DNA of 64,000 nt, from positions 248,001 through 312,000 of the forward strand of contig NZ_JAUCBM010000002.1 in NCBI RefSeq assembly GCF_030362795.1, given 5' to 3'. Below the pieces are notes generated by a model. The model was not told where the DNA came from. It ran no database searches and was given only the letters and a program-made list of their open reading frames with translations. Position 1 is the stretch's first letter. The number at the start of each line of letters is the position of its first letter. Shown one piece after another: positions 1 through 64,000 of the stretch. The translations under genes were made by a program, and so were the position numbers. This stretch comes from Pseudochrobactrum kiredjianiae (GTDB lineage: Bacteria; Pseudomonadota; Alphaproteobacteria; Rhizobiales; Rhizobiaceae).

Positions 1-914
1 ATAGTATTCTGCGGACGACCTTCACCTTCATAATAAGGCAGCTGGCCGATACCGTAGTTCATGCCGGATTTAACCACATCGCCAAGACCGCCGGACGATT
101 CAGTCAGCATCGCGCATTCACCGGACGTGAAGAGCTGTTTGGCTTCGGAAGTGCGGCCGCCGTAACGGAATGCACCGTCTTTAGCGAGATCTGCGAGACC
201 CTGAAAATGCTGCTCAAACAGAGGTGCATTGATTTCCAGTTTCACATCAAGACCGCCAAGGCCGTTTTCATTGGTGCCGTATGGTACGTTGTTCCATGCA
301 GCGAAGTTTTCTGTCTGAATCCATGTCAGCCATGTGGACGTGAAGCCACAATTGGCAGCGCCACTGGTTTTAATTTTACGGGCGGCTTCAAAAACGTCTG
401 GCCATGTTTTCGGTGCAACTTCTGGATCAAGACCGGCTTTTTTGAAAGCATCCTTGTTGTAGTAAAGGATCGGTGATGAAGAATTATACGGGAAGGATAG
501 CATGGTGCCGTCCGGCTTCGAATAATAAGCAGTGATACCGGAAAGGTATTTCGCCTTATCGAATTTGAAGCCGCCTTTTTCCAGCACTTCAGCGACCGGC
601 AGAACGGCGCCTTCAGCACCCATCATCACACCGCTGCCTGCATCAAAAACCTGCAAAATGGCAGGTGACTGCTTGGCGCGGAATGCTGCAATGCCCGCAT
701 TCAGAGTTTCAGGATAGGTGCCTTTATAGACCGGAACGATTTTGAACTCGCTCTGGCTTTCATTGAATTCCTTGGAGAGCTGCTCAACAACTTCGTTGTT
801 GGAACCGGCCATACCGTGCCACCATTGCAGCTCTGTTACTGCAAATGCGTTGGATGCAAACGCAACGGACATTGTTAATGCCGCTACTGAAACAGTCATC
901 AGACGTTTGGACAT
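1..914 (-). CDS. ugpB: Glycerol-3-phosphate-type ABC transporter periplasmic binding protein UgpB (3' part outside window)
   Basis: My own translation of the minus strand from the ATG at 914 gives a Sec signal peptide (MSKRLMTVSVAALTMSVAFA..) and then the start of a mature family-1 solute-binding protein. It contains TELQWWHGM, EFNESQSEFKIVPVYKGTYPET and ILQVFDAGSG, which match my recollection of UgpB, the sn-glycerol-3-phosphate/glycerophosphodiester receptor. The reading frame stays open to the window edge, so about 304 codons are present and the C-terminus is missing. A GGGAGA ribosome-binding site lies just before the start. The ugpAEC genes would be expected beyond the window edge. The 5' region carries TTTCG repeats that could be an operator. 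Another sugar-binding protein of the same family is possible but less likely. Confidence 0.85.
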   Translation of the reverse strand, partial: MSKRLMTVSVAALTMSVAFASNAFAVTELQWWHGMAGSNNEVVEQLSKEFNESQSEFKIVPVYKGTYPETLNAGIAAFRAKQSPAILQVFDAGSGVMMGAEGAVLPVAEVLEKGGFKFDKAKYLSGITAYYSKPDGTMLSFPYNSSSPILYYNKDAFKKAGLDPEVAPKTWPDVFEAARKIKTSGAANCGFTSTWLTWIQTENFAAWNNVPYGTNENGLGGLDVKLEINAPLFEQHFQGLADLAKDGAFRYGGRTSEAKQLFTSGECAMLTESSGGLGDVVKSGMNYGIGQLPYYEGEGRPQNT

Positions 915-1007
915 GACTTCTCCCTGAAGTTCAATGAAACGAAACACCGGAAAAAACAGCTGCATTGTAACGTCTGTTCAGTACGGCGGTTCTGTGGTTG
1001 TCAAAGG

Positions 1008-1066
1008 CTCTTTCGTTTTAGCGCATATATCATTTAATACGAAAGAGAAAAGCACAATTGCGAAAG
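1008..1066 (-). promoter_or_regulatory. TTTCG repeats upstream of ugpB, possible DeoR/GlpR-type operator
   Basis: A 9-bp perfect inverted repeat, CTCTTTCGT at 1008-1016 and ACGAAAGAG at 1039-1047, is followed by a third TTTCG on the minus strand at about 1062-1066. Repeated TTTCG is the recognition style of DeoR-family repressors such as GlpR, which would suit a glycerol-phosphate transporter. No such regulator is in the window, so the link is inference. Confidence 0.35.
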
Positions 1067-1227
1067 CTATTCACGCATAATTCTATGCACAGACACATTT
1101 TGGCGAAGAGTCTGTCACAAAACAAGCGATAATAAAATTACGTGCCGCAAAACTTCGATTTCAGAAAAACACAGCGGGCAGAGTGATTCTTTGCCATTTC
1201 CCGCCCTAAAACTCATAATTCAGGCAG

Positions 1228-1332
1228 AAAAAAAGCCGGACTATAAAGCCCGGCTGAATTTAAGAAGGCATTAATATGCCTTCGAGGGGAACACTTGCAG
1301 CGCGAAATGGGAGGAAGCGCGCCAGCAAGTGA
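1228..1332 (-). ncRNA. Candidate trans-acting small RNA, three hairpins, anti-Shine-Dalgarno loop (AbcR-like?)
   Basis: On the minus strand three hairpins follow each other with almost no spacing. Hairpin 1 (1292-1331) has the stem CACTTGC..GCAAGTG extended by GGCGCG/CGCGC, and exposes the loop CTTCCTCCCATTT, complementary to ribosome-binding sites. Hairpin 2 (1264-1283) is GAAGGCAT-ATTA-ATGCCTTC, preceded by TTCCCCTC. Hairpin 3 (1234-1255), AGCCGG..CCGGCT followed by seven T, is a textbook intrinsic terminator. A sigma-70-like promoter, TTGAAC (1360-1365) with a 17-bp spacer and CATATG (1337-1342), places the transcription start right at hairpin 1, giving an RNA of about 105 nt. Size, pyrimidine loops and layout resemble the rhizobial AbcR (alpha-r15) sRNAs that repress ABC-transporter binding proteins. 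The family assignment is tentative. Confidence 0.6.
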
Positions 1333-1336
1333 GCTT

Positions 1337-1365
1337 CATATGGAGCAAGGTTCAAAGAAGTTCAA
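1337..1365 (-). promoter_or_regulatory. Predicted sigma-70-like promoter of the small RNA
   Basis: TTGAAC at 1360-1365 and CATATG at 1337-1342 on the minus strand are separated by exactly 17 bp. The predicted start is around 1330-1332, where the first hairpin begins. Confidence 0.45.
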
Positions 1366-1436
1366 GATGCCAAGCGTGTTTTTTTGACCAAAGCGTAAAA
1401 TAATTTAGGATAAACCTTGCTGATAACCGCAAATGT

Positions 1437-2363
1437 TTAGCCGCGCCTTGCCTGCATAATACCTGCAATAACCACGAGACCACCGCAAATCTGCCAGATG
1501 CTGAGTGGTTCGGACAGCAAAATCCATGCCAATATGGCTGCGACAACCGGCTGGATCAGTAAGGTGAGTGAAGAGAACGCAACAGGCAGCCATGCGATCG
1601 CGAATGTAATCAGGCTTTGTCCCGCAGCCTGTGTCATCCATGCCAGCGCACAGACAATGAACCAGCCAAACAGTGTGAGCGGGAAATATTGCGTTTCAAA
1701 AACCAGCGCCAGCGGCAAGATCGTCAGGGTCGCGCTGATTGTTGTGTAGAGCATAATTGTGGATGTGGAAAAACGGCGGCGTGTAAAGCCGAGCATCAGA
1801 ATATAGGCGGCATAGAGAACCGCCGCGCCAAGCGCGACAGCATCACCTTTGAGGCTGCTATGGCCGGAAAGATCAGGGCCGCCTTTCAGGATCAGCACGC
1901 CGACAATCGCCAGCGCCAAGCCGCTGACGAAAATTTTGCTGATCTTTTGTTTGAGAAACAGCCACCCACCCAAGGCGACAAAAATCGGTGACAGGTTCAC
2001 AATCAGGGTAGAATTGGCAACGGATGTCATGGTCAGGGAAATATGCCAGACAACCAGTTCCAGCCCGATCAATATGCCCGGCACAGCAAGAATAGCGACA
2101 TCTGCAATGGAGGCCGGTTTCACCTGATCCGCACCGTGTTTCATACGGTTGTTCAGGATCAGCATCGGGATAATCGCTAATGCCAAACGCCAGAAGGCCG
2201 TTACAATCGGACCGGTTTCTGCAAAACGCACCAAAATAGGGGAGCAACTAATCAGCAAGCCGCCAAGTAAAAGCGCAATAATGGCTTTGCGCTGGGTTTC
2301 AGGCGTATTTTGCAGCAGGCCGGATGTATTGACGGAGGAGGTTTCTTGGATTGTTTTGTTCAT
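1437..2363 (-). CDS. DMT superfamily (EamA) transporter
   Basis: This is a very hydrophobic protein of about 308 residues with some ten predicted membrane segments arranged as two EamA repeats, typical of drug/metabolite exporters of the inner membrane. The second repeat contains GDAVALGAAVLYAAYILMLG, and the protein ends LSIWQICGGLVVIAGIMQARRG. I chose the ATG at 2363 (MNKTIQETS) over an upstream start at 2414, because AGGT lies about eight bases before it and the upstream extension is not EamA-like. The substrate cannot be told from sequence. It is a monocistronic unit; its mRNA may run on into the downstream small RNA locus, whose own terminator sits about 190 bp further. Confidence 0.85.
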   Translation of the reverse strand: MNKTIQETSSVNTSGLLQNTPETQRKAIIALLLGGLLISCSPILVRFAETGPIVTAFWRLALAIIPMLILNNRMKHGADQVKPASIADVAILAVPGILIGLELVVWHISLTMTSVANSTLIVNLSPIFVALGGWLFLKQKISKIFVSGLALAIVGVLILKGGPDLSGHSSLKGDAVALGAAVLYAAYILMLGFTRRRFSTSTIMLYTTISATLTILPLALVFETQYFPLTLFGWFIVCALAWMTQAAGQSLITFAIAWLPVAFSSLTLLIQPVVAAILAWILLSEPLSIWQICGGLVVIAGIMQARRG

Positions 2364-2546
2364 TTTGTACCTGCCGCCTGCTAAAGCAGCCTTATATATG
2401 AGAAACGCAGTCATTTAGCTGCGGGTATTAGTAACAAGCAGTTTAGAAAAATTGATCTGCTGCCTGCGACGGGCGATGTTCTTCAGACGCGGATTTCGCC
2501 GGATGCAGATGTTTCTGATCTGTGATATATATCAAAACAGATGGAT

Positions 2547-2580
2547 AAAAAAGCGCGTCTTTTGACAGGCGCGCTTTTCT
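2547..2580 (-). terminator. Intrinsic terminator after the aldehyde dehydrogenase gene
   Basis: AAGCGCG (2551-2557) pairs with CGCGCTT (2570-2576). On the minus strand the stem is followed by a run of T, about 25 bp after the stop codon of the aldehyde dehydrogenase gene. Confidence 0.75.
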
Positions 2581-2601
2581 TTGCTGTGAAGCTGTTCGGA
2601 T

Positions 2602-4032
2602 TTATTCTTCGTAGCCGACGATCCCTTTGATCTCGACAAATTCACGAAGGCCGAAAACGCCATATTCGCGACCATTGCCGGATTGTTTGTAGCCGCCAAA
2701 TGGTGCGGCACCATCCCATGGCGCGTCATTGATATAGACATTGCCTGTGCGTAGACGTTTCGACAGAGCCTGTGCTTCTTTCAGGTCGCCCTGAATATAA
2801 GAGGCGAGGCCGTAGACCGTATCATTGGCCATTTCAACGACTTCATCGAGCGTGTCATAGGTAAGAATCGACAGCACAGGGCCAAAAATTTCTTCACGGG
2901 AAATACGCATATCATGGCCAACACGGGCAAAGATGGTCGGGCGCACATAATAACCGGCATTGAGCTCTGCCGGGCGACCTGTACCGCCTGTGACCAATTC
3001 AGCACCCTCATCAATGCCAGCTTGAATTAGATCCTGAATCTTGTCGAATTGCAGCTGGCTGACAACGGGGCCGAGATCGGTGTCGGCAGAAGCCGGATCG
3101 CCGGTGCGGAATTTCTCAGCCGCATCGCGGGCAATGGTGATCGCATTATCCATTGCTTCCTGCGGCACGAACAGACGGGTCGGTGCATTGCAGGACTGGC
3201 CGCTATTGCCAAAGCAGCGGGCAACGCCAGTACGGACAGCCTTGTCGAGATCGGCGCTACGCAGAATGATGTTCGGGGATTTACCGCCAAGTTCCTGATG
3301 CACACGTTTCACAGTCGGTGCTGCGGTCTGTGCGACATTGACACCGGCACGGGTAGAGCCGGTAAAGGACACCATATCCACATCTTTATGGCCTGAAAGG
3401 GCGACACCAACGCTCGGGCCATCACCATGAACAAGGTTGAAGACGCCTTTCGGCACGCCAGCCTCATGCATAATTTCAGCGAACAGAATGGCGCTGACCG
3501 GTGCGATTTCAGATGGTTTCAATACCATTGTACAGCCGGTTGCGATGGCTGGTGCCACTTTGGCGGCGATCTGGTTGATCGGCCAGTTCCAAGGCGTAAT
3601 CATGGCAACAACGCCGATCGGCTCGTGTTCGACACGGGTTGTGCCCTGCATGGTGGCATATTCAAAAATTTCAGCGGCTTTGATCGCTTCCATCAGATGC
3701 GCAGTGCCGGAGCCTGCCTGTGCTGCCTTGGCCATAGCCAGTGGCGCACCCATTTCCAGAGAAATTGCGGCGCCCATTTCATCTGAACGGCGAATGAAAA
3801 TTTCGAGAATGCGCTTGAGCAGTTCTAAGCGCTCTTCTTTGCTGGTTTCTGAAAAGCTGGCAAAAGCTGCTTTAGCCGCAGCAACGGCCTTGTCTACATC
3901 GGCAGCCGTGCCCATCGCGATTTTAGTGAATGGCTGTTCTGTTGCAGGATTAATGACATCCAGTGTCGTTACAGGGCTTTGTACCGGATCAACCCATTCG
4001 CCGTTGATGTAAAATTTGAGTGCGTGATCCAT
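2602..4032 (-). CDS. NAD(P)-dependent aldehyde dehydrogenase family protein
   Basis: A full-length aldehyde dehydrogenase of about 476 residues that oxidises an aldehyde to the acid in the cytoplasm. The Rossmann region carries VSFTGSTRAG, the general-base glutamate sits in HQELGGKSPNIIL, and the nucleophilic cysteine in FGNSGQSCNAPTR. The C-terminal EEIFGPVLSI and FGGYKQSGNGREYG motifs are intact. The ATG at 4032 (MDHALKFYINGEW) is preferred to one three codons upstream because AGGA lies eight bases before it. The substrate is unknown; neighbours (exporter, dipeptidase) do not decide it. Confidence 0.9.
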   Translation of the reverse strand: MDHALKFYINGEWVDPVQSPVTTLDVINPATEQPFTKIAMGTAADVDKAVAAAKAAFASFSETSKEERLELLKRILEIFIRRSDEMGAAISLEMGAPLAMAKAAQAGSGTAHLMEAIKAAEIFEYATMQGTTRVEHEPIGVVAMITPWNWPINQIAAKVAPAIATGCTMVLKPSEIAPVSAILFAEIMHEAGVPKGVFNLVHGDGPSVGVALSGHKDVDMVSFTGSTRAGVNVAQTAAPTVKRVHQELGGKSPNIILRSADLDKAVRTGVARCFGNSGQSCNAPTRLFVPQEAMDNAITIARDAAEKFRTGDPASADTDLGPVVSQLQFDKIQDLIQAGIDEGAELVTGGTGRPAELNAGYYVRPTIFARVGHDMRISREEIFGPVLSILTYDTLDEVVEMANDTVYGLASYIQGDLKEAQALSKRLRTGNVYINDAPWDGAAPFGGYKQSGNGREYGVFGLREFVEIKGIVGYEE

Positions 4033-4191
4033 AGTTCCCATCCTGTCATGCTATTTTAATGCGGGTTTTGCAGTGATTTTTGTGCGCAGTTTAGACCTAA
4101 ACCTTGGTATTACAACCCGCAGAACAATGCGTGATGCGCAAAAAATCATATTAATTTCGGTGTGTCGTATTCAGGATATAAGTACAATTAA

Positions 4192-4222
4192 AAAAGCCTC
4201 CGGCAATGGACCGGAGGCTTTT
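4192..4222 (-). terminator. Intrinsic terminator after the M19 dipeptidase gene
   Basis: AAAAGCCTCCGG (4192-4203) and CCGGAGGCTTTT (4211-4222) form a perfect 12-bp stem with a 7-nt loop. On the minus strand it is followed by a T run. Confidence 0.85.
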
Positions 4223-4248
4223 CAACATTAAATTCAAGGGTGAGATAA

Positions 4249-5298
4249 TCAGGCCCAGGTCTTCTCGAGAACGCGAATCCAGTTCTTATAGGCGATCTTG
4301 TCGATGGTTTCCTGATCGTAACCGGCTTTGCGCAATTCTGCGATCAGCAGCTGGAGATCAGCGGCGCTGCCCAGAGCATCCGGAATGGTGGTGCCGTCAA
4401 AGTCGGAACCGAGAGCGACATGATCAACGCCAATGCGGTTAATGATGTAATCAATATGGCGCACCATTTCGCTAAGCGGAGTGGCGGTGATTTTTTGACC
4501 GTCTTCACGCAGGAAGGAAACGCCGAAATTGATACCCATCAGGCCATCGGTTTCTTTGATGGCGTCCATCTGTTTTTCAGTCACATTACGGCTGTGTGTG
4601 CAAAGCGTATGCACATTGGAATGGCTGGCGACGAGCGGCGCATCGGAAATCGCTGCAATATCCCAGAAGCCTTTGTCGTTCATGTGCGACAGGTCAACCA
4701 TGATCTTCAGCTCGTTACAGGCACGGATCAAAGCTTTGCCGGCATCGGTGAGACCCGGGCCGATATCCGGTGTGCTCGGGAAGCGGAACGGAACGCCGTA
4801 AGCAAAAATATTCGGGCGGCTCCAGACCGGACCCAAAGTGCGCAGACCTGCCTGATGCAGCACATAAAGCTCATCGAGATCAGCACTGATCGCTTCGGCA
4901 CCTTCAATATGCAGCACTGACGCAAATGCGCCATTGGCCATTGCTGTGCGGATATCATCGGCGTCGCGGCAGATTTTCAGGCCGCCTGCAGATTTGGCTT
5001 CAATCTTCGCCAGAAGGGCTGCCATGCCGAGAGTGATTCTCAGCGCTTCACCATGTTCCGGGGTTGGATAATCGCCATTGGCATCTTTTTCCATCGAAGG
5101 TGACGGAACATAGATTGCGCAGAGACCACCGGCGAGACCGCCCTTTTTAGCGCGCGGCAGGTCGATGTGACCGACCTGTTCACCATCAATAAAGCGGTCA
5201 ACCGGATTGGCTTCGGTTGATGCCCACAGACGCAGAAGCACGTCATTGTGGCCGTCAAAGACCGGAGTGAAATTATCTGCCGATGAGGAGCTGGACAT
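4249..5298 (-). CDS. Membrane dipeptidase family (peptidase M19) zinc hydrolase
   Basis: A 349-residue protein of the renal-dipeptidase family. The metal-binding residues are present: the N-terminal H-x-D in FDGHNDVLLRL (H17, D19), the bridging glutamate in VLHIEGAEAI, the histidines of VDLSHMNDKGFWD and ASHSNVH, and the late aspartate in ALGSDFDGT. Such enzymes split dipeptides, often accepting a D-amino acid at the C-terminal position. No signal peptide is seen, so it is probably cytoplasmic. It lies divergent to the peptide ABC operon starting 550 bp away, which fits a role in using imported di- or oligopeptides. Confidence 0.9.
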   Translation of the reverse strand: MSSSSSADNFTPVFDGHNDVLLRLWASTEANPVDRFIDGEQVGHIDLPRAKKGGLAGGLCAIYVPSPSMEKDANGDYPTPEHGEALRITLGMAALLAKIEAKSAGGLKICRDADDIRTAMANGAFASVLHIEGAEAISADLDELYVLHQAGLRTLGPVWSRPNIFAYGVPFRFPSTPDIGPGLTDAGKALIRACNELKIMVDLSHMNDKGFWDIAAISDAPLVASHSNVHTLCTHSRNVTEKQMDAIKETDGLMGINFGVSFLREDGQKITATPLSEMVRHIDYIINRIGVDHVALGSDFDGTTIPDALGSAADLQLLIAELRKAGYDQETIDKIAYKNWIRVLEKTWA

Positions 5299-5415
5299 AG
5301 CGGAGGAACCTTACTTTTTCTGAGTGCTGACATAAATTATGTCGCAAACAGAAAGATTTAGCGGAATAAATCCTGTTATATATCTGTGTCGTAACAGCGC
5401 TTTTCTGTCATTTCA

Positions 5416-5436
5416 TGAGAATGGCAGCGATTCTCA
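5416..5436. promoter_or_regulatory. Perfect inverted repeat in the peptidase/ABC-transporter intergenic region
   Basis: TGAGAAT-N7-ATTCTCA lies about 120 bp upstream of the dipeptidase start and 410 bp upstream of the ABC operon. It is a plausible operator; the binding protein is unknown. The 550-bp intergenic region shows no gene. Confidence 0.3.
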
Positions 5437-5570
5437 CGGCGCTGTGCCATTAAAATCCGAGCGATTACGTGATTTGCCAGACTGACTATTTTGCCGCAAA
5501 AATGCAAATGCCTTTTCGTACAGGCCATAGTCAGTATGCGCATGACGACTTTTTTATAAAATTATGAAGT

Positions 5571-5588
5571 TGTAAACAAAAATTTACA
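5571..5588. promoter_or_regulatory. Perfect inverted repeat upstream of the peptide ABC operon
   Basis: TGTAAA-N6-TTTACA, 260 bp before the binding-protein gene. It is symmetric like a transcription-factor site but AT-rich, so a chance match is possible. Confidence 0.25.
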
Positions 5589-5847
5589 TGCAAACCGTGC
5601 ATAAGCACTGGCAAAATCTGCATTGGCCGCGTTATTGGGCTTCATGATAATTGAACACGACATTAGTCGGTTTTCTTATACACTTTGTTTTGATGCAGTT
5701 TAGGGTGGATCGGAGCGGGATAAAACCAGTCCGGTGGACCATCTCCCGCGAAGATAACTCATTTGCAAAACTGTTAGAAAACTTAACCACTGGCAGGGGC
5801 GACCCGGCCGGTTTCTTGCGTTTACGGATAGGGAAGAGGAAATCACC

Positions 5848-7449
5848 GTGATTTCAAGACGTAATTTTTTGGCGGGCGCAGCAGCTGTTCCGTTCCTGTC
5901 ATATGCCGGTCTTCTGCCTGCGATCGCTGCCGGTCGTCAGGATATTCTGGTTGTGGCAATGCAGCTGGACAACATGACTTCGCTCGACCCGCATGAGAGC
6001 TTTGAAGCGGTTGGCAGCGAAATCTGCAACAACATGTATCAGCGTCTTGTGCATCCGAGCTATGAAAACCCTGAAAAAATTGAAGGCGGCGTAGCCACTT
6101 CATGGGAAGCCGATGCTGAAGGTAAAGTCTATACTTTCAAAATCAACCCTGATGCAAAATTTGCGACTGGTAATCCGATCACCGCTGAAGATGCTGCGTT
6201 CTCGCTGCACCGCGCGATCAAGATGAACAAAGGTCCTGCTTTCATCATCGGTCAGTTCGGTCTGACACCTGAGAATGTTGAGCAGTCTGTTGTTGCTAAT
6301 GTTGAAGCTGGCACACTGACGATTTCTCTCGAAACCCCGACTTCCCTGTCGTTCCTGCTCTATTGCCTGTCCTCCAGCGTTGGTAGCGTTGTTGAGAAGA
6401 AACTGGTTATGGAAAATGCTGCCGGCGACGATCTCGGCAACGAATGGCTGCGCAAAAACAGCGCCGGTTCCGCTGAGTGGACACTGGCTGCGTGGAAGCC
6501 AAGCGAAAGCGTTATGCTGAACCTCAACGCGCACGGCGCCTATAAAGGCAATGTAAAGCGTATCGTTCTGCGTCACGTTGCTGATCCTTCTTCTCAGCTG
6601 CTGATGCTCCAGAAAGGTGACGTGGATATTGCCCGTAACCTGACTTCCGAGCAGCTGCGCGTGATTGAAAAAGACGAAAACTTTACGCTGGTTCGTAAGG
6701 GTATCGCCGGTATCGGCCTGATGTCGCTCAACCAGAAGGTTGAAAAGCTGACCAATCCTAAGCTTTGGCAGGCTATCAAATGGGCGATCGACTATAAGGG
6801 GATTCAGGAAAACATCGTGCCGCTGACCCATCAGCAGCACCAGACTATTATTCCTGAAGGCTTCCCGGGCGCAGTAAACGATCTGCCGTTCCAGAAAGAT
6901 ACCGCTAAGGCGAAAGAGCTGATGGTTGAAGCAGGTCTGGCCGATGGTTTCTCCATCAGCATGGACCACTATTCTGCACAGCCTTGGCCGGATATTGCTC
7001 AGGCAATTCAGGCAAACCTTGCTGACATTGGTATTAAGGTGGAACTGCGTGCAGCTGAAAACCGTCAGGTTCTCACCAAAATGCGTGCCCGCGAGCATGA
7101 AATTGCACTGACTTCATGGGGTTCGGACTATTTTGATCCAAACACCAATGCGGATGTGTTCTGCAATGTAACCGACCTGTCGGATGATGCGAAGAGCAAG
7201 CCTTTTGCATGGCGTTCAAACTACCAGAATGCAGATTTCGCTAAGAAATCTCTGGCTGCACGCGATGAAAAAGATCCTGCAACACGTATTAAACTTTACG
7301 AAGACCTGCAGCGCGAATTCATGAACAACAGCCCGTTTGTTGTCATGCTGCAGACTGTCATGACTGCTGCCTGCCGCAAAGATGTGACTGGCATGCGTCT
7401 TGGCGTTCTGTCTGACACCCACTCTTACGCAGGGATTGCGAAAGCTTGA
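5848..7449 (+). CDS. Peptide ABC transporter substrate-binding protein (family 5, DppA/OppA-like), Tat-exported
   Basis: A 533-residue extracytoplasmic binding protein and the first gene of a five-gene peptide ABC operon. The N-terminus MISRRNFLAGAAAVPFLS is a twin-arginine signal, unusual for this family and seen when folding precedes export. The mature part shows the SBP family-5 pattern, e.g. LVHPSYENPEKIEGGVA, SWEADAEGKVYTFKI and ATGNPITAEDAAFS. The start is GTG at 5848 behind GAAGAGGA. The stop overlaps the start of the first permease gene. The cargo is probably di- or oligopeptides. The dipeptidase and D-aminopeptidase-like neighbours suggest D-residue-containing peptides, but that is inference. 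Confidence 0.9.
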   Translation: MISRRNFLAGAAAVPFLSYAGLLPAIAAGRQDILVVAMQLDNMTSLDPHESFEAVGSEICNNMYQRLVHPSYENPEKIEGGVATSWEADAEGKVYTFKINPDAKFATGNPITAEDAAFSLHRAIKMNKGPAFIIGQFGLTPENVEQSVVANVEAGTLTISLETPTSLSFLLYCLSSSVGSVVEKKLVMENAAGDDLGNEWLRKNSAGSAEWTLAAWKPSESVMLNLNAHGAYKGNVKRIVLRHVADPSSQLLMLQKGDVDIARNLTSEQLRVIEKDENFTLVRKGIAGIGLMSLNQKVEKLTNPKLWQAIKWAIDYKGIQENIVPLTHQQHQTIIPEGFPGAVNDLPFQKDTAKAKELMVEAGLADGFSISMDHYSAQPWPDIAQAIQANLADIGIKVELRAAENRQVLTKMRAREHEIALTSWGSDYFDPNTNADVFCNVTDLSDDAKSKPFAWRSNYQNADFAKKSLAARDEKDPATRIKLYEDLQREFMNNSPFVVMLQTVMTAACRKDVTGMRLGVLSDTHSYAGIAKA

Positions 7450-8459
7450 ATAAGAGACTGAAAACTCTGACTGGTACTCTGGGCAGCGTGTTAATCACGC
7501 TGTTCGGACTTGCCATTGTCACTTTCATGATCGGCCGCGTTATGCCGGTTGATCCTGTGATTGCAGCCGTCGGCGATAATGCGCCGGAGGCTGTTATTCA
7601 GCGTGTGCGTGCGGAGATGGGGCTGGATCAGCCACTCGTCGTACAGTTCTTCCACTATATCGGTCAGGTTTTGCAGGGTGATCTCGGCAATTCCATTCTG
7701 ACCCGTAATCCTGTTACCACGGATATTGCCCGCTATTTCCCGGCAACCCTAGAACTGGCAACAGCAGCGCTCCTCCTCGCTGCCTTGATCGGTATTCCTC
7801 TGGGTGTCTGGGCTGCGGTGCGTCAGGGCACACTGACGGATCAGACGATCCGCGTTATCTGTCTGGCCGGTCATTCCGTGCCGACATTTGTGCTGGCGCT
7901 GATTTCGCTACTGGTTTTCTATGCCGCGCTCGGTATTGCACCGGGACCTGGCCGTCAGGATATTATTTTTCAGGACATGATCCCACATGTGACTGGTATT
8001 CTGACGATTGATACATTGCTCGACGGCGATCTGGATGCTTTCTGGGATGCGCTCGCGCATATGGCCCAGCCTGTTATCATTCTTGCTTATTTCAGCATGG
8101 CCTATATCACCCGTATGACCCGTGCATTCATGCTGGATGCGCTTAAAGGTGAGTTTGTCATTACAGCCCGTGCTAAAGGCCTGTCCGCCACTTCCGTTAT
8201 CTGGAAACATGCTTTCCCGACTGTGGCCGTGCAGCTGGTGACCGTTCTTGCTCTGACCTATGCAGGTCTGCTTGAAGGTGCTGTCGTGACCGAAACCGTG
8301 TTCTCATGGCCTGGTCTTGGTCAGTATCTGACTGTTTCGCTGATGAATGCAGACATGAACCCTGTCGTCGGCGCCACTCTTCTGATTGGTGTCATCTATG
8401 TCGGGCTTAACCTGCTCGCTGACATTCTCTACAAGGTACTGGATCCACGCGTCAGATGA
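7446..8459 (+). CDS. Peptide ABC transporter permease (DppB/OppB-like)
   Basis: A 337-residue inner-membrane permease. A membrane segment near the N-terminus is followed by a periplasmic stretch and the BPD_transp_1 core of about five further helices. The EAA loop contains EFVITARAKGLSATSVIWKHAFP. It starts with TTG at 7446 inside the stop codon of the binding-protein gene, and its own end overlaps the next gene by four bases, so translational coupling is likely. It pairs with the DppC-like protein to form the channel. Confidence 0.9.
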   Translation: MNKRLKTLTGTLGSVLITLFGLAIVTFMIGRVMPVDPVIAAVGDNAPEAVIQRVRAEMGLDQPLVVQFFHYIGQVLQGDLGNSILTRNPVTTDIARYFPATLELATAALLLAALIGIPLGVWAAVRQGTLTDQTIRVICLAGHSVPTFVLALISLLVFYAALGIAPGPGRQDIIFQDMIPHVTGILTIDTLLDGDLDAFWDALAHMAQPVIILAYFSMAYITRMTRAFMLDALKGEFVITARAKGLSATSVIWKHAFPTVAVQLVTVLALTYAGLLEGAVVTETVFSWPGLGQYLTVSLMNADMNPVVGATLLIGVIYVGLNLLADILYKVLDPRVR

Positions 8460-9358
8460 TTTTTTCAAACTTTCATAACTGGGCGCTGGACGAAACTCCG
8501 TCCTCGCCGTCGCAGGCTCTCTGGGGCCGGCGCTACCGTATCTGGCTTAACCTGAAGTCAAATCCGCTGGCGATGATCGGCTTGTTCATCATTGCGGTCT
8601 TTGTTTTCATTGCCATTTTTGCACCGTGGCTGGCACCGCAAGATCCGAGCATTCAAAATCTCGCTAATCGTCTTGCGGCACCTTCTGCCGAGCATTGGTT
8701 TGGTACGGACGAGCTGGGTCGCGATATTTTCTCGCGTATCCTTTATGGTGGCCGCGTAACACTCGGCATGGTTATTGCCGTTGTTATTCTGGTGGCACCG
8801 CTTGGTCTGATCATCGGTTGTGTGGCAGGTTATTTCGGCGGTGTCGTCGATACAGTCCTGATGCGCGTAACCGACGTGTTCCTCGCTTTCCCGCGTCTTA
8901 TTTTGGCTCTGGCTTTCGTGGCCGCGCTGAAACCGGGCGTTGAAAGCGCGATTCTGGCGATTGCACTCACAGCCTGGCCGCCTTATGCGCGTCTGGCCCG
9001 TGCGGAAACCATGACCATCCGTAACACAGACTATATTGCAGCTTACCGTCTGACCGGTGCCAGCGCTGCCCGTATTATCACGCGTCATATTGCACCTCTG
9101 TGCGTACCGAGCCTGATTGTGCGTATTACGCTGGATATGAGCTCGATCATCCTGACCGCCGCAAGCCTTGGCTTCCTCGGTATGGGTGCGCAGCCGCCGT
9201 CACCGGAATGGGGTGCGATGATTGCAACAGCCAAACGCTTCATCTTTGAACAGTGGTGGGTTGCTACAATTCCGGGTATTGCGATTTTCCTCGTTTCACT
9301 CGCGTTCAACTTCCTCGGCGACGGTCTGCGTGACGTCCTCGATCCGAAGCAGAATTGA
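8456..9358 (+). CDS. Peptide ABC transporter permease (DppC/OppC-like)
   Basis: A 300-residue partner permease. It begins with an N-terminal cytoplasmic tail, a helix (AMIGLFIIAVFVFIAIFAPW), and the family hallmark HWFGTDELGRDIFSRILYGGR. The EAA loop is IRNTDYIAAYRLTGASAARIITRHIAP. The start ATG overlaps the stop of the dppB-like gene by four bases (ATGA). It is the second channel subunit of the same peptide importer. Confidence 0.92.
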   Translation: MIFSNFHNWALDETPSSPSQALWGRRYRIWLNLKSNPLAMIGLFIIAVFVFIAIFAPWLAPQDPSIQNLANRLAAPSAEHWFGTDELGRDIFSRILYGGRVTLGMVIAVVILVAPLGLIIGCVAGYFGGVVDTVLMRVTDVFLAFPRLILALAFVAALKPGVESAILAIALTAWPPYARLARAETMTIRNTDYIAAYRLTGASAARIITRHIAPLCVPSLIVRITLDMSSIILTAASLGFLGMGAQPPSPEWGAMIATAKRFIFEQWWVATIPGIAIFLVSLAFNFLGDGLRDVLDPKQN

Positions 9359-9366
9359 GGGTAAAA

Positions 9367-10194
9367 ATGCTGGTAGATATTCAAAACTTACGGATCGCAT
9401 TTGAAACCCGCACCACACGCTTTGAAGCGGTACGGGGGCTCTCTCTGCAACTCGGTCGTGAAAAGCTGGGTATTGTGGGTGAAAGCGGCTCGGGCAAGTC
9501 TCTGACTGCCCGCGCCCTGATGAAACTCCTGCCGAATATTGCGGAAGTCAAAGCTGACAAGCTCAGCTTTGACGGACAGGATCTGCTCACAGCTTCTGAA
9601 AAGCAGATGCGCCAGATCCGCGGTAAACGCGTTGGTTTCATTCTGCAGGATCCGAAATACTCGCTGAATCCGGTAAAAACCATTGGTGTGCAGGTGGCGG
9701 AAGCCTGGCGCACACACAAAGGCGGCAGCAAAAAACAAGCTATGGAAGCGGCAATTGACCTGCTCGATCAGGTGAAAATCCGCAATCCGCGTGAAGTGGC
9801 CTATTCCTATCCGCACGAAGTATCGGGCGGTATGGGACAGCGCGTCATGATTGCTATGATGCTGGCACCGGATCCGGAACTGCTGATTGCTGACGAGCCG
9901 ACCTCGGCGCTTGATGCGACTGTGCAGGCAGAAATTCTGCGTCTGATCGATGATCTCGTCGACAGCCGCGGCATGGGTCTGATCCTCATCAGCCATGATC
10001 TTCCGCTTGTTTCCCATTTCTGTGACCGCGTTATGGTTATGTATATGGGACAGGTGATGGAAGAGCTGAAAGCATCAGAACTCAATAATGCTCAGCATCC
10101 TTATACCAAGGGTCTCCTGAACTGTATTCCGTCGTTGACGCATCCGCGTGATCGTCTGCCGGTAATGACTCGTGATCCGGAGTGGCTGAAATAA
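9367..10194 (+). CDS. Peptide ABC transporter ATP-binding protein (DppD/OppD-like)
   Basis: An ATPase subunit of about 275 residues with Walker A GESGSGKSLTARA, a Q-loop at VGFILQDPKYSLNPV, the signature VSGGMGQRVMIAMML, Walker B LLIADEPTSALD and the H-loop ISHDLP. The C-terminal oligopeptide-transporter extension is present (HPYTKGLLNCIPSL). I place the start at the ATG at 9367 (MLVDIQNL) with GAGGG before it, rather than at an in-frame TTG at 9355 overlapping the upstream stop. It works with the DppF-like ATPase to power import. Confidence 0.92.
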   Translation: MLVDIQNLRIAFETRTTRFEAVRGLSLQLGREKLGIVGESGSGKSLTARALMKLLPNIAEVKADKLSFDGQDLLTASEKQMRQIRGKRVGFILQDPKYSLNPVKTIGVQVAEAWRTHKGGSKKQAMEAAIDLLDQVKIRNPREVAYSYPHEVSGGMGQRVMIAMMLAPDPELLIADEPTSALDATVQAEILRLIDDLVDSRGMGLILISHDLPLVSHFCDRVMVMYMGQVMEELKASELNNAQHPYTKGLLNCIPSLTHPRDRLPVMTRDPEWLK

Positions 10195-10934
10195 TGATTG
10201 AAGTTGATAATCTGAAAATTCAGTTCGGTGACAAGCAGGTCGTTAAGGGCGTTTCTTTTAACGTCGAAAAAGGCGGCAGCTTTGGTATCGTGGGTGAGAG
10301 CGGCTCGGGTAAGTCGACAATCCTGCGTGCGATGGCCGGTCTGAATGAAAGCTGGAGCGGACGTATTGCCTTTGACGGCAAAGACGCTCCGCTGAAGCGG
10401 ACACCGGAATTTTTCCGTTCGGTTCAGATGGTGTTTCAGGATCCGTTCGGCTCGCTGCATCCGCGCCAGACCATTGACCGTATTCTGAGCGAGCTGTTGC
10501 TGGTTCATAAGATCGACAATGTTGAAGGGCGTATCAAGCAGGCTCTTTCCGATGTGGCTCTGCCGCAGACGGCACGTTTCCGCTATCCGCACCAGTTGTC
10601 CGGTGGTCAGCGTCAGCGCGTGGCAATTGCCCGTGCTCTGATTGCAGAGCCACAGGTTCTGCTGCTCGATGAGCCGACCTCGGCACTTGACGTTTCCGTT
10701 CAGGCGGAAATTCTCAATCTGCTGTCGGATTTGCGTGATGAACGCAACCTGACCTATGTGCTGGTAAGCCATAACCTCGCGGTTATTGCCCATCTTTGCC
10801 CTGAAGTGGGTGTGATGCAGAATGGTATTATGGTTGAGCAGCTGAGTGCAGAAGATTTGCGCGCAGGCCGCACCACCCATCCGCATACCACTGAATTGCG
10901 CGAATTGAGCGTGACGGTTGAAGAACCGAAGTAA
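10194..10934 (+). CDS. Peptide ABC transporter ATP-binding protein (DppF/OppF-like)
   Basis: The second ATPase, about 246 residues. It has Walker A GESGSGKSTILRA, Q-loop MVFQDPFGSLHPRQT, signature LSGGQRQRVAIARAL, Walker B VLLLDEPTSALDVS and switch SHNLAV. The ATG at 10194 shares a base with the upstream stop (TAATG); a GTG at 10182 is the alternative. It is somewhat shorter than typical OppF because the C-terminal extension is brief. An intrinsic terminator directly follows, closing the five-gene operon. Confidence 0.92.
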   Translation: MIEVDNLKIQFGDKQVVKGVSFNVEKGGSFGIVGESGSGKSTILRAMAGLNESWSGRIAFDGKDAPLKRTPEFFRSVQMVFQDPFGSLHPRQTIDRILSELLLVHKIDNVEGRIKQALSDVALPQTARFRYPHQLSGGQRQRVAIARALIAEPQVLLLDEPTSALDVSVQAEILNLLSDLRDERNLTYVLVSHNLAVIAHLCPEVGVMQNGIMVEQLSAEDLRAGRTTHPHTTELRELSVTVEEPK

Positions 10935-10943
10935 TGAGAGTGC

Positions 10944-10972
10944 AACAGGCCGGATTTTCCGGCCTGTTCTTT
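10944..10972 (+). terminator. Intrinsic terminator of the peptide ABC operon
   Basis: AACAGGCCGGA (10944-10954) pairs with TCCGGCCTGTT (10958-10968) around a 3-nt loop, then TCTTTAT. It lies 10 bp after the last ABC gene and before the serine hydrolase gene. Confidence 0.8.
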
Positions 10973-11025
10973 ATGCAGAATTGAATTAAAAAACCTGTAC
11001 GAACAGGGCATGGGAAGAAGCGATC

Positions 11026-12525
11026 ATGGCTATGAACTGGGACGCCGCCTTATCAACCGCACAAAAACTGACTGCACAATGGCCTGCGAATGAGCCGGGC
11101 GGTGTGATTATCGGTTTTGATGCGGATGGTATCCGTTTGCAAACTGCAAGCGGTGTGGAAAGTCTGGCAACCCATAAGCCGTTTTCCGCTGACAGCGTTG
11201 TGCGTTATGCTTCTGTGACCAAGCATGTTTTCGTTTCCATGGTTTTGAAACATGCAGATAAAATCAGCCTTGATGACCCGTTGGGCAAACATCTGCCGGA
11301 ATTGAAAAAGCCTTTGAGCGAAGTGACCGTTGGTCGGGCGCTGGATATGAGCGGCGGCCTGCCGGATACCCGCGAATGTCTGACTTTGCTCGGACTGTCG
11401 ATCTATACGGAAACGCATAATGACCGGCTGATGGATTTCCATGCAACGATGGAACGTCTTAATTTTGATGCCGGTACGCAGGTCTCTTATTCCAATACCG
11501 GCTATCGTCTGGTGGAAGTTGCGCTGGAACGTCTTGGCCTGCGCTTTGATGACTACCTGCAAAGTGAAATCGTATCAATGCTCGATGTACAGCTGAAAGC
11601 ACCGGATGTCTGGAATGATCCGGTGGATGGTCTGGTGCCGGGTTATTGGCATGATGGTAAAAAATGGCAGCTCAGTTCAGCCGGTCTTTATATTTCTGCG
11701 GCCGGTAGCCTGACCGGTAGCGGTACGGCGCTGGCAACATGGGCACATGCATTGATGTGCGGCAAAGGCCAGCTTTCCGGTGTGATTGAAAAGATCAGCG
11801 AACCACGCAAAATGGCTGATGGTCGTCTGTCTGCCTATGGTCTCGGTTTTGTCGCTTCTGAGCTTGATGGTCTGAAACTGGTTGGCCATGGCGGCTCGCA
11901 TCCGGGCTATAAGAGCACTGTGCTGATCTGCCCTGAACATCAGTGTGGTTTTGTTGTTGTCGCCAACCGTGATGATGCCAACGGAGCCAAAATGGCTCAG
12001 GCTGCAATGGCAGCTCTTACAGGCCGTAATTTGCCGCAGGCTGGCAGCACGATCCCTGATGGTTTCTACCTGACAGAAGCCGGCCATCACTGGGTTGAGA
12101 TGAAGGGCGGCAACGTCACTTATATCGACAATGAAGATGCCCTTTATGATGAAGGCGATGGCTGGTTCTCATCGCGTTCTGCTACCTCGCCAATTCTGCT
12201 GCGCTGGACAGGTGAAGTGCTGGAAGGTGAATTGGGACATGCGCCACGTGTTCTTTATCCGGTGGCACCAAAGCCTGCCGGTAATGAACTCGACGGTAGT
12301 TGGAAATCGGTTTACGGCGCTGCTTTTGAAATCGTCAATGGCACTGTAATTATGGGTGTAGGTCCTGTTCAGCAGACAATGGCGATTACCGATCTGGGCA
12401 ATGGCCGCTATTTGTTCACACTGCATGACGGCCCGTGGGTTAAACGTGTTTGCATCAATCGCCTGAGCGATAACCGCGTGGAACTGGTGCTGAACCGTAG
12501 CCGTATGCTGGAATATACCCGCTAA
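11026..12525 (+). CDS. Serine hydrolase of the beta-lactamase/DD-peptidase fold, D-aminopeptidase-like
   Basis: A 499-residue protein whose N-terminal two thirds is a beta-lactamase-type serine peptidase: the catalytic S-x-x-K is SVTK in VRYASVTKHVFV, the second motif is YSN in VSYSNTGYRL, and the third is HGG in LVGHGGSHPGYKS. The C-terminal part (from about residue 340) is a beta-rich extension. The length and two-part design match my recollection of the Ochrobactrum anthropi D-aminopeptidase (DAP), which removes N-terminal D-residues from short peptides. No signal peptide is evident, so it likely acts in the cytoplasm on imported peptides. It follows the peptide ABC operon after a terminator and precedes a LysR regulator. 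Esterase or amidase activity is an alternative. Confidence 0.8.
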   Translation: MAMNWDAALSTAQKLTAQWPANEPGGVIIGFDADGIRLQTASGVESLATHKPFSADSVVRYASVTKHVFVSMVLKHADKISLDDPLGKHLPELKKPLSEVTVGRALDMSGGLPDTRECLTLLGLSIYTETHNDRLMDFHATMERLNFDAGTQVSYSNTGYRLVEVALERLGLRFDDYLQSEIVSMLDVQLKAPDVWNDPVDGLVPGYWHDGKKWQLSSAGLYISAAGSLTGSGTALATWAHALMCGKGQLSGVIEKISEPRKMADGRLSAYGLGFVASELDGLKLVGHGGSHPGYKSTVLICPEHQCGFVVVANRDDANGAKMAQAAMAALTGRNLPQAGSTIPDGFYLTEAGHHWVEMKGGNVTYIDNEDALYDEGDGWFSSRSATSPILLRWTGEVLEGELGHAPRVLYPVAPKPAGNELDGSWKSVYGAAFEIVNGTVIMGVGPVQQTMAITDLGNGRYLFTLHDGPWVKRVCINRLSDNRVELVLNRSRMLEYTR

Positions 12526-12544
12526 ATCGCGCCTATTCATACCT

Positions 12545-12590
12545 GCCCGCTTTGTAGAAGTATCAGCACTTTAACAAAGCGGGCATTCTC
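12545..12590 (+). terminator. Hairpin terminator after the D-aminopeptidase-like gene
   Basis: GCCCGCTTTGT (12545-12555) and ACAAAGCGGGC (12574-12584) form a perfect 11-bp stem 20 bp after the stop. The T tract after it is weak (ATTCTC). Confidence 0.6.
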
Positions 12591-12597
12591 ACATCTG

Positions 12598-12702
12598 GAG
12601 CATTTCACAGTCAAGTTGGATGAACTTGGCGTCGGGATAATGCGACAAACTAAGGAATCTAGAGCGAGCACTGCGGTCCAACATGAACGTAAACCGCTCT
12701 AG
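12598..12702 (+). repeat. 105-bp dispersed palindromic repeat, type A copy 1 (Bru-RS/RIME-like)
   Basis: This element begins GAGCATTTCACAGTCAAG and ends AACCGCTCTAG. It matches almost base for base a second copy at 17015-17119, and in diverged, reverse form 63751-63848. Internal GATAATGCGACAAACTAA and CTAGAGCG are shared by all three. Size and style match the Brucella Bru-RS palindromic elements as I recall them. Confidence 0.85.
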
Positions 12703-12806
12703 TATATGTAAGCCCTTGTTCAAATATGCCTGCATATCGTATAAGGCCTATTCTGAATTTGCATAACTGTATGTAAAGCAGGCAATCGTGACGAAGGATC
12801 AGTATT

Positions 12807-13724
12807 GTGGAAATTAAGTGGGTTGAAGACTTTCTGGCGCTTGCTCATACTTTGAATTTCTCCAAAGCGGCAGATGAGCGGCACGTAACTCAATCTGCCT
12901 TCAGCCGCCGTATCAAACAGCTTGAAACATGGCTTGGTACGACACTGATTGATCGTGCAACTTATCCGTCACGTCTGACCGAGGCCGGAGAGAAATTTAT
13001 TCCGGTTGCGCAGGAAACGCTGAAGTCACTCTATCAGGTGCGCCATGGTTTCCAAGCTAATCAGACGCTTGAAGCGCAGACAATTTCCTTTATTGCGCTG
13101 CACACGCTCTCTTTCACCTTCTTCCCACCTTGGCTGAAAGAAATCAGCGATGTTTCTACGCCGCTATTCACCCGCCTGCGCCCAGATAGCGGTAGTGTTG
13201 AAGGCAATGTGAACGCCCTTGTTGACGGCGACTGTGATTTTCTTTTGACCTATGTGCATCCATCCGTGCCTTTGCTTCTGGATGCTGCTGAGTTCGATTA
13301 CAAAGTTGTCGGCTATGAGCAAATTATTCCGATCAGCGTGCCGGATACTGAAGGTCATCCGCTGCATATGGTTGGCCGTGATGAGCAGCCATTCGATTAT
13401 ATCGGCTATGAAAAATCATCATTCTTCGGGCATTTGCTGAGTGAATTATTTGTATTGAAAATGCCGGAGCACCGGCTGGTGCATGAGGGCAGCATGTCGA
13501 TTGGTCTCAAAGGCATGGCAATGGCCGGTTGGGGCGTGGCATGGGTACCGCGCAGTCTGATTGCAGAAGAACTGGCGAGCGGACAACTGGTGCAAGGTGC
13601 TGATCTGTCGTGGAATATTCCGCTGGAAATCCGTTTGTACCGATCCAGAAATAATCAGCGTGGCGTCATTGAAAAATTCTGGAACCGGTTGACCGATTTG
13701 CGCGATAATGCAGATAAGCTATAA
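12807..13724 (+). CDS. LysR-family transcriptional regulator
   Basis: A 305-residue regulator. The N-terminal winged helix (residues 2-60) reads FLALAHTLNFSKAADERHVTQSAFSRRIKQLETWLG, the canonical LysR HTH. The C-terminal part is a periplasmic-binding-protein-like effector domain. The start is GTG at 12807 behind AAGGA. It is transcribed in the same direction as the peptide transporter and serine hydrolase genes, and a role in controlling peptide use is possible. No T-N11-A box was assigned. The 280 bp before it hold a repeat element. Confidence 0.9.
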   Translation: MEIKWVEDFLALAHTLNFSKAADERHVTQSAFSRRIKQLETWLGTTLIDRATYPSRLTEAGEKFIPVAQETLKSLYQVRHGFQANQTLEAQTISFIALHTLSFTFFPPWLKEISDVSTPLFTRLRPDSGSVEGNVNALVDGDCDFLLTYVHPSVPLLLDAAEFDYKVVGYEQIIPISVPDTEGHPLHMVGRDEQPFDYIGYEKSSFFGHLLSELFVLKMPEHRLVHEGSMSIGLKGMAMAGWGVAWVPRSLIAEELASGQLVQGADLSWNIPLEIRLYRSRNNQRGVIEKFWNRLTDLRDNADKL

Positions 13725-13725
13725 A

Positions 13726-13752
13726 TAAAGGGCGCTTTGAGCGCCCTTTATG
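13726..13752. terminator. Bidirectional terminator between lysR and scfR genes
   Basis: AAAGGGCGC-TTTGA-GCGCCCTTT is a perfect 9-bp stem located 2 bp after the LysR stop and 16 bp after the convergent regulator's stop. Flanking A and T runs allow it to work on both strands. Confidence 0.8.
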
Positions 13753-13767
13753 CATGGTGCGGGTGCC

Positions 13768-15189
13768 TTATGCAGTCATATAAGGGGCGAAATTAGTCTG
13801 TGCCTCATCGACCTGAATTGTTGAATAGAGGGCAGGAAAGGCGCGTTGCGGACATTTCTGTCTTTCGCAAATCTTGCAACCTGCCCCAATCGGTGTGCGG
13901 GCGGCAGGATCATCAAGGATCATGCCTTTGGAATAGACCAGCCGGTCGGCGTGGTGCAGGTCGCAGCCCAGCGCAATTGCAAAGTTTTTCGATGGTGCTT
14001 TATAGCCGCCCTGCCGATGGCGGATCATTTTGGCAATCCAGAAATACGTCCGTCCGTCCGGCATTTCGGCTTGTTGCGTTAGAATGCGATCCGGTGAGGA
14101 AAAGGCTGCATAAATATTCCATAGCGGGCAGGTGCCGCCAAAACGCGAAAAGTGAAAATCAGTGGCTGATTGGCGTTTGGAAATATTGCCGGCACGATCC
14201 ACACGGATAAAGAAGAACGGCACGCCACGTGCTTCAGGCCGTTGCAGTGTGCTGAGGCGATGGCAGATGGTCTCGAAGCTCACCGCATAGCGTTGTTCAA
14301 GCAATTCAATATCATAGCGCAATTGCTCTGCGCTTTGCAGAAAATGCATATAGGGCATTAGCACGGCACCGGCAAAATAATTGGCAAGGCCGATACGTGC
14401 CAAAACCAATGCTTCGGGGCTGGTGAAAGTCGTCTTTTCCAGTAGCTGATCGAGTAATTGCTTTTGTTCAAGAAAAGCGATTTGTGTGGCGAGCTGAAAG
14501 GCCTGCTGACCTTCATCCAGACGCGGAGACAGGGCGAGAAGGCGGGTGCTTTTGTCAAAATGACGAACAGTATCGGTATTGTCGGAGCCTGCTTGCTCAA
14601 CCAGCCGCACACCGTGCATTTGCAGCAGGCGCTCTGCCAAAGCATGCTTCATTTTGCCGACGGGCAGGCCGAGCTTGCGGCTTAGTGCTTCGCCCTCATG
14701 GTCGAGTTCCGGTATATAATTGCGGTGTGCGTAGAAATATTCCCGCACTTCTTCATAGGGCGTGGAGAGCATCACCGGTAAATCGGCAGAGCGGTCATTG
14801 CCGAGCTGGTTCGCAAGATATGCAGATTGCTCCTGCGCTTCGCCCAGTTGTTTATGCATTTCCACAAGCAGCCGCCCGACAGCGGGCATATTGGCGGCGA
14901 GTTCGCGAATTTCTGTTTTGCCAAGCTGCTCAGTGAGGCGCGGATCGGCAAAGACTTCACGCAGATCACCGAACAGTCGTGCCTCCTCGGCCTCAGAGAA
15001 AAGCTGGACATCAATGCCGAAAGCCTCATTGAGGCGCAGCAGAACCTGCACTGTCAGCGGCCGCTGATTATTCTCAATCTGATTGAGGTAACTCAAAGAA
15101 ATGCCAAGGCTTTTGGCCAGTGACATCTGAGTAAGCTGACGCTCTTCCCGCAGTTTTTTAAGCTTAATACCGACAAAAGTTTTACGCAT
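13768..15189 (-). CDS. XRE-family short-chain-acyl metabolism regulator (ScfR/RamB/PrpR type)
   Basis: A 473-residue regulator with an N-terminal XRE helix-turn-helix (about residues 9-62: LREERQLTQMSLAKSLGISLSYLNQIENNQ), a middle ImmA/IrrE-like region (ARIGLANYFAGAVLMPY) and a C-terminal DUF2083-type region with clustered cysteines (GAGCKICERQKCPQR). This architecture is that of RamB, mycobacterial PrpR and the alphaproteobacterial ScfR, which sense short-chain acyl-CoA and control methylcitrate or glyoxylate genes. It is divergent from prpDCB, a classic regulator-target arrangement. Two TTCGCAAA-type sites and three palindromes lie in the shared intergenic region. Confidence 0.88.
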   Translation of the reverse strand: MRKTFVGIKLKKLREERQLTQMSLAKSLGISLSYLNQIENNQRPLTVQVLLRLNEAFGIDVQLFSEAEEARLFGDLREVFADPRLTEQLGKTEIRELAANMPAVGRLLVEMHKQLGEAQEQSAYLANQLGNDRSADLPVMLSTPYEEVREYFYAHRNYIPELDHEGEALSRKLGLPVGKMKHALAERLLQMHGVRLVEQAGSDNTDTVRHFDKSTRLLALSPRLDEGQQAFQLATQIAFLEQKQLLDQLLEKTTFTSPEALVLARIGLANYFAGAVLMPYMHFLQSAEQLRYDIELLEQRYAVSFETICHRLSTLQRPEARGVPFFFIRVDRAGNISKRQSATDFHFSRFGGTCPLWNIYAAFSSPDRILTQQAEMPDGRTYFWIAKMIRHRQGGYKAPSKNFAIALGCDLHHADRLVYSKGMILDDPAARTPIGAGCKICERQKCPQRAFPALYSTIQVDEAQTNFAPYMTA

Positions 15190-15272
15190 TCTTCAGGCCC
15201 TCCCGACCTTTCAGATTAACGCTGAGATATGTTGTTCCTTATGCATGCCTGTTGTTCATCAGGCGGTATCGA

Positions 15273-15287
15273 CTTCGCAAACTTCAC
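15273..15287. promoter_or_regulatory. Candidate ScfR/RamB-type operator, site 1
   Basis: CTTCGCAAACTTCAC, followed at once by AATTTCACAAA. RamB and PrpR are known to bind TTTGCAAA-like sequences; this copy sits about 85 bp upstream of the regulator's own start. A second near-identical copy lies at 15379-15393. Confidence 0.5.
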
Positions 15288-15378
15288 AATTTCACAAAAA
15301 ATCACCGCCGTCACTTCGCTTTTTCAGCCATAGGCGCAAAATTTTGTCGCGGTATAGTTGGTTTCAGAGGGCATTTGG

Positions 15379-15393
15379 CTTCGCAAATTACAC
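15379..15393. promoter_or_regulatory. Candidate ScfR/RamB-type operator, site 2
   Basis: CTTCGCAAATTACAC matches site 1 (15273-15287) at 13 of 15 positions and lies about 110 bp upstream of the prpD GTG start, just before the triple palindrome. Confidence 0.5.
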
Positions 15394-15397
15394 AATG

Positions 15398-15491
15398 GGT
15401 CGTCATGGCGCTTTGCTGTGACAGAAGTGGGCCGTCATAGTCTTGGCTATGACAGAAATGGACCGTCATAGTTTTTGCTATGATAGAAAAG
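15398..15491 (+). repeat. Three tandem copies of a 31-32-bp unit, each with a GTCATAG..CTATGAC palindrome
   Basis: Units at 15398-15429, 15430-15460 and 15461-15491 share the pattern G-(G/A)-(T/C)-CGTCAT..GAYAGAA. The centre of each is an inverted repeat: GTCA..TGAC with a 13-nt gap in unit 1, GTCATAG-N6-CTATGAC in unit 2, GTCATAG-N6-CTATGAT in unit 3. The array abuts the prpD ribosome-binding site. It could be a multi-site operator, a translational control element, or a small tandem duplication. Confidence 0.85.
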
Positions 15492-15500
15492 GAAATCTCT

Positions 15501-17015
15501 GTGAAACTCCATAAAGTGCGTACCTATAAATCGGCTGAACATCTGGCACGTGAGGATCAGCTGGCATGGAAGTTTGCCGCCATGGCCGCCGATGATGTGC
15601 CGCTGGATGATGATGTGGTTGAGATGATCGGCAACCGCATTATTGACAACGCATCCGTTGCTGCTGCTTCACTAATGCGCCGTCCGGTTGTCAGTGCCCG
15701 TATGCAGGCGCTTGCCCATCCTTATAAGCGCGGTGCCACTGTTTTTGGTTTGCCTGCGGATCAGCGTGTGTCACCGGAATGGGCGGCATGGGCGAATGGT
15801 GTTGCAGTACGCGAACTGGATTTTCACGATACATTCCTCGCCGCCGATTACTCCCATCCGGCAGATAATATTCCATCAATGCTGGCCGTGGCGCAGCATT
15901 GTGGTCTCAATGGTTCCGCGCTGGCACGTGGTATTGCCACCGGCTATGAAATTCAGGTCAATCTTGTGAAAGGCATTTGTTTGCATGAGTTTAAAATTGA
16001 CCACATTGCGCATCTCGGGCCTTCGGCTGCAGCCGGTATCGGCACCATGCTGGGTTTAAGCACCGAGCAAATTTATCAGGCTATTCAGCAGGGTCTGCAT
16101 ACCACTACCACCACGCGTCAGTCCCGTAAGGGCGAGATTTCCAGCTGGAAAGCCTATGCGCCAGCCTTTGCCGGTAAAATGGCAGTTGAAGCTCTTGACC
16201 GCATTATGCGCGGCGAGGGCGCACCCTCCCCTGCATGGGAAGGTGAAGACGGTTTCATCGCATGGTTGCTCGGTGGTCCGAAAGCTGAATATTTTGTGCC
16301 GGTGCCGGAAATCGGTGAGCGCAAACGCGCGATCATGGACACTTATACCAAAGAACATTCGGCTGAGTATCAGAGCCAAGCACTGATTGATCTGGCACGG
16401 CGTATGCGTTCAAGTGTCAAGGATTTCTCCAAGATTGCCAGCATTGTGCTGCATACCAGCCATCATACCCATTATGTGATTGGTACCGGTGCCAATGATC
16501 CGCAGAAAATGGATCCGAATGCCAGCCGTGAAACGCTTGACCATTCGATCATGTATATTTTCGCGGTCGCACTGGAAGACGGTACATGGCACCATGAGCA
16601 TTCCTATGCACCGGAACGTGCCAAACGTCCGGAGACAATTGCGCTCTGGCACAAGGTCAGCACGGTGGAAGATCCGGCATGGACTAAGCGCTATCACAGC
16701 CATGATCCGAATGAAAAAGCCTTTGGCGCGCGTGTGGTTATTACCATGCAGGACGGCTCGGTGATCGAAGATGAATTGGCGCTGGCCGATGCACATCCGT
16801 TAGGTGCCCGCCCGTTCAAACGCGCAGATTATGTCCGTAAATTCCGCACTTTAGCTGAAGGCATTATCGGGCAGCAAGAACAGGATCGTTTCATCAAAAC
16901 GGTAGAACGCCTGACTGAGCTGACTGCTGATGAATTGGCTGGCCTTAATATTACTGCGCTGCCAGGCAAATGCGAACCGGGCAAGGCGCACGGTATTTTC
17001 GACTGGCAGGGCTAG
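15501..17015 (+). CDS. prpD: 2-Methylcitrate dehydratase (MmgE/PrpD family)
   Basis: A protein of 504 residues from the GTG at 15501, which has a good AAAGGAAA site six bases upstream. An ATG at 15480 exists but falls inside the tandem palindrome. The enzyme dehydrates 2-methylcitrate to cis-aconitate-type product in propionyl-CoA breakdown. Family features seen include [49 protein letters not shown] and [16 protein letters not shown]. It leads the prpD-prpC-prpB gene order. Its TAG stop (17013-17015) is built from the first bases of a dispersed repeat. Confidence 0.92.
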
Positions 17016-17119
17016 AGCATTTCACAGTCAAGTTGGATCAACTGGACGTCGGGATAATGCGACAAACTAAAGACTCTAGAGCGAGCACTGCGATCTAACA
17101 TGAACGTAAACCGCTCTAG
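17015..17119 (+). repeat. 105-bp dispersed palindromic repeat, type A copy 2, between prpD and prpC
   Basis: Nearly identical to 12598-12702. It starts at the stop codon of prpD (GGCTAGAGCATTTC) and ends AACCGCTCTAG, and separates prpD from prpC by about 220 bp. The remainder of this gap holds a TGCAGGC..GCCTGCA hairpin (17128-17157) and no gene. Confidence 0.85.
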
Positions 17120-17236
17120 TGACATTGTGCAGGCGGGGTGAAATGATCCTGCCTGCATCTCGCAACGCACAATCTGTGCTGCAGAATTATCGGTGGAGGA
17201 ACCGGATAACTCATAACGCGGCCAAGGGAGAGAATG

Positions 17237-18421
17237 ATGAGCATTGCAGAAAGTGAAACAACGGTAACGCCGCCAAAAAAGAAATCCGTGGCACTGTCCG
17301 GCGTGGTTGCCGGTAATACTGCCCTTTGTACTGTCGGACGCAGTGGTAATGATTTGCATTATCGCGGTTTTGATATTCATGATCTCGCATTGCAATGCGA
17401 TTTTGAAGAAGTCGCGCACTTGCTGGTGCATGGCACATTGCCGAACAAACGCGAATTGATTGCCTATCAGCAAAAGCTCAAGGCCATGCGCGGACTGCCG
17501 ACCAATGTGAAGGCGGCGCTCGAATTACTGCCTGCGGCGAGCCATCCGATGGATGTGATGCGCACCGGCGTTTCCGTTCTTGGCTGTGTATTGCCCGAAG
17601 TCAGCGGTCATCCGCAGGCTGGTGCCAAGGATATTGCGGATCGGTTGATGGCTTCCCTCGGCTCCATGCTTCTCTATTGGTATCACTTCGCCCATCATGG
17701 CCGCAGGGTGGAGCTTGAAACCGATGATGATACAATTGGCGGCCACTTCCTGCGTGTTCTTCATGGCAAAGAACCGACACCGGCTGCGGTGCGGGCGATG
17801 AATATTTCGCTGATCCTCTATGCAGAACACGAGTTTAACGCGTCTACTTTTACAGCCCGTACGATCGCAGGCACAGGCTCAGACGTTTATTCCTGCATTG
17901 CCGGTGCCATTGGTGCGCTGCGTGGCCCGAAACACGGTGGTGCCAATGAAGTGGCGCTGGAAATTCAGCAGCGTTATGCCGACCCTGATGAAGCAGAGGC
18001 CGATATTCTGCGCCAGCTTGAGCAGAAACAGGTGGTGATCGGTTTCGGCCATCCGGTCTATACGATTGCTGATCCGCGTAATGAGATCATCAAAAAAGTC
18101 GCACTGGAACTGTCGGAAGAAGCCGGCACAACCAAGATGTTCGACATTGCCGAGCGTATTGAAATGGTGATGATGGATACTAAGAAAATGTTCGCGAACC
18201 TCGACTGGTTCAGCGCTGTTTCGTACCACATTCTCGGTGTGCCGACGGCGATGTTCACACCGCTGTTTGTGATTGCCCGCACTTCCGGCTGGGCAGCACA
18301 TATCATCGAACAGCGTATCGATAACAAGATTATCCGTCCGTCCGCCAATTATATCGGCCCTGACAATCTGATCTTTGTCCCGATTTTTGAGCGATCCGCA
18401 GCAACTCCCAAGTCTATTTAA
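17237..18421 (+). CDS. prpC: 2-Methylcitrate synthase (citrate synthase family)
   Basis: About 394 residues with the citrate-synthase fold. GLYRGFDI-like [12 protein letters not shown] lies near residue 40, the catalytic-histidine region [23 protein letters not shown] in the middle, [13 protein letters not shown] next, and the active-site loop [15 protein letters not shown] near residue 270. The length (shorter than about 430) and the prp setting point to methylcitrate synthase, which condenses propionyl-CoA with oxaloacetate. The ATG at 17237 is preferred over the adjacent ATG at 17234 for spacing to GGGAGAG. It is followed 14 bp later by prpB. Confidence 0.9.
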
Positions 18422-18435
18422 CTGAGACAGTCTGA

Positions 18436-19356
18436 GTGAGTATCATGCCTTATTTATCTGCTTCCGATTTGCCAACCAAATCCGCTGGTGAGCGGTTCCG
18501 TGAATTGATGAACAAGCCCGGCATTGTGCAACTGCCGGGTGCGCATAATGGTATGGCGGCTATTCAGGCACGCAATGCCGGTTTTGAAGGGCTTTACCTG
18601 TCTGGTGCGGCGATGACAGCTTCGATGGGCTTGCCCGATCTCGGCATTATAACTGTCGATGAAGTGGCTTTTTTCATTCGCCAGATCGCCCGTTCCAGTG
18701 GTTTGCCGCTCGTTGTTGACGGTGATACCGGCTATGGCGAGGCACTCAACGTCATGCATATGGTGCGCACATTTGAAGATGCAGGCGCAGGTGCTGTGCA
18801 TATTGAAGATCAGTTGCTACCGAAAAAATGCGGCCATCTGAATGATAAAAAGCTGGCAACCGCCGATGATATGGCCGCTAAAGTGGCAGCAGCTGCCAAA
18901 GCACGCCGTCATCTTTATCTGATTGCCCGTACCGATGCCGCTGCCAGCGAAGGCATGGATGGTGCGGTTGCACGCGCCAAGATGTATATGGATGCCGGTG
19001 CTGATGCGATTTTCCCTGAAGCATTGAACACGGCAGAAATGTTCCGTGAATTTGCCAAACATATGCCGGGTGTGCCGCTTTTGGCCAATATGACCGAGTT
19101 TGGCCGCACCCCTTTCTTCACTGCGCAGGAATTCGAAGAAATGGGCTATAAAATGGTGATCTGGCCGGTATCATCACTACGCGTTGCCAATAAAGCGCAG
19201 GAAAAGCTTTATGCTACGCTCAAGCGGGATGCCTCAACCAAGGCAATGGTCGATGAAATGCAAACCCGTGCCGAGCTTTATGATGCCATTGGCCTGCATC
19301 AATATGAGGAGCTAGACCGCTCGATCATTAAAACCATTGTGCCAACACTTGACTAG
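18436..19356 (+). CDS. prpB: 2-Methylisocitrate lyase
   Basis: A 306-residue isocitrate-lyase superfamily enzyme that cleaves 2-methylisocitrate to pyruvate and succinate. Seen are QLPGAHNGMAAIQA, the Mg-binding VDGDTGYGEALNVM and HIEDQLLPKKCGHLNDKKL with the catalytic KKCGH, plus ARTDAAASEGMDGAV. The start is GTG at 18436 or ATG at 18445; both sit behind weak sites. It completes the three-gene methylcitrate cycle. No prpE or acnD/prpF appears nearby, so propionate activation and aconitase must be encoded elsewhere. Its TAG stop is again the first triplet of a palindromic repeat. Confidence 0.93.
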   Translation: MSIMPYLSASDLPTKSAGERFRELMNKPGIVQLPGAHNGMAAIQARNAGFEGLYLSGAAMTASMGLPDLGIITVDEVAFFIRQIARSSGLPLVVDGDTGYGEALNVMHMVRTFEDAGAGAVHIEDQLLPKKCGHLNDKKLATADDMAAKVAAAAKARRHLYLIARTDAAASEGMDGAVARAKMYMDAGADAIFPEALNTAEMFREFAKHMPGVPLLANMTEFGRTPFFTAQEFEEMGYKMVIWPVSSLRVANKAQEKLYATLKRDASTKAMVDEMQTRAELYDAIGLHQYEELDRSIIKTIVPTLD

Positions 19357-19396
19357 AGCGCCATGCCCCTTTTGGGCGCTACACAAGGTCGCTCTA
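19354..19396 (+). repeat. Short palindromic repeat (type D) at the end of prpB
   Basis: TAGAGCG (19354-19360) and CGCTCTA (19390-19396) bracket a smaller inner hairpin around CCCCTTTTGGG. The TAG is the prpB stop codon. It resembles short palindromic intergenic elements common in Brucella and its relatives. Confidence 0.6.
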
Positions 19397-19436
19397 ACGT
19401 AAGCAAAAGAAGAAAAGACCCTCCAGTATGATTTTT

Positions 19437-19464
19437 AAGCCCGAAGCTGCAAGGCTTCGGGCTT
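19437..19464 (+). terminator. Hairpin terminator after prpDCB
   Basis: AAGCCCGAAGC (19437-19447) pairs perfectly with GCTTCGGGCTT (19454-19464). It sits about 80 bp after prpB; the following ATATTTATCC is T-rich. It argues against a queH start upstream of it. Confidence 0.7.
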
Positions 19465-19529
19465 ATATTTATCCTGCAGCTGAATATTATCCGGTTGGAA
19501 GATGCCAACACTTTGGCTATAGCTTGCCA

Positions 19530-20198
19530 ATGACTGATTATATTCGCCCAGAACTCACGCCGCCCGACGGTCACAAAAAAGTCCTGCTGCACTCCTGCTG
19601 TGCGCCTTGCTCCGGTGAAGTCATGGAAGCCATGACTGCTTCCGGTGTCGATTATACGATCTTCTTCTATAATCCGAACATTCATCCTGAGCGGGAATAT
19701 CTGCTGCGCAAAGATGAAAATATCCGCTTTGCAGAAAAGCATAATGTGCCGTTTATCGACGTCGATTATGACAAGGAAAACTGGTACGCCCGTGCGCGCG
19801 GCATGGAGTGGGAACCGGAGCGTGGCATTCGTTGCACCATGTGTTTTGATATGCGTTTTGAGCGTACAGCGCTTTATGCCTATGAAAACGGTTTTCCGGT
19901 GATTACGTCATCCCTGAGCATTTCCCGCTGGAAAGATTTACAGCAGATCAACGGCTGTGGTGTGCGCGCTGCTAATCGTTATGAGGGCATCACGTTCTGG
20001 GAATATAACTGGCGCAAAGCCGGTGGCTCTGCCCGTATGATTGAAATCAGCAAACGGGAAGAGTTTTATCAGCAGGAATATTGCGGCTGCGTTTACTCCC
20101 TGCGTGATACCAATATGTCCCGTCGTGAGCGCGGCCGTGAGCCGATTGAACTGGGTAAAAATTATTACGGCACTCCGGAGAATGATGCGGACAATTAG
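19530..20198 (+). CDS. queH: Epoxyqueuosine reductase QueH
   Basis: About 222 residues of the QueH (formerly DUF208) family, which performs the last step of queuosine tRNA modification as a non-orthologous replacement of QueG. The metal/cluster cysteines are visible: [13 protein letters not shown] near the N-terminus, [16 protein letters not shown] mid-protein and EYCGCVYSL near the C-terminus. The open frame extends back to 19428, but that extension is read through a terminator hairpin, so I choose the ATG at 19530 (MTDYIRPEL). The ribosome-binding site there is poor. The TAG stop merges with a repeat. Confidence 0.9.
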
Positions 20199-20299
20199 AG
20201 CGCGTTTCGATCTGATTGGATCAGATCGCCGCTCTCATCATTTGTTTTAACGCGTATCTTTTCCGAAAACCGTTTCACACTTTTCGGGATGCGCTCTAA
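20197..20299 (+). repeat. 103-bp dispersed palindromic repeat, type B (Bru-RS/RIME-like) after queH
   Basis: It starts AGAGCGCGTTTCGATCTG, has an internal palindrome GATCTGATTGGATCAGATC, then TTTTCCGAAAACCG, and ends GATGCGCTCTAAT. This is the form I recall as very common in Brucella, Ochrobactrum and rhizobia. The first bases overlap the queH stop codon. Confidence 0.8.
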
Positions 20300-20425
20300 T
20301 CCGCAACCGCACAGAATATCATGCGTTTTGTTGTTCTTTCTCTCATGAAATAATGATGACGCATCTTGAAAAGCCGCAATCTGCAACCCAAGTGCAAATC
20401 CTGATCAAACAGGAGGCCCTCAATA

Positions 20426-20713
20426 ATGCTTTGCCCTATCGATAATACCGAGCTTGTCATGTCCGACCGGCAGGGAATTGAAATCGACTATTGCCCGAAA
20501 TGCCGGGGTGTCTGGCTGGATCGTGGTGAACTGGACAAGATTATTGAGCGTTCCGTGCCTGCTGAGCCTGTGCGCACTGCCAGCAGGGATGAGCATCGCT
20601 CAGATGAACGCTCCCGCGATCATGATCGCGACCGTCGGGATCATGATGATTACGGACACGGTAAGCCATATCGTAAGAAGAAATCACTGCTGGGTGAATT
20701 GTTCGACTTCTGA
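20426..20713 (+). CDS. Small zinc-ribbon (zf-TFIIB-like) protein
   Basis: A 95-residue protein. The N-terminal half has two CxxC-type pairs, MLCPIDNTELV and IDYCPKCRGVWLDRGELDKII, the hallmark of the zf-TFIIB family. The middle is highly charged and low complexity (many D, R and H, e.g. RSRDHDRDRRDHDDYGHG) and could also bind metal. The end is KKKSLLGELFDF. An AGGAGG-like site (AACAGGAGGCC) precedes the ATG. The function of these proteins is not established. A terminator follows. Confidence 0.85.
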   Translation: MLCPIDNTELVMSDRQGIEIDYCPKCRGVWLDRGELDKIIERSVPAEPVRTASRDEHRSDERSRDHDRDRRDHDDYGHGKPYRKKKSLLGELFDF

Positions 20714-20735
20714 TCCTGCATAAAATAGTGTTTTA

Positions 20736-20769
20736 AAACCTGCGCCGGAACCTTCGGTGCAGGTTTTTT
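20736..20769 (+). terminator. Intrinsic terminator after the zinc-ribbon gene
   Basis: AACCTGC-G-CCG and CGG-T-GCAGGTT pair around GAACCTT and are followed by TTTTTT. It lies about 25 bp after the stop. The 300 bp from here to efeU contain no gene; an AGAATTTTGTTCT inverted repeat near 20850 is the only notable motif. Confidence 0.85.
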
Positions 20770-21070
20770 GTTATTAGGACTGCTCACAGGATTGCAAAAG
20801 TCGTTTCGTTGCGTTCAACCGGATGTTTTTTATAAAAAGACAAGAATTTTGTTCTGTTCTTTAAAAGCATAGAAAATGCAGTTGCGTACTTCGTTTTTGC
20901 ATTGTCGGAAATACCTGTTTCGTGTAAAAGGTGACTGTAATTCACATATTTCCTATGCTTTGCTTAGACCTCTGCTTTTGCTGAATTGGTGATTGTTCCG
21001 GCCCAGGCATCTTTATTGTTGCACAGGCGCCCGCGTCTGGACGCGTTTACACGACACTGAGAGCAAGCCG

Positions 21071-21892
21071 ATGTTGGCACCGTTTTTGATTATGTTGCGT
21101 GAGGGGCTGGAAGCTGCTCTTCTCACAAGTATTATTGCTTCTTATCTGAATAAGACCGGACGATCTTCCTATATGCCTGCCGTATGGGTCGGTATTTTTC
21201 TGGCAATCGCTTTGTCCTTTCTGGCCGGAGCGGCATTGCAGATTATCAGCGCTGAATTTCCGCAGAAGATGCAGGAATTATTTGAAGCCGTTGTCGGCTT
21301 TGTCGCGGTGATTGTGCTGATGTCCATGGTTTTATGGATGAAGAAAGCCGCCCGATCTCTCAAAGATGAATTGCAACATTCTGTTGAACATGCACTGGCT
21401 GCCAAATCGGCGACATGGGCGCTGATCGGCATGGTGTTCTTTGCCGTGGCACGTGAAGGGCTGGAATCTGTATTCTTCCTGCTGGCGATTTTCCAGCAGA
21501 GCGAAGGCTATGCAGCACCGCTGGGAGCCTTTTTAGGTGTTGCTGTGTCCGTTGTCCTTGGCTTCCTGATTTATCAGGGGGGCTTGAAGCTCAATCTGCG
21601 ATTATTTTTCCGCTGCACAGGTATCTTGATTATTTTTGTCGCGGCAGGACTGCTGTCTGGCGCATTGCGTAGTTTGCATGAGGCAGGCATCTGGAATTAT
21701 CTGCAGGCACCGGCATGGGATATGAGCCATGTACTGCCGCTGTCCTCGCCGCTTGGTACAGTGATGTCCGGTCTGCTGGGCTATCACGACACACCGGCAA
21801 TCGGTGAAGTTGCGATCTATTTCATCTTCTTGTTTGCAGCTTTGGCGATCTATTTGCGGCCATTGCCCGCTCAAAAAACAGCACGTGCGTAA
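21071..21892 (+). CDS. efeU: Ferrous iron permease EfeU (FTR1 family)
   Basis: A membrane protein of about 273 residues with seven predicted helices and the two iron-binding REGLE motifs of FTR1 permeases: MLREGLEAALL near residue 10 and VAREGLESVFFLL near residue 130. It forms the iron channel of the EfeUOB system. An in-frame start at 20993 adds 26 non-hydrophobic residues; the ATG at 21071 (MLAPFLIM) places the first REGLE where the family has it. It leads an efeU-efeO-efeB-efeM cluster. Confidence 0.92.
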   Translation: MLAPFLIMLREGLEAALLTSIIASYLNKTGRSSYMPAVWVGIFLAIALSFLAGAALQIISAEFPQKMQELFEAVVGFVAVIVLMSMVLWMKKAARSLKDELQHSVEHALAAKSATWALIGMVFFAVAREGLESVFFLLAIFQQSEGYAAPLGAFLGVAVSVVLGFLIYQGGLKLNLRLFFRCTGILIIFVAAGLLSGALRSLHEAGIWNYLQAPAWDMSHVLPLSSPLGTVMSGLLGYHDTPAIGEVAIYFIFLFAALAIYLRPLPAQKTARA

Positions 21893-21901
21893 GAGGTTAT
21901 T

Positions 21902-23080
21902 ATGAGTAAAAATCAATCCTCACAGTCCTCTGGCCTGATGAAACTCGCCGTTGCCGGTTCTGCTGTTCTGGCTATTGCAGCCGGGGGGGTGTTTTATTAT
22001 GCAACCATTACCAAGAAATCTGCCGGTGATGAAAAACTGATCCCGATTGAGGTTGGTGCCAAAGCTTGCGATCCGATGAATCTGACACTGCCTTCCGGCT
22101 TTCACAGTTTTGAAATTCATAACCGCTCTGACCGCCCTGTGGAGTGGGAAATTCTTGACGGCGTGATGGTCGTGGAAGAGCGGGAAAATATCATTCCGGG
22201 ACTGAAATCCATTCTCCGTGCGCAATTGATGCCGGGTGAGTATGAGATTACTTGCGGCTTGCTCTCGAATCCGCGCGGTAAGCTGATTGTAACGCCATCT
22301 GAACATTCAGAAGCCTCTGCGGCAGCAAAGCCTGATACCCGCGCTTTCATCGGCATGTTGTCGGAATATAAAGTCTTTCTGGCCATGCAGAGCAATGCCA
22401 TGCTGAAAGGGGCGGAAGCCCTGCAAGCCGCAATTGAGGCCGGTGATCTGGAAGCCGCGCGCGTAGCTTATTTGCAGGCACGTGCACCTTACAAGCGTAT
22501 TGAAGTTACTGGCGGGCGCTTTGCGGATCTGTCGGCAAAGATTGATCCTGTTGCTACCTATCTTGAAAAACGCGAAGATGATCCGGCATTTACCGGTTTC
22601 CACCGTATTGAATCCGGCCTCTGGGGGGCTAACAGCACGGACGGGTTGGCGCTTTTTGCAAGCCAACTCACCGCTGATCTGAGCACGCTGAAAGACCGCC
22701 TGAAAGCTGCAAAACTGACGCCGGATATGCTGCTGCGCAACACCAGTTCTTTTGTTAATCAGCAGGCAGAGGGGCAGATTTTAAGCGGTGATAACGCCTA
22801 TTCCCATCTCGATCTGACAGATATCAGCGCCAAGCTCGATGGCGTGGAAAAGACGCTGACCCTGCTGCAACCGCTGAGCGAAAAACCTGCCGCTAACGAG
22901 ACAAAGACTGTTATGGCAGCTTTGCAAGACCTGCGCAGCACCCTCGCTGGCCTGTCAGCAGGTGAAGTCACACGTTCTTATACAGATATTGATGACGGTG
23001 CCCGTAAAGCGCTGGCAGAGAAGGCTAAAGCCTTGAGTGCTGCCATCAGCAAACTTGCCGCTGCCATCGGACTGGAGTGA
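21902..23080 (+). CDS. efeO: Iron uptake protein EfeO (cupredoxin domain plus M75/imelysin domain)
   Basis: A 392-residue periplasmic protein. An N-terminal hydrophobic segment (about 13-34) exports or anchors it. A cupredoxin-like domain follows, with GAKACDPMNLTLPSG and the strongly conserved EWEILDGVMVVEERENIIPG and YEITCGLL. The rest is the imelysin/M75 domain, whose metal motif is HxxE in TGFHRIESGLWG. EfeO is thought to bind iron or a ferric complex and pass it to EfeU. It starts 9 bp after efeU and abuts efeB. Confidence 0.92.
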   Translation: MSKNQSSQSSGLMKLAVAGSAVLAIAAGGVFYYATITKKSAGDEKLIPIEVGAKACDPMNLTLPSGFHSFEIHNRSDRPVEWEILDGVMVVEERENIIPGLKSILRAQLMPGEYEITCGLLSNPRGKLIVTPSEHSEASAAAKPDTRAFIGMLSEYKVFLAMQSNAMLKGAEALQAAIEAGDLEAARVAYLQARAPYKRIEVTGGRFADLSAKIDPVATYLEKREDDPAFTGFHRIESGLWGANSTDGLALFASQLTADLSTLKDRLKAAKLTPDMLLRNTSSFVNQQAEGQILSGDNAYSHLDLTDISAKLDGVEKTLTLLQPLSEKPAANETKTVMAALQDLRSTLAGLSAGEVTRSYTDIDDGARKALAEKAKALSAAISKLAAAIGLE

Positions 23081-24412
23081 ATGATGACCAAGGAAACGGA
23101 TAAACAACCCTCCGCAAATCGTCGTAATGTGCTGAAAGGTTTGGGACTGGCTCTGGGCGGCAGCGTTGCAGGCAACGTTACTGGTGCTTTTGCTAAGTCA
23201 CAACCGGCACCACAGACAGTTGAGCATCACGTGACCGATGCGCCGGTAGGCAGCAATGGTTTCCATCAGCGGCAGCCTTTTTATGGCATTCATCAGTCGG
23301 GCATTACCAATGCGCGCCCGGCACATGGGCTTGTCGCATCTTTTGATGTACTGGTTAAAACACCGGACGATCTGGAACGCCTGTTCCGCACACTCACGCA
23401 GCGTATTGCTTTTCTCACGCAGGGCGGCACACCACCGGAACTTGACCCGAAACTGCCGCCTGCGGATTCCGGTATTATCGGCCCTGAAATCCGGCCGGAT
23501 AATCTGACGATGACCGTAGGGCTTGGCGACAGCCTTTTTGAACATCATCCGTGGTTGCAGCCGCATAAGCCGAAGCTGTTGCAGCGCATGACCAAGTTTC
23601 CGAATGATGCGCTGGTCAATGATTTGTGCCACGGTGATTTGTCGCTACAGTTTTGTGCCAATACGCCGGACACTAATATTCACGCTTTGCGCGACATTCT
23701 CAAAACCATGTCGGACATGATGTTCCTGCGCTGGAAACAGGAAGGCAATGTGCCGGTCATTCCGCCGTCACCGAACGGTGAAGTGGAAAGCGCGCGCAAT
23801 TTCTTAGGATTCCGTGATGGTTCTGCTAATCCTGATGCCGGTGACAAGAGCCTGATGAACCAGCTCGTCTGGGTGGGGGAAGCCCATCAGGAACCACAAT
23901 GGGCGATGAATGGTTCTTATCAGGCAGTGCGTATCATCCGCAATTTTGTAGAGCGCTGGGATCGCACGCCTTTGCAGGAGCAGGAGATGATTTTCGGCCG
24001 GAAAAAACATTCCGGCGCGCCGCTCGACGGCACCAAAGAAAGTCAGGTTCCTGATTATACGAAAGATCCTGAGGGCAAGGTCACACCGATGGATGCGCAT
24101 ATCCGCCTGGCCAATGACCGCAGTCACGCAGCACAAAAAAATCTGCTGCTGCGCCGTCCGTTCAATTATTCCAACGGTGTTACCAAGTCCGGTCAGCTCG
24201 ATCAGGGACTGCTTTTCATCTGTTATCAGGCCGATCTGGAGCAGGGCTTCATCACCGTGCAAAGCAGGCTCGATGGCGAGCCGCTGGAAGAATATATCAA
24301 ACCGGTCGGTGGCGGATATTTCTATATTTTGCCGGGTGCTGTGAGCGAAAAAGATTATCTCGGTAGCACTCTGGTGGAGGCCATCCGCAATCATCCGGAT
24401 AACAAAGTTTAA
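23081..24412 (+). CDS. efeB: Deferrochelatase/DyP-type peroxidase EfeB
   Basis: A 443-residue DyP-type haem peroxidase with a twin-arginine signal (NRRNVLKGLGLALGG), as expected for EfeB, which is exported folded. The DyP GxxDG motif is GFRDGSANPD, and the proximal-histidine region is MDAHIRLANDRSH. In the Efe system it oxidises Fe(II) or extracts iron from haem. The start ATG at 23081 follows the efeO stop directly, behind GGAGTGA. A short perfect palindrome separates it from efeM. Confidence 0.92.
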   Translation: MMTKETDKQPSANRRNVLKGLGLALGGSVAGNVTGAFAKSQPAPQTVEHHVTDAPVGSNGFHQRQPFYGIHQSGITNARPAHGLVASFDVLVKTPDDLERLFRTLTQRIAFLTQGGTPPELDPKLPPADSGIIGPEIRPDNLTMTVGLGDSLFEHHPWLQPHKPKLLQRMTKFPNDALVNDLCHGDLSLQFCANTPDTNIHALRDILKTMSDMMFLRWKQEGNVPVIPPSPNGEVESARNFLGFRDGSANPDAGDKSLMNQLVWVGEAHQEPQWAMNGSYQAVRIIRNFVERWDRTPLQEQEMIFGRKKHSGAPLDGTKESQVPDYTKDPEGKVTPMDAHIRLANDRSHAAQKNLLLRRPFNYSNGVTKSGQLDQGLLFICYQADLEQGFITVQSRLDGEPLEEYIKPVGGGYFYILPGAVSEKDYLGSTLVEAIRNHPDNKV

Positions 24413-24417
24413 CCCAC

Positions 24418-24435
24418 AGCCGTTTTAAAACGGCT
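24418..24435. terminator. Palindromic hairpin between efeB and efeM
   Basis: AGCCGTTTTAAAACGGCT is a perfect 18-bp palindrome six bases after the efeB stop. Without a T run it may only attenuate transcription or protect the upstream mRNA. Confidence 0.45.
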
Positions 24436-24476
24436 GCAATACTAAAAACATGAAGCGTATCAGAAGGACGTCTGTA

Positions 24477-25295
24477 ATGAAGTTTGGATCTTTACTTGCC
24501 GCCTCGGTACTTGCCTCTTGCCTGTCTTTTCAGGCTTTCGCGCAAGATACTACCTATGACCTCGTTGAGCCGCTGGCAGAATATAAAATCTATGTCAGTG
24601 AAAAAGTGCAGAAGCTGGAAGAAGACACCAAGGCGTTTACCGACGCGGTGAAAGCCGGTGATGTTGAAAAAGCGAAATCGCTGTTTGCTTCAACCCGTCT
24701 GAGCTATGAAGCCATTGAGCCGATTGCCGAATTGTTCAGCGATCTGGATGTGGCAATCGACAGCCGCGCTGACGACTGGGAAAAGGCCGAGCAGGATCCG
24801 GGCTTCACCGGTTTTCACCGTATTGAATACGGTCTGTGGGAAAAAAACTCGACAGAAGAGCTGACACCGGTTGCAGACAAGCTGATGGCTGATGTGAGCG
24901 AGCTGAACAAGCGTATTGCTGGCTTGACTTTCCCGCCGGAAAAAGTTGTTGGTGGTGCAGCCGTTCTGATGGAAGAAGTGGCAGCGACCAAAATCTCCGG
25001 TGAAGAAGATCGCTACAGCCATACTGATCTTTGGGACTTCAAAGGTAATTTTGATGGTTCCCGCAAGATTTTCGATCTGGTACGACCGCTGATCGAAGCC
25101 AAAGAAGCGGAATTCACCAAGAAAGTGGATGAGAACTTCAACACTGTTTCGCAGACCCTTGATAAATACAAGGAAGGCGATGGTTATCAGAGCTACGACA
25201 AGCTGACAGAAGCTGACCGCAAAGTGCTGTCCATTGCTGTGAATACACTGGCGGAAGACCTTTCCACGCTGCGTGGTAAACTCGGCCTGAATTAA
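24477..25295 (+). CDS. efeM: EfeM/EfeO-family iron-binding lipoprotein-like protein (imelysin domain only)
   Basis: A secreted protein of about 272 residues with signal peptide [23 protein letters not shown]; a lipobox-like ASC is present, but AFA-Q is an equally good Sec cleavage site. The mature part is a single imelysin/M75 domain with HxxE in [15 protein letters not shown], paralogous to the C-terminal domain of EfeO just upstream. It lacks the cupredoxin domain, hence EfeM. The ATG at 24477 has GAAGGACG before it; an upstream in-frame ATG (24450) would spoil the signal peptide. A strong terminator closes the cluster. Confidence 0.88.
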
Positions 25296-25313
25296 TCTGC
25301 GCATAATTTCAAG

Positions 25314-25353
25314 AAAACGCCCGATCCCAGAAATGGGATCGGGCGTTTTTTAT
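25314..25353. terminator. Strong bidirectional terminator between efeM and the TRAP operon
   Basis: AAAACGCCCGATCCCA and TGGGATCGGGCGTTTT pair perfectly over 16 bp with a 4-nt loop and T runs. It serves efeM on the plus strand and the DUF1850 gene on the minus strand. Confidence 0.9.
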
Positions 25354-25709
25354 TTGCACTGACTGATCGTAATCGGCTGTTCTGCGGTTATGCCTAATTC
25401 ATGACATTGCCCATTGGCGCAGAGTTTCCAGCCGCTGACAGTTTCACCGGATGCCGCCAGCACAATCTCTCTGCGGGGCGGAATTTTCGGCACATAATGA
25501 TACCAGCCGTCCCGCAAAATCGCGTCCTCCGGCGGTTCCATGCCGGCACCGGAACCCTGTATGCGGGCTTCGTTCAGTACAAAACCTGCCGGTGTAATTT
25601 GCCAGTCTTCCTGCCACGGGATTTTCTCGACGCTATGCGTCCATTGCAGCATGAAAGAGGTGGTTGCTATCCGCAGCACACCGGCTGCGGATAGTGCACA
25701 CAATGCCAT
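25350..25709 (-). CDS. DUF1850 protein associated with TRAP-TAXI transporter
   Basis: About 119 residues from the ATG at 25709, which shares a base with the stop of the TRAP permease gene (TGATG), indicating coupling. A short hydrophobic N-terminus is followed by the DUF1850 pattern FMLQWTHSVEKIPWQEDW, RIQGSGAGMEPPEDA and a C-terminal pair of cysteines (LCANGQCHELG). DUF1850 proteins are regularly encoded next to fused TRAP-TAXI permeases, but their role is not known. They may be exported accessory subunits. The upstream extension to 25754 overlaps the permease gene and is unlikely. Confidence 0.85.
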   Translation of the reverse strand: MALCALSAAGVLRIATTSFMLQWTHSVEKIPWQEDWQITPAGFVLNEARIQGSGAGMEPPEDAILRDGWYHYVPKIPPRREIVLAASGETVSGWKLCANGQCHELGITAEQPITISQCK

Positions 25710-27814
25710 CAGGCGGCTTTCAGTTGCGGCTCTCTGGTATTCCACCAGTGCCACAGCAGGAACGCCATACAGGCAGCAAAACCGATCTCATCGCTGAGCG
25801 GATAAGTTGCCAGCATCATTGCGGCTGCTGCAAATGCCCAGATACGCTCCCAGATTTTGAGATGTCCGCGTAAGAAGCCGATGGCCGCGGCACCCCACAT
25901 CACAATACTGAGCAGGGCTTTACCTATCATATAAGCAACCGCAGGCCAGAAACCCATGCTTTCCGCCAACGGACCGCCATCCTGTAACATGATGACAGGT
26001 GCATAAACCGCCATGAACGGCACCGCAAAACCGGCAACGGCAATACGCACAGCCTGCATCCCGATTTTCATACCGGACTCTTTGGCAATCGGGGCGGCAG
26101 CAAAAGCAGCCAGTGCCACAGGTGGTGTCAGGTCGGCCATAATCCCGAAATAGAACACGAACATATGCGACACTAGCAACGGCACATCCAGCATCAGCAA
26201 TGCAGGACCTGCGATCGACGAGGTGATAATATAGTTCGGGATTGTCGGAATACCCATGCCGAGGATCAGACAGGTGATCATGGTCAGTACGAGAGAGAGG
26301 AAGAGGGAGTTTTCACCCACACTCACAATGACACGCGCGAAACTTGATCCGGCGCCGGTGAGCGCCAGCACGCCGATGATGACGCCGACAAGCGCACAGG
26401 CTACGCCAACCGGCAGGGCGTTCTTGGCGCCTTCCGCAAGGCTTTCAAGGCAGAGGCGCAGTGTCTCACGACCACCGCGCAGCGCGAAATTGACCAGAAC
26501 CAGTACTGTGATCAGCAGCAGGATCAGCGTAATACCGCGGATTTCAAAGCCTAAAACATTGAAGCTGGTGCCGAAAGCTGCAGCGGACATCAGACCGAGC
26601 GCGACCCAAAACAGCACGCGTACGGCCATCGGCATATTGGCAGAGACCGGAACACCGAGAATAATCAGCGCAGTCAGCCCCATGCCCACGGTTCCAGCGA
26701 ACAGCGGCGTATAGCCGGAGAACAGTAGCCAGACCAGTGCTACAAGGGGCAGGATCAGATACCAGTGTTTGCGCAAGGCTCCGAGCGCACTTGGCAATTC
26801 AGCCTTTGACAGGCCTTTCAGACCAAGACGACCGGCTTCCAGATGCACCATGATAAATACGGTGACGAAGTAGAGGATTGCCGGAACAATCGCTGCTTTC
26901 ACGATTTCCAGATAAGGCAAGCCCAGCGTTTCTGCCATGATGAAGGCAACAGCACCCATCACAGGCGGCATAATCTGTCCACCCATTGAAGCAACGGCTT
27001 CCACACCACCGGCAAAAGCCGGTTTGAAGCCGGAGCGTTTCATCAGCGGAATGGTGAAGGCACCGGTGGTGACCACATTGGCTACGCCGGAACCGTTGAT
27101 GGTACCCATCAGAGCGGAGGAGATCACCGAGACTTTGGCAGGGCCGCCGCGCGATGAGCCGACTGTACCCATGGCCACATCATTGAACAGCTGGATCATG
27201 CCAGCGCGTTCAAGAAACGCACCGAACAGGATAAACAGGAAAATATAGCTGGATGAGACATAAATCGGTGTGCCGTAGATACCTTCTGTTCCCAGAAACA
27301 GCACTTCGACAACCTGTTCGAAATCATAACCGCGATGGTTTAAGGGTGATGGCAGATATTGGCCGAACAGGCCATAGGCCAGAAAGATCAGGCAGATAAA
27401 CGGCAGTGTCCAGCCCATCATCCGCTGTCCTGCCCAGAAGACCAGACCAACAGCCAGTATACCGATAATGATATCCTGCATTTCCGGTTCACCGGCGCGG
27501 ATAATCAGATCATTATAGAAAACCCAGTGATAGAAGCTGACAGCAAAGGCCAATATGGCTGTTGACCACATCAGAATTTTTGTGAAAGAGCCGCGCGGTG
27601 CCGCATTGGCATAGAGGCCGAATAATAACAGCAGTAAAAATCCGACATGGATTGAGCGCACGACCTGACTTGGCAGTGGCGAGTAGGCAGCTGTCCAGAG
27701 CTGGAAAACGGAAAAAGCGACGGCAATAGCAAACAGCACGCGGGCACCGGAGCTGACGCCCCAGCCCGGAATATGCTCGGCTGATTCAGCCGTATTGGTT
27801 TCTGATGAAGACAT
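25709..27814 (-). CDS. TRAP transporter permease, fused 4TM/12TM (DctQM, TAXI type)
   Basis: About 701 residues with some 16-17 hydrophobic helices, combining the small (Q) and large (M) TRAP membrane subunits. Typical segments include GTEGIYGTPIYVSSSYIFLFILFGAFLERAG, GPAKVSVISSALMGTINGSGVANVVTTG and LGMGIPTIPNYIITSSIAGPAL. It drives ion-coupled uptake together with the TAXI binding protein encoded 100 bp upstream. The ATG at 27814 (MSSSETN) is favoured over a TTG at 27907, whose extension lacks family similarity. The substrate is unknown; dicarboxylates or amino acids are common. Confidence 0.92.
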   Translation of the reverse strand: MSSSETNTAESAEHIPGWGVSSGARVLFAIAVAFSVFQLWTAAYSPLPSQVVRSIHVGFLLLLLFGLYANAAPRGSFTKILMWSTAILAFAVSFYHWVFYNDLIIRAGEPEMQDIIIGILAVGLVFWAGQRMMGWTLPFICLIFLAYGLFGQYLPSPLNHRGYDFEQVVEVLFLGTEGIYGTPIYVSSSYIFLFILFGAFLERAGMIQLFNDVAMGTVGSSRGGPAKVSVISSALMGTINGSGVANVVTTGAFTIPLMKRSGFKPAFAGGVEAVASMGGQIMPPVMGAVAFIMAETLGLPYLEIVKAAIVPAILYFVTVFIMVHLEAGRLGLKGLSKAELPSALGALRKHWYLILPLVALVWLLFSGYTPLFAGTVGMGLTALIILGVPVSANMPMAVRVLFWVALGLMSAAAFGTSFNVLGFEIRGITLILLLITVLVLVNFALRGGRETLRLCLESLAEGAKNALPVGVACALVGVIIGVLALTGAGSSFARVIVSVGENSLFLSLVLTMITCLILGMGIPTIPNYIITSSIAGPALLMLDVPLLVSHMFVFYFGIMADLTPPVALAAFAAAPIAKESGMKIGMQAVRIAVAGFAVPFMAVYAPVIMLQDGGPLAESMGFWPAVAYMIGKALLSIVMWGAAAIGFLRGHLKIWERIWAFAAAAMMLATYPLSDEIGFAACMAFLLWHWWNTREPQLKAA

Positions 27815-27913
27815 AAATTTAAAACCACAAAAATGACAGGAATAAGCGGTCAGAAAAGCTGCCTGTTCCGCAAAGGGCAGAAAAGGCAGCCTTAATATTT
27901 GCTTCAATCGTGA

Positions 27914-28867
27914 TTATTCGATGCCTTTTTCTTTGTAGTAGCGCATTGCGCCCGGATGGATCGGGGTCGGGGAAATAATGGTGTTTTTATCAAGCTTGAT
28001 CATTTTCGCAGCAGAGTGCGCTGCTGCCAGCTGGTCGAGATTTTCAAACAGACCCTTGGTCATCTGGTAGACCAGTTCTTCATCCATGTCTGGGCGCACG
28101 ATCAGATAATTAATTACCGATGCGGTGGTCACATCTTTGTCCTGGCCGCTATAGGTATTGGCCGGAATTGTGTTGACCAGATAGGGCGCGCCGATCTTCT
28201 CGATAATATCAGCAGGGACTTCCACGACATTGATTTCAACTGCATTGGCCAGATCGCGCAATGATGCGACGCCGAGACCAGAGGACTGCAAAGTTGCATC
28301 CAGCTGGCGGTTTTTCATCAGTTCAACAGATTCTGCGAATGGCAGATATTCCACTTTGCCCAGATCGTCATAGGATAGACCGGCTGCATGAAGAATGGTT
28401 TTCGCATTCAGTTCGGTGCCGGACTTTGGCGCGCCAACCGAGAGACGTTTGCCCTTCAGGTCAGCCAGCGTTTTGATGCCGGACTCCTTGGAGGCAACGA
28501 TCTGCACATAATTCGGATAGATTGCAGCGAGTGTGCTGATATTTTCTAGTTTCTTTTTGAAACCGGCTTCTTCATTGCCTTCCCATGCGTCACGCAGGGA
28601 GTCGCCGAGTGTAAAGCCGAGTTCACCGCGTCCGCTATTGATCAAATTGATATTTTCAATCGAGGCTTTGGTAGCCTGCACAGACGGACGGGCATTTGGA
28701 ATGCCGGAATAAATTTTCTCAAGCGCCACACCCATCGGGTAATAAACACCGCTCGTGCCGCCGGTCAGAATATTGATAAAATCCTGTGCTTTGGCTTCTG
28801 CCGCAGCAAATGTCATAGTGACGGCTGCAAACGCCGACAAAAGTGTCTTCTTACCCAAATATCCCAT
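27914..28867 (-). CDS. TRAP transporter solute-binding protein, TAXI family
   Basis: A periplasmic receptor of about 317 residues for the neighbouring TRAP permease. The signal peptide is MGYLGKKTLLSAFAAVTMTFA followed by AEAKAQ. The TAXI signature appears as INILTGGTSGVYYPMGVALEKI, then GELGFTLGDSLRDAW and LKGKRLSVGAPKSGTELNAKTIL. The ATG at 28867 has a perfect GGAGG five bases upstream, which decides against an open frame that begins at 28906. First gene of a binding protein-permease-DUF1850 operon. Confidence 0.93.
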   Translation of the reverse strand: MGYLGKKTLLSAFAAVTMTFAAAEAKAQDFINILTGGTSGVYYPMGVALEKIYSGIPNARPSVQATKASIENINLINSGRGELGFTLGDSLRDAWEGNEEAGFKKKLENISTLAAIYPNYVQIVASKESGIKTLADLKGKRLSVGAPKSGTELNAKTILHAAGLSYDDLGKVEYLPFAESVELMKNRQLDATLQSSGLGVASLRDLANAVEINVVEVPADIIEKIGAPYLVNTIPANTYSGQDKDVTTASVINYLIVRPDMDEELVYQMTKGLFENLDQLAAAHSAAKMIKLDKNTIISPTPIHPGAMRYYKEKGIE

Positions 28868-29349
28868 AAAATCCTCCATAGTCATTTCAGGCCGGTTCTC
28901 CCGCAAAATCAGCTGGTTAAGCTATCTGCACCGGTTCTGTTTCTGCACTGATAATCTCAAAGCAGTTATCAATAGTCATTGCGAAGATTGCTCGTCTTCG
29001 TGAAGAAATGTAATGATTCTAAAGTATTAGATTCATTTCATTATATGAAAATGCAGATCACAAGTCAGGTATGATCTTTTATGAACTTGGCTGTCTGTGC
29101 AACTAAAAAATCGAATGACTGTTTTTTGATTTTTTGAAATCTGTCATATTCATTGCTAATCAATTGATTTCATTCGGTATGCTTTGGCGTTCTGTTTGTG
29201 AATAAAACTATACTCAAAACTTGCTGAGTTGCGGGAATAGTTTTTCGCAAAGCTTGCGGTGCCACCTTAAAGCCGGATATAGCTGTTACATGTTCACATG
29301 AACGGTGCGCGGAGGAAATGCGCTGTTCTGACATTTTGGACGAAGCATA

Positions 29350-29445
29350 GAACGGTTCCGTTAAAACGATTGTTGAACCGCTCTGTCTTTTTATTTCTAC
29401 GCATTATCCTTCGCAAAACCGCTACGCACTTTTGCTGGAAATGCT
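29350..29445 (-). repeat. About 100-bp dispersed palindromic repeat, type C copy 1
   Basis: Read on the minus strand: AGCATTTCCAGCAAAAGTGCG, GATAATGCGTA and ending GGAACCGTTCT. It matches the copy at 59617-59721 in reverse orientation and a decayed copy near 54046-54136. It lies in the 590-bp gap between the TAXI gene and the next gene, which otherwise shows only AT-rich promoter-like DNA. Confidence 0.75.
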
Positions 29446-29461
29446 TTAATGGGAGTGAGAA

Positions 29462-31012
29462 ATGAACGGTGCTGATAGCCTTTGCGACACCCTGCTGGCG
29501 CACGGGATCGATGTCTGTTTTGCCAATCCGGGTACATCAGAAATGCATTTTGTGGCAGCGCTGGATCGCAAGCCGCAAATGCGCTGCGTATTGGGTCTGT
29601 TTGAAGGCGTGGTAACAGGTGCAGCCGACGGTTATGGTCGTATGGCGGACAAGCCGGCAGCGACTTTGCTGCATCTGGGCTCCGGCCTTGGCAATGGCGT
29701 TGCGAATTTACACAATGCCAAACGTGCCAAAACACCGATCGTTAATATTGTCGGCGATCATGCCACTTATCATCTGAAATATGATGCACCGCTGACCAGT
29801 GATATTGAAACGCTGGCACGTCCGGTTTCCGGCTGGGTGAAGACGTCTAAATCCGCGGAAGATATTTCTGCAGATACGGCTGAAGCCTTTACTGCCGCGT
29901 GCAATGCACCGGGGCAGGTGGCAACGCTGATCCTGCCTGCCAATACCGCATGGACCGAAGCACCGCAGCAGATTGTGCAGCCTCTGAGCCGCCCGGAACG
30001 TCGTAAGGTTGATGCTGATGCCGTGCGTGAAGCAGCGAAAGCATTGCGCAACGGTAAGCGCACTCTGCTTCTGCTCGGCAATCTTGCCCTGCGTGCCAAT
30101 GCGCTGGAAATCGCCAGCCGTATTGCGCAAGCATCTGGTGCGCGTTTGCTGGCGCAGCAATCCAATGGCCGCATTGAGCGCGGTGCAGGTCGTGTTGCTG
30201 TTAATCGTGTGCTTTATCGTGTGGATGACGCACTGGCTGATCTGGCTGATATTGAACAGGTTGTGCTGCTCGGAGCGAAAATTCCGGTTGCTTTCTTCGC
30301 CTATCCGGGCAAGCCGAGCACCTTCCTGCCGGAAGGTTGCTCTGTTGTTAATTATGCCGGAGAAGCGGATGATCAGCTCTATGCATTGCAGGCACTGGCC
30401 GATGAAATGAATATTCCGGCATCCGTCACACCACTGCTTAATCAGCGCGGTGAGAAGGTCATGCCGACCGGCACGCTGGATGATGACAAAATCAGCGCCA
30501 TTATTGCTTCGCTGTTGCCGGAAAATGCGATTATTGTCGATGAATCCATTACATCGGGTCGTGAAATGTTTGGTCTGACACATCAGTCAGCACCGCATGA
30601 TTTTCTGCAGCTGACAGGCGGTGCAATTGGTATTGGTCTGCCGCTGGCAACCGGTGCGGCTGTGGCCTGTCCTGATCGTCAGGTGGTGGCTTTGCAGGCT
30701 GACGGCAGCGGTATGTATACAATGCAGGCGCTGTGGACACATGCCCGCGAGCACCTGAATATTATTACTGTCATCTTCGCCAATCAGCGCTATGCGATCC
30801 TGCATGGTGAATTGCAAAATGTTGGTGCCGGTGCACCGGGACGCAACGCACAGCGCATGTTTGATCTGGTCGAGCCGACGATTGACTGGGTGAGCCTTGC
30901 CAAAGGGGTCGGCGTTGAAGGTGCTCGTGCGACGACAGCAGAACAGTTTGCTGACCTGTTTGCAGCAGCAAGCAAGCGCAAAGGCCCGTTTCTGATTGAA
31001 GCGATGATCTAA
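29462..31012 (+). CDS. Thiamine-diphosphate-dependent enzyme, acetolactate synthase large-subunit-like
   Basis: A 516-residue three-domain ThDP enzyme. The N-terminal domain carries the catalytic glutamate in VLGLFEGVVTGAADGYGRMA. The C-terminal ThDP-binding motif reads LQADGSGMYTMQALWTHAREHL..VIFANQRY, with ADGSG where many relatives have GDG. The sequence FANPGTSEMHFVAAL at the start is typical of a subgroup annotated as acetolactate synthase or benzoylformate decarboxylase-like. No regulatory small subunit is adjacent, so a catabolic decarboxylase or carboligase is at least as likely as branched-chain amino-acid synthesis. The ATG at 29462 has GGGAGTGAG upstream. Confidence 0.82.
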   Translation: MNGADSLCDTLLAHGIDVCFANPGTSEMHFVAALDRKPQMRCVLGLFEGVVTGAADGYGRMADKPAATLLHLGSGLGNGVANLHNAKRAKTPIVNIVGDHATYHLKYDAPLTSDIETLARPVSGWVKTSKSAEDISADTAEAFTAACNAPGQVATLILPANTAWTEAPQQIVQPLSRPERRKVDADAVREAAKALRNGKRTLLLLGNLALRANALEIASRIAQASGARLLAQQSNGRIERGAGRVAVNRVLYRVDDALADLADIEQVVLLGAKIPVAFFAYPGKPSTFLPEGCSVVNYAGEADDQLYALQALADEMNIPASVTPLLNQRGEKVMPTGTLDDDKISAIIASLLPENAIIVDESITSGREMFGLTHQSAPHDFLQLTGGAIGIGLPLATGAAVACPDRQVVALQADGSGMYTMQALWTHAREHLNIITVIFANQRYAILHGELQNVGAGAPGRNAQRMFDLVEPTIDWVSLAKGVGVEGARATTAEQFADLFAAASKRKGPFLIEAMI

Positions 31013-31020
31013 AATTAATG

Positions 31021-31049
31021 GTTGCGGCGGGTTTATAATCCGCCTCAAC
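31021..31049. terminator. Convergent hairpin between the ThDP enzyme and the SRPBCC gene
   Basis: GTTG-C-GGCGG (31021-31030) and CCGCC-T-CAAC (31040-31049) form a stem in the 39-bp gap between two converging genes. No long T run is present, so it is a weak terminator at best. Confidence 0.5.
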
Positions 31050-31051
31050 CC

Positions 31052-32026
31052 TCATGCCTGTACTGCTTTTTCAGAGCGCTCTTTAATGACATTCAGCACA
31101 ATAGAATGGAAATCATTGAGGAAAATTTGACCCCACCAGTCGCAATAAATATTAATCGGCGTTGCGATGCGATATTGCGTTTTGAGGGTCAGGCGCGTGC
31201 GGTTTTCGTCAATTGGTTCCAGCGAATATTCACCATAATCCAGTCCCAGATAGTCGCTGTTAACGCTGATATGCGCCTCCACTGCTTTGGGAATTGATGT
31301 GTCGCTGAAACGGAAATCCCAGCGCAGATAGCGGTTTTCCTGCCAACCGGTGATGACCTCTTCAAAATTGACGCCTTTGCCCCATTTCAGATGGCGTACG
31401 GCACCAATACCGGAACCGGTGATACGGGCATCTTCGGGTTTCGGCACGCCGACAATACTATGGCTGAAAGTCATCCCTAATTCGTCAGGACGAATATCAG
31501 GAATTGCCAGTGTATTGTTCCAGATCACATGGGCAGGCGCGTTAATTTCAATCACTGTGGTGACGGAATTAAAGTGATCCTGATATTCGATTTGGTTTTC
31601 CAGCGGCAGAGCGAGGAAAGGCAGTGCAATCACGAAAGTGACACTGCGTTTGGAATGATACTGACGTAAAAACCGCATGGTGGTATAAACACCAAGCGCC
31701 GTGCCTGCAAAGAGAAACGGGGCAGCCATGGCCACACAAATACCAGCCTCACCAAAGATAACCATTGAGATGAGGATGAAACCGAGCATGCAAAGCATGG
31801 CGGTTTTCATATGTTTACGGATGCTGCCAGTGCCACGCGGGTCTATCTGAATAATCAGCAGGCTGGTGATTGCCATCGGCATCAGGATCAGGCCGGTGAT
31901 AAAGGCCATCCCGCTACCCTCTCGTATCAACCAGATGAGAATGTATAGCACCACCGCATAGAGCGTTGTTACGAAGATACTCAGCCAGAAACGGTCGGAT
32001 GAAGGTTCTTTATGATTTTCAGACAT
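31052..32026 (-). CDS. Membrane-anchored SRPBCC (polyketide cyclase/START-fold) protein
   Basis: About 324 residues. The N-terminal third holds four to five hydrophobic helices (LSIFVTTLYAVVLYILIWLI, MAFITGLILMPMAITSLLII, AMLCMLGFILISMVIF and more). The C-terminal part, from about residue 150, is a soluble SRPBCC domain (VTTVIEINAPAHVIWNNTLAIPDI .. GIGAVRHLKWGKGVNFEEVITGWQENRYLRWDF). Such fusions are found as uncharacterised membrane proteins; a ligand-binding role is inferred only from the fold. I start at the ATG at 32026 (MSENHKEPS). It is divergent from the TPP riboswitch operon. Confidence 0.75.
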   Translation of the reverse strand: MSENHKEPSSDRFWLSIFVTTLYAVVLYILIWLIREGSGMAFITGLILMPMAITSLLIIQIDPRGTGSIRKHMKTAMLCMLGFILISMVIFGEAGICVAMAAPFLFAGTALGVYTTMRFLRQYHSKRSVTFVIALPFLALPLENQIEYQDHFNSVTTVIEINAPAHVIWNNTLAIPDIRPDELGMTFSHSIVGVPKPEDARITGSGIGAVRHLKWGKGVNFEEVITGWQENRYLRWDFRFSDTSIPKAVEAHISVNSDYLGLDYGEYSLEPIDENRTRLTLKTQYRIATPINIYCDWWGQIFLNDFHSIVLNVIKERSEKAVQA

Positions 32027-32107
32027 AGGGTTTCTTAGACCAGCTTGGGCGGGCAGGACAACCGCCAAGGCTTGTCCCTTGCAAATAAACTTGCTAGAGC
32101 TTGGAGG

Positions 32108-32197
32108 AATGACACGGGGTGTCCTGTTTTACAGGGCTGAGATTTTAAACCCGTTGAACCTGATCCAGCTCATACTGGCGAAGGGATGTCTGTGTGC
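32108..32197 (+). ncRNA. TPP (thiamine pyrophosphate, THI-box) riboswitch
   Basis: All conserved elements of the TPP aptamer are present in order: CGGGGTGTC, a small variable hairpin (CCTGTTTTACAGG), GCTGAGA, AACCCGTTGAACCTGATC, CAGCTCATACTGGCG and AAGGGA. The P1 stem is closed by ACAC near 32112 and GTGT near 32194. It lies on the plus strand 70 bp before an SDR gene. The pairing of a THI element with an SDR and a monooxygenase gene, rather than thiC, thiM or a thiamine transporter, is unusual. Confidence 0.95.
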
Positions 32198-32227
32198 CCA
32201 GCCGTAATTTATGCGGTGCAAGCCCTT

Positions 32228-32263
32228 ATTCCCTTGGTCAGCCATTTCTTAAGGCAAGGGAAT
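32228..32263 (+). promoter_or_regulatory. Riboswitch expression platform sequestering the SDR ribosome-binding site
   Basis: ATTCCCTTG at 32228-32236 is perfectly complementary to CAAGGGAAT at 32255-32263, which contains the AGGGAA ribosome-binding site of the ATG at 32268. The 9-bp hairpin would hide the site, so the TPP riboswitch most likely acts on translation initiation. Confidence 0.75.
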
Positions 32264-32267
32264 TATC

Positions 32268-33047
32268 ATGTCTGAACCAGTCCTTCTTCCGCTCTACCAG
32301 CAGCTTGTCCTCGTCACCGGTGGTGCGCGTGGCCTTGGACGCGATCTCGTCAAAGCCTTTTTGGGTGAAGGTGCACGCGTTGTGATCAATTATCATAAGA
32401 GTGCAGATGCTGCCGCAGAACTGGCGGCACTGGCACCGGAAAAGGCACTGGCAGTGCAGGCCGATGTGACGGATGCGCAGGCTGTACAGGCACTGTTTGC
32501 CAAGTCGCAGCAGCATTTTGGTATGCCGGTTACAACTGTGATCAATAATGCTTTGCCGGCATTCAGCTTTAACGGCGATGCCCGCGCCCATGCGGATGTG
32601 ATCAGCTGGGAGCAGATCAATCAGCAGATGGAAGGTATTGTGCGCGGTGCGCTCAACACCACGCAGGCCGCACTTGCCGGTATGGAGCAGGCCGGTTTTG
32701 GGCGTATCATCAATATCGGCACTAACCTGTTTCAAAATCCGGTTGTGCCGTATCATGACTATACAGCGGCTAAAGCGGCGCTGCTGTCACTGACCCGTAC
32801 TCTGGCGCAGGATCTTGGCGAAAAGAACATCACTGTGAATATGCTGTCCGGCGGTTTGCTGCGTACCACCGATGCGTCTGCGGCAACGCCGGAAGCGGTG
32901 TTTGATTATATCGCCTCTGCCACACCGTTGCGCCGTGTCACGACGCCTGCAGAATTCGCTGATACCGCACTGTTCTTTGCTTCACCATGGGCGCGTTCTG
33001 TGACCGGTCAAAATCTGGTTGTTGACGGCGGATTGGTGAAAAATTGA
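32268..33047 (+). CDS. SDR-family oxidoreductase under TPP riboswitch control
   Basis: A classical short-chain dehydrogenase of 259 residues. It has an NAD(P)-binding TGGARGLGRDL near residue 20, NNALPAF in place of the usual NNAG, a YHDYTAAKAALLSLTR active-site Y-x-x-x-K, and the C-terminal GQNLVVDGG. The active-site serine position reads INIGTNLF, so the canonical serine may be replaced. It resembles 3-oxoacyl-ACP reductases. I recall an SDR called oarX in published thiamine regulons, but cannot verify identity. It is translationally coupled to the monooxygenase gene that follows (TTGATG overlap). Confidence 0.88.
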   Translation: MSEPVLLPLYQQLVLVTGGARGLGRDLVKAFLGEGARVVINYHKSADAAAELAALAPEKALAVQADVTDAQAVQALFAKSQQHFGMPVTTVINNALPAFSFNGDARAHADVISWEQINQQMEGIVRGALNTTQAALAGMEQAGFGRIINIGTNLFQNPVVPYHDYTAAKAALLSLTRTLAQDLGEKNITVNMLSGGLLRTTDASAATPEAVFDYIASATPLRRVTTPAEFADTALFFASPWARSVTGQNLVVDGGLVKN

Positions 33048-34342
33048 TGCGGGAAATGCACCTTAACCTGTTTATCTTCGGTTGCGGGCATCACCGCGCG
33101 GCATGGCGGCATCCGCAATCTGCCGTCGAGCAGCTCAGTGATATCAGCTATTATACCAATCTGGCGCAGATTGCCGAGCGCGGCAAGTTTGATGCGATTT
33201 TCTTCGCCGACTGGCATGCGATTGATAATATTGCGGACGGACCACGCAGCTATTTCGATCCGCTGACTTTGCTGGCAGCATTGGCAGGTGTAACCGAGAA
33301 AATCGGACTGATCAGCACGGTGTCCAGCACATTCACAACACCATTTCATGCGGCGCGTACACTGGCTTCGCTGGATCATTTATCGAAAGGGCGCATCGGT
33401 TGGAATGTCGTGACCTCGATGTTTGACAGTGAGGCACGCAATCATGGTTATGAGAATATGCCACCGCATGAATGGCGCTATGGCCGTGCGGCAGAGTTTA
33501 TTGAAGCGGTACAGAAGTTATGGGATTCATGGGATGCGGATACGATTACCTGTGACCGCTCCGGTGACTATGCCCGTAAAGATGGCTTACGAGCGATCCA
33601 CCACAAAGGCGAGCATTTTACCACGCAGGGACCATTGACGATCCCGCGCCCGCCGCAGGGGCAACCGGTATTATTTCAGGCAGGAGCATCGGATCAGGGC
33701 AGAGCCTTGGCCGCAGAAAAAGCCGAGGCGATCTATGCGGTGGCTTATGATCTGCCCGCCGCGCAGGATTATTACCGCGATATTCAGCGCCGTGCAAAAC
33801 TGGCAGGGCGGGATGCGGGTATACCGGTGATGCCGGGTCTGGTCACCTATGTGGCTTCCACACAGGCAGAGGCGAAAGCTAAGCAGCGGGAACTCGACGA
33901 ATTGCTCCCGACAGCGGATTCCCTTCGTCAGCTTGGCATGTTTATCGTGCAGGATTGCTCCGGCTGGGAGTTGGATGCGCCGGTGCCAGCTTTGCCGCCG
34001 ATCGAAGATTTTACGGGGCCGAAGGGGCGCTATGCGACCATTCTTCGGATTATTGAAACGGAACAGCCGACATTACGACAGCTGCTCGGACGTTTGGCAG
34101 CAGGCGGCGGACATTGCACAATTGTGGGCACAGCTGAGGCAATTGCGGATCAGATGGAATTGTGGTGGCATAACGAGGGGGCAGACGGTTTCAATTTGAT
34201 GCCGCCGTCCTTGCCGTCTTCTATTGAGGATTTCGTCGAACAAGTAGTGCCGGTTTTGCAAAAGCGCGGAGTTTTCCGTTCAGACTATCAGACGGATACA
34301 TTGCGCGGGCATTTGTCTTTGCCGCTCACAGATAAGCCATAG
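33047..34342 (+). CDS. FMN-dependent monooxygenase, NtaA/SnaA/DszA family
   Basis: About 431 residues of the luciferase-like superfamily. It opens MHLNLFIFGCGHHRAAWRHPQS, then NLAQIAERGKFDAIFFADWHAI, and includes GRIGWNVVTSMFDSEARNHGYE and GQPVLFQAGASDQGRALAAEKAEAIY, all typical of the NtaA group that attack chelators, sulfur heterocycles and similar compounds with reduced FMN. The start overlaps the SDR stop (TGATG at 33047; 33056 is an alternative). As the second gene behind a TPP riboswitch, a role in handling thiamine or a thiamine-related compound can be suggested but not shown. Confidence 0.88.
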   Translation: MREMHLNLFIFGCGHHRAAWRHPQSAVEQLSDISYYTNLAQIAERGKFDAIFFADWHAIDNIADGPRSYFDPLTLLAALAGVTEKIGLISTVSSTFTTPFHAARTLASLDHLSKGRIGWNVVTSMFDSEARNHGYENMPPHEWRYGRAAEFIEAVQKLWDSWDADTITCDRSGDYARKDGLRAIHHKGEHFTTQGPLTIPRPPQGQPVLFQAGASDQGRALAAEKAEAIYAVAYDLPAAQDYYRDIQRRAKLAGRDAGIPVMPGLVTYVASTQAEAKAKQRELDELLPTADSLRQLGMFIVQDCSGWELDAPVPALPPIEDFTGPKGRYATILRIIETEQPTLRQLLGRLAAGGGHCTIVGTAEAIADQMELWWHNEGADGFNLMPPSLPSSIEDFVEQVVPVLQKRGVFRSDYQTDTLRGHLSLPLTDKP

Positions 34343-34378
34343 ATGACCCCCAAACGTGACGCTGATAATGATGTAATG

Positions 34379-34413
34379 ATTTGGCGGGTTTGCAATAAAC
34401 ACGCCCGCCAATA
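34379..34413 (+). terminator. Hairpin after the riboswitch operon
   Basis: TTGGCGGG (34381-34388) and CCCGCCAA (34404-34411) pair perfectly. It lies between the monooxygenase stop and the ribosome-binding site (AAAGGA) of the next gene. T tract is absent, so efficiency is doubtful. Confidence 0.45.
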
Positions 34414-34425
34414 AAGGATAAATGA

Positions 34426-35394
34426 ATGTTCCGGTATTCCACTGCAGGCGTAATAGGACTTTTGCTTTCTGTTGTGTCATTTTCTGCATACGCAGAGGAG
34501 CAAAAAGTGCTTAAGCGGGCAGATGGCAGTGTGATCAACTGGTATCTCGAAAAGCCGCAGACGACAGAGAAAACAGGTTTGGTTATTCTGGCACAAGGCT
34601 CCGGCTGTCAGTCTGTCACTGCAAACAAGAATATCAAGCTGGCACGCTCCGCCTTCCCGGATCTGGCCGCGCTGACAGTGGATAAATACGGCGTTGAAAC
34701 CGGTGACAATCCAGCGAACCCTTTTGACGAAAAATGCTCGGCGGCTTTCAGTGCGCACCATACGATGACGCAGCGTGTGGAGGATTATCTGCAAGTGCTG
34801 GAGAGCCTCAAACAAGCGCCGTGGTGGAATGGCCAGCTGGTATTATTCGGCGGCTCTGAAGGCGGGGATGTTGCAGCTTGGCTGGCCGCGAAAACCAAGG
34901 CCGATGCGGTGATCTTGTTATCGACCGGTGGTGGTATGAGTTTTGGCGAGATGGTCAAACAGTCGATACATGGTGAAATGCTGCTCAACAAGGTGCCAAA
35001 GGAACATTGGCCGCAGGTTGATAAAGAATTTGCTCATGCCAGAGCCAATCCGCAAAGCAGCGAGACATGGGCAGGTTCCAGCTATCGTTTCTGGGCGGAC
35101 GCCATTGATCACCGGCCGGTTGATGCAATGTTGCAGTCCGATGCTGCCTTACTGCTTATTCAGGGTAGTGCTGACACGTCAACACCGGTGAGCAATGCAC
35201 GTATGACACTGGATATGTTTGATAAAGCCAAACGCTGCAATTTAACCTATTGGGAATTTGCCGGTTATAGCCATGGGATGCAGGATGCACAGGGCACCAG
35301 CCATATGGCTGATGTCTTTGCGCAGGCCGGTTTCTGGCTCAAACAGCAACTTGCAAATGGTAAGCCGGTTGTCTCTTGCACCCCAGCCCAATAG
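34426..35394 (+). CDS. Secreted alpha/beta hydrolase (dienelactone-hydrolase-like)
   Basis: A 322-residue protein with signal peptide MFRYSTAGVIGLLLSVVSFSAYA. The mature part is an alpha/beta hydrolase with an oxyanion-hole-like LVILAQGSGCQSV, the nucleophile elbow LFGGSEGGDVAAW (G-x-S-x-G), a late acid in IQGSADTSTPVSN and a histidine in FAGYSHGMQ. A periplasmic esterase, lipase or peptidase is likely; the substrate is unknown. It may be co-transcribed with the upstream riboswitch genes only if the intervening hairpin is read through. Confidence 0.8.
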   Translation: MFRYSTAGVIGLLLSVVSFSAYAEEQKVLKRADGSVINWYLEKPQTTEKTGLVILAQGSGCQSVTANKNIKLARSAFPDLAALTVDKYGVETGDNPANPFDEKCSAAFSAHHTMTQRVEDYLQVLESLKQAPWWNGQLVLFGGSEGGDVAAWLAAKTKADAVILLSTGGGMSFGEMVKQSIHGEMLLNKVPKEHWPQVDKEFAHARANPQSSETWAGSSYRFWADAIDHRPVDAMLQSDAALLLIQGSADTSTPVSNARMTLDMFDKAKRCNLTYWEFAGYSHGMQDAQGTSHMADVFAQAGFWLKQQLANGKPVVSCTPAQ

Positions 35395-35457
35395 TCCCGA
35401 GCTGGTTTGTGCAGGGCAAAGCCATACGGTTGTACCCTGTGCTGATTGTTTTGGCGG

Positions 35458-36057
35458 TCAGAGCGAACGGTTATTGAGGATTTTATCAATCAGTCCCCAT
35501 TCCAGCGCTTCCTGTGCATCCATAAACCGGTCACGGTCGAGGGTTTGCTCAACCTCTTCATAGCTGCGGCCGCAATGTTTGGCGTAAAACTCAATAACGC
35601 GGTGTTTGGTTTTGCGCATCTCTTCCGCCTGAATGAAAATATCTGATGCCTGCCCCTGAAAACCGCCAAGCGGCTGATGTACATGCAAGCTGGCATTGGG
35701 CAATGCCGCACGCTGCCCCGGCTCTCCGGCCATTAGCAAAAACGACCCCATAGAGCGTGCTGTTCCCATGCATAAAGTATGCACCGGAGCGTGAATATAA
35801 TGCATGGTATCATAAATGGCCAAGCCGCTGGTTATAGAGCCGCCGGGGGAGTTGATATAAAGACTGATCGGTTTCTTCGGGTTTTCAGCTTCCAAAAACA
35901 GCAACTGTGCGCAGACCAGCGCCGATATTGTGTCATTAACCTCACCATTGAGGAAAATGATCCGTTCGCGCAGCAGGCGGGAGTAAATATCGAAAGAGCG
36001 TTCTCCCAGTGCCGATTGTTCAACGACCATAGGGACGAGTTGCATCATCTCGCGCAT
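35458..36057 (-). CDS. clpP: ATP-dependent Clp protease proteolytic subunit (ClpP paralogue)
   Basis: About 199 residues of the ClpP family. The catalytic serine lies in [16 protein letters not shown], the histidine in [11 protein letters not shown], and the aspartate in [22 protein letters not shown]. The usual [32 protein letters not shown] is well preserved. ATG at 36057 has GGAG seven bases upstream; a TTG at 36063 is less likely. No clpX, lon or tig is adjacent, so this is probably an accessory ClpP, as several alphaproteobacteria carry two or three. Confidence 0.9.
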
Positions 36058-36097
36058 CGGCAAGCTCCGTTCTTTACTGATTTAAAATTATGTTCTT

Positions 36098-36454
36098 TTA
36101 CGCGGCACGCATGGCGGACTGCATATTGGTATTGGCCGCCTGCGATTTCAGGTGCAGGCGCGTATCATCAAGCTCATGAATAATGGTGAGGCTGGTGCCG
36201 CCATTATCATTTGCTGCAATCTGGAATGTCACCAGACTTTCAAGAAAAGGCGGTTCTGCCTCCCGCATCCGGTAAGAGGCGGATTGTTCCGGCACAACAG
36301 CAATCGGTTCTGAATGGGATAAATCCTGCTCCGGTAACCAGTTGGCACGCAGCTCAGGAATGCTGATAGCGCGCCAGACTTTTTGCGGGCTGGCGTCAAA
36401 CTCATATTCAAAGACCAGTCTGACAGCTGCTTCCGTATTGTCTTTTTCTGTCAT
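36098..36454 (-). CDS. SRPBCC/AHSA1-family protein coupled to an ArsR regulator
   Basis: About 118 residues: VRLVFEYEFDASPQKVWRAISIPELRANWL is the AHSA1 (activator of Hsp90 ATPase-like) N-terminal pattern, and the rest is consistent with the START-fold helix-grip. The ATG at 36454 overlaps the ArsR gene stop by four bases, so the two are translated together. This ArsR plus AHSA1 pairing is common in proteobacteria, but the ligand is unknown. An open frame running upstream to 36529 lies inside the ArsR gene and is rejected. Confidence 0.82.
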   Translation of the reverse strand: MTEKDNTEAAVRLVFEYEFDASPQKVWRAISIPELRANWLPEQDLSHSEPIAVVPEQSASYRMREAEPPFLESLVTFQIAANDNGGTSLTIIHELDDTRLHLKSQAANTNMQSAMRAA

Positions 36455-36765
36455 TGATCCATATCCTTCAGCAAGGTGTTGAGAGCATCCATACGCGCAG
36501 GCCAGTAGGCGCGGTATTTTGTGAGCCATTGTGCAATCAAAGCAAGCCCGTTCGGATCGACTTCATAATTCACATAGCGGCCGTGGCGCTGTTCTCTGAC
36601 CAGTCCGGCGGTTCGTAAAACGGCGAGATGCTGGGACATCGCCGGTTGGCTGATATCCATACCTTCTCGCAAAGTACTGGCATTCATACTGCCTGAAGCC
36701 AGCTTTTCGAAAACAGTGCGTCGTGTCGGATCGGCTAAAGCCTTGAAGATATCATTTTCGCTCAT
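36451..36765 (-). CDS. ArsR/SmtB-family transcriptional regulator
   Basis: About 104 residues with a winged helix-turn-helix: IFKALADPTRRTVFEKLASGSMNASTLREGMDISQPAMSQHLAVLRTAGLVREQRHGRYVNYEV. The metal-binding ELCVCDL cysteine motif of ArsR or SmtB is absent, so it belongs to the non-metal subgroup (SdpR-like) that goes with AHSA1 proteins. The ATG at 36765 lies only nine bases from a perfect palindrome (36774-36791), a likely autoregulatory operator. An in-frame TTG at 36783 would put the operator inside the gene. Confidence 0.9.
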   Translation of the reverse strand: MSENDIFKALADPTRRTVFEKLASGSMNASTLREGMDISQPAMSQHLAVLRTAGLVREQRHGRYVNYEVDPNGLALIAQWLTKYRAYWPARMDALNTLLKDMDQ

Positions 36766-36773
36766 AACCAATA

Positions 36774-36791
36774 CATAAGTCAATACTTATG
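36774..36791. promoter_or_regulatory. Palindromic operator of the ArsR-family gene
   Basis: CATAAGT-CAAT-ACTTATG is a perfect 7+7 inverted repeat just upstream of the regulator start. It matches the size and position of ArsR-family autoregulatory sites. Confidence 0.65.
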
Positions 36792-36922
36792 CGATTCGCA
36801 AGGGCTTCCATTAAAAGCCGTAGATTTTCACCATAAAACATATAAAGCGGGATGTGCATAAATTCCTATATACGGATTAGCAGATATCGTTATATTGTTC
36901 TAAATTACCGAGGAGAAATATA

Positions 36923-37428
36923 GTGTTATTCAAGCGCATCGCTATCAATCTGATTCTGATTTGTATGGTGGCATCCGGTGCTGCAGCGCAAACGCTTTCC
37001 AAGCCGGCGAATAAGCCGATTTTGGTGATTTCCGGCTCCATTACCAATAAAAACAACGAGAAAACGGCAGAGTTTGATCGCGAAATGCTTATCGCGCTCG
37101 GCTTGCAGACCGTTGAAACCACCAATCCCTGGTATGATGGTAAAACACGGTTTGAAGGTGTGCATCTTGATCAGTTGATGAAACTGGTTGGTGCCAAAGG
37201 CACAACAATCAGTTTGTGGCTCTCAATGACTATGTGACCACCATACCTTTGGATGATTTTAAGAAATTCAAAGTCATATTGGCGATGAAACGCGACGGTA
37301 ATTTTATAACTGTGCGCGAAAAGGGTCCGTTATTTGTCATCTACCCTTATGACAGTGATCCGCAACTGCAAAGCCAGACCTATTACACGCGCTCAGCGTG
37401 GCAGGTGTCTGAAATCATCGTCGAATAG
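36923..37428 (+). pseudogene. Molybdopterin-dependent-oxidoreductase-domain protein, disrupted by a frameshift
   Basis: Two overlapping frames give one conserved protein. The first half (from GTG at 36923, behind GAGGAG) has a signal peptide and FDREMLIALGLQTVETTNPWYDGKTRFEGVHLDQLMKLVGAKG. It then runs out of frame at about 37210 and stops at 37237. The second half is in another frame (VALNDYVTTIPLDDFKKFKVILAMKRDGNFITVREKGPLFVIYP). Joined after GTTIS by one lost base, this is a typical small exported oxidoreductase-molybdopterin-binding-domain protein of about 168 residues. Whether it is a real mutation or a sequencing error in GTTTGTGG cannot be told. It precedes the GGDEF-EAL gene by 9 bp. 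Confidence 0.8.
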
Positions 37429-37437
37429 GGGCTATAT

Positions 37438-39366
37438 GTGAGGCGCATACTCGGGGTCATAATTTGTTGTTTTATGCTGGCAACAGGCTATATCGCCTAT
37501 GTCATTGCTGAGCGGCAAACGTCCCTGCAAAAATTTTTACGTTATAATGACTCCTGGGCGATTAGTCAGATGCTATCTGAATATCTGCGCCTTGAAGAGC
37601 GATTGGCAGCCTTCGCGCTGGGCGCTGAAGGTTCTGACCGCGATGAGGTTCAGTTACGACTGGATATTATCTTCAGCCGGCTAGAAGCCATGGAAGAGGG
37701 CACTTTACAGGATTTTATTGAAAGAAATCCTGAACATTCCCAACTGATGTCAGACCTGCGTAATTTACTGACAAGAATTGACACTCAGTTTGCTGAGCTG
37801 GATGCAGAAAAAATTAAAGCTTTGCTTCCGGAAATGAACCGCTTTGACAAGCCACTGACAGCACTTGCTTCATCTTCTGTCGCCTATGATGTCAGTGTGA
37901 TTAATACTGCACAACAGGAAGTACGGCAATTACATCTGATTTATACGGCGGTTGCCGGAGGATTGATTGTCTTCGGGATTGCGCTGGTTGTTTTGCTGAT
38001 GCGTCAAAACGTGTTGCTGAACCGTGCGCATGGCCGTATGCAACGCCTGACAGAAAATTTGCAGGAAGCCTCCGGCGAATTGAAGACACAAAATGACCTG
38101 CTGGAACATTCAGCCCATCATGATGCGCTGACAGGCTTGCCTAACCGTGTTTTGTTTCGTCAAAATCTTGAAGCCCGCATGCAGTTTTCGCGTGCCGGCG
38201 GACCGGTTGCCGTGGTGCTGCTTTTTGATCTTGATGGCTTCAAAGATGTTAATGATACGCTGGGGCACGATGTCGGTGATCTGCTGCTGCAAGTGGTGGC
38301 AAGCCGGTTTACGACTTTCAGTGAAAAAGGTGATCTCATCTGTCGTCTGGGAGGCGATGAATTTGCGGTGATCTCTGCGGATTTATGTCCGGTTTCTGCC
38401 TATGCTTATGCGCAACATCTGATGGATGTCATCAGCCTGCCTTATCAGGTTAATGATCATGAAATTAAAATCGGAACGTGCAGCGGCGTTGCAATCTTTT
38501 CCGATGAGCCGGAAATGGAGGAGCTGTTTAAGCATGCAGATCTTGCGCTTTATGAAGCGAAAGCCATGGGTACGGGGCATATTTCTATTTTCCAGCCTTA
38601 TATGCAAACACGTCTCCTGGAGAAAAAAGCCTTTGAAGCTGATCTGCTGAATGCTTTGAAAAATAATGAGATGGCGGTTTTTTATCAGCCTCAGGTGAAT
38701 ACCTATACGCGGGAAATTTGCGGATATGAGGCATTGTTGCGGTGGAAACATCCGCAACGCGGCTCTGTTTCTCCGGCTGAGTTTATTCCGGTTGCTGAGA
38801 AGATCGGCTTGATCCACGAACTTGGAGATTGGGTACTTAAAGTCGCTTGTCAGGAAGCAGTAAACTGGCGCGATCCGCTCAAAATAGCGGTTAACTTGTC
38901 GCCTTTTGAATTTATTGCTCCGGATTTGACGCAGCGTGTTGAAGCAATTTTGCGGGAGACCGGACTTGCCCCGCAACGTCTTGAACTGGAAATTACGGAA
39001 TCTGCCCTGCTCAATAAAAATGAGCTGACTTTGCAGGCGCTGCGCGGCTTCAAAGCTATGGGAATCCAGATTGCGATGGATGATTTTGGTACCGGATATT
39101 CATCACTCGGTAGTCTTAGCAGCTTTCCTTTTGACAAGATCAAAATTGACCGCACTTTTATCCATGATCTGACAACCAATCCGGACGCGCGGGCGATTGT
39201 TGAGCTGGTGACGGGCATTGGTCAAAGCCTTGGCATGATTACAATTGCAGAAGGTATTGAAACCGAAGAAGAACTGGAATGCCTCAAACAGGTTGGCTGC
39301 GATCAGGTGCAAGGCTATTTATTTGGCTATCCGGTGCCCGCATCCGAGCTTAAGCATCTGCAATAA
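37438..39366 (+). CDS. Membrane-bound GGDEF-EAL protein (c-di-GMP cyclase/phosphodiesterase)
   Basis: A 642-residue protein: helix at about 4-22, a periplasmic helical region to about 170, a second helix (AVAGGLIVFGIALVVLLM), then a coiled linker, GGDEF and EAL domains. The cyclase signature GGDEF is intact at residues 305-309 (CRLGGDEFAVI). The phosphodiesterase EAL starts near residue 431 (CGYEALLRWKHP), with DDFGTGYSSL and AEGIETEEEL also intact. No RxxD inhibition site precedes GGDEF. It likely tunes c-di-GMP in response to a periplasmic signal. Its upstream partner gene, an exported molybdopterin-domain protein, is frameshifted. GTG start at 37438. Confidence 0.92.
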   Translation: MRRILGVIICCFMLATGYIAYVIAERQTSLQKFLRYNDSWAISQMLSEYLRLEERLAAFALGAEGSDRDEVQLRLDIIFSRLEAMEEGTLQDFIERNPEHSQLMSDLRNLLTRIDTQFAELDAEKIKALLPEMNRFDKPLTALASSSVAYDVSVINTAQQEVRQLHLIYTAVAGGLIVFGIALVVLLMRQNVLLNRAHGRMQRLTENLQEASGELKTQNDLLEHSAHHDALTGLPNRVLFRQNLEARMQFSRAGGPVAVVLLFDLDGFKDVNDTLGHDVGDLLLQVVASRFTTFSEKGDLICRLGGDEFAVISADLCPVSAYAYAQHLMDVISLPYQVNDHEIKIGTCSGVAIFSDEPEMEELFKHADLALYEAKAMGTGHISIFQPYMQTRLLEKKAFEADLLNALKNNEMAVFYQPQVNTYTREICGYEALLRWKHPQRGSVSPAEFIPVAEKIGLIHELGDWVLKVACQEAVNWRDPLKIAVNLSPFEFIAPDLTQRVEAILRETGLAPQRLELEITESALLNKNELTLQALRGFKAMGIQIAMDDFGTGYSSLGSLSSFPFDKIKIDRTFIHDLTTNPDARAIVELVTGIGQSLGMITIAEGIETEEELECLKQVGCDQVQGYLFGYPVPASELKHLQ

Positions 39367-39500
39367 TTAAAATTTCACGTTAAAAATATACTATATATCA
39401 TATATATGTTATGCCCCGCTTCATCATGCAGAGGGGGTATCCGGAGACTTATGTTTGCTCCTGACATCTCTGAGATTTCAAATGTCAAAGGAGAAGCACC

Positions 39501-40211
39501 GTGGACACAGTCACGTTGCACGGAATTAAAATCCCATTGTCGCCGGATGAGGTTTCTCCTGTGATTTGGCAGGCGATTGTCAGCGGACGCTATGAAGCAA
39601 AAGAAGCTAAATGGGTGTTTAAAGCGGTCAAAAGCGGTGATAGGGTTCTGGAACTTGGTTCCGGCATTGGCGTGATCACATCCTTGATGGCGACAATTGC
39701 GGATGTGCAAATCTGGGCTTTTGAAGCCAATCCCTCAACCGCAGACCTTGCACGCCGTGTGATTGATCTCAACACCACCGGCAATGTGTCTCTGTCGCAA
39801 GGTATTCTGACGGCCGGTGTACCGGCTGACCATCGCTTTTATGTGCGCAAAGATCTCTGGATGTCCTCGATGGATAAAGAGCAGGGGCCATATGAGCGTG
39901 AAATCTCGCTGGCCTCCGCCAATATTGACGACTTTATTGCGGAGCATAATATCAATGTTCTGGTGATGGATATCGAGGGTGCAGAACGTGATCTGCTGCA
40001 AAAGGCCGATCTGAAAGGTGTTGAACGCATTTTTCTCGAACTTCACGACCACCTTTACGGATTAGCCGGTATTCGTGACATGACGCAGGCTTTGGCTGCG
40101 AAAGGCTATGCCTATGACCCGCGTGGCTCTTACGGCCCTTGCGTTTTATTCTCAAAAGACGAAGCTGTTCGTGAATATGAAGAAGATGACGCGGACGCTG
40201 CTATTAGCTGA
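39501..40211 (+). CDS. FkbM-family methyltransferase
   Basis: A 236-residue SAM-dependent methyltransferase. The SAM-binding glycine motif is VLELGSGIGVITSLMA, followed by the acidic residue in IWAFEANPSTADLAR. The FkbM signature appears as INVLVMDIEGAERDLL and GVERIFLELHDHLYG. The start is GTG at 39501 with AAAGGAG upstream. FkbM enzymes usually methylate sugars or polyketides. The target here is unknown and the neighbours give no hint. A strong terminator follows. Confidence 0.88.
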   Translation: MDTVTLHGIKIPLSPDEVSPVIWQAIVSGRYEAKEAKWVFKAVKSGDRVLELGSGIGVITSLMATIADVQIWAFEANPSTADLARRVIDLNTTGNVSLSQGILTAGVPADHRFYVRKDLWMSSMDKEQGPYEREISLASANIDDFIAEHNINVLVMDIEGAERDLLQKADLKGVERIFLELHDHLYGLAGIRDMTQALAAKGYAYDPRGSYGPCVLFSKDEAVREYEEDDADAAIS

Positions 40212-40239
40212 GCAAACGGTCAGCAGCGACTAAAATACA

Positions 40240-40277
40240 AAAAATGCCCCAAACCAGTGATGGTTTGGGGCATTTTT
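40240..40277. terminator. Bidirectional terminator between FkbM and LLM monooxygenase genes
   Basis: AAAATGCCCCAAACCA and TGGTTTGGGGCATTTT pair perfectly over 16 bp with a GTGA loop and flanking A/T runs. It serves both converging genes. Confidence 0.92.
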
Positions 40278-40278
40278 A

Positions 40279-41328
40279 TTATTTGATTTCGTCGCCGGTG
40301 ACGGGGCCTTCCCAGTTCGGCTTCCAGCCAAGGGCGGGAGCCACATGCTTGGCAAACGATTCCAGAATATGCAGATTATATTCCGGCCCGAGCTGGTTCG
40401 GAATGGTCAGCATCAGCGTATCGGCCAGAGCAATGGCGCGATCTTTCTTCAGCTCCTCAATCAGCTTGTCCGGTTCTGCAGCATAGGTACGGCCGAATGT
40501 GGAGCGGAAGCCGTCAATCATCCCAACGCCGTCATTCTTGTCGCCCGCATTACCAAAATAAGCCGCATCCTGCGTGTTCACGATCGGGAAGATGCTTCGG
40601 CTGACCGAGACACGCGGCGCGCCTTTGTGACCCGCCTCGCGATAAGCTTCCCGGAAACGGATAATCTGTTCCGCCTGAAGTTCATCAAAAGGCATTCCCG
40701 CATCTTCCGTTAGCAGGGTGGAGGACATCATGTTCAGACCTTGCTGACCTGTCCATTCCGCACTCTCCCTTGTGGCAGAGCCCCACCAGATATGATCGCG
40801 CAATGTGCTTGAGCGCGGTTCAATCGGCATCATCTGACCGCCTGTCATACTGCGCTCACCCTTTGCCAGAGGTTCACCGTTAATTGCACGCATGAACAGA
40901 TCAAATTTCGGGCGTGCGATATCAGCACCGCGCGGATCGTTTGAACCGGTATAGCCAAAGGTTTCGTAACCACGCACCACTGTTTCCGGCGAGCCACGGC
41001 TGATACCAAGGGCAATACGGCCGTCTGCGAGGATGTCGAGCGCGGCAGCTTCTTCCGCCAGATAGAGCGGATTTTCATAGCGCATATCGATAACGCCGGT
41101 ACCGACTTCGATGTGTTTGGTCTTCGCGGCGATTGTTGCCAGCAGCGGCATTGGCGACGCCTGTTGACGCGCAAAGTGATGCACGCGGAAATAAGCGCCG
41201 TTCACACCAAGTTCGTCTGCGCCGACACCGATATCGACAGCCTGTTTCAGCATGTCGCTGGCTGTACGAGCCTGCGAACCCTGCGCATTCACATAATGAC
41301 CAAAACTCAAAAAACCAAAGGCTCTCAT
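40279..41328 (-). CDS. LLM-class flavin-dependent oxidoreductase (luciferase-like)
   Basis: A 349-residue bacterial-luciferase-superfamily protein. Family features include the start MRAFGFLSFGHYVNAQG, HHFARQQASPMPLLATIAAKTKHIEVGTGVIDMRYENPLYLAEEAAALDILADGRIALGISRGSPETVV and the flavin-site SATRESAEW. It uses reduced FMN/F420-type cofactor on an unknown substrate. It is unrelated in subgroup to the NtaA-type enzyme at 33-34 kb. No flavin reductase gene is next to it. GGAGACAAT precedes the ATG. Confidence 0.88.
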   Translation of the reverse strand: MRAFGFLSFGHYVNAQGSQARTASDMLKQAVDIGVGADELGVNGAYFRVHHFARQQASPMPLLATIAAKTKHIEVGTGVIDMRYENPLYLAEEAAALDILADGRIALGISRGSPETVVRGYETFGYTGSNDPRGADIARPKFDLFMRAINGEPLAKGERSMTGGQMMPIEPRSSTLRDHIWWGSATRESAEWTGQQGLNMMSSTLLTEDAGMPFDELQAEQIIRFREAYREAGHKGAPRVSVSRSIFPIVNTQDAAYFGNAGDKNDGVGMIDGFRSTFGRTYAAEPDKLIEELKKDRAIALADTLMLTIPNQLGPEYNLHILESFAKHVAPALGWKPNWEGPVTGDEIK

Positions 41329-41478
41329 GGATTGTCTCCTGCCGCCAACGCGGTTTCAATAATTGTTGGTCTGGATATAGTGTGGATGCAGGGCAGGTAC
41401 AAAGCTTGCAAATAGGACACAGTGTTCACTCTGGAGTCTACAGGAGACCTTTTCTTTTCGCTGTTGGTGGTGATGAAT

Positions 41479-41492
41479 TTGCGTTAGGACAA
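41479..41492 (+). promoter_or_regulatory. NnrR/Fnr-type box upstream of the DUF2249 gene
   Basis: TTGCG-TTAG-GACAA, a TTG-N8-CAA dyad centred about 100 bp before the ATG at 41587. The same TTGCG-N4-(G/A)ACAA form is found before pseudoazurin and nosR. Confidence 0.55.
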
Positions 41493-41586
41493 AAATATTA
41501 ATCCAGTTCTGTGCCTATACTTTCATGTATATGCAGGTTATCGCATGTATTGAGTGGTTTATAATGTGAGCGGAGATTGAGTATTG

Positions 41587-42111
41587 ATGCAGCTGGTTGA
41601 ACTTGACGTACGTGCGGTGCTGCGAGACGGCGGCGAGCCGTTTCCACTGATTATGCAGACCGTTGCCAGCTTAAAGGCAGGTCAATCTCTCAGGCTGATC
41701 GCTAATTTCCGGCCTGTCCCTTTGTTGCAGGTGATGCAGAAAAAAGGCTTTTCCTTTAAGGATCGTGAAATCGGTAATGGTGACTGGGAAGTAATTTTCA
41801 CGCCGGTTGAAGCTGAAAATAAGATGACGGAGAGCAAGCCTGTCAGCCGGTCCGCTGAAACGGTTGTACCGGAAATCTGGCCGGACCCGATGCATTATCT
41901 GGATTACTCTTTGCCGGATCAGGGCACGGTTACGGAAGAAATTCTGCGACTGTTAAACAGAATTGAAGATGGTGCAGTGATCTTCGCGTTGTTTTCAGCA
42001 GAGCCTGACTTTTTATTGCCGGAGCTAGAAAAAGCAGGACATCAGTGGGTTGGAAATTTTGATGCCGGTGGTGAAGCTTACCGGATGATGATCCGCTCCG
42101 GTGCGCATTAA
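41587..42111 (+). CDS. DUF2249 protein of the denitrification region
   Basis: About 174 residues. The N-terminal half (VELDVRAVLRDGGEPFPLIMQTVASLKAGQSLRLIANFRPVPLLQVMQKKGFSF) is a DUF2249/TusA-like fold with LDVR in the usual place. The C-terminal half (EEILRLLNRIEDGAVIFALFSAEPDFLLPELEKAGHQW) looks like a second related domain. DUF2249 genes often sit with nirK, nor and nnrS, but their role is unsettled. The ATG at 41587 is chosen over the adjoining TTG at 41584. It converges on nnrS with a 7-bp gap and no terminator. Confidence 0.8.
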   Translation: MQLVELDVRAVLRDGGEPFPLIMQTVASLKAGQSLRLIANFRPVPLLQVMQKKGFSFKDREIGNGDWEVIFTPVEAENKMTESKPVSRSAETVVPEIWPDPMHYLDYSLPDQGTVTEEILRLLNRIEDGAVIFALFSAEPDFLLPELEKAGHQWVGNFDAGGEAYRMMIRSGAH

Positions 42112-42118
42112 TTTGTTT

Positions 42119-43357
42119 TTATTCACTGCGCTGACGGCGATCCTGTAGCAGCATTGGTGCATATTCGATGACGAATAAAGCAAATGCTGCGATCCATAAC
42201 AGCGCGGATACAGCCAGTATTGTGTGGAAATAGTTCAGAATAATTTCCGCAAATGGCCTGAGAACTGCGGAGGCGATCAAACAAATATAGGACAGGATCG
42301 TAAGAGGCGATGCGGTTAACGCATGACCGGTATGCCCGCGGGTTGCACGTCCCATCACGGCCAGCATCATCAATGCAACCGCACCGACAGTCAGAATATG
42401 CAGTGTCGAATAGGCGTTCAGATAGTCAACTGCTGAAAGAGCAATAGCGATAAAACCCGCTGGTATAAAAGCATAGGCAATATGCAGGATGACGAGCAGT
42501 TTTTCAGATAAGGTTTCCCAACCGCGCCAACGCGCCAGTCTCGCAATATGCAAGAGCGCTGCCAGACAAGCGAGCAGTAGAGTGACAGTGGTTTCGGGTG
42601 AAATAATCCAGCTTAACAGTGCAAATGCACCGATGATAATACAGACCGCATCATAGCGGTTAAACGGTACTGGAAAGCGTGTTTTCTGATTGCGGTTCAG
42701 CCAGTTACGGGTGAAACTCGGCACAATACGCCCACCAATAATCATGATCAGCAGCACATAGGCGCTAACCGCAATGCGGCTGGCGAGCGCAATATCGCCT
42801 TCGGTGATTACGCTGTAATGGAAGATCAGATTGGCGATTGTGAGAATGGTCACGCCAATCAGCACTTTCAGGTTTTTCCACTGTTTTCCGGCAATGATTT
42901 CTCTGGCACAGATCAGAAGGAGCAATGGCAAAAACAGGCTTTCCAGCGCGATTGCCGCATAGAAATGGATAAGATCGGGATAGAGAAAAACCAGCCGTCC
43001 CGCCAGCCAAAAACCGGCAAGGATAATCAGCGGTGTGCCGGAAACCGGCAGACTGCCAGTCCAGTTCGGCACGGCGGTGAGCAGAAAGCCTGCCAACACC
43101 GCAGAGCCGAAACCAAACAACATTTCATGAGCATGCCAGTTTAATGCATCATAGGAACCGCCCAAAGGCATGCCAAGTGTGAGTGATAAAATCCACAACA
43201 GCATGGCAAGCACAGCCCAAATACCGGCACCGAGGAAAAACGGCCTGAACCCATAGCTGAACAGCACAGGACCGGTCATTTTCAGACCACGCGGCACCGG
43301 TTTTCTGGTTTTTGCTACTGTATTCTGCTGCTGGTCTTTGGTGTCAGGGGCGGTCAC
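42119..43357 (-). CDS. nnrS: NnrS family membrane protein
   Basis: A 412-residue polytopic membrane protein with about twelve helices. Characteristic stretches are FSYGFRPFFLGAGIWAVLAM, WHAHEMLFGFGSAVLAGFLLTAVPNWTG, GGRIVPSFTRNWLN and HILTVGAVALMMLAVMGRATRGHTG, with the histidines expected to bind haem and copper. NnrS relieves nitrosative stress during denitrification. It starts with GTG at 43357 behind GAGGAAACC, 46 bp after pseudoazurin, so the two genes are likely co-transcribed. Confidence 0.93.
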   Translation of the reverse strand: MTAPDTKDQQQNTVAKTRKPVPRGLKMTGPVLFSYGFRPFFLGAGIWAVLAMLLWILSLTLGMPLGGSYDALNWHAHEMLFGFGSAVLAGFLLTAVPNWTGSLPVSGTPLIILAGFWLAGRLVFLYPDLIHFYAAIALESLFLPLLLLICAREIIAGKQWKNLKVLIGVTILTIANLIFHYSVITEGDIALASRIAVSAYVLLIMIIGGRIVPSFTRNWLNRNQKTRFPVPFNRYDAVCIIIGAFALLSWIISPETTVTLLLACLAALLHIARLARWRGWETLSEKLLVILHIAYAFIPAGFIAIALSAVDYLNAYSTLHILTVGAVALMMLAVMGRATRGHTGHALTASPLTILSYICLIASAVLRPFAEIILNYFHTILAVSALLWIAAFALFVIEYAPMLLQDRRQRSE

Positions 43358-43403
43358 AGCGGTTTCCTCATTTTATTATGCAAGCCTGCATAATGCCGGA
43401 TAA

Positions 43404-43847
43404 TTATTGAGCGCTGGCAATTGCTTTTTCGAGACGCTGCTGCACAGGCTTCGGCTTCTTGGCCGCAACAATCGCGTCGAGGTTCGCCGGATTATCACCG
43501 ACAACGATGAGCGCTGTCATGCCCATGGAATAATGCGGTGTGCATTTAACAAGATATGCGCCGTCCTTCTGGACAGTCAGCGTGTAAGTTTCATTGATCT
43601 TGCTTTTGAATTTTTCAACGCCTTCAGGAAGCATATCTTTGACCGACTCGACATTATGACCCTTGTCTGTCGGGATGAAGATGATGTTGTCACCGGGATT
43701 TGCTTTGATATAGGCGGGTTCAAAGACCATCGCACCTTCGGCGCCTTTATTGAGCATATGCACTTCAATATCGGCAGCCAGTGCAGGCAGGGTAAAGAGG
43801 GCGAAAACGCCTGCGGTCAGAGCCAGTTTTGTTGCGGTAAGTTTCAT
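43404..43847 (-). CDS. Pseudoazurin (blue copper electron carrier)
   Basis: A 147-residue type-1 copper protein with signal peptide [24 protein letters not shown]. Copper ligands are the histidine in [11 protein letters not shown] and the C, H and M of [14 protein letters not shown]. The C-terminal extension [25 protein letters not shown] is also typical of pseudoazurin. It carries electrons in the periplasm to nitrite or N2O reductase. The promoter contains an NnrR-type box 70-85 bp upstream. First gene of a pseudoazurin-nnrS unit. Confidence 0.94.
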
Positions 43848-43917
43848 GTCACTCTCCGGAATAATATAACCGCTTCAGCGGCTTCCAGATATTTAAGACA
43901 GATTGCGGCCTTGCTCT

Positions 43918-43931
43918 TTGTCGGGGCGCAA
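43918..43931 (-). promoter_or_regulatory. NnrR/Fnr-type box upstream of pseudoazurin
   Basis: On the minus strand TTGCG-CCCC-GACAA, centred about 77 bp before the pseudoazurin ATG. It matches the other two boxes in the window (41479-41492, 53922-53935). Confidence 0.6.
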
Positions 43932-43972
43932 ACAAAGTTGAAATTTACACACAGCTTTTATGCTTTTTGCGC

Positions 43973-44671
43973 TCAGTCATCTTCATGCTCTGCCAGCCGC
44001 ATCAAGCCGGACAGGTTGGAAACCAGCAGCAATTGCCGTCCGCCTTTAACCAGTCCTTTGCTTTCCCAGCTGCTCAATATTCGCGAAACTGTATGCAATG
44101 TCGTTCCGGTCATTTCGGCAATGTCCTGACGGGAAATCGGAAAATCAATCCGGATATCAGCGCCTTCATGAATACCGGCATCCTGCGCCAGACGAATAAC
44201 CGTATGGGCAATGCGGCGCTCGACTTCCTGCGTGGACATTTCACGGATACGGTTATGCGCCTGATCCAGTCTCTGGCCGATCATCTGCATCGCATTAATT
44301 GCCAGTGTGGGATTGCGTGACAGAAAGCCATTCATCATATGCATCGGCCATGCCAGCACCACACTATCCATCACGGCAAGCGGTGTGCCCGGATACTCCG
44401 TGCGGCCAATGGCCAGAGCAAAGCCGAATAAATCACCGGGATGCACCACGCGCACAATCAGCTGCTGACCATCTGCCGTCACCTGCATGACTTTTAACCG
44501 GCCTTGCAGCAGCAGATAGAACAGTTTGGCTTTCTCGCCCTGTTCAAAGACCTTTGCTCCTTTCGGCACAGTGCGCTGCACGGCATCGGAAAGCAGCTTA
44601 TCCAATGCGCTTTCTTCCATGCCTGCAAAGATTGGCAATGTGCTGACAAGAGTCCGGTCGATCATACGCAT
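43973..44671 (-). CDS. Crp/Fnr-family regulator, NnrR/Dnr-like
   Basis: A 232-residue regulator: cyclic-nucleotide-binding-like beta roll (about 15-130), dimer helix (NAMQMIGQRLDQAHNRIREMSTQEVERRIAHTVIRLA) and a C-terminal winged helix with ISRQDIAEMTGTTLHTVSRILSSWESKGLV. It has no cysteine at all, so it cannot carry the Fnr [4Fe-4S] cluster; this suggests an NO-responsive NnrR/Dnr-type factor. The gene lies between pseudoazurin and nosX and probably acts on the TTGCG-N4 boxes. AAGGG fits a start at the ATG at 44665 as well as 44671. Confidence 0.88.
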   Translation of the reverse strand: MRMIDRTLVSTLPIFAGMEESALDKLLSDAVQRTVPKGAKVFEQGEKAKLFYLLLQGRLKVMQVTADGQQLIVRVVHPGDLFGFALAIGRTEYPGTPLAVMDSVVLAWPMHMMNGFLSRNPTLAINAMQMIGQRLDQAHNRIREMSTQEVERRIAHTVIRLAQDAGIHEGADIRIDFPISRQDIAEMTGTTLHTVSRILSSWESKGLVKGGRQLLLVSNLSGLMRLAEHEDD

Positions 44672-44782
44672 CCCTTAAATATCTGCCTGTTTCTGAACAA
44701 TGTCTCTGAACAGGCCGAATTTTTCAGAATGAGTAGTAATGCTTCATGCGTCGCGGTGCAATTCACTGTGTCATGATAATTT

Positions 44783-45793
44783 TCAGGCGCTGACCTTTCG
44801 CAGGGCGCCGCTGGCGGTCTTGAGATGAACCGTGGTGGCAGGCAAATCTTTCAAAATTGCTGCAATGCTGTTTTCATCCATCAATGAGAAAGCGGTAGCC
44901 CATGCATCGGCAGCAGTGGCATCGGGAGCGATGACCGTCAGGCGCTGATAGAGCGATGCAGAGAGATTATTTTCGCTTGTCGCTTTCGGATTGAGCAGAT
45001 GGTTGAAACGTCCTGCGGGATCAAAGCGGAAGCCGACACTGCCAGATGTTGCCAGCGCATTGCCGGAAAGTTCCAGCATCTCATCCGGTTGCGGATCTGT
45101 TTCAAGATCAGCAATGCCGATCTGCCACGGATGCCCGTCCGGACGGTTCTCCAATGTGCGATATTCGCCCAGATTGATGAGTGTATTGGTCACGCCGTGA
45201 TCTGCTAGCAACTGCGTTATCAGATCGGTGATATAGCCTTGTGCCACGCCATTGAGTGTCATTGCCATATGCGGGCGGGTAAAAATAATCCGGTCTTCAT
45301 TGAAGCGCACGCCGTCAAAGCCGATTAAAGCTTGTGCCTTTTGTAGTGCCGGCGAGGAGAGTGAGGAGGCTTGGGGATGCTCGGCAGAAAAGTGCTGTGC
45401 CAGATATGCCCAGAGCGGCTGCACGGTCGGGTCAAACAGACCACCGCTTTTTTCCCAAAAGCCGCGGCATTTTTCCAGCAACTCAACCAGTTCCGGCGAT
45501 GGTGAAACCAGTGCGCCGGAACGGTTGAGCGTGGCAAGTTCTGAATCTGGCCGGTAAAGGCTGAAAATACCTTCCAGACGTGCGATTTCCGCACGAACTT
45601 GCCGGAGGAGGGCTTCTGCGGCCTGCCTGTCGGGATGATGCAGAATGATTTTTACCGGTGCACCTAGAGCATAGCCCTGCCAGATCAGGGCATCTTTCTG
45701 CACTGTTGCACCAGCATGAAAAGGCAGGAGGCTGAGACCGGCGGCAGCACAGCTGATACCGATAAAACGTCTGCGATTAAGTGGGCGTGTCAT
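44783..45793 (-). CDS. nosX: NosX, ApbE-like FMN transferase for NosR
   Basis: A 336-residue ApbE-family protein with a twin-arginine signal (LNRRRFIGISCAAAGLSLLP). Family signs are LFSLYRPDSELATLNRSG, GLFDPTVQPLW, LNGVAQGYITDLI and LINLGEYRTL. In N2O reducers NosX attaches FMN covalently to a threonine of NosR, whose SGAT target site is present in this window. It is the last gene of nosRZDFYLX, 27 bp after nosL. A late VTVIAPDATAADAWATAFSLM matches the Mg-binding end of the fold. Confidence 0.93.
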   Translation of the reverse strand: MTRPLNRRRFIGISCAAAGLSLLPFHAGATVQKDALIWQGYALGAPVKIILHHPDRQAAEALLRQVRAEIARLEGIFSLYRPDSELATLNRSGALVSPSPELVELLEKCRGFWEKSGGLFDPTVQPLWAYLAQHFSAEHPQASSLSSPALQKAQALIGFDGVRFNEDRIIFTRPHMAMTLNGVAQGYITDLITQLLADHGVTNTLINLGEYRTLENRPDGHPWQIGIADLETDPQPDEMLELSGNALATSGSVGFRFDPAGRFNHLLNPKATSENNLSASLYQRLTVIAPDATAADAWATAFSLMDENSIAAILKDLPATTVHLKTASGALRKVSA

Positions 45794-45820
45794 GACAGCC
45801 TCCCAGCTATAGTCTTGATG

Positions 45821-46363
45821 TTAATGATGGGTGCTCATCGGTGCTTCAGCCTCAGACGCTATGTCTGAGGTACCCAGCACGTAATCCTGCGGGATATCGG
45901 CAAAGGTAACGATTTCGCCGCCTTTATCCTTGGCAAATTGCTCTGCCGCTTCACGGGTGGAGAATGGCACCGCTTCTTTGGCACCCATGCCGCCGGTGGC
46001 ATTGCTGTTGATGACGAAGAAAGCCTTTTTCGCATCAACCCAGTTTTCACTGCCCGGCTGTTCCCAGCTTGGCGCTTTGGCCATGTCGGAGACATAAATT
46101 GCCGCGATATTTTTCGGTTCTTCCGGCAACATGGTAAAAGCTAAGGTATCACGGGCAGAGGAGAACCAGATGGCTTCGCTTGCCGGATGCAGAATAACCT
46201 GCCCTTTAGGGCCGCTATGTTCCAGAACATTCATGCCGCAATACCGCCCCATCGCAGCCTCAGTCAGAGCGAAAGGTGCAGGCGCTTCAGCTTGTTTTTC
46301 AGGTGAACAGGCGGAGAGAACAAATGCAGCAGCAACAGGGATGAGGAGGGAGATCAGTCTCAT
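45821..46363 (-). CDS. nosL: NosL copper-binding lipoprotein
   Basis: About 180 residues. The ATG at 46363 (MRLISLLIPVAAAFVLSAC) yields a lipoprotein signal with cysteine at residue 19 as lipid attachment site. An upstream frame start would bury it. The NosL domain shows MGRYCGMNVLEHSGPKGQV, with the Met/Cys that bind Cu(I), and VDAKKAFFVINSNATGGMGAKEAVPF. NosL delivers copper for the CuZ site of N2O reductase. The start overlaps the nosY stop (ATGA). The C-terminus is histidine-ended (MSTHH). Confidence 0.93.
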   Translation of the reverse strand: MRLISLLIPVAAAFVLSACSPEKQAEAPAPFALTEAAMGRYCGMNVLEHSGPKGQVILHPASEAIWFSSARDTLAFTMLPEEPKNIAAIYVSDMAKAPSWEQPGSENWVDAKKAFFVINSNATGGMGAKEAVPFSTREAAEQFAKDKGGEIVTFADIPQDYVLGTSDIASEAEAPMSTHH

Positions 46364-47190
46364 AATTCTTTCCTTGAAAAGACGAGGACGGACAAGCCGA
46401 GCGGGATCGCCGCCCATGAGCAAAGTGCCAGTGTGAGCATGCCTGTGCCTAATGTTGTATTGCCTGCAACGCCGCCCATACCTGTGAGGGCACCGGCACT
46501 GCCTGTGCCGAAATTGAGCAGACGATAGGCATCTGTCGGATTGAGCAGCAGGAGAATGTTGAGCAAAGCGGTGCCGATCATCTGGCCCTGATCGAAGACC
46601 AGCAATCCGAGCAATGCCATGTCGTAAATCAGCACGAAGAGCAGCCAGATGCCGATGGCAATGCCTGCAGCGGTGCTGCGCTCACGAACGATTGTGCTGG
46701 CAAAAAAGCCGATGGCGATGAAAACCGCGCCGAGCAATACCGAACTTCCGATCAGTGACATTAAGGCCAGCCAGCTGGCGCTGTCGATGCCGCCGCCTGT
46801 TAGTGCGAGAACCACGGCCGTGCTGCCATAACCAAACAGGGTGGCAAAGGCGAGAATGATGAGTTGCCCCAGATATTTGCCTAAAATCACCTGTTTACGT
46901 CCGATCGGATAACTCAGCAGCAGCAGCATAGTGCCGCGCTCCATCTCGCCGACAACGGCATCATGGGAGATCAGCAATGCAATCAGCGGGATCAGAAAAA
47001 TGGTGAGGCTGGAGAGGCTGACAATCACCACATCCAAACGATTGGAACCGATGGTGCTGCCGGTTGGTGCATTGCCGAGAAAATTCATGCTTAGCGCCAA
47101 TGCTGCCAGCAGCAGCGTGGTTGCCAGCACCCAGCGGTTACGCAACCCCTCTTGTATTTCTTTACAGGCAATATGGATGAGGTTTTTCAT
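46360..47190 (-). CDS. nosY: NosY, ABC transporter permease for N2O reductase maturation
   Basis: A 276-residue membrane protein with six helices of the ABC-2 type: LIHIACKEIQEGLRNRWVLATTLLLAALALSMNFLG at the start, SHDAVVGEMERGTMLLLLSYPIGRKQVILGKYLG after helix 2, and LLNPTDAYRLLNFGTGSAGALTGMGG in the periplasmic loop. With NosF and NosD it makes the NosDFY complex needed for CuZ assembly. It overlaps nosF and nosL by four bases each. Confidence 0.94.
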   Translation of the reverse strand: MKNLIHIACKEIQEGLRNRWVLATTLLLAALALSMNFLGNAPTGSTIGSNRLDVVIVSLSSLTIFLIPLIALLISHDAVVGEMERGTMLLLLSYPIGRKQVILGKYLGQLIILAFATLFGYGSTAVVLALTGGGIDSASWLALMSLIGSSVLLGAVFIAIGFFASTIVRERSTAAGIAIGIWLLFVLIYDMALLGLLVFDQGQMIGTALLNILLLLNPTDAYRLLNFGTGSAGALTGMGGVAGNTTLGTGMLTLALCSWAAIPLGLSVLVFSRKEL

Positions 47191-48104
47191 TCTGCGGCCT
47201 CTTTCGCTGTAAGGAAATGGGCATAAAGCTCGTCCAGCGTCGGCGCCATGACATCGATATCCGTGATGTTGTGATTTTGGGCGATGACGGAATGCAAAAC
47301 TTGCATTTTATCTTCTGCCAGCACATCTGTTTCAAAAGTGGAAAAACCCGTTTTCTGCCAGTGGATTTGCAACGGTTGGGCAGCACTCAGCGGTGCGCCT
47401 TCTCCTGCTAGGCTGACGCGAATGCGTACAGGCAAGCGGGCAATATGGCGCAGATCATCCAGTGAGCCATCTGCGATGACCTTACCGCGATTGGCGATAA
47501 TCACCCGCCCGACACGGTTTTCCAGTTCGGTCAGCGCATGTGAGGACATCAAAATGGTGGTGCCTTCCGCACGCATGACTTCCAGCAGATCATAGAAGTT
47601 TTTGCGCAAGGCAGGATCAAGGCCGGTTGTCGGCTCATCCAGCAACAACACAGCTGGTTTGCCGAGCAGTGCCTGTGCCAGACCAAGCCTTTGACGCATG
47701 CCTTTGGAATAGGTGCCGACACGGCGGTCTGCGGCGTGCGACAGGCCGACATGATCCAGCAGATCAGCTGTTTCTTTCAACGGAACAGACTTGAGTCTGG
47801 CGTAAAAAGACAGGGTTTCCCGTCCGGTCAGCGCCATATTGAAAGAGACATGCTCCGGCAGATAGCCGAGCCTGCGGCGCGCTGCAAATTGGCCGGCAGC
47901 GGGGTCTTCACCCAGCACCAGCACTTTGCCTTCCGTGGGACGGATCAGTCCCAGCATCAGTTTTATCATGGTGGTTTTGCCAGCGCCGTTATGGCCGACC
48001 AAAGCGATATTTTCACCAGCATTCAACACATAGGATGCATCGCTGATGGCATTGAATGTGCCATAGGTTTTGGTGACACCGGCAAGCTTTACGGTTTCAG
48101 TCAT
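47187..48104 (-). CDS. nosF: NosF, ABC transporter ATPase for N2O reductase maturation
   Basis: A 305-residue ATPase with Walker A LVGHNGAGKTTMIKLMLG, signature YSKGMRQRLGLAQALLG, Walker B VLLLDEPTTGLDP and switch SSHALTELE. The C-terminal extension of about 90 residues is usual for NosF. It energises the NosDFY complex that supplies copper or sulfur to NosZ in the periplasm. It overlaps nosD and nosY by four bases on each side, pointing to coupled translation. Confidence 0.95.
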   Translation of the reverse strand: MTETVKLAGVTKTYGTFNAISDASYVLNAGENIALVGHNGAGKTTMIKLMLGLIRPTEGKVLVLGEDPAAGQFAARRRLGYLPEHVSFNMALTGRETLSFYARLKSVPLKETADLLDHVGLSHAADRRVGTYSKGMRQRLGLAQALLGKPAVLLLDEPTTGLDPALRKNFYDLLEVMRAEGTTILMSSHALTELENRVGRVIIANRGKVIADGSLDDLRHIARLPVRIRVSLAGEGAPLSAAQPLQIHWQKTGFSTFETDVLAEDKMQVLHSVIAQNHNITDIDVMAPTLDELYAHFLTAKEAAE

Positions 48105-49552
48105 GATTTATTTTCGCCTCCGGTTTTTGTCTGTCGTGCAGGCGGTTTCATCAGCGGATAGCTGTCAATAACACCACCCGGCATCAATGCGGGAAATTGC
48201 GTCTGCGCCCAGCGAATGGTCTGGATCGCCGGACTGTTGATGAGGATTTTGGCCTGTGGAGCTGTCCACAATACCTTGTCGATCAGGTCATTCGGCCGGT
48301 ATGGGCTGTCAGCAATGCCATCGCCATTGAGGTCAAAAGCCGGATTGTCACTCCAGAAATTACCGCGTCCTTTGGCAGACCAGTCGAGATTGCGCGTGCC
48401 GACATATTTGACCTGATTGCGGTTGTTGATGAAGGCATTGCCGCTCATCACATTGCCTTCAGAACCGGCGGTGAAATGAATGCCGATACTGCAATTTTCA
48501 AAATGATTGCCGGTGAATTTATTCTTATTGGCATTGTAGATGAAAACGCATTTTTCAGGCCCCAGCCGCATGCTGCCAGCATCGGCAGAGAGGTCTGTTT
48601 CCGATGCAGGCATGCCATGTTCGGCGCTCTGCACACCGGCATCCATCCAGCGATCGGAAGACTGCATTCTGCCAATCACCTGATTGCCGGTGATGACAGA
48701 ACTATTCGCGTAATTCAGCAAAAGACCATGATCGCGGTCGCCGTCTGAAAGATTGCCGGTGATTTTAAGCCGGCTGGTATACATAATGGCAAAGCCGACA
48801 GAATTATTGCGCGAGATATTATCGGTGACTTCACTGTCATTGGTGTACATATAATGCACAGCAAAGCGCACATTCTCCATGAGATTGCCACGGAAGATAT
48901 TCTTGCGACTGGCATTGGTATAAATACCGTCGCGGCCATAACGGATGATATTATTCAGCACTTTTGCACCGGGTGCATTCCAGATGGAAACACCGCTGCC
49001 GGTCTGCGCCATACGCACACCGCGCTTGCCAATAATCTCATTACCTTCGGCCACAGAATCCTTGGCGCCATGCAGATAGATGCCATAAAGATTATCGATC
49101 AGCCTGTTATTTTCAGCCCGTGCGCCGGTAGCGGTTTTGGCGATGAAAATACCGGAATTGAGATCATAGAGATTATCTCCGGAGCCACGGATTTCCAGAC
49201 CGCGAATGATGGTTTCCGGAGCATTGACGGTGATTGTATTGCCGGTGCCGGAGCCGTAAAGCACGGCTCCGGCTTCCCCCTCAAGCATGACTGTCTTGTC
49301 GATGACGACTGACCCGTCATGCCGCCCTTTGAGCAGGCGGATCGTTTCCCCCGCCGGTGCCTGATCAAGGACGGTCTGCAGATTTTGTCCGGCAGATACG
49401 GTGATCTCTCCGGCCAGTGCCGGAGAAATCATAGCGGGCAACAGGCCGGAAAAACATAAAGCCGTGGCAAAAGCATAGTGCTTCAGTGCGGGCGTTGTGT
49501 GCTCCGGTAAAGCTGCGGGATTGTGTTTTTCCTTATGGCGCTGATGCTTCAT
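48101..49552 (-). CDS. nosD: NosD, periplasmic copper-maturation protein
   Basis: A 483-residue exported protein with a long signal region (hydrophobic ALKHYAFATALCFSGLLPAMIS, cleavage near ALA-GE). The mature part is a right-handed parallel beta-helix: repeated N-x-I/V-x-x-N turns such as NNLYGIYLHGAKDSVAEGNEIIGKRG and NNIIRYGRDGIYTNASRKNIFRGN. The end ALMPGGVIDSYPLMKP is typical for NosD. It receives copper from NosL and acts with NosF and NosY. It starts 6 bp after the nosZ stop. Confidence 0.95.
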   Translation of the reverse strand: MKHQRHKEKHNPAALPEHTTPALKHYAFATALCFSGLLPAMISPALAGEITVSAGQNLQTVLDQAPAGETIRLLKGRHDGSVVIDKTVMLEGEAGAVLYGSGTGNTITVNAPETIIRGLEIRGSGDNLYDLNSGIFIAKTATGARAENNRLIDNLYGIYLHGAKDSVAEGNEIIGKRGVRMAQTGSGVSIWNAPGAKVLNNIIRYGRDGIYTNASRKNIFRGNLMENVRFAVHYMYTNDSEVTDNISRNNSVGFAIMYTSRLKITGNLSDGDRDHGLLLNYANSSVITGNQVIGRMQSSDRWMDAGVQSAEHGMPASETDLSADAGSMRLGPEKCVFIYNANKNKFTGNHFENCSIGIHFTAGSEGNVMSGNAFINNRNQVKYVGTRNLDWSAKGRGNFWSDNPAFDLNGDGIADSPYRPNDLIDKVLWTAPQAKILINSPAIQTIRWAQTQFPALMPGGVIDSYPLMKPPARQTKTGGENKS

Positions 49553-49557
49553 GATGT

Positions 49558-51477
49558 TTAAGCGCCTTTCGGCTCAACAAGCATACGGCCTTTCATTTCC
49601 ATATGCATGGCATGACAGAACCACGAGCAGTAGTACCACCACACGCCCGGTTTGTTGGCGATGAAGGTCACCGATGCGGTGGCCTGCGGTGCCACTTCCA
49701 TATTGATCCCGTAATTGATGATCGCGAAACCGTGTGTCAGGTCTTCAATTTCATCAATATTGGTCACATAGACAGTGACTTCATCGCCCTGTTTGACGGT
49801 GAATTCCTCAAGGCTGAAAGCCGGTGCGGCGGAGGTCATATAGACGCGGACTTTATTGCCGTCACGGATGACTTCCGCAGCTTCCATCAGATCGACGCCA
49901 TCGGCCTTTGCCTGTGCAACGGCATCGGCAAAGAACGGATCTTCACGGCTCCAGAAATTGACCGGATTGATCTTGGAGCGATGTACGATTGTTGCGTCAT
50001 GCGGTTCGGCAAAACTTGGTCCGTCATGGACAACCACCATTTTATCGCCGGAAATATCAATGAGCTGGTCATTTTCCGGTTTGAGAGGGCCCACATTGAG
50101 ATAGCGGTCTTTGGAGAATTTATTAAGGGAGATCAGCCACTTGCCGTCTGCCTCTTTGGTTTGTCCCATTGAGGTGTGGTTGTGGCCGGGCTGATATTGC
50201 ACATCCAGTTTCTGGCGGATCGGGTCAACCTTTTCGCCCTTGAATGCGCGTTTGGCATCCTCAATATTCCATTTGCAAATCTGGCTGTCGATAAACAGGG
50301 TTGTATAGGCATTACCCTTACCGTCATAGGCGGTGTGTAAAGGCCCGAGACCCAGTTCCGGTTCGGCTACCACAGCATCACGCGGGCTGATTTTGTCATC
50401 AAACAGATCGTCGAATTTACGGACGTCGAAAACAGTCACAGTTGGCGACAATTTACCATTGGCAACAATGTGAATGCCGTCCGGTGCGGTGTTCATCCCA
50501 TGCGGGCTGTTTGGAACCGGAATATAGCGGGTGAATTTAGAGCCTTTACGGCCGTCAATCACCGGCACGCCGCCCATTTCCTTGAATTCGCCTTTGGCAA
50601 CGGCTTCCTCAATCCGTTTCAGATTGAAGACAACGATCCAGTCCTGCTCACTGCCCATCATTTCGGCCAGCGTTGTCCCTTCTTCGGAATTGTAGCAGGT
50701 GGCGAAAGCATATTTGCCCTGATAATCGCAGTCGACATTGTCCAGATTACCGCTGACCATCACCTGCCATGCGACCTTCATGCTTTCACCGTCAACGGCG
50801 GTGAAAATCGCATGATAGTTTTTAGTGTCGGTCAGATTGGTGCCGTCATTCGGGATTGGCACGCGGTCTTCACCGTTACAGAAGACATAACCGGTTTTCG
50901 GATATTTCTGCACGCGCAAGCCGTGAACCGTGTGCTGGTTCGGAAGCTGAATGATCTTGTCGCACTTCATCACATCAAGACGAATACGGCAGACACGGGT
51001 ATTGGCTTTGTCATTGGCATAGAGATAGCGGCCGTCATAGGTGCCATCGGTAAAGGACAAATGCGGATGGTGCAGGTCGCCATTGTCGAAAATGCCGCCA
51101 CGGTCTTTCATGAACTCGCGGTCTTCAGGCAGCATGCCTTCAGTCAGGATTTTTCGGCTTTCATTGGTCTGTCCCCAGCCGGTAGCGCTGTCACGGTTGA
51201 AAACCGGAATACGCATCAGCTCGCGCATAGAAGGCAGGCCGACAATGCGGACTTCACCAGTCTGCCCGCTGGAGAAGAATGTGTAATATTCGTCCAGTTC
51301 ACCCGGTTTAACTTCAGCGCTTGCGCCGGATGCGGCACTTGCAGCCATAGCCTGCTTTGGTGCGCCAGCCATTACGAGCGCGCCGCCCATGCCACTGGCA
51401 CCAGCCGCAGCCACAAAGGCCGAGGTGCCAAGTAATTGCCGTCTGCTCATGCGGGTTTTATTTTCTTGCTCAGACAT
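49558..51477 (-). CDS. nosZ: Nitrous-oxide reductase NosZ (clade I, Tat-exported)
   Basis: A 639-residue multicopper enzyme that reduces N2O to N2 in the periplasm. The twin-arginine signal ([17 protein letters not shown]) marks it as clade I. The beta-propeller carries CuZ histidines, e.g. [13 protein letters not shown], and [11 protein letters not shown]. The C-terminal cupredoxin has the complete CuA motif with C617, W619, C621, H625 and M628 in [18 protein letters not shown]. It lies between nosR and nosD with short gaps. A long open frame on the opposite strand is only a codon-bias shadow. Confidence 0.97.
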
Positions 51478-51500
51478 TGCTGTGCCTCCAGTTGCGAATT

Positions 51501-53831
51501 TCAGGATGCTGCGCCGGGTGCAGGCGCACCGGTAACAGGCTTTCCGTTATGGGTAATAATGGTTTTGGTCTGGCTGCTGCCGCCTTCTGCCGGTGGAATG
51601 TAAGGCGCGTTGCGGGCAGCGAATTTCTCACGTTTGACGCGCACCTGAATCATGTGCGGGCAGCGTTGGTCGTCGTGATAGAGTTCCTGACAATGCATGC
51701 AGTAGATACATTCATTGACATTGATCTGGCCTTCCGGATGGATGGATTGCACCGGACATTCAACCGCACAGCGCTGACATGGCGAGCCGCATTCCGGCCA
51801 GCGTTTCAGCCACTCAAACATGCGGATACGGCCGGGAATGGCGAGTGCTGCGCCAAGCGGGCACAGATAGCGGCAGAAGAAACGCTCAATGAACAGACCA
51901 GCAGTCAGCAAAGTCAGGGCATAGATGACGAACGGCCATTCACGAGCGAATTTCAGAATGATTGCGGTTTTGAACGGTTCAACTTCAGCGAAGACCTCGG
52001 CCAGCGCTACAGAATAGAGCGACAGACCAAACAGGCCGAGGAAGATAATATATTTGATCGGCCACAGACGTTCATGCAGACCCCAAGGCAGTTTGATCTG
52101 TGGCACTTTCATCCATTGCGCCAGATTGTTGCTCAGTTCCTGCATCGCGCCGAAAGGGCAGAGCCAGCCGCAGAAAGGACCGCGCCCCCAAAACAACAGA
52201 CCGGCAGCAACTGCGCCCCATAGCAGGAAGGTGAGGGGCGAAGTGAGGAAGAACTCCCAGTTAAAGCCGGTAATCAGCGAATTGGTGAAAGTCAGAACAT
52301 TGACGACCGACAATTGTGTGTTGGTATAGAAACCAAGCCATACGAGAACGAAGAGGAGATAGCCGCGTCTGACCCATGCGAAGAAGCGCGGACGTCTGAC
52401 GAGATGGTTCTGGAAGAAGAAGATTGCGACCAGCACCAGAATAGCAAAGGCAGTAATCACAATATTGATTGTGTTCATCTGCCACATCTGAATCCAGAGC
52501 GGATTATCCTCACCGAAAAAGTCCGGTAATGTTTCTTCACCGACCGGCGCACTCACATGCGGGCTGTTGGCTGTCGGGGCATCTTGCGCAGGCTGCGCCG
52601 GGACAGTGGCCACTTTGGCAGGCGCACTGATCGTCACATATTGGTCGGGAAGATTATAACCGAGGTCGTAGAAGATACTGGCTTTGTCACGGGCACCAAA
52701 GCCACGTTGTACCAGCAATTGCAGTTCCCAAGGTTTCGTCACGTCAAAGGTAAAACCTTCGGGTACAGTGAACAGAGCGATTTCGCGTAATTTAGGTGCG
52801 CCGTCAGCAGCAATGTCACCGATACGTGTGTGGTTTTTATCGCGGAAACGGATGCCCTGACCATCTTGTAACAACTCTATACGATCAAAAATCCCGCCGC
52901 GTACATAGCCTGATCCTTTGAAGGAATAAGCACCATCACCCGCGACCAGTATTGCTTGCTGACCGGGTTTGAGATGTTTTTGCATCTGGTCATAACCGGC
53001 TTTACCAAGCAGGCTGAGACCGATGGAGGGTACTGATACAGGCGCAACATAAAGCTCGATGAACTGGTCTTCAGGGTCAGATGTTTCAGGATTGCCCGCA
53101 GCTTGCGGCTGTTTGGCATCAAGAAAGGCTTGCGTCACTTCACCGACGCTGAGTTTCAGGCTACGCACAGAGCCATCGCCGGTCAGTTCCTGCCAATCGC
53201 GTATATCCTGTTTAGACAGGTCAATAGTGCGTATTTCTTGAGGGGCGGCGGATAAAGCGGTGGAAGGCTGATTGCCGAGGCGCCCGCTGCGGATCAAGCC
53301 TACAGCTGAGCGCACCACACTATCGCCCATCACCAAAATGGTGACGGTGGCACCACTGACAATCTCAACCTGTGGCGGCTTGGCAGTGCCGGAGGAAACC
53401 GCACTGAAATCGCTGTTGATAAGGGAGTTGAGCGCGGCAACGACTTTGGCTTCAGGAATACCGATCAGAACAATCGGCTCTTTATGATCCACCAGTTTGA
53501 TGCCGCGGATAATGCCTTTAGGATCAATGCCGACAAGAATATGGATTGGCTTGCCTGAATAGCCGACCGCACTGGTAAAATCCGAGTTCAGATAAATATA
53601 ACCGAGCAAGTCCTGATTTTTATAGACCGGTGCAATCGGTGGCTCACCTTGCGGCGTGCCGATACGGTCGACATCCTGAAAGATTTCCTGAATTTTGAGC
53701 GCTGGCAGATATTTATCAAGCAGAGCCGCAGAAGCTGAGGATTGCAGACTGAAAAAAACGCTAACCAGAAGACAGAACAGCTGAAACAGTTTTCTGAAGG
53801 AAAGTGCCGGACGGTCATGAAAGCGGTTCAT
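51501..53831 (-). CDS. nosR: NosR, membrane flavo-iron-sulfur regulator/electron donor for N2O reduction
   Basis: About 776 residues from the ATG at 53831 (MNRFHDRP), which gives a proper signal peptide ([15 protein letters not shown]). The periplasmic FMN-binding domain holds the flavinylation motif SGAT at residues 159-162 ([15 protein letters not shown]), target of NosX. Several helices follow, with [12 protein letters not shown] and [11 protein letters not shown], then a cytoplasmic two-[4Fe-4S] ferredoxin region ([15 protein letters not shown] and [20 protein letters not shown]). NosR passes electrons to NosZ and is needed for nos expression. It leads the operon; an NnrR-type box lies about 100 bp upstream. 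Confidence 0.96.
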
Positions 53832-53921
53832 ATCAAGGGCTCGCTGCAAATCATTACGCGCAGTGGCAATGCCATCGGGCGATGTATGCAACGGACTTTA
53901 ATGAAGCGGCAGAAAGCGTCT

Positions 53922-53935
53922 TTGCGTCAGAACAA
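53922..53935 (-). promoter_or_regulatory. NnrR/Fnr-type box upstream of nosR
   Basis: Plus strand TTGCG-TCAG-AACAA (minus TTGTT-N4-CGCAA), centred about 98 bp before the nosR ATG. It is the third example of the TTGCG-N4-(G/A)ACAA pattern in this denitrification region. Confidence 0.55.
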
Positions 53936-53992
53936 ACTGGTCATTATTTGATGCGCAGACATGCATTCTCTTGTGCAGTCCGCCCGTCTTAT

Positions 53993-54028
53993 AAAAAAAC
54001 CTCTGCCCTTCTCAGAGGAGGGCAGAGG
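53993..54028 (-). terminator. Intrinsic terminator after the second ThDP enzyme gene
   Basis: CCTCTGCCCT (54000-54009) and AGGGCAGAGG (54019-54028) pair perfectly over 10 bp. On the minus strand seven T follow. It lies about 120 bp after the stop, beyond a repeat copy. Confidence 0.85.
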
Positions 54029-54045
54029 GTAGTAACTGAGCATAC

Positions 54046-54136
54046 CCCGAAAAATGTGAAACAATCTTCGGAGAAAGATCCGAGCCAAAATAGTGAGATA
54101 GAGTGGTTCCAATGTTTCAATAGGAACCGCTCTAAT
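54046..54136 (+). repeat. Decayed copy of the type C dispersed repeat
   Basis: The right end GAGTGGTTCCAATGTTTCAATAGG then AACCGCTCTAAT matches the right end of 59617-59721 (AGCGATTCCAACG..GGAACCGCTGTAAT). The left half is strongly diverged. Confidence 0.55.
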
Positions 54137-54146
54137 CTCTAAAGTG

Positions 54147-55835
54147 TCAGCTCTTTTGTGCAGCCAAAGCCTGTTCACGCATCGCGCTGAGGCTCATTTT
54201 CGGTGTGATTGCTTCTTGATCAATGCGAATTTCAATTAGCGCTGGTTTGCCGGAAGCGACAGAGCGCTCAAAGGCTGGTGCAAATTCATCCGTATTTGCA
54301 ACCACTTCGCCATGCAGGCCATAGGCTTGCGCCAAAGCTGCAAAATCAGGATTTGCGAGCGCAGTACCGGAAACACGACCCGGATAGGTGCGTTCCTGAT
54401 GCATACGGATGGTGCCGTACATGCCGTTATTCACGACAATGAAGACAACGCGGGCATCATATTGCATGGCGGTTGCCAGTTCCTGACCATTCATCAGGAA
54501 ACAGCCGTCACCGGCAAAAGCAATCACGGTGCGATCACGTTCTGTCAGTTTGGCGGCAATTGCCGCCGGTACACCATAGCCCATAGAGCCGTTGGTTGCG
54601 CCGAGCTGCGTGCGGAATGTTTTATACTGATAGAAACGATGCGGCCACGCCGTATAATTGCCGGCACCGGTGGTCATGATTGTGTCCTCAGGCAGATTTG
54701 CCCGCATCCACTGCATGATTGCACCCATCTGTACATTGCCCGGAATTGGTGCATGTTGCAGATTATCATTATAATTCTTGTTCAGCTCAGCCGTCCATGA
54801 GGCCCATTTATCGGTGCCGATCTTACCAAGTGCCCGTAACTGTTTGGCAAAAGCAACCATTGTCGCGTTGATTGGCAGGGTCGGATAATAAACGCGGCCA
54901 AGTTCTTCCGCGCCGCTATGCACATGGATCAGCTTCTGATCCGGTACAGGAATATTGACCATCGTATAGCCCGCACTGGTCATTTCACCGATACGCGCAC
55001 CGATTACCAGCAATAAATCGCTGTCTTTAATGCTCTGAATCAGTTTCGGGCTGGCTGAAGTTCCCAGCTCACCGGCATAATTGCTCAGTGCGTTGTTAAA
55101 GAGATCCTGACAGCGGAAAGAAGTGGCGACAGGCAGATTATTGGATGTACAAAAGGCTTCAATATCAGCGACGGCCTGTTTATCCCAACCGCTGCCGCCG
55201 AGCATAACCACAGGGCGCTCCGCCTGTTGCAAAAGCTCAGTTAAATCCTGTAACTGTTCGGTTCCGGCAGAAATTTCGATCTTTTTATGCGCTGGTACAT
55301 CAGCGACACTGGCATGATCTGTCAGCATGTCTTCCGGCAGAGCGACAACAACTGGGCCCGGACGGCCATTCACCGCACGGTGGAACGCCTGTGAAACCAG
55401 CTCCGGTATACGGGCAACATCATCAATTTGCACAACCCATTTGGCCATCTGGCCAAACATCCGGCGGTAATCGACTTCCTGAAAGGCTTCGCGCTCAACC
55501 TGATCGCTGGCAACCTGTCCGATGAACAGGATCATCGGGGTGGAATCCTGAAATGCCGTATGCACACCCACAGAGGCATTGGTAGCACCCGGTCCGCGGG
55601 TTACAAAGGCGATGCCCGGTTTGCCGGTGAGCTTGCCATAGGCCTCAGCCATGTATGTTGCGCCGCCCTCCTGACGGCAGACAATCAGCTCAATATCTTC
55701 TTTTGCATCATGCAATGCATCGAGCGCTGCCAAATAGCTTTCACCTGGCACACAGAATGCTCTGTCCACGCCATTGATGCGCAACGCATCAATCAGGATC
55801 TCTCCGCCCGTCCGGTGATTGTTTTTATGATTCAT
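54147..55835 (-). CDS. Thiamine-diphosphate-dependent enzyme, acetolactate-synthase-like
   Basis: About 562 residues with the full three-domain ThDP layout. The catalytic glutamate is in LIVCRQEGGATYMAEAYGKLTGKPGIAFVTRGPGATNA, the ThDP/Mg motif in IAFAGDGCFLMNGQELATAMQYDARVVFIVVNNGMYG. No small regulatory subunit is adjacent, so a catabolic role (for example a decarboxylase or carboligase) is as likely as valine synthesis. The ATG at 55835 (MNHKNNHRTG) has GAGGAA nine bases upstream; longer frames start at 55844 and 55883. It is a paralogue, not a duplicate, of the enzyme at 29-31 kb. Confidence 0.85.
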   Translation of the reverse strand: MNHKNNHRTGGEILIDALRINGVDRAFCVPGESYLAALDALHDAKEDIELIVCRQEGGATYMAEAYGKLTGKPGIAFVTRGPGATNASVGVHTAFQDSTPMILFIGQVASDQVEREAFQEVDYRRMFGQMAKWVVQIDDVARIPELVSQAFHRAVNGRPGPVVVALPEDMLTDHASVADVPAHKKIEISAGTEQLQDLTELLQQAERPVVMLGGSGWDKQAVADIEAFCTSNNLPVATSFRCQDLFNNALSNYAGELGTSASPKLIQSIKDSDLLLVIGARIGEMTSAGYTMVNIPVPDQKLIHVHSGAEELGRVYYPTLPINATMVAFAKQLRALGKIGTDKWASWTAELNKNYNDNLQHAPIPGNVQMGAIMQWMRANLPEDTIMTTGAGNYTAWPHRFYQYKTFRTQLGATNGSMGYGVPAAIAAKLTERDRTVIAFAGDGCFLMNGQELATAMQYDARVVFIVVNNGMYGTIRMHQERTYPGRVSGTALANPDFAALAQAYGLHGEVVANTDEFAPAFERSVASGKPALIEIRIDQEAITPKMSLSAMREQALAAQKS

Positions 55836-56085
55836 AGCCGACATTTCCTCAATAATGTTCGCCTGCAGTGACTGTAACCGCACAGATGTCGCCCCGGCCC
55901 CTCCCGGATCACCCTACTTGCAGTTAACTGCTGTCTTAACCCGTCTCCCAACGGATATAAGATCACAGAAATACAGTTTGAAAATTGAGCTTAGTCAACA
56001 AGCAGCGGAATGATTTGTGATGAATACTGATCACATTGTGCTGCTAAATCATCATGAACCGGATAAAGCAGTGCATATCGGCCGT

Positions 56086-57333
56086 TTAGCGGGTTTTGAC
56101 ACGTGCATGCAGACGCAGTGCCATGACCGCAGCCAGCAGCGAGAACCAGACCTGACCACGGGGAGCAAAAAACGGTGATTCCAGATTGGCATAGAGCATC
56201 ATGAACACCCAGATGCGCAGATACATTGTTGCAAGCGCCGGATCATTGCCGTTTTTCTGAGAGCGATTATAATCCAGCAGCGGGCAGAACAACATCCAGA
56301 CCGCAAATAACGTCACACCGACAATGCCTGTCGTGAGCAGCAGGTTGATATAGCCATTATGGGCGTGACCAGCTCTGGCAGCCCATGTCTCAATTTCATA
56401 GCCGCCATTCACCAGATGCGACATATTCCAGAATGTATCATAGCCGAACCCGATCCAGGGATGTTCACGAATCTGTTCAAAAGCAAATTTCCACACGGCG
56501 TCACGACCGGTAAAACTCGGATCTGACATTGTGCTGCTGACGAAATCGAGCAGGGACGGATTTAAAACAGTTCCGACTGTCAGCAGAGCCATTAGACCAA
56601 CAGGAACAATAAAGGCCAGAAATTGCAGCGGCAGTAATCGTGCAAAGCGAATAGCTTCGGCTACAAGCAATGCCACTACGATTAGCCCGATTGAGGTTTT
56701 ATTATTGGAATAGATCAGAAAAATCGTTGCTAAGATGATGTTAATCGCGGGTATCAGGAAATCATCTTTGCGCAGCAAATAGAGATTATAGATGATCAGC
56801 ACAATCATCGCGGGCCCCGCGATATTTTTATGCGCAAAATGCCCGCGCCATGAGCCGGCATTCGCCAGCTCTAAAACTTCCGACATATTGTGAATGGATA
56901 CTTCCGGCATGAAAATAACGCCGAAATAGGACAGCAGCAAGATAAATAAGCTGAGATATTTGATCATTTTCTGAAAATGCTGCGTGTTTTCAGGCAGGAT
57001 GACCCAGGCCATTGCTGTCACCAGCACTGTCATGCTGAAAATATAGCGACGAAATGCAATATCAGAATAATCAGACGTAAATACCGTGATAAACTGCCAG
57101 CAGAGTAAGACTATCAGCAGCGGGGACAGCATTTTGAGAGCGATTTGCCGGTGGCTCAGTAAATACAGCCCTGAAGCGGCAAATAAGGACAGCGAAATGA
57201 GCTGTTGAAGAATATTGCCTTGTTCGGCTGCCAGCAGGATCGTCGGATCGCGCAAATCTATGAATGGCGTCACTGTGACCCAAAACAGAAGAAAAATCAG
57301 AATAAACAGGATAGATCTGCCTGTCCGGTTCAC
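56086..57333 (-). CDS. O-antigen ligase/polymerase-type membrane protein (Wzy_C)
   Basis: A 415-residue membrane protein with about ten to twelve helices and the Wzy_C/WaaL landmarks: SWRGHFAHKNIAGPAMIVLIIYNLYLL in the middle and FTGRDAVWKFAFEQIREHPWIGFGYDTFWNM in the large periplasmic loop, with H-x-x-N-G-Y-I-N near AGHAHNGYINLLLTTGIVGV. Such proteins ligate or polymerise surface glycans. No other polysaccharide genes are near, so the exact role (O-antigen ligase, exopolysaccharide polymerase) is open. It follows the sensor kinase gene by about 90 bp on the same strand. Confidence 0.88.
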   Translation of the reverse strand: MNRTGRSILFILIFLLFWVTVTPFIDLRDPTILLAAEQGNILQQLISLSLFAASGLYLLSHRQIALKMLSPLLIVLLCWQFITVFTSDYSDIAFRRYIFSMTVLVTAMAWVILPENTQHFQKMIKYLSLFILLLSYFGVIFMPEVSIHNMSEVLELANAGSWRGHFAHKNIAGPAMIVLIIYNLYLLRKDDFLIPAINIILATIFLIYSNNKTSIGLIVVALLVAEAIRFARLLPLQFLAFIVPVGLMALLTVGTVLNPSLLDFVSSTMSDPSFTGRDAVWKFAFEQIREHPWIGFGYDTFWNMSHLVNGGYEIETWAARAGHAHNGYINLLLTTGIVGVTLFAVWMLFCPLLDYNRSQKNGNDPALATMYLRIWVFMMLYANLESPFFAPRGQVWFSLLAAVMALRLHARVKTR

Positions 57334-57421
57334 TGATTTTCCTTTCAGAGGGTAGGATTATGCACACAAAGTTCAATTAGGAGCATGGTCGTTTGCGTCC
57401 TCTTGGGTGCACAAAGGGCGT

Positions 57422-58747
57422 TTATGCCCAGCGTAATTCTGCTTCCATGCCTCGTCTGTCTGTGCGGTTGCGTAAGGCGAAGCTGATGCCAAGCCTTTTG
57501 GCCGCTGTTTCTACAATTGTCAGGCCAAGACCGGTGCCGGTCTGGCTTTTATTGCTGCCACGATAGAAACGGGTGGTCAGAAGCGGAATTTCCTCTTCTG
57601 CAACACCATTGCCGCAATCGCGCACAACAATACCGCTACCATTGTTCAGGCTTTCCCAACGGATGGCTTCTTCCGCTGGCGAATAATGCGTAGCATTTTC
57701 ATAGATGTTACGCAGGATCAGGGTCAGACTGTGACGATCGGTTTGCAGGGTGCTTTCAAAAAGAGCGGGATCAATATGATTATTGATTTTGCGACCGGCG
57801 ACAGTGTTCTGCGCGATAATTTCCTCAACCAGTTGCCCGAGATTGACCTTTTCCGGTGTGACCGGTGAGGCATCAGAATCCAGCTTCGCAAGCGCCAGTA
57901 GTTGGCGTACCAAGCGGGTGGTACGGTCAACCGAGAGCAAAATTTGCTGCAAGGCACCTTCTTTAATGGCCGGATCAGCCGCAGCCAGTGCAATTTGTGC
58001 CTGCGTTTTGAGACCTGCGAGCGGTGTGCGCAATTCGTGGGCAGCAAAAGCAGTCACTTCGCGCTCATGACGACGGGCGGCTTCGACCTTAATAAACAGC
58101 CCATTCAAAGCATCAGCCAGCGGTTTGACCTCGGAAGGAATATTGCCTGCAGGCAGCGGACGCATATCATCGGCATCTTTTTGGCGGACGTTATCGGCCA
58201 GCTCATGCAGCGGCCGCAACCCGCGACCAAGGCTGATCCAGATCAGCAGGCCGAGCAAAGGCAGAATTAAAATAATTGGTGCAACCAGACCTTTCACCAG
58301 ATCGCCGACGAGGCGGTCACGCAAGGCCAGACGGTCAGCGACAAGAATCCGCACGCCTTTGGCCGGATCAACGATGGTATAAACGCGCCATAACTCACCC
58401 TGAACGATCTCATCGGAGAAGCCGGTGCTATTACCGGTGATTTTAATATCAGGCGCGCCGGTTGAACTACCGACCAGCTCTCCGTCAAGTGACCAGATCT
58501 GGCAAGACAAATAGCGCTCATAATTGCCATGCTCATGCGCGAGGCTGATAGCGTTTGTCGTATTCATGCCTGTGGAGGCATTGCCGAGCAGGGAATGCAC
58601 CATGCGTGCGGCTTCCTGCAAACGCGTATCCAGCACATGCTCAAGCTGGTTGCGGCTGTTGAAATAAGTCCAGGCAACAGCGCTTGCCCAGATAATGCCG
58701 GTCGCAGTAACCAGAATAATGAACAGTCTTTTATGTAGTGAAGTCAT
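57422..58747 (-). CDS. Sensor histidine kinase (QseC/TctE-like)
   Basis: A 441-residue inner-membrane kinase. Helix 1 at about 8-28, periplasmic sensor region to about 150, helix 2 VAPIILILPLLGLLIWISLG, HAMP, then the phosphorylated histidine H237 in AAHELRTPLAGLKTQAQ. The ATPase domain shows NIYENATHYSP (N box), VVRDCGNGV (G1) and GTGLGLTIVE (G2). Its ATG lies in the TAATG overlap with the response-regulator gene, so they form one transcription unit. The signal is not known. Confidence 0.93.
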   Translation of the reverse strand: MTSLHKRLFIILVTATGIIWASAVAWTYFNSRNQLEHVLDTRLQEAARMVHSLLGNASTGMNTTNAISLAHEHGNYERYLSCQIWSLDGELVGSSTGAPDIKITGNSTGFSDEIVQGELWRVYTIVDPAKGVRILVADRLALRDRLVGDLVKGLVAPIILILPLLGLLIWISLGRGLRPLHELADNVRQKDADDMRPLPAGNIPSEVKPLADALNGLFIKVEAARRHEREVTAFAAHELRTPLAGLKTQAQIALAAADPAIKEGALQQILLSVDRTTRLVRQLLALAKLDSDASPVTPEKVNLGQLVEEIIAQNTVAGRKINNHIDPALFESTLQTDRHSLTLILRNIYENATHYSPAEEAIRWESLNNGSGIVVRDCGNGVAEEEIPLLTTRFYRGSNKSQTGTGLGLTIVETAAKRLGISFALRNRTDRRGMEAELRWA

Positions 58748-59406
58748 TATGTTACCCGCATCCGGTAGCCGAGGCCGCGCACGGTCTCAATGGCTTCGCG
58801 GCCAACTTTATTGCGCAGGTTATGAATATGCACTTCAACGGTATTGCTCTCAACCTCTTCCTGCCAGCCATAGAGTCTTTCCTCAATATCGCTTTTGGAG
58901 CGGATAATGCCCGGTCGCTCCATCAAAGCAGAAAGCACAGCAAATTCCCTGCGTGATAAGGGTACGCGCTCACCTTTGACCTTGGCATTGAGGCTTGACG
59001 GATCAAGTTCGACATCACCGGCAACCATAATGGCGCGCGCACGTCCTGCACCACGCCGCGCGATTGCCCTGACCCTTGCAGCCAGCTCATCGAGATCAAA
59101 AGGTTTGCCCATATAATCATCGGCACCGCTGTCGAGACCGGCAATGCGGTCAGAGGTTTCATCCAGTGCTGTCAGCAGCAAGACCGGTGTCGGATCTTTG
59201 TCAGAGCGCATTTTCCTGAGAACATCCAGGCCGGAACCATCCGGTAACATCAGATCAAGCACAATCGCGTCGAAAGTGGAGGAAGCCAGTGCCGCCAGCG
59301 CGTCCGCACAAGTTGAGACCTGATCGACCGTCGCACCGGCAAGACCCAAGCCGACTTTAAGACCGTTGGACAGAACCGGATCATCTTCAACTACCAGAAC
59401 GCGCAT
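58747..59406 (-). CDS. OmpR-family response regulator
   Basis: About 219 residues from the ATG at 59406 (MRVLVVEDDP), which has AGGAGAATATT before it. The longer open frame to 59469 is not family-like. The receiver domain has the acidic pair E7-D8-D9, phospho-acceptor D51 (FDAIVLDLMLPDG) and the conserved lysine in GKPFDLDEL. The C-terminal winged helix reads LSRREFAVLSALMERPGIIRSKSDIEERLYGW and VEVHIHNLRNKVG. It is paired with the downstream kinase. Targets cannot be deduced; dsbD is divergent 350 bp away. Confidence 0.94.
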   Translation of the reverse strand: MRVLVVEDDPVLSNGLKVGLGLAGATVDQVSTCADALAALASSTFDAIVLDLMLPDGSGLDVLRKMRSDKDPTPVLLLTALDETSDRIAGLDSGADDYMGKPFDLDELAARVRAIARRGAGRARAIMVAGDVELDPSSLNAKVKGERVPLSRREFAVLSALMERPGIIRSKSDIEERLYGWQEEVESNTVEVHIHNLRNKVGREAIETVRGLGYRMRVT

Positions 59407-59616
59407 AATATTCTCCTGAACCATCGACCATAGTTGCGGTTGCCTCAACAGGGAGCTGGTTTTAACCATGACTGCGATATCACAGCAATCTTGTTACTGT
59501 TGCATTGCCAGATTTGGCTTTTCTGCCTTAAGGCTGACTTAAGGTCATAGGATAGTATGGACATTGTCACAGATCACTGCCTATCTAATTGGACAGGCAT
59601 GATCTTTCTTTATTTA

Positions 59617-59721
59617 TAGCATTTCCAGCAAAAGTGCGAAGCGATTTTGCGTCGGATAATGCGTAAAAACAAACAGTTACAGCGATTCCAACGATTCAGT
59701 TTTAGCTGGAACCGCTGTAAT
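59617..59721 (+). repeat. 105-bp dispersed palindromic repeat, type C copy 2
   Basis: It runs ATAGCATTTCCAGCAAAAGTGCG, TCGGATAATGCGTAAAAAC and ends GGAACCGCTGTAAT. It matches 29350-29445 in reverse orientation. It occupies most of the gap between the response regulator and dsbD. Confidence 0.8.
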
Positions 59722-59752
59722 CGCATGAAAATTACCAGACCCGCGGGATAAT

Positions 59753-61675
59753 ATGATCCGACATTTTTCCAGACAGCTTTTCAGCCTGCTTTTTTTAGGC
59801 CTTATTATATCTGCTGTTTTCACGCCACTATTCCCTGCTCAGGCGCAATCGGTGCGCAGCGTTGACGAAGTTATGCAACTGACCGTCACGCGCGATGAGA
59901 AGAACGCCCTGCAACTGCAATGGAATATTGCGCCTAAAATTTATATGTATCGTGATAAGATTCAGATCGAAAAGCCGGATGGCACGCTGGTGCCTCTCGA
60001 TGTGAATGAAGGGGTCGTTAAAGAAGATTTGAACTTCGGAAACACCGAAGTTTTGTATAATCATGCTTTTGCGCAGGTGCCTGAAAAGGATTTGCCGCAA
60101 GACGGGAAATTGCTGATCCGCTGGCAGGGCTGTGAAGAAGACAGCATATGCTATCCGCCGGTCACCAAATCGCTTGATCTGCAAACGCTTGAAGTGACAA
60201 AAGTCGCGCTGGGTTTTGGCGGTTTGTCGCAGAGCAACGGGACAGCAGGTCAATCGCTCGCACAATTGCCGACAATAGATTTGTCGGGGACGGAAGACAC
60301 TGCAACAGATATTCCCGCTGCTCCAACCAGTGCTGAACCGGCTGAAACAGGTTTCTGGGCCAGTCTTACAGATGCCAGTGCAGAGGATGTGAATGCATGG
60401 CTTGGTTCGAATTTCACGCTGATGCTGGCCGGATTCTTTGGTTTTGGCCTGCTTTTAGCGCTCACACCTTGTGTTTTCCCGATGATTCCGATCCTCTCAG
60501 GAATGCTGGCAAAATCCGGTGAAAAACTATCGTCCAGTCGTGGTTTTGTGCTGTCTACGGCCTATGTGGTGGCAATGGCAGCGGCCTATGCTTTGCTCGG
60601 TTTTGCGGCCTCGTGGTCCGGCTATAATTTGCAGGCCGCATTGCAAACACCTTATGCGTTGGGCTTTATGGCGCTGGTTTTTGTTGCGCTCGCTTTTTCT
60701 ATGTTCGGTTATTATGAGCTGCAATTACCGCAAGGCTGGACAAATTTTTTCAGCCGCAAAACAGCAGGCAAAGGCGGGGCAATCAGCGGTGCGCTGGTGC
60801 TCGGTTTTGGCTCCGCGCTGATTGTCGGCCCTTGTGTAACACCGCCTCTTGCTGCCGCGCTGCTCTATGTTGCGCAAACCGGCGATGCCGTGCGCGGCGC
60901 TTCGGCTTTGTTCGCGCTCGGTCTGGGGATGGGCGTACCGCTGATTATTTTTGGTACTTTTGGGGCTAAATTCCTGCCGAAATCCGGCCCTTGGCTCAAT
61001 ACAATCAAGCAGATTTTTGGCGTCGTATTTCTGGGGCTGGCGCTCTATATGATCCTGCGCTTGCTGTCTGATGAAAATGCGATGCTGCTGCTGGCACTGA
61101 CGGCGCTGGCTTGCGGTGTGTTCCTTGGCGTGTTTGACCGCTTGAGTGCCAAAAGCACGGTGATGATGCGGTTGGAAAAAACCACCGGTATTGCCGCTTT
61201 GATTTACGGCACATTGCTGATGGTTGGTTTTGCGGGCGGTTCGACTGATCCGTGGCAGCCCCTGGCATTTTTGCAGGGTAATGGAACACAGGTTGCACAA
61301 AGTGTCGTGGCGCAGCCGGCCAAAATTGTCAGAACCACAGCTGAATATGATCAGGCATTGAGTGAAGCAGTCGCAAGTGGCAAGCCGGTCATGGTGGATT
61401 TCACAGCGGATTGGTGTGTGACCTGTAAAAGCAATGAAAAAGTGATGAAACAGCCGGAATATGCGGCAAGACTTGGGCACCTGACGTTGATCAAGGCGGA
61501 TATTACCGAATATTCCGATGCAAACCGTGATCTGATGCAGCGCTTTAATGTTGTCGGGCCGCCAACGCTGATGTTTCTGGAAGCACATACCGCAACCGAG
61601 CAGAAACAAAATCGTATTATCGGAGAGCTGACGCCGGATAAGCTGAACAGCCGGTTGCAGGCTCTCGGCCTCTGA
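59753..61675 (+). CDS. dsbD: Thiol:disulfide interchange protein DsbD
   Basis: A 640-residue inner-membrane reductant conveyor. After the signal peptide the N-terminal DsbD-alpha domain has its cysteine pair in WQGCEEDSICYPPV. The eight-helix core carries the transmembrane cysteines in LALTPCVFPMIPILSG and VGPCVTPPLAAALLY. The C-terminal thioredoxin-like domain has VDFTADWCVTCKSNEK. It moves electrons from cytoplasmic thioredoxin to periplasmic thiols, for example in cytochrome c and copper-protein assembly. The ribosome-binding site before the ATG (GCGGGATAAT) is weak. A terminator hairpin follows. Confidence 0.95.
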   Translation: MIRHFSRQLFSLLFLGLIISAVFTPLFPAQAQSVRSVDEVMQLTVTRDEKNALQLQWNIAPKIYMYRDKIQIEKPDGTLVPLDVNEGVVKEDLNFGNTEVLYNHAFAQVPEKDLPQDGKLLIRWQGCEEDSICYPPVTKSLDLQTLEVTKVALGFGGLSQSNGTAGQSLAQLPTIDLSGTEDTATDIPAAPTSAEPAETGFWASLTDASAEDVNAWLGSNFTLMLAGFFGFGLLLALTPCVFPMIPILSGMLAKSGEKLSSSRGFVLSTAYVVAMAAAYALLGFAASWSGYNLQAALQTPYALGFMALVFVALAFSMFGYYELQLPQGWTNFFSRKTAGKGGAISGALVLGFGSALIVGPCVTPPLAAALLYVAQTGDAVRGASALFALGLGMGVPLIIFGTFGAKFLPKSGPWLNTIKQIFGVVFLGLALYMILRLLSDENAMLLLALTALACGVFLGVFDRLSAKSTVMMRLEKTTGIAALIYGTLLMVGFAGGSTDPWQPLAFLQGNGTQVAQSVVAQPAKIVRTTAEYDQALSEAVASGKPVMVDFTADWCVTCKSNEKVMKQPEYAARLGHLTLIKADITEYSDANRDLMQRFNVVGPPTLMFLEAHTATEQKQNRIIGELTPDKLNSRLQALGL

Positions 61676-61691
61676 GTATTTATATCGAAAA

Positions 61692-61726
61692 CGCCCGCGA
61701 AGACTGAGAATGGTCTTCGCGGGCTA
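61692..61726 (+). terminator. Hairpin terminator after dsbD
   Basis: GCCCGCGAAGAC (61693-61704) and GTCTTCGCGGGC (61713-61724) form a perfect 12-bp stem with an 8-nt loop, 17 bp after the stop. The T tract is short. Confidence 0.7.
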
Positions 61727-61812
61727 TCATAACAAACAGGCAGAGCATTTCGCATGGTTGAGTTTAAACCGGAAATGGTCTGGATCGACAGATTGCATTA
61801 CAGGAGAACCTC

Positions 61813-62445
61813 ATGCAACGCCGCCAGTTTCTTCAACTCTCATCCGGTATCGCTCTGAGTGCTTCTTTTTTGCTCGCCGGGCAGCAGGCAGTTTTGGCGC
61901 AGGACGTGGATCTGAATGGTATTCTTTACGATCCTGAAGCACCTGTGGGCGGTAATCCGAAAGGCGATCTGACGATTGTCGTTTTTACTGATTATAATTG
62001 CATTTATTGCAAAAAGTCCGGCGTTGATCTGGCAAAAGTTGTCAAAGAGGACGGTAATATCCGTCTGGTCTATAAAGAGTGGCCGATCCTGACTGAATCT
62101 TCGGTTTATGGCTCGCAATTGGCATTGGCAGCGCAATTTCAGGGAAAATATGATCTCGTGCATAAGGCGTTGATGGCTATTCCGGGCGGCAAAGTCTCAA
62201 GAAAGGCCATGCTTGATGCGGTGAAAGCTTCGGGCATTGATATGCAGCGTCTTCAGGCTGATCTGAATAAGAACAATGGCAAAATCACTTCGCAATTACA
62301 GCGGGTGATGTCGCAGGCCGAGTCCATTGGCGTTGAAGGCACACCAACCCATCTGATTGGCCCTTTCCGTGCAATGGCACTGGATTATGCCGGTTTCAAA
62401 ATGGCCGTGGCTGATGCGCGCGCGCGAGAAAAAGCGGCTAAATAA
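61813..62445 (+). CDS. DsbA-family thiol-disulfide oxidoreductase, Tat-type signal
   Basis: A 210-residue exported protein. Its leader QRRQFLQLSSGIALSASFLLAG has a twin-arginine pattern. The mature thioredoxin fold shows the active site CxxC as VFTDYNCIYCKKSGVDL and the cis-proline region GVEGTPTHLIGP. It belongs to the DsbA/DsbG/ScsC-like group. Partnership with DsbD upstream suggests it may be kept reduced as an isomerase-like protein rather than acting as an oxidase; this is inference. AGGAGAACC precedes the ATG. A DsrE-like gene follows 23 bp later. Confidence 0.88.
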   Translation: MQRRQFLQLSSGIALSASFLLAGQQAVLAQDVDLNGILYDPEAPVGGNPKGDLTIVVFTDYNCIYCKKSGVDLAKVVKEDGNIRLVYKEWPILTESSVYGSQLALAAQFQGKYDLVHKALMAIPGGKVSRKAMLDAVKASGIDMQRLQADLNKNNGKITSQLQRVMSQAESIGVEGTPTHLIGPFRAMALDYAGFKMAVADARAREKAAK

Positions 62446-62468
62446 GAGTACATAACAGGAATATGAAA

Positions 62469-62903
62469 ATGAATGACCCGCTGATACATAATCGCTATCA
62501 GACAATTGAACAGCGGGTCGTTTATCATAATAACGGGGCTTCGGTTCATGCCTCTCCGGTCGAGACAAAAGCCTACATGACGGCTTTGCTCACTTCCCTC
62601 ACCAATCATGTGAATGCTTTATGCGCTGGGCTTGCTGAAAAACCGGCTTTTACGATTCATGTCGTCTGTCATGGTGCAGGGCTGGATTTGTTTGCCATTG
62701 TGCAAGAAGACGCTGTTTTGAAACAGCGGTTTGATAGCTTATGCGAACAGGGCGTTCGCTTTCTGGTCTGTGCCAATACATTGCGTGGACGTAATATGAA
62801 ACTCGCAGGTATTTACGGCGCGACAGATCAGGATGTGGTGCCAAGTGGTGTTGCAGAGCTTGGCCATCTGCAAATGCAGGGCTTTGCCTATATTCATCTT
62901 TGA
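62469..62903 (+). CDS. DsrE-family-like small protein
   Basis: About 144 residues. The fold signs are IHVVCHGAGLDLFAI, then GVRFLVCANTLRGRNMKL and DVVPSGVAELGHLQMQGFAYIHL, matching DsrE/DsrF-like proteins with a cysteine in CANTL that in relatives carries sulfur. No signal peptide is seen, so it is cytoplasmic, unlike its DsbA-like neighbour. ATG at 62469 with AGGA eight bases before it is preferred over 62463. Role in sulfur handling is suggested by the family only. Confidence 0.8.
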   Translation: MNDPLIHNRYQTIEQRVVYHNNGASVHASPVETKAYMTALLTSLTNHVNALCAGLAEKPAFTIHVVCHGAGLDLFAIVQEDAVLKQRFDSLCEQGVRFLVCANTLRGRNMKLAGIYGATDQDVVPSGVAELGHLQMQGFAYIHL

Positions 62904-62949
62904 TGAACAGGGCTGCTTAGCCATTAAAGCAATAATAGCAGGCTTGAAA

Positions 62950-62990
62950 AAGTAAACGCCCGACGCTGGGAGGAGCATCGGGCGTTACAA
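62950..62990 (-). ncRNA. Cuckoo/CcsR-type RNA hairpin 3 with terminator-like end
   Basis: On the minus strand AACGCCCGA pairs with TCGGGCGTT (62955-62986) around a loop containing GCTCCTCCCAGC. TTTACTTTTT follows, so it also serves as the terminator of the DUF1127-RNA transcript. It carries the CCUCC anti-Shine-Dalgarno core seen in the other two hairpins. Confidence 0.7.
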
Positions 62991-62992
62991 TG

Positions 62993-63025
62993 AATGACCG
63001 GTTGGGAGGAGGGAGACCGGTCTTC
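62993..63025 (-). ncRNA. Cuckoo/CcsR-type RNA hairpin 2
   Basis: On the minus strand GACCGGT (63022-63016) pairs with ACCGGTC (63002-62996) and exposes the loop CTCCCTCCTCCCA. The loop holds the CCUCCUCCC motif that defines CcsR/cuckoo RNAs found downstream of DUF1127 genes in alphaproteobacteria. Confidence 0.75.
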
Positions 63026-63029
63026 AATC

Positions 63030-63065
63030 GAACCTGAGTTGGGAGGAGGAGGGAGGCTCAGGTCC
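63030..63065 (-). ncRNA. Cuckoo/CcsR-type RNA hairpin 1
   Basis: On the minus strand CCTGAG pairs with CTCAGG (63033-63062), and the loop is CCTCCCTCCTCCTCCCAA. It begins about 20 nt after the DUF1127 stop. It has the longest CCUCC run of the three hairpins. Confidence 0.75.
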
Positions 63066-63083
63066 GATATCTCGGGAATTCTA

Positions 63084-63230
63084 TTAGCGCTGAGCTGCCT
63101 TGCGAGCCACAAACGGAATTTCTGCAGGCAGGATGCCGAGATCATTCAGTTCGCGTGTTGAGAGGCGGTTCAGTTCGTTTACTGTGCTGCGGTAACGGCG
63201 CCAGTTGTTGTAAGAGCGGATCAGGTTCAT
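63084..63230 (-). CDS. DUF1127 small arginine-rich protein (CcaF1-like)
   Basis: A 48-residue protein from the ATG at 63230, behind AGGTGAGAAAC. The sequence includes SYNNWRRYRSTVNELNRLS, then TRELNDLGI, the DUF1127 signature (W-R-R-Y.. L..L..R.L.DLGI). DUF1127 proteins can bind RNA; in Rhodobacter the homologue CcaF1 is followed by CcsR1-4 small RNAs, exactly the layout here. TATATA at about 35-40 bp before the start could be a -10 element; no clear -35 or heat-shock sigma site was found. The 500 bp upstream contain no gene. Confidence 0.88.
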   Translation of the reverse strand: MNLIRSYNNWRRYRSTVNELNRLSTRELNDLGILPAEIPFVARKAAQR

Positions 63231-63750
63231 GTTTCTCACCTAGAAAATTTTATGTCGTTGTTTGTTGAGTTGTATATAGCCCTGTTGATCCGAAATGAGC
63301 AGAGACAAATTTGCATAGCTGCGTTGCTTATTCATGCTGGTAAAAGGTGCCATCAGGCATCAAATTGTCATAATCATCGTTTTAAGTAGAAAACTTGCCG
63401 AAAAAGCTCTGTATGCAGCCCTGAAGCGGCCACAATCCCTCTCAAATTTTCATAAGACGCGTATTTTCAATAAAATAGCGCAGAGCTATGCCGGCAGCCC
63501 TGATACGTGACCTGATGTTTCTTTCAGGGTTTTTGCATGTATACTTCAGATCTGATGCGTTCACATGAGCGCCTGTGCGAGCTTCCAACGGCAAAATCAT
63601 TTAATTTTAATCGTCTGGCTTCCTGTTTCGGGCGTGACGAACAGATCACTGCGTCCGACATCAGCAACAGAATAGAGTTTGAATTAACAAACTATGCCCG
63701 GCTCAAATGAGTTCATTGAGCCTTCGCGAATATGCAGGACGTAAAAGAAT

Positions 63751-63848
63751 CTAGAGCGAGTATCATGCGTAAGATTAAACACGCTCTAGATTCTTTGGTT
63801 TGACGCATTGTCATGTCATTCAAGTGCCTAACTTGAATGTGAAATGCT
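63751..63848 (-). repeat. Dispersed palindromic repeat, type A copy 3 (diverged, reverse)
   Basis: On the minus strand GCATTTCACATTCAAGTTAGG, then AATGCGTCAAACCAAAGAATC, CTAGAGCG and ACTCGCTCTAG align with 12598-12702 and 17015-17119. The rest of the stretch 63231-64000 shows no gene or RNA that I can support. Confidence 0.7.
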
Positions 63849-64000
63849 TTGGCCTTTTATCATCGTAAAATTTTACATTGAGATAGGTAATGCAGTGTTA
63901 CGTGATATTCGGAACAATGACGCCCTCAATGAAATAAGGTGCATGCATAATAAAAAGACAACACTCCGGTTTTGTCACTGGCAATGCAATCAGAAACGGG

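What the first reader, a model, noticed from the sequence alone, without database searches (positions are those of the whole stretch)
62950..63230. DUF1127 gene followed by three CCUCC-loop hairpins: a cuckoo/CcsR small-RNA array
Seen: a 48-codon DUF1127 gene and, within 130 nt downstream on the same strand, three hairpins with unrelated stems (CCTGAG/CTCAGG, GACCGGT/ACCGGTC, AACGCCCGA/TCGGGCGTT) whose loops all hold C(T)CCCTCCTCCC-type sequence. Different stems with the same loop means selection acts on an exposed anti-Shine-Dalgarno motif. Known: Rhodobacter CcsR1-4 (cuckoo RNAs) lie downstream of the DUF1127 gene ccaF1 and take part in stress and thiol/C1 metabolism control. Inference: this is the same system in a Brucellaceae-like genome, with the last hairpin doubling as terminator. 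Neither the peptide nor the RNAs would be found by standard annotation.
Basis: partly seen in the sequence, partly recalled or inferred. Interest (0 to 1): 0.8.

Follow-up and report, generated by a model that had tools for sequence, protein, structure and literature searches.

The report
DUF1127 gene with cuckoo-type hairpin RNA
A tiny protein gene is followed by a known kind of three-hairpin regulatory RNA whose loops can cover the ribosome-binding sites of other messages; the RNA kind is known, and the new detail is a promoter box suggesting that the redox-linked regulator LsrB/VtlR switches the unit on.

Summary
On the minus strand of a Pseudochrobactrum-like genome, a 48-codon DUF1127 gene (63084-63230) is followed by three hairpins (62951-63072) with unrelated stems and CUCCUCCC loops (fold z = -7.3). 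It is not undiscovered: the array is a full-length Rfam ar14 match (75 bits, cut-off 58.8). The Rhodobacter CcsR1 model scores only 16 bits (cut-off 65.3). DUF1127 plus CcsR-like RNAs is already a named arrangement (cuckoo RNAs, 'CIN1 locus'), so this is a new member of a known kind. What I add is the promoter. The published VtlR/LsrB box stands upstream here and, exactly, in 74 of 80 named relatives; a GCA-N9-TGC palindrome lies 33 nt before a -10-like hexamer in 77 of 80. Four of the five anti-Shine-Dalgarno RNA loci found in the genome share that layout; a second AbcR does not. The genome holds a trxB-linked LysR gene matching Agrobacterium LsrB (PDB 9HH1). Most likely mechanism: LsrB/VtlR activates a DUF1127-ar14 transcript whose RNA part silences uptake and catabolic mRNAs through redundant loops. 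Expression and targets are untested here.

The parts
63084..63230 (-). short DUF1127 protein gene, 48 aa
   Evidence: ORF; PF06568, 54.7 bits; 100% identical peptide in Pseudochrobactrum; 191 relatives found, best 80 kept
62951..63072 (-). ar14-type (cuckoo) small RNA array, three hairpins
   Evidence: RF02344, 75 bits, model 1-123 of 123; z -7.28
63027..63068 (-). hairpin 1, loop with CCUCCUCCC
   Evidence: fold; motif
62991..63026 (-). hairpin 2, loop CUCCCUCCUCCCA
   Evidence: fold
62952..62988 (-). hairpin 3, loop UCCUCCCA or part of it; terminator-like
   Evidence: fold; (13-pair stem 62986-62955)
62945..62954 (-). T-rich tail after hairpin 3 (TACTTTTTCA)
63313..63327 (-). VtlR/LsrB box: GCA-N9-TGC, holds GCAT-N3-TG-N3-T on the plus strand
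   Evidence: consensus from PMC7486931; 13 of 15 to the Brucella box quoted in PMC12595884
63274..63279 (-). -10-like hexamer CTATAT, 33 nt after the box; no recognisable -35
   Evidence: CTATAT is the -10 given for NfeR1 in PMC10746234; not picked by the sigma-70 scan

Best explanation
This is a DUF1127-plus-cuckoo-RNA unit (the published 'CIN1' arrangement) of ar14 type, transcribed as one RNA of roughly 320 nt from an LsrB/VtlR-activated promoter (box 63313-63327, -10 63274-63279, start inferred near 63267) to the terminator hairpin at about 62945. The RNA probably matures by cleavage after the DUF1127 stop codon into an ar14 RNA of about 120 nt. Its three exposed CUCCUCCC loops then pair redundantly with GGGAGGAG-type ribosome-binding sites of uptake and catabolic mRNAs and block translation, while the arginine-rich DUF1127 peptide acts separately, either as an RNA-binding factor or on PhoR. 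Shown by sequence: gene, predicted fold, loop conservation, box, spacing, and presence of an LsrB orthologue. Inferred from studied relatives: activation by LsrB/VtlR, silencing by the loops, processing, peptide function. Likelihoods: ar14-type regulatory RNA 0.95; LsrB/VtlR control 0.8; co-transcription with DUF1127 0.85; trans-silencing of transport and catabolic mRNAs 0.75.
For: Rfam ar14 75 bits over the full model. Of the 17 named DUF1127 loci given to Rfam (17 of 80 held), 16 score above the ar14 cut-off and the 17th, L104, has 57.0 against 58.8. 78 of 80 named loci have at least two strict loops within 600 nt of the DUF1127 stop, against 0 of 770 control windows. Stem and loop test over 172 units. 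VtlR box GCAT-N3-TG-N3-T within 140 nt upstream: 74 of 80 exact; control stretches 2 of 80 and 0 of 80 exact. GCA-N9-TGC in 80 of 80, -10-like hexamer at 33 nt in 77 of 80; control 2 of 80 have the combination at any spacing from 28 to 39. In 29 wider-family DUF1127 loci the palindrome plus -10 layout (31-35 nt) goes with the array: 15 of 20 with an array, 1 of 9 without (Fisher p = 0.003). Four of five anti-SD loci found in the own genome share the layout at 33, 33, 33 and 34 nt. A LysR gene after trxB matches PDB 9HH1 at 477 bits, next best 103; PMC11975290 deposits 9HH1 as A. tumefaciens LsrB and reports lsrB consistently in an operon with trxB (passages). Published for relatives (passages): VtlR binds and activates atu1667, the orthologue of BAB1_0914/BAB2_0512 (PMC7486931); VtlR activates three DUF1127 genes and AbcR2 in Brucella melitensis (PMC12595884); NfeR1/ar14 silences through redundant anti-SD loops and is LsrB-activated (PMC10746234).
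Against: No expression data for this genome. In S. meliloti, of six NfeR1 copies only one was transcribed to levels reliably seen by Northern blot in the conditions tested (PMC7143759, passage). The promoter counts rest on related sequences (76 distinct upstream regions of 80). The 6 of 80 loci with a one-mismatch box mean little, since control stretches reach one mismatch in 18 and 41 of 80. In the wider family the exact VtlR box occurs within 220 nt of only 18 of 29 DUF1127 genes, and as often without an array (6 of 9) as with one (12 of 20). In the own genome the tightened box has 20 sites against 11 reversed, 3 of them at anti-SD loci; the second DUF1127 copy has the palindrome but not the exact consensus and gives no Rfam match at E 0.01, and the second AbcR has neither box nor palindrome. 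The sigma-70 scan does not pick the CTATAT site. Not every DUF1127 gene has an array: 20 of 29 fetched loci from other genomes of the family do. The target-class test is only suggestive (6 of 20 against 1 of 20, p = 0.09).
Confidence: 0.8

Rival explanations
1. One reading: a CcsR-type stress operon, driven by an RpoH-type sigma factor under heat or singlet oxygen, acting on C1 and thiol metabolism.
For: Same arrangement of gene and hairpins; CcaF1-CcsR is the best studied case known to me (PMC10253847, passages). An alcohol-dehydrogenase-like gene (ADH_N; formaldehyde dehydrogenase by eye only) is among the own-genome genes with a loop-complementary ribosome-binding site (L182).
Against: CcsR1 model 16 bits against a cut-off of 65.3 in the window, and at best 35.1 in the 20 loci searched. 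The conserved promoter element is the LsrB/VtlR box. LsrB is reported only from Rhizobiales (PMC11975290, passage), so the Rhodobacter unit must be regulated differently. I did not score an RpoH matrix.
Confidence: 0.12
2. The hairpins work only in cis: a structured 3' UTR and terminator that stabilises or ends the DUF1127 mRNA, with no trans targets.
For: The last hairpin is terminator-like and the array follows the stop codon after 11 nt.
Against: Loops are far more conserved than stems and stay unpaired, which a stabilising or terminating structure does not need. The same RNA type also occurs in this genome without a DUF1127 gene, at C1:558903 (only two DUF1127 genes in the genome). NfeR1 loops have shown trans activity (PMC10746234, passages).
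Confidence: 0.1
3. The loops mainly bind a protein (the DUF1127 peptide itself or another RNA-binding protein), so the array is a decoy or a processing platform.
For: CcaF1 binds RNA and, with RNase E, takes part in maturation of the CcsR RNAs (PMC10253847, passage).
Against: Anti-SD complementarity of the loop explains its sequence. A. tumefaciens DUF1127 proteins have a documented protein partner, PhoR (PMC12501420, passages). Not tested here.
Confidence: 0.08

Closest known systems
ar14 sRNA family (Rfam RF02344; NfeR1/Smr14C2 of Sinorhizobium meliloti)
   Same: three hairpins, CCUCCUCCC-type loops, hypervariable stems, about 120 nt; full-length model match at 75 bits; LsrB-linked promoter
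   Different: NfeR1 is described as having its own promoter; here the RNA lies behind a DUF1127 gene, presumably in its transcription unit. Hairpin 3 carries CUCCUCCC without the leading C.
Rhodobacter sphaeroides ccaF1-CcsR1-4 (RF02791, cuckoo RNAs)
   Same: short DUF1127 gene followed on the same strand by RNAs with CCUCCUCCC motifs, then a terminator
   Different: CcsR1 model not met (16 bits against 65.3); one ar14 unit of three hairpins instead of four CcsR RNAs; LsrB/VtlR box instead of the RpoHI/RpoHII promoter reported there
CIN1 locus / cuckoo RNA family (Reinkensmeier and Giegerich 2015, cited in PMC10253847)
   Same: association of short DUF1127 genes with CcsR-like RNAs in alphaproteobacteria: this is that arrangement
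   Different: none found; the original paper is not held, so its definition was seen only through the citing passage
RFMSmelA075 / RFMSmelA099 (PMC3927594, 2011)
   Same: three or four hairpins, CCUCCUCCC loops, variable stems, several copies per genome (section 2.7)
   Different: its main text has no occurrence of DUF1127
VtlR/LsrB small-protein targets (BAB1_0914, BAB2_0512, BAB2_0574; atu1667)
   Same: small-protein genes activated by VtlR; atu1667 and the Brucella targets are reported to carry the VtlR box, and the B. melitensis homologues are called DUF1127 proteins
   Different: the passages that I read treat them as small proteins or, for atu1667, a 'putative sRNA', and do not mention a hairpin array; their own sequences were not examined here

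Membership tests
ar14 (RF02344) | covariance model score above the gathering cut-off 58.8 | tested here: met
   75 bits, positions 1-123 of 123
ar14 (RF02344) | three hairpins, each with an unpaired CCUCCUCCC-type anti-SD motif, and variable stems | tested here: met
   fold; loop/arm comparison; hairpin 3 carries the shorter CUCCUCCC
ar14 (RF02344) | expressed as a small RNA that silences mRNAs in trans | not testable with these tools
   known for NfeR1 (PMC10746234, passages)
CcsR1 (RF02791) | model score above cut-off 65.3 | tested here: not met
   16 bits
ccaF1-CcsR operon of Rhodobacter | RpoHI/RpoHII promoter | tested here: inconclusive
   a LsrB/VtlR box and CTATAT found; no RpoH matrix was scored
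CIN1 locus (DUF1127 + cuckoo RNAs) | short DUF1127 gene directly followed on the same strand by hairpins with CCUCC loops | tested here: met
CIN1 locus (DUF1127 + cuckoo RNAs) | co-transcription and processing of one precursor | not testable with these tools
   reported for ccaF1-CcsR (PMC10253847, passage)
VtlR/LsrB regulon | GCAT-N3-TG-N3-T box in the promoter | tested here: met
   63313-63325 plus strand
VtlR/LsrB regulon | regulator present in the genome | tested here: met
   LysR gene after trxB, 477 bits to 9HH1
VtlR/LsrB regulon | regulator binds and activates this promoter | not testable with these tools
   shown for atu1667 (PMC7486931, passages)

The most novel reading that the evidence does not exclude
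In Brucellaceae and Phyllobacteriaceae the VtlR/LsrB 'small protein' targets are in fact dual genes: one LsrB-activated promoter drives both a DUF1127 peptide and an ar14 anti-SD RNA. LsrB would then directly control most of the genome's anti-SD RNAs (both DUF1127 arrays, the NfeR1-like RNA and one of the two AbcRs: four of five found) through one promoter layout. Redox input would be turned into one coordinated silencing of uptake genes, and phenotypes credited to the small proteins (such as fucose use) may come partly from the RNA.
Probability: 0.55. Interest if true: 0.55.

Novelty: new member of a known kind. Interest (0 to 1): 0.3.

Why it matters
The locus itself belongs to a described family. 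Its use is that it joins two lines of work that the passages I could read keep apart: the VtlR/LsrB regulon, where DUF1127 genes are listed as small proteins, and the cuckoo/ar14 RNAs. In A. [quoted passage not shown] If the RNA lies in the same transcript, deletion and overexpression results for these genes need to be read again, and that can be tested directly.

Tried and rejected
CcsR1 membership was rejected on score. A RNAalifold consensus on a MAFFT alignment of 16 arrays recovered hairpins 1 and 3 but not hairpin 2, because the stems align badly; I replaced it by the arm-swap test. My first idea that all anti-SD RNAs of the genome share the LsrB layout failed: an ar15 search found a second AbcR (window 1228-1330 minus, 44.2 bits) without palindrome or box (best box two mismatches). 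The idea that an AbcR next to some relatives' DUF1127 genes marks the lsrB locus was not borne out: no LsrB match at E 1e-20 in the 80 loci with 1.5-kb flanks. Target class: of 52 GGGAGGA-N4-10-ATG sites (reversed control 7) 30 loci were fetched, 21 had ORFs of at least 80 aa, and 20 of these were scanned (L193 left out). Six were transport proteins (L171, L181, L186, L188, L192, L196). Of 69 AAAGGAG-N5-9-ATG control sites (reversed 23) 30 loci were fetched, 21 had such ORFs, and 20 were scanned (L229 left out): one transport protein (L200; two outer-membrane barrels and a DUF6691 protein not counted). Fisher p = 0.09: suggestive only, classes assigned after seeing the hits. The box-site enrichment (3 of 20 sites at anti-SD loci, 0.003 expected for four loci) used a tightened pattern chosen after seeing the loci; the array-layout comparison was also made after the fact. 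NCBIfam gave no name to the peptide and no model over its cut-off among the 25 shown for the LysR. Neighbouring genes: dsrE is found in 6 of the 80 loci (L066-L071) and dsbA in 5 of them (not L069), within 1.5-kb flanks.

Full report
Where it is. The window is G000:C2:248001-312000 of a 4.46-Mb genome. The DUF1127 peptide is 100% identical to that of Pseudochrobactrum asaccharolyticum, P. saccharolyticum and four further records, so the genome is Pseudochrobactrum-like. The gene and array lie on the minus strand; the convergent plus-strand neighbours are DsbD-like (59753-61675), DsbA-like (61813-62445) and DsrE-like (62463-62903) genes.

What is there. A 48-aa DUF1127 gene (63230 to 63084, PF06568 54.7 bits) is followed after 11 nt by an array of three hairpins (62951-63072). 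Folded alone the region gives -54.7 kcal/mol against -30.8 +/- 3.3 for shuffles, z = -7.28. CTCCTCCC occurs three times in the window, all in this array, and no such cluster arose in 100 simulated windows; with the looser CTCCC or CCTCC the clustering is not exceptional. Rfam names it: ar14, RF02344, 75 bits, whole model, cut-off 58.8; CcsR1 gets 16 bits, cut-off 65.3.

Stems change, loops stay. From the window and 74 related loci I took 250 loop-centred units, 172 of them distinct. Own arms fold to a mean of -18.4 kcal/mol, swapped arms to -10.2; 170 of 172 native units beat the swapped median. The TCCTCCC core is fully unpaired in 160 of 172. Mean pairwise identity is 0.30 and 0.32 for the arms and 0.90 for the loop. 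The loop identity is partly circular, since units were found by TCCTCCC; the arm-swap part is not.

How general it is. In 61 genomes drawn from the family (own included), 60 have an ar14 match at E <= 0.01 (56 over the cut-off) and 59 have a DUF1127 match. Of 31 fetched DUF1127 loci (2 own, 29 best-scoring ones from other genomes), 21 have at least two strict loops within 600 nt downstream: 1 of 2 own and 20 of 29 others. Of the 80 named DUF1127 loci closest to the window's peptide, 78 do; in control windows of the own genome 0 of 770. All 80 have at least one looser CTCC-type loop. Rfam on 17 of these 80 loci: 16 above the ar14 cut-off, L104 just below (57.0); no CcsR1 match above its cut-off in the 20 loci given, best 35.1.

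The second copy and the other anti-SD RNAs. The own genome has two DUF1127 genes. The second (C5:94157-94264) is followed by a longer, degenerate array ending in a strong hairpin with a U-run (z = -9.6; ar14 31.8 bits; no Rfam match at E 0.01). Two more ar14-model matches are an NfeR1-like stand-alone RNA at C1:558903-559018 (76.9 bits) and one at C3:134677 (24.6 bits) that is really ar15/AbcR (50 bits, cut-off 40). An ar15 search adds a second AbcR at C2:249228-249330, window 1228-1330 minus (44.2 bits). That makes five anti-SD loci found.

The promoter. PMC7486931 (passages read) gives the VtlR/LsrB box as GCAT-N3-TG-N3-T, and PMC8844928 (passage) places the same consensus upstream of S. meliloti abcR1. 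It stands at 63313-63325 on the plus strand, starting about 95 nt before the DUF1127 start. The 15-mer CAACGCAGCTATGCA (63312-63326, gene direction) matches the Brucella box quoted in PMC12595884 (passages) at 13 of 15. In the 140 nt upstream of DUF1127, 74 of 80 named loci have the exact pattern; control stretches 2 of 80 and 0 of 80. The other 6 have one mismatch, which control stretches also reach in 18 and 41 of 80, so those 6 prove nothing by this test. A wider description, GCA-N9-TGC followed by a -10-like hexamer, fits all 80, at 33 nt in 77 and at 31, 32 and 35 in the rest; control 2 of 80 at any spacing from 28 to 39. The same layout stands at four of the five own anti-SD loci, at 33, 33, 33 and 34 nt; the second AbcR lacks it. 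That one of two AbcRs is VtlR-controlled fits A. tumefaciens, where excess abcR2 promoter DNA did not compete for VtlR binding to the abcR1 promoter (PMC7486931), and Brucella, where abcR2 is the reported target.

Limits of the promoter evidence. The 80 loci are related (76 distinct upstream regions): this shows conservation, not 80 independent events. In 29 loci from the wider family the exact box is found within 220 nt of 18, as often without an array (6 of 9) as with one (12 of 20). The palindrome plus -10 at 31-35 nt, however, goes with the array: 15 of 20 against 1 of 9 (p = 0.003; made after the fact). Genome-wide, GCATARCTGNNNT has 20 sites against 11 reversed, 3 of them at anti-SD loci. 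The sigma-70 scan does not pick the CTATAT: there is no recognisable -35, which would suit an activator-dependent promoter but does not prove it.

The regulator. The best trxB match of the genome is at C3:132398-133315. Next to it lies a 301-aa LysR gene (L146:2700-3605) whose best solved relative is 9HH1 at 477 bits, next best 103. PMC11975290 deposits 9HH1 as LsrB of A. tumefaciens and states that lsrB is consistently in an operon with trxB in Rhizobiales (passages). An AbcR gene follows about 175 nt later, as described for A. tumefaciens (PMC7486931).

How it most likely works. LsrB/VtlR activates one transcript that carries the peptide gene and the RNA. The three loops act redundantly on GGGAGGAG-type ribosome-binding sites, as reported for NfeR1 on ntrB and on two mRNAs of periplasmic transporter components (PMC10746234, PMC7143759, PMC8844928, passages). 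In this genome GGGAGGA at ribosome-binding distance from ATG occurs 52 times against 7 reversed. In the scanned sample 6 of 20 encode transport proteins against 1 of 20 for another strong Shine-Dalgarno sequence, p = 0.09: suggestive, not a demonstration. The DUF1127 gene's own leader (AGGTGAG) is by eye not a good match to the loops, so self-silencing is not expected. The peptide may bind RNA (CcaF1, PMC10253847) or PhoR (PMC12501420); neither was tested. A caution on expression: in S. meliloti only one of six NfeR1 copies was reliably detected by Northern blot (PMC7143759).

What is known already. The three- and four-hairpin CCUCCUCCC families were described in 2011 (PMC3927594, section 2.7 read), and ar14/NfeR1 is well studied. 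The association with DUF1127 genes is stated as the 'CIN1 locus' in PMC10253847 (passage), citing Reinkensmeier and Giegerich 2015, which is not held, as are the CcaF1 paper and the A. tumefaciens DUF1127 paper. From recall, the latter reports LsrB-dependent regulation of DUF1127 genes. I made nine paper searches and opened eleven papers, of which I saw passages (none matched in PMC12218461) and one section; in these I saw no statement that the VtlR/LsrB-activated DUF1127 genes carry ar14 arrays. Since key papers are not held, I do not claim that it is unpublished.

Verdict.

Noticed in passing
window 1228-1330 (-): A second AbcR (ar15, 44.2 bits, cut-off 40) with a single UCCUCCC motif lies near the other end of the same window; it has no LsrB/VtlR box or palindrome upstream.
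   Followed up: partly
L067 (JAHREI010000005.1): A record titled Bacillus subtilis strain SK6B4 carries the identical DUF1127 peptide with array and the dsrE/dsbA neighbours of Pseudochrobactrum; the title is very probably a mislabel.
   Followed up: partly
L072:1174-1286, L074:1131-1243, L076:1144-1256, L078:1176-1288: An ar15 (AbcR) gene lies about 210-260 nt upstream of the DUF1127-ar14 unit on the same strand in Brucella endophytica, Paramesorhizobium deserti, Mesorhizobium RMAD-H1 and Phyllobacterium leguminum; LsrB itself was not found in the flanks.
   Followed up: partly
L164:1501-1515 (own genome C8:112325): A perfectly palindromic LsrB-type box (GCATAGCTGCTATGC) about 180 nt upstream of an AhpC/TSA-family gene, without an anti-SD array.
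   Followed up: partly
window 59607-59800 (+): Sub-threshold matches to Brucella sRNA models BASRCI153 (28.5 of 137 bits) and BASRCI27 (28.2 of 59.8 bits) just upstream of and overlapping the start of the DsbD-like gene.
   Followed up: no
L073, L075, L077, L082, about 999-1167 (-): A glycine riboswitch about 330-420 nt upstream of the DUF1127 gene, on the opposite strand, in four Brucellaceae loci.
   Followed up: no
own genome C5:93949-94264: The second DUF1127 locus carries a longer array with degenerate CUCC loops (z -9.6) and matches ar14 only weakly (31.8 bits): a decaying or specialised copy.
   Followed up: partly
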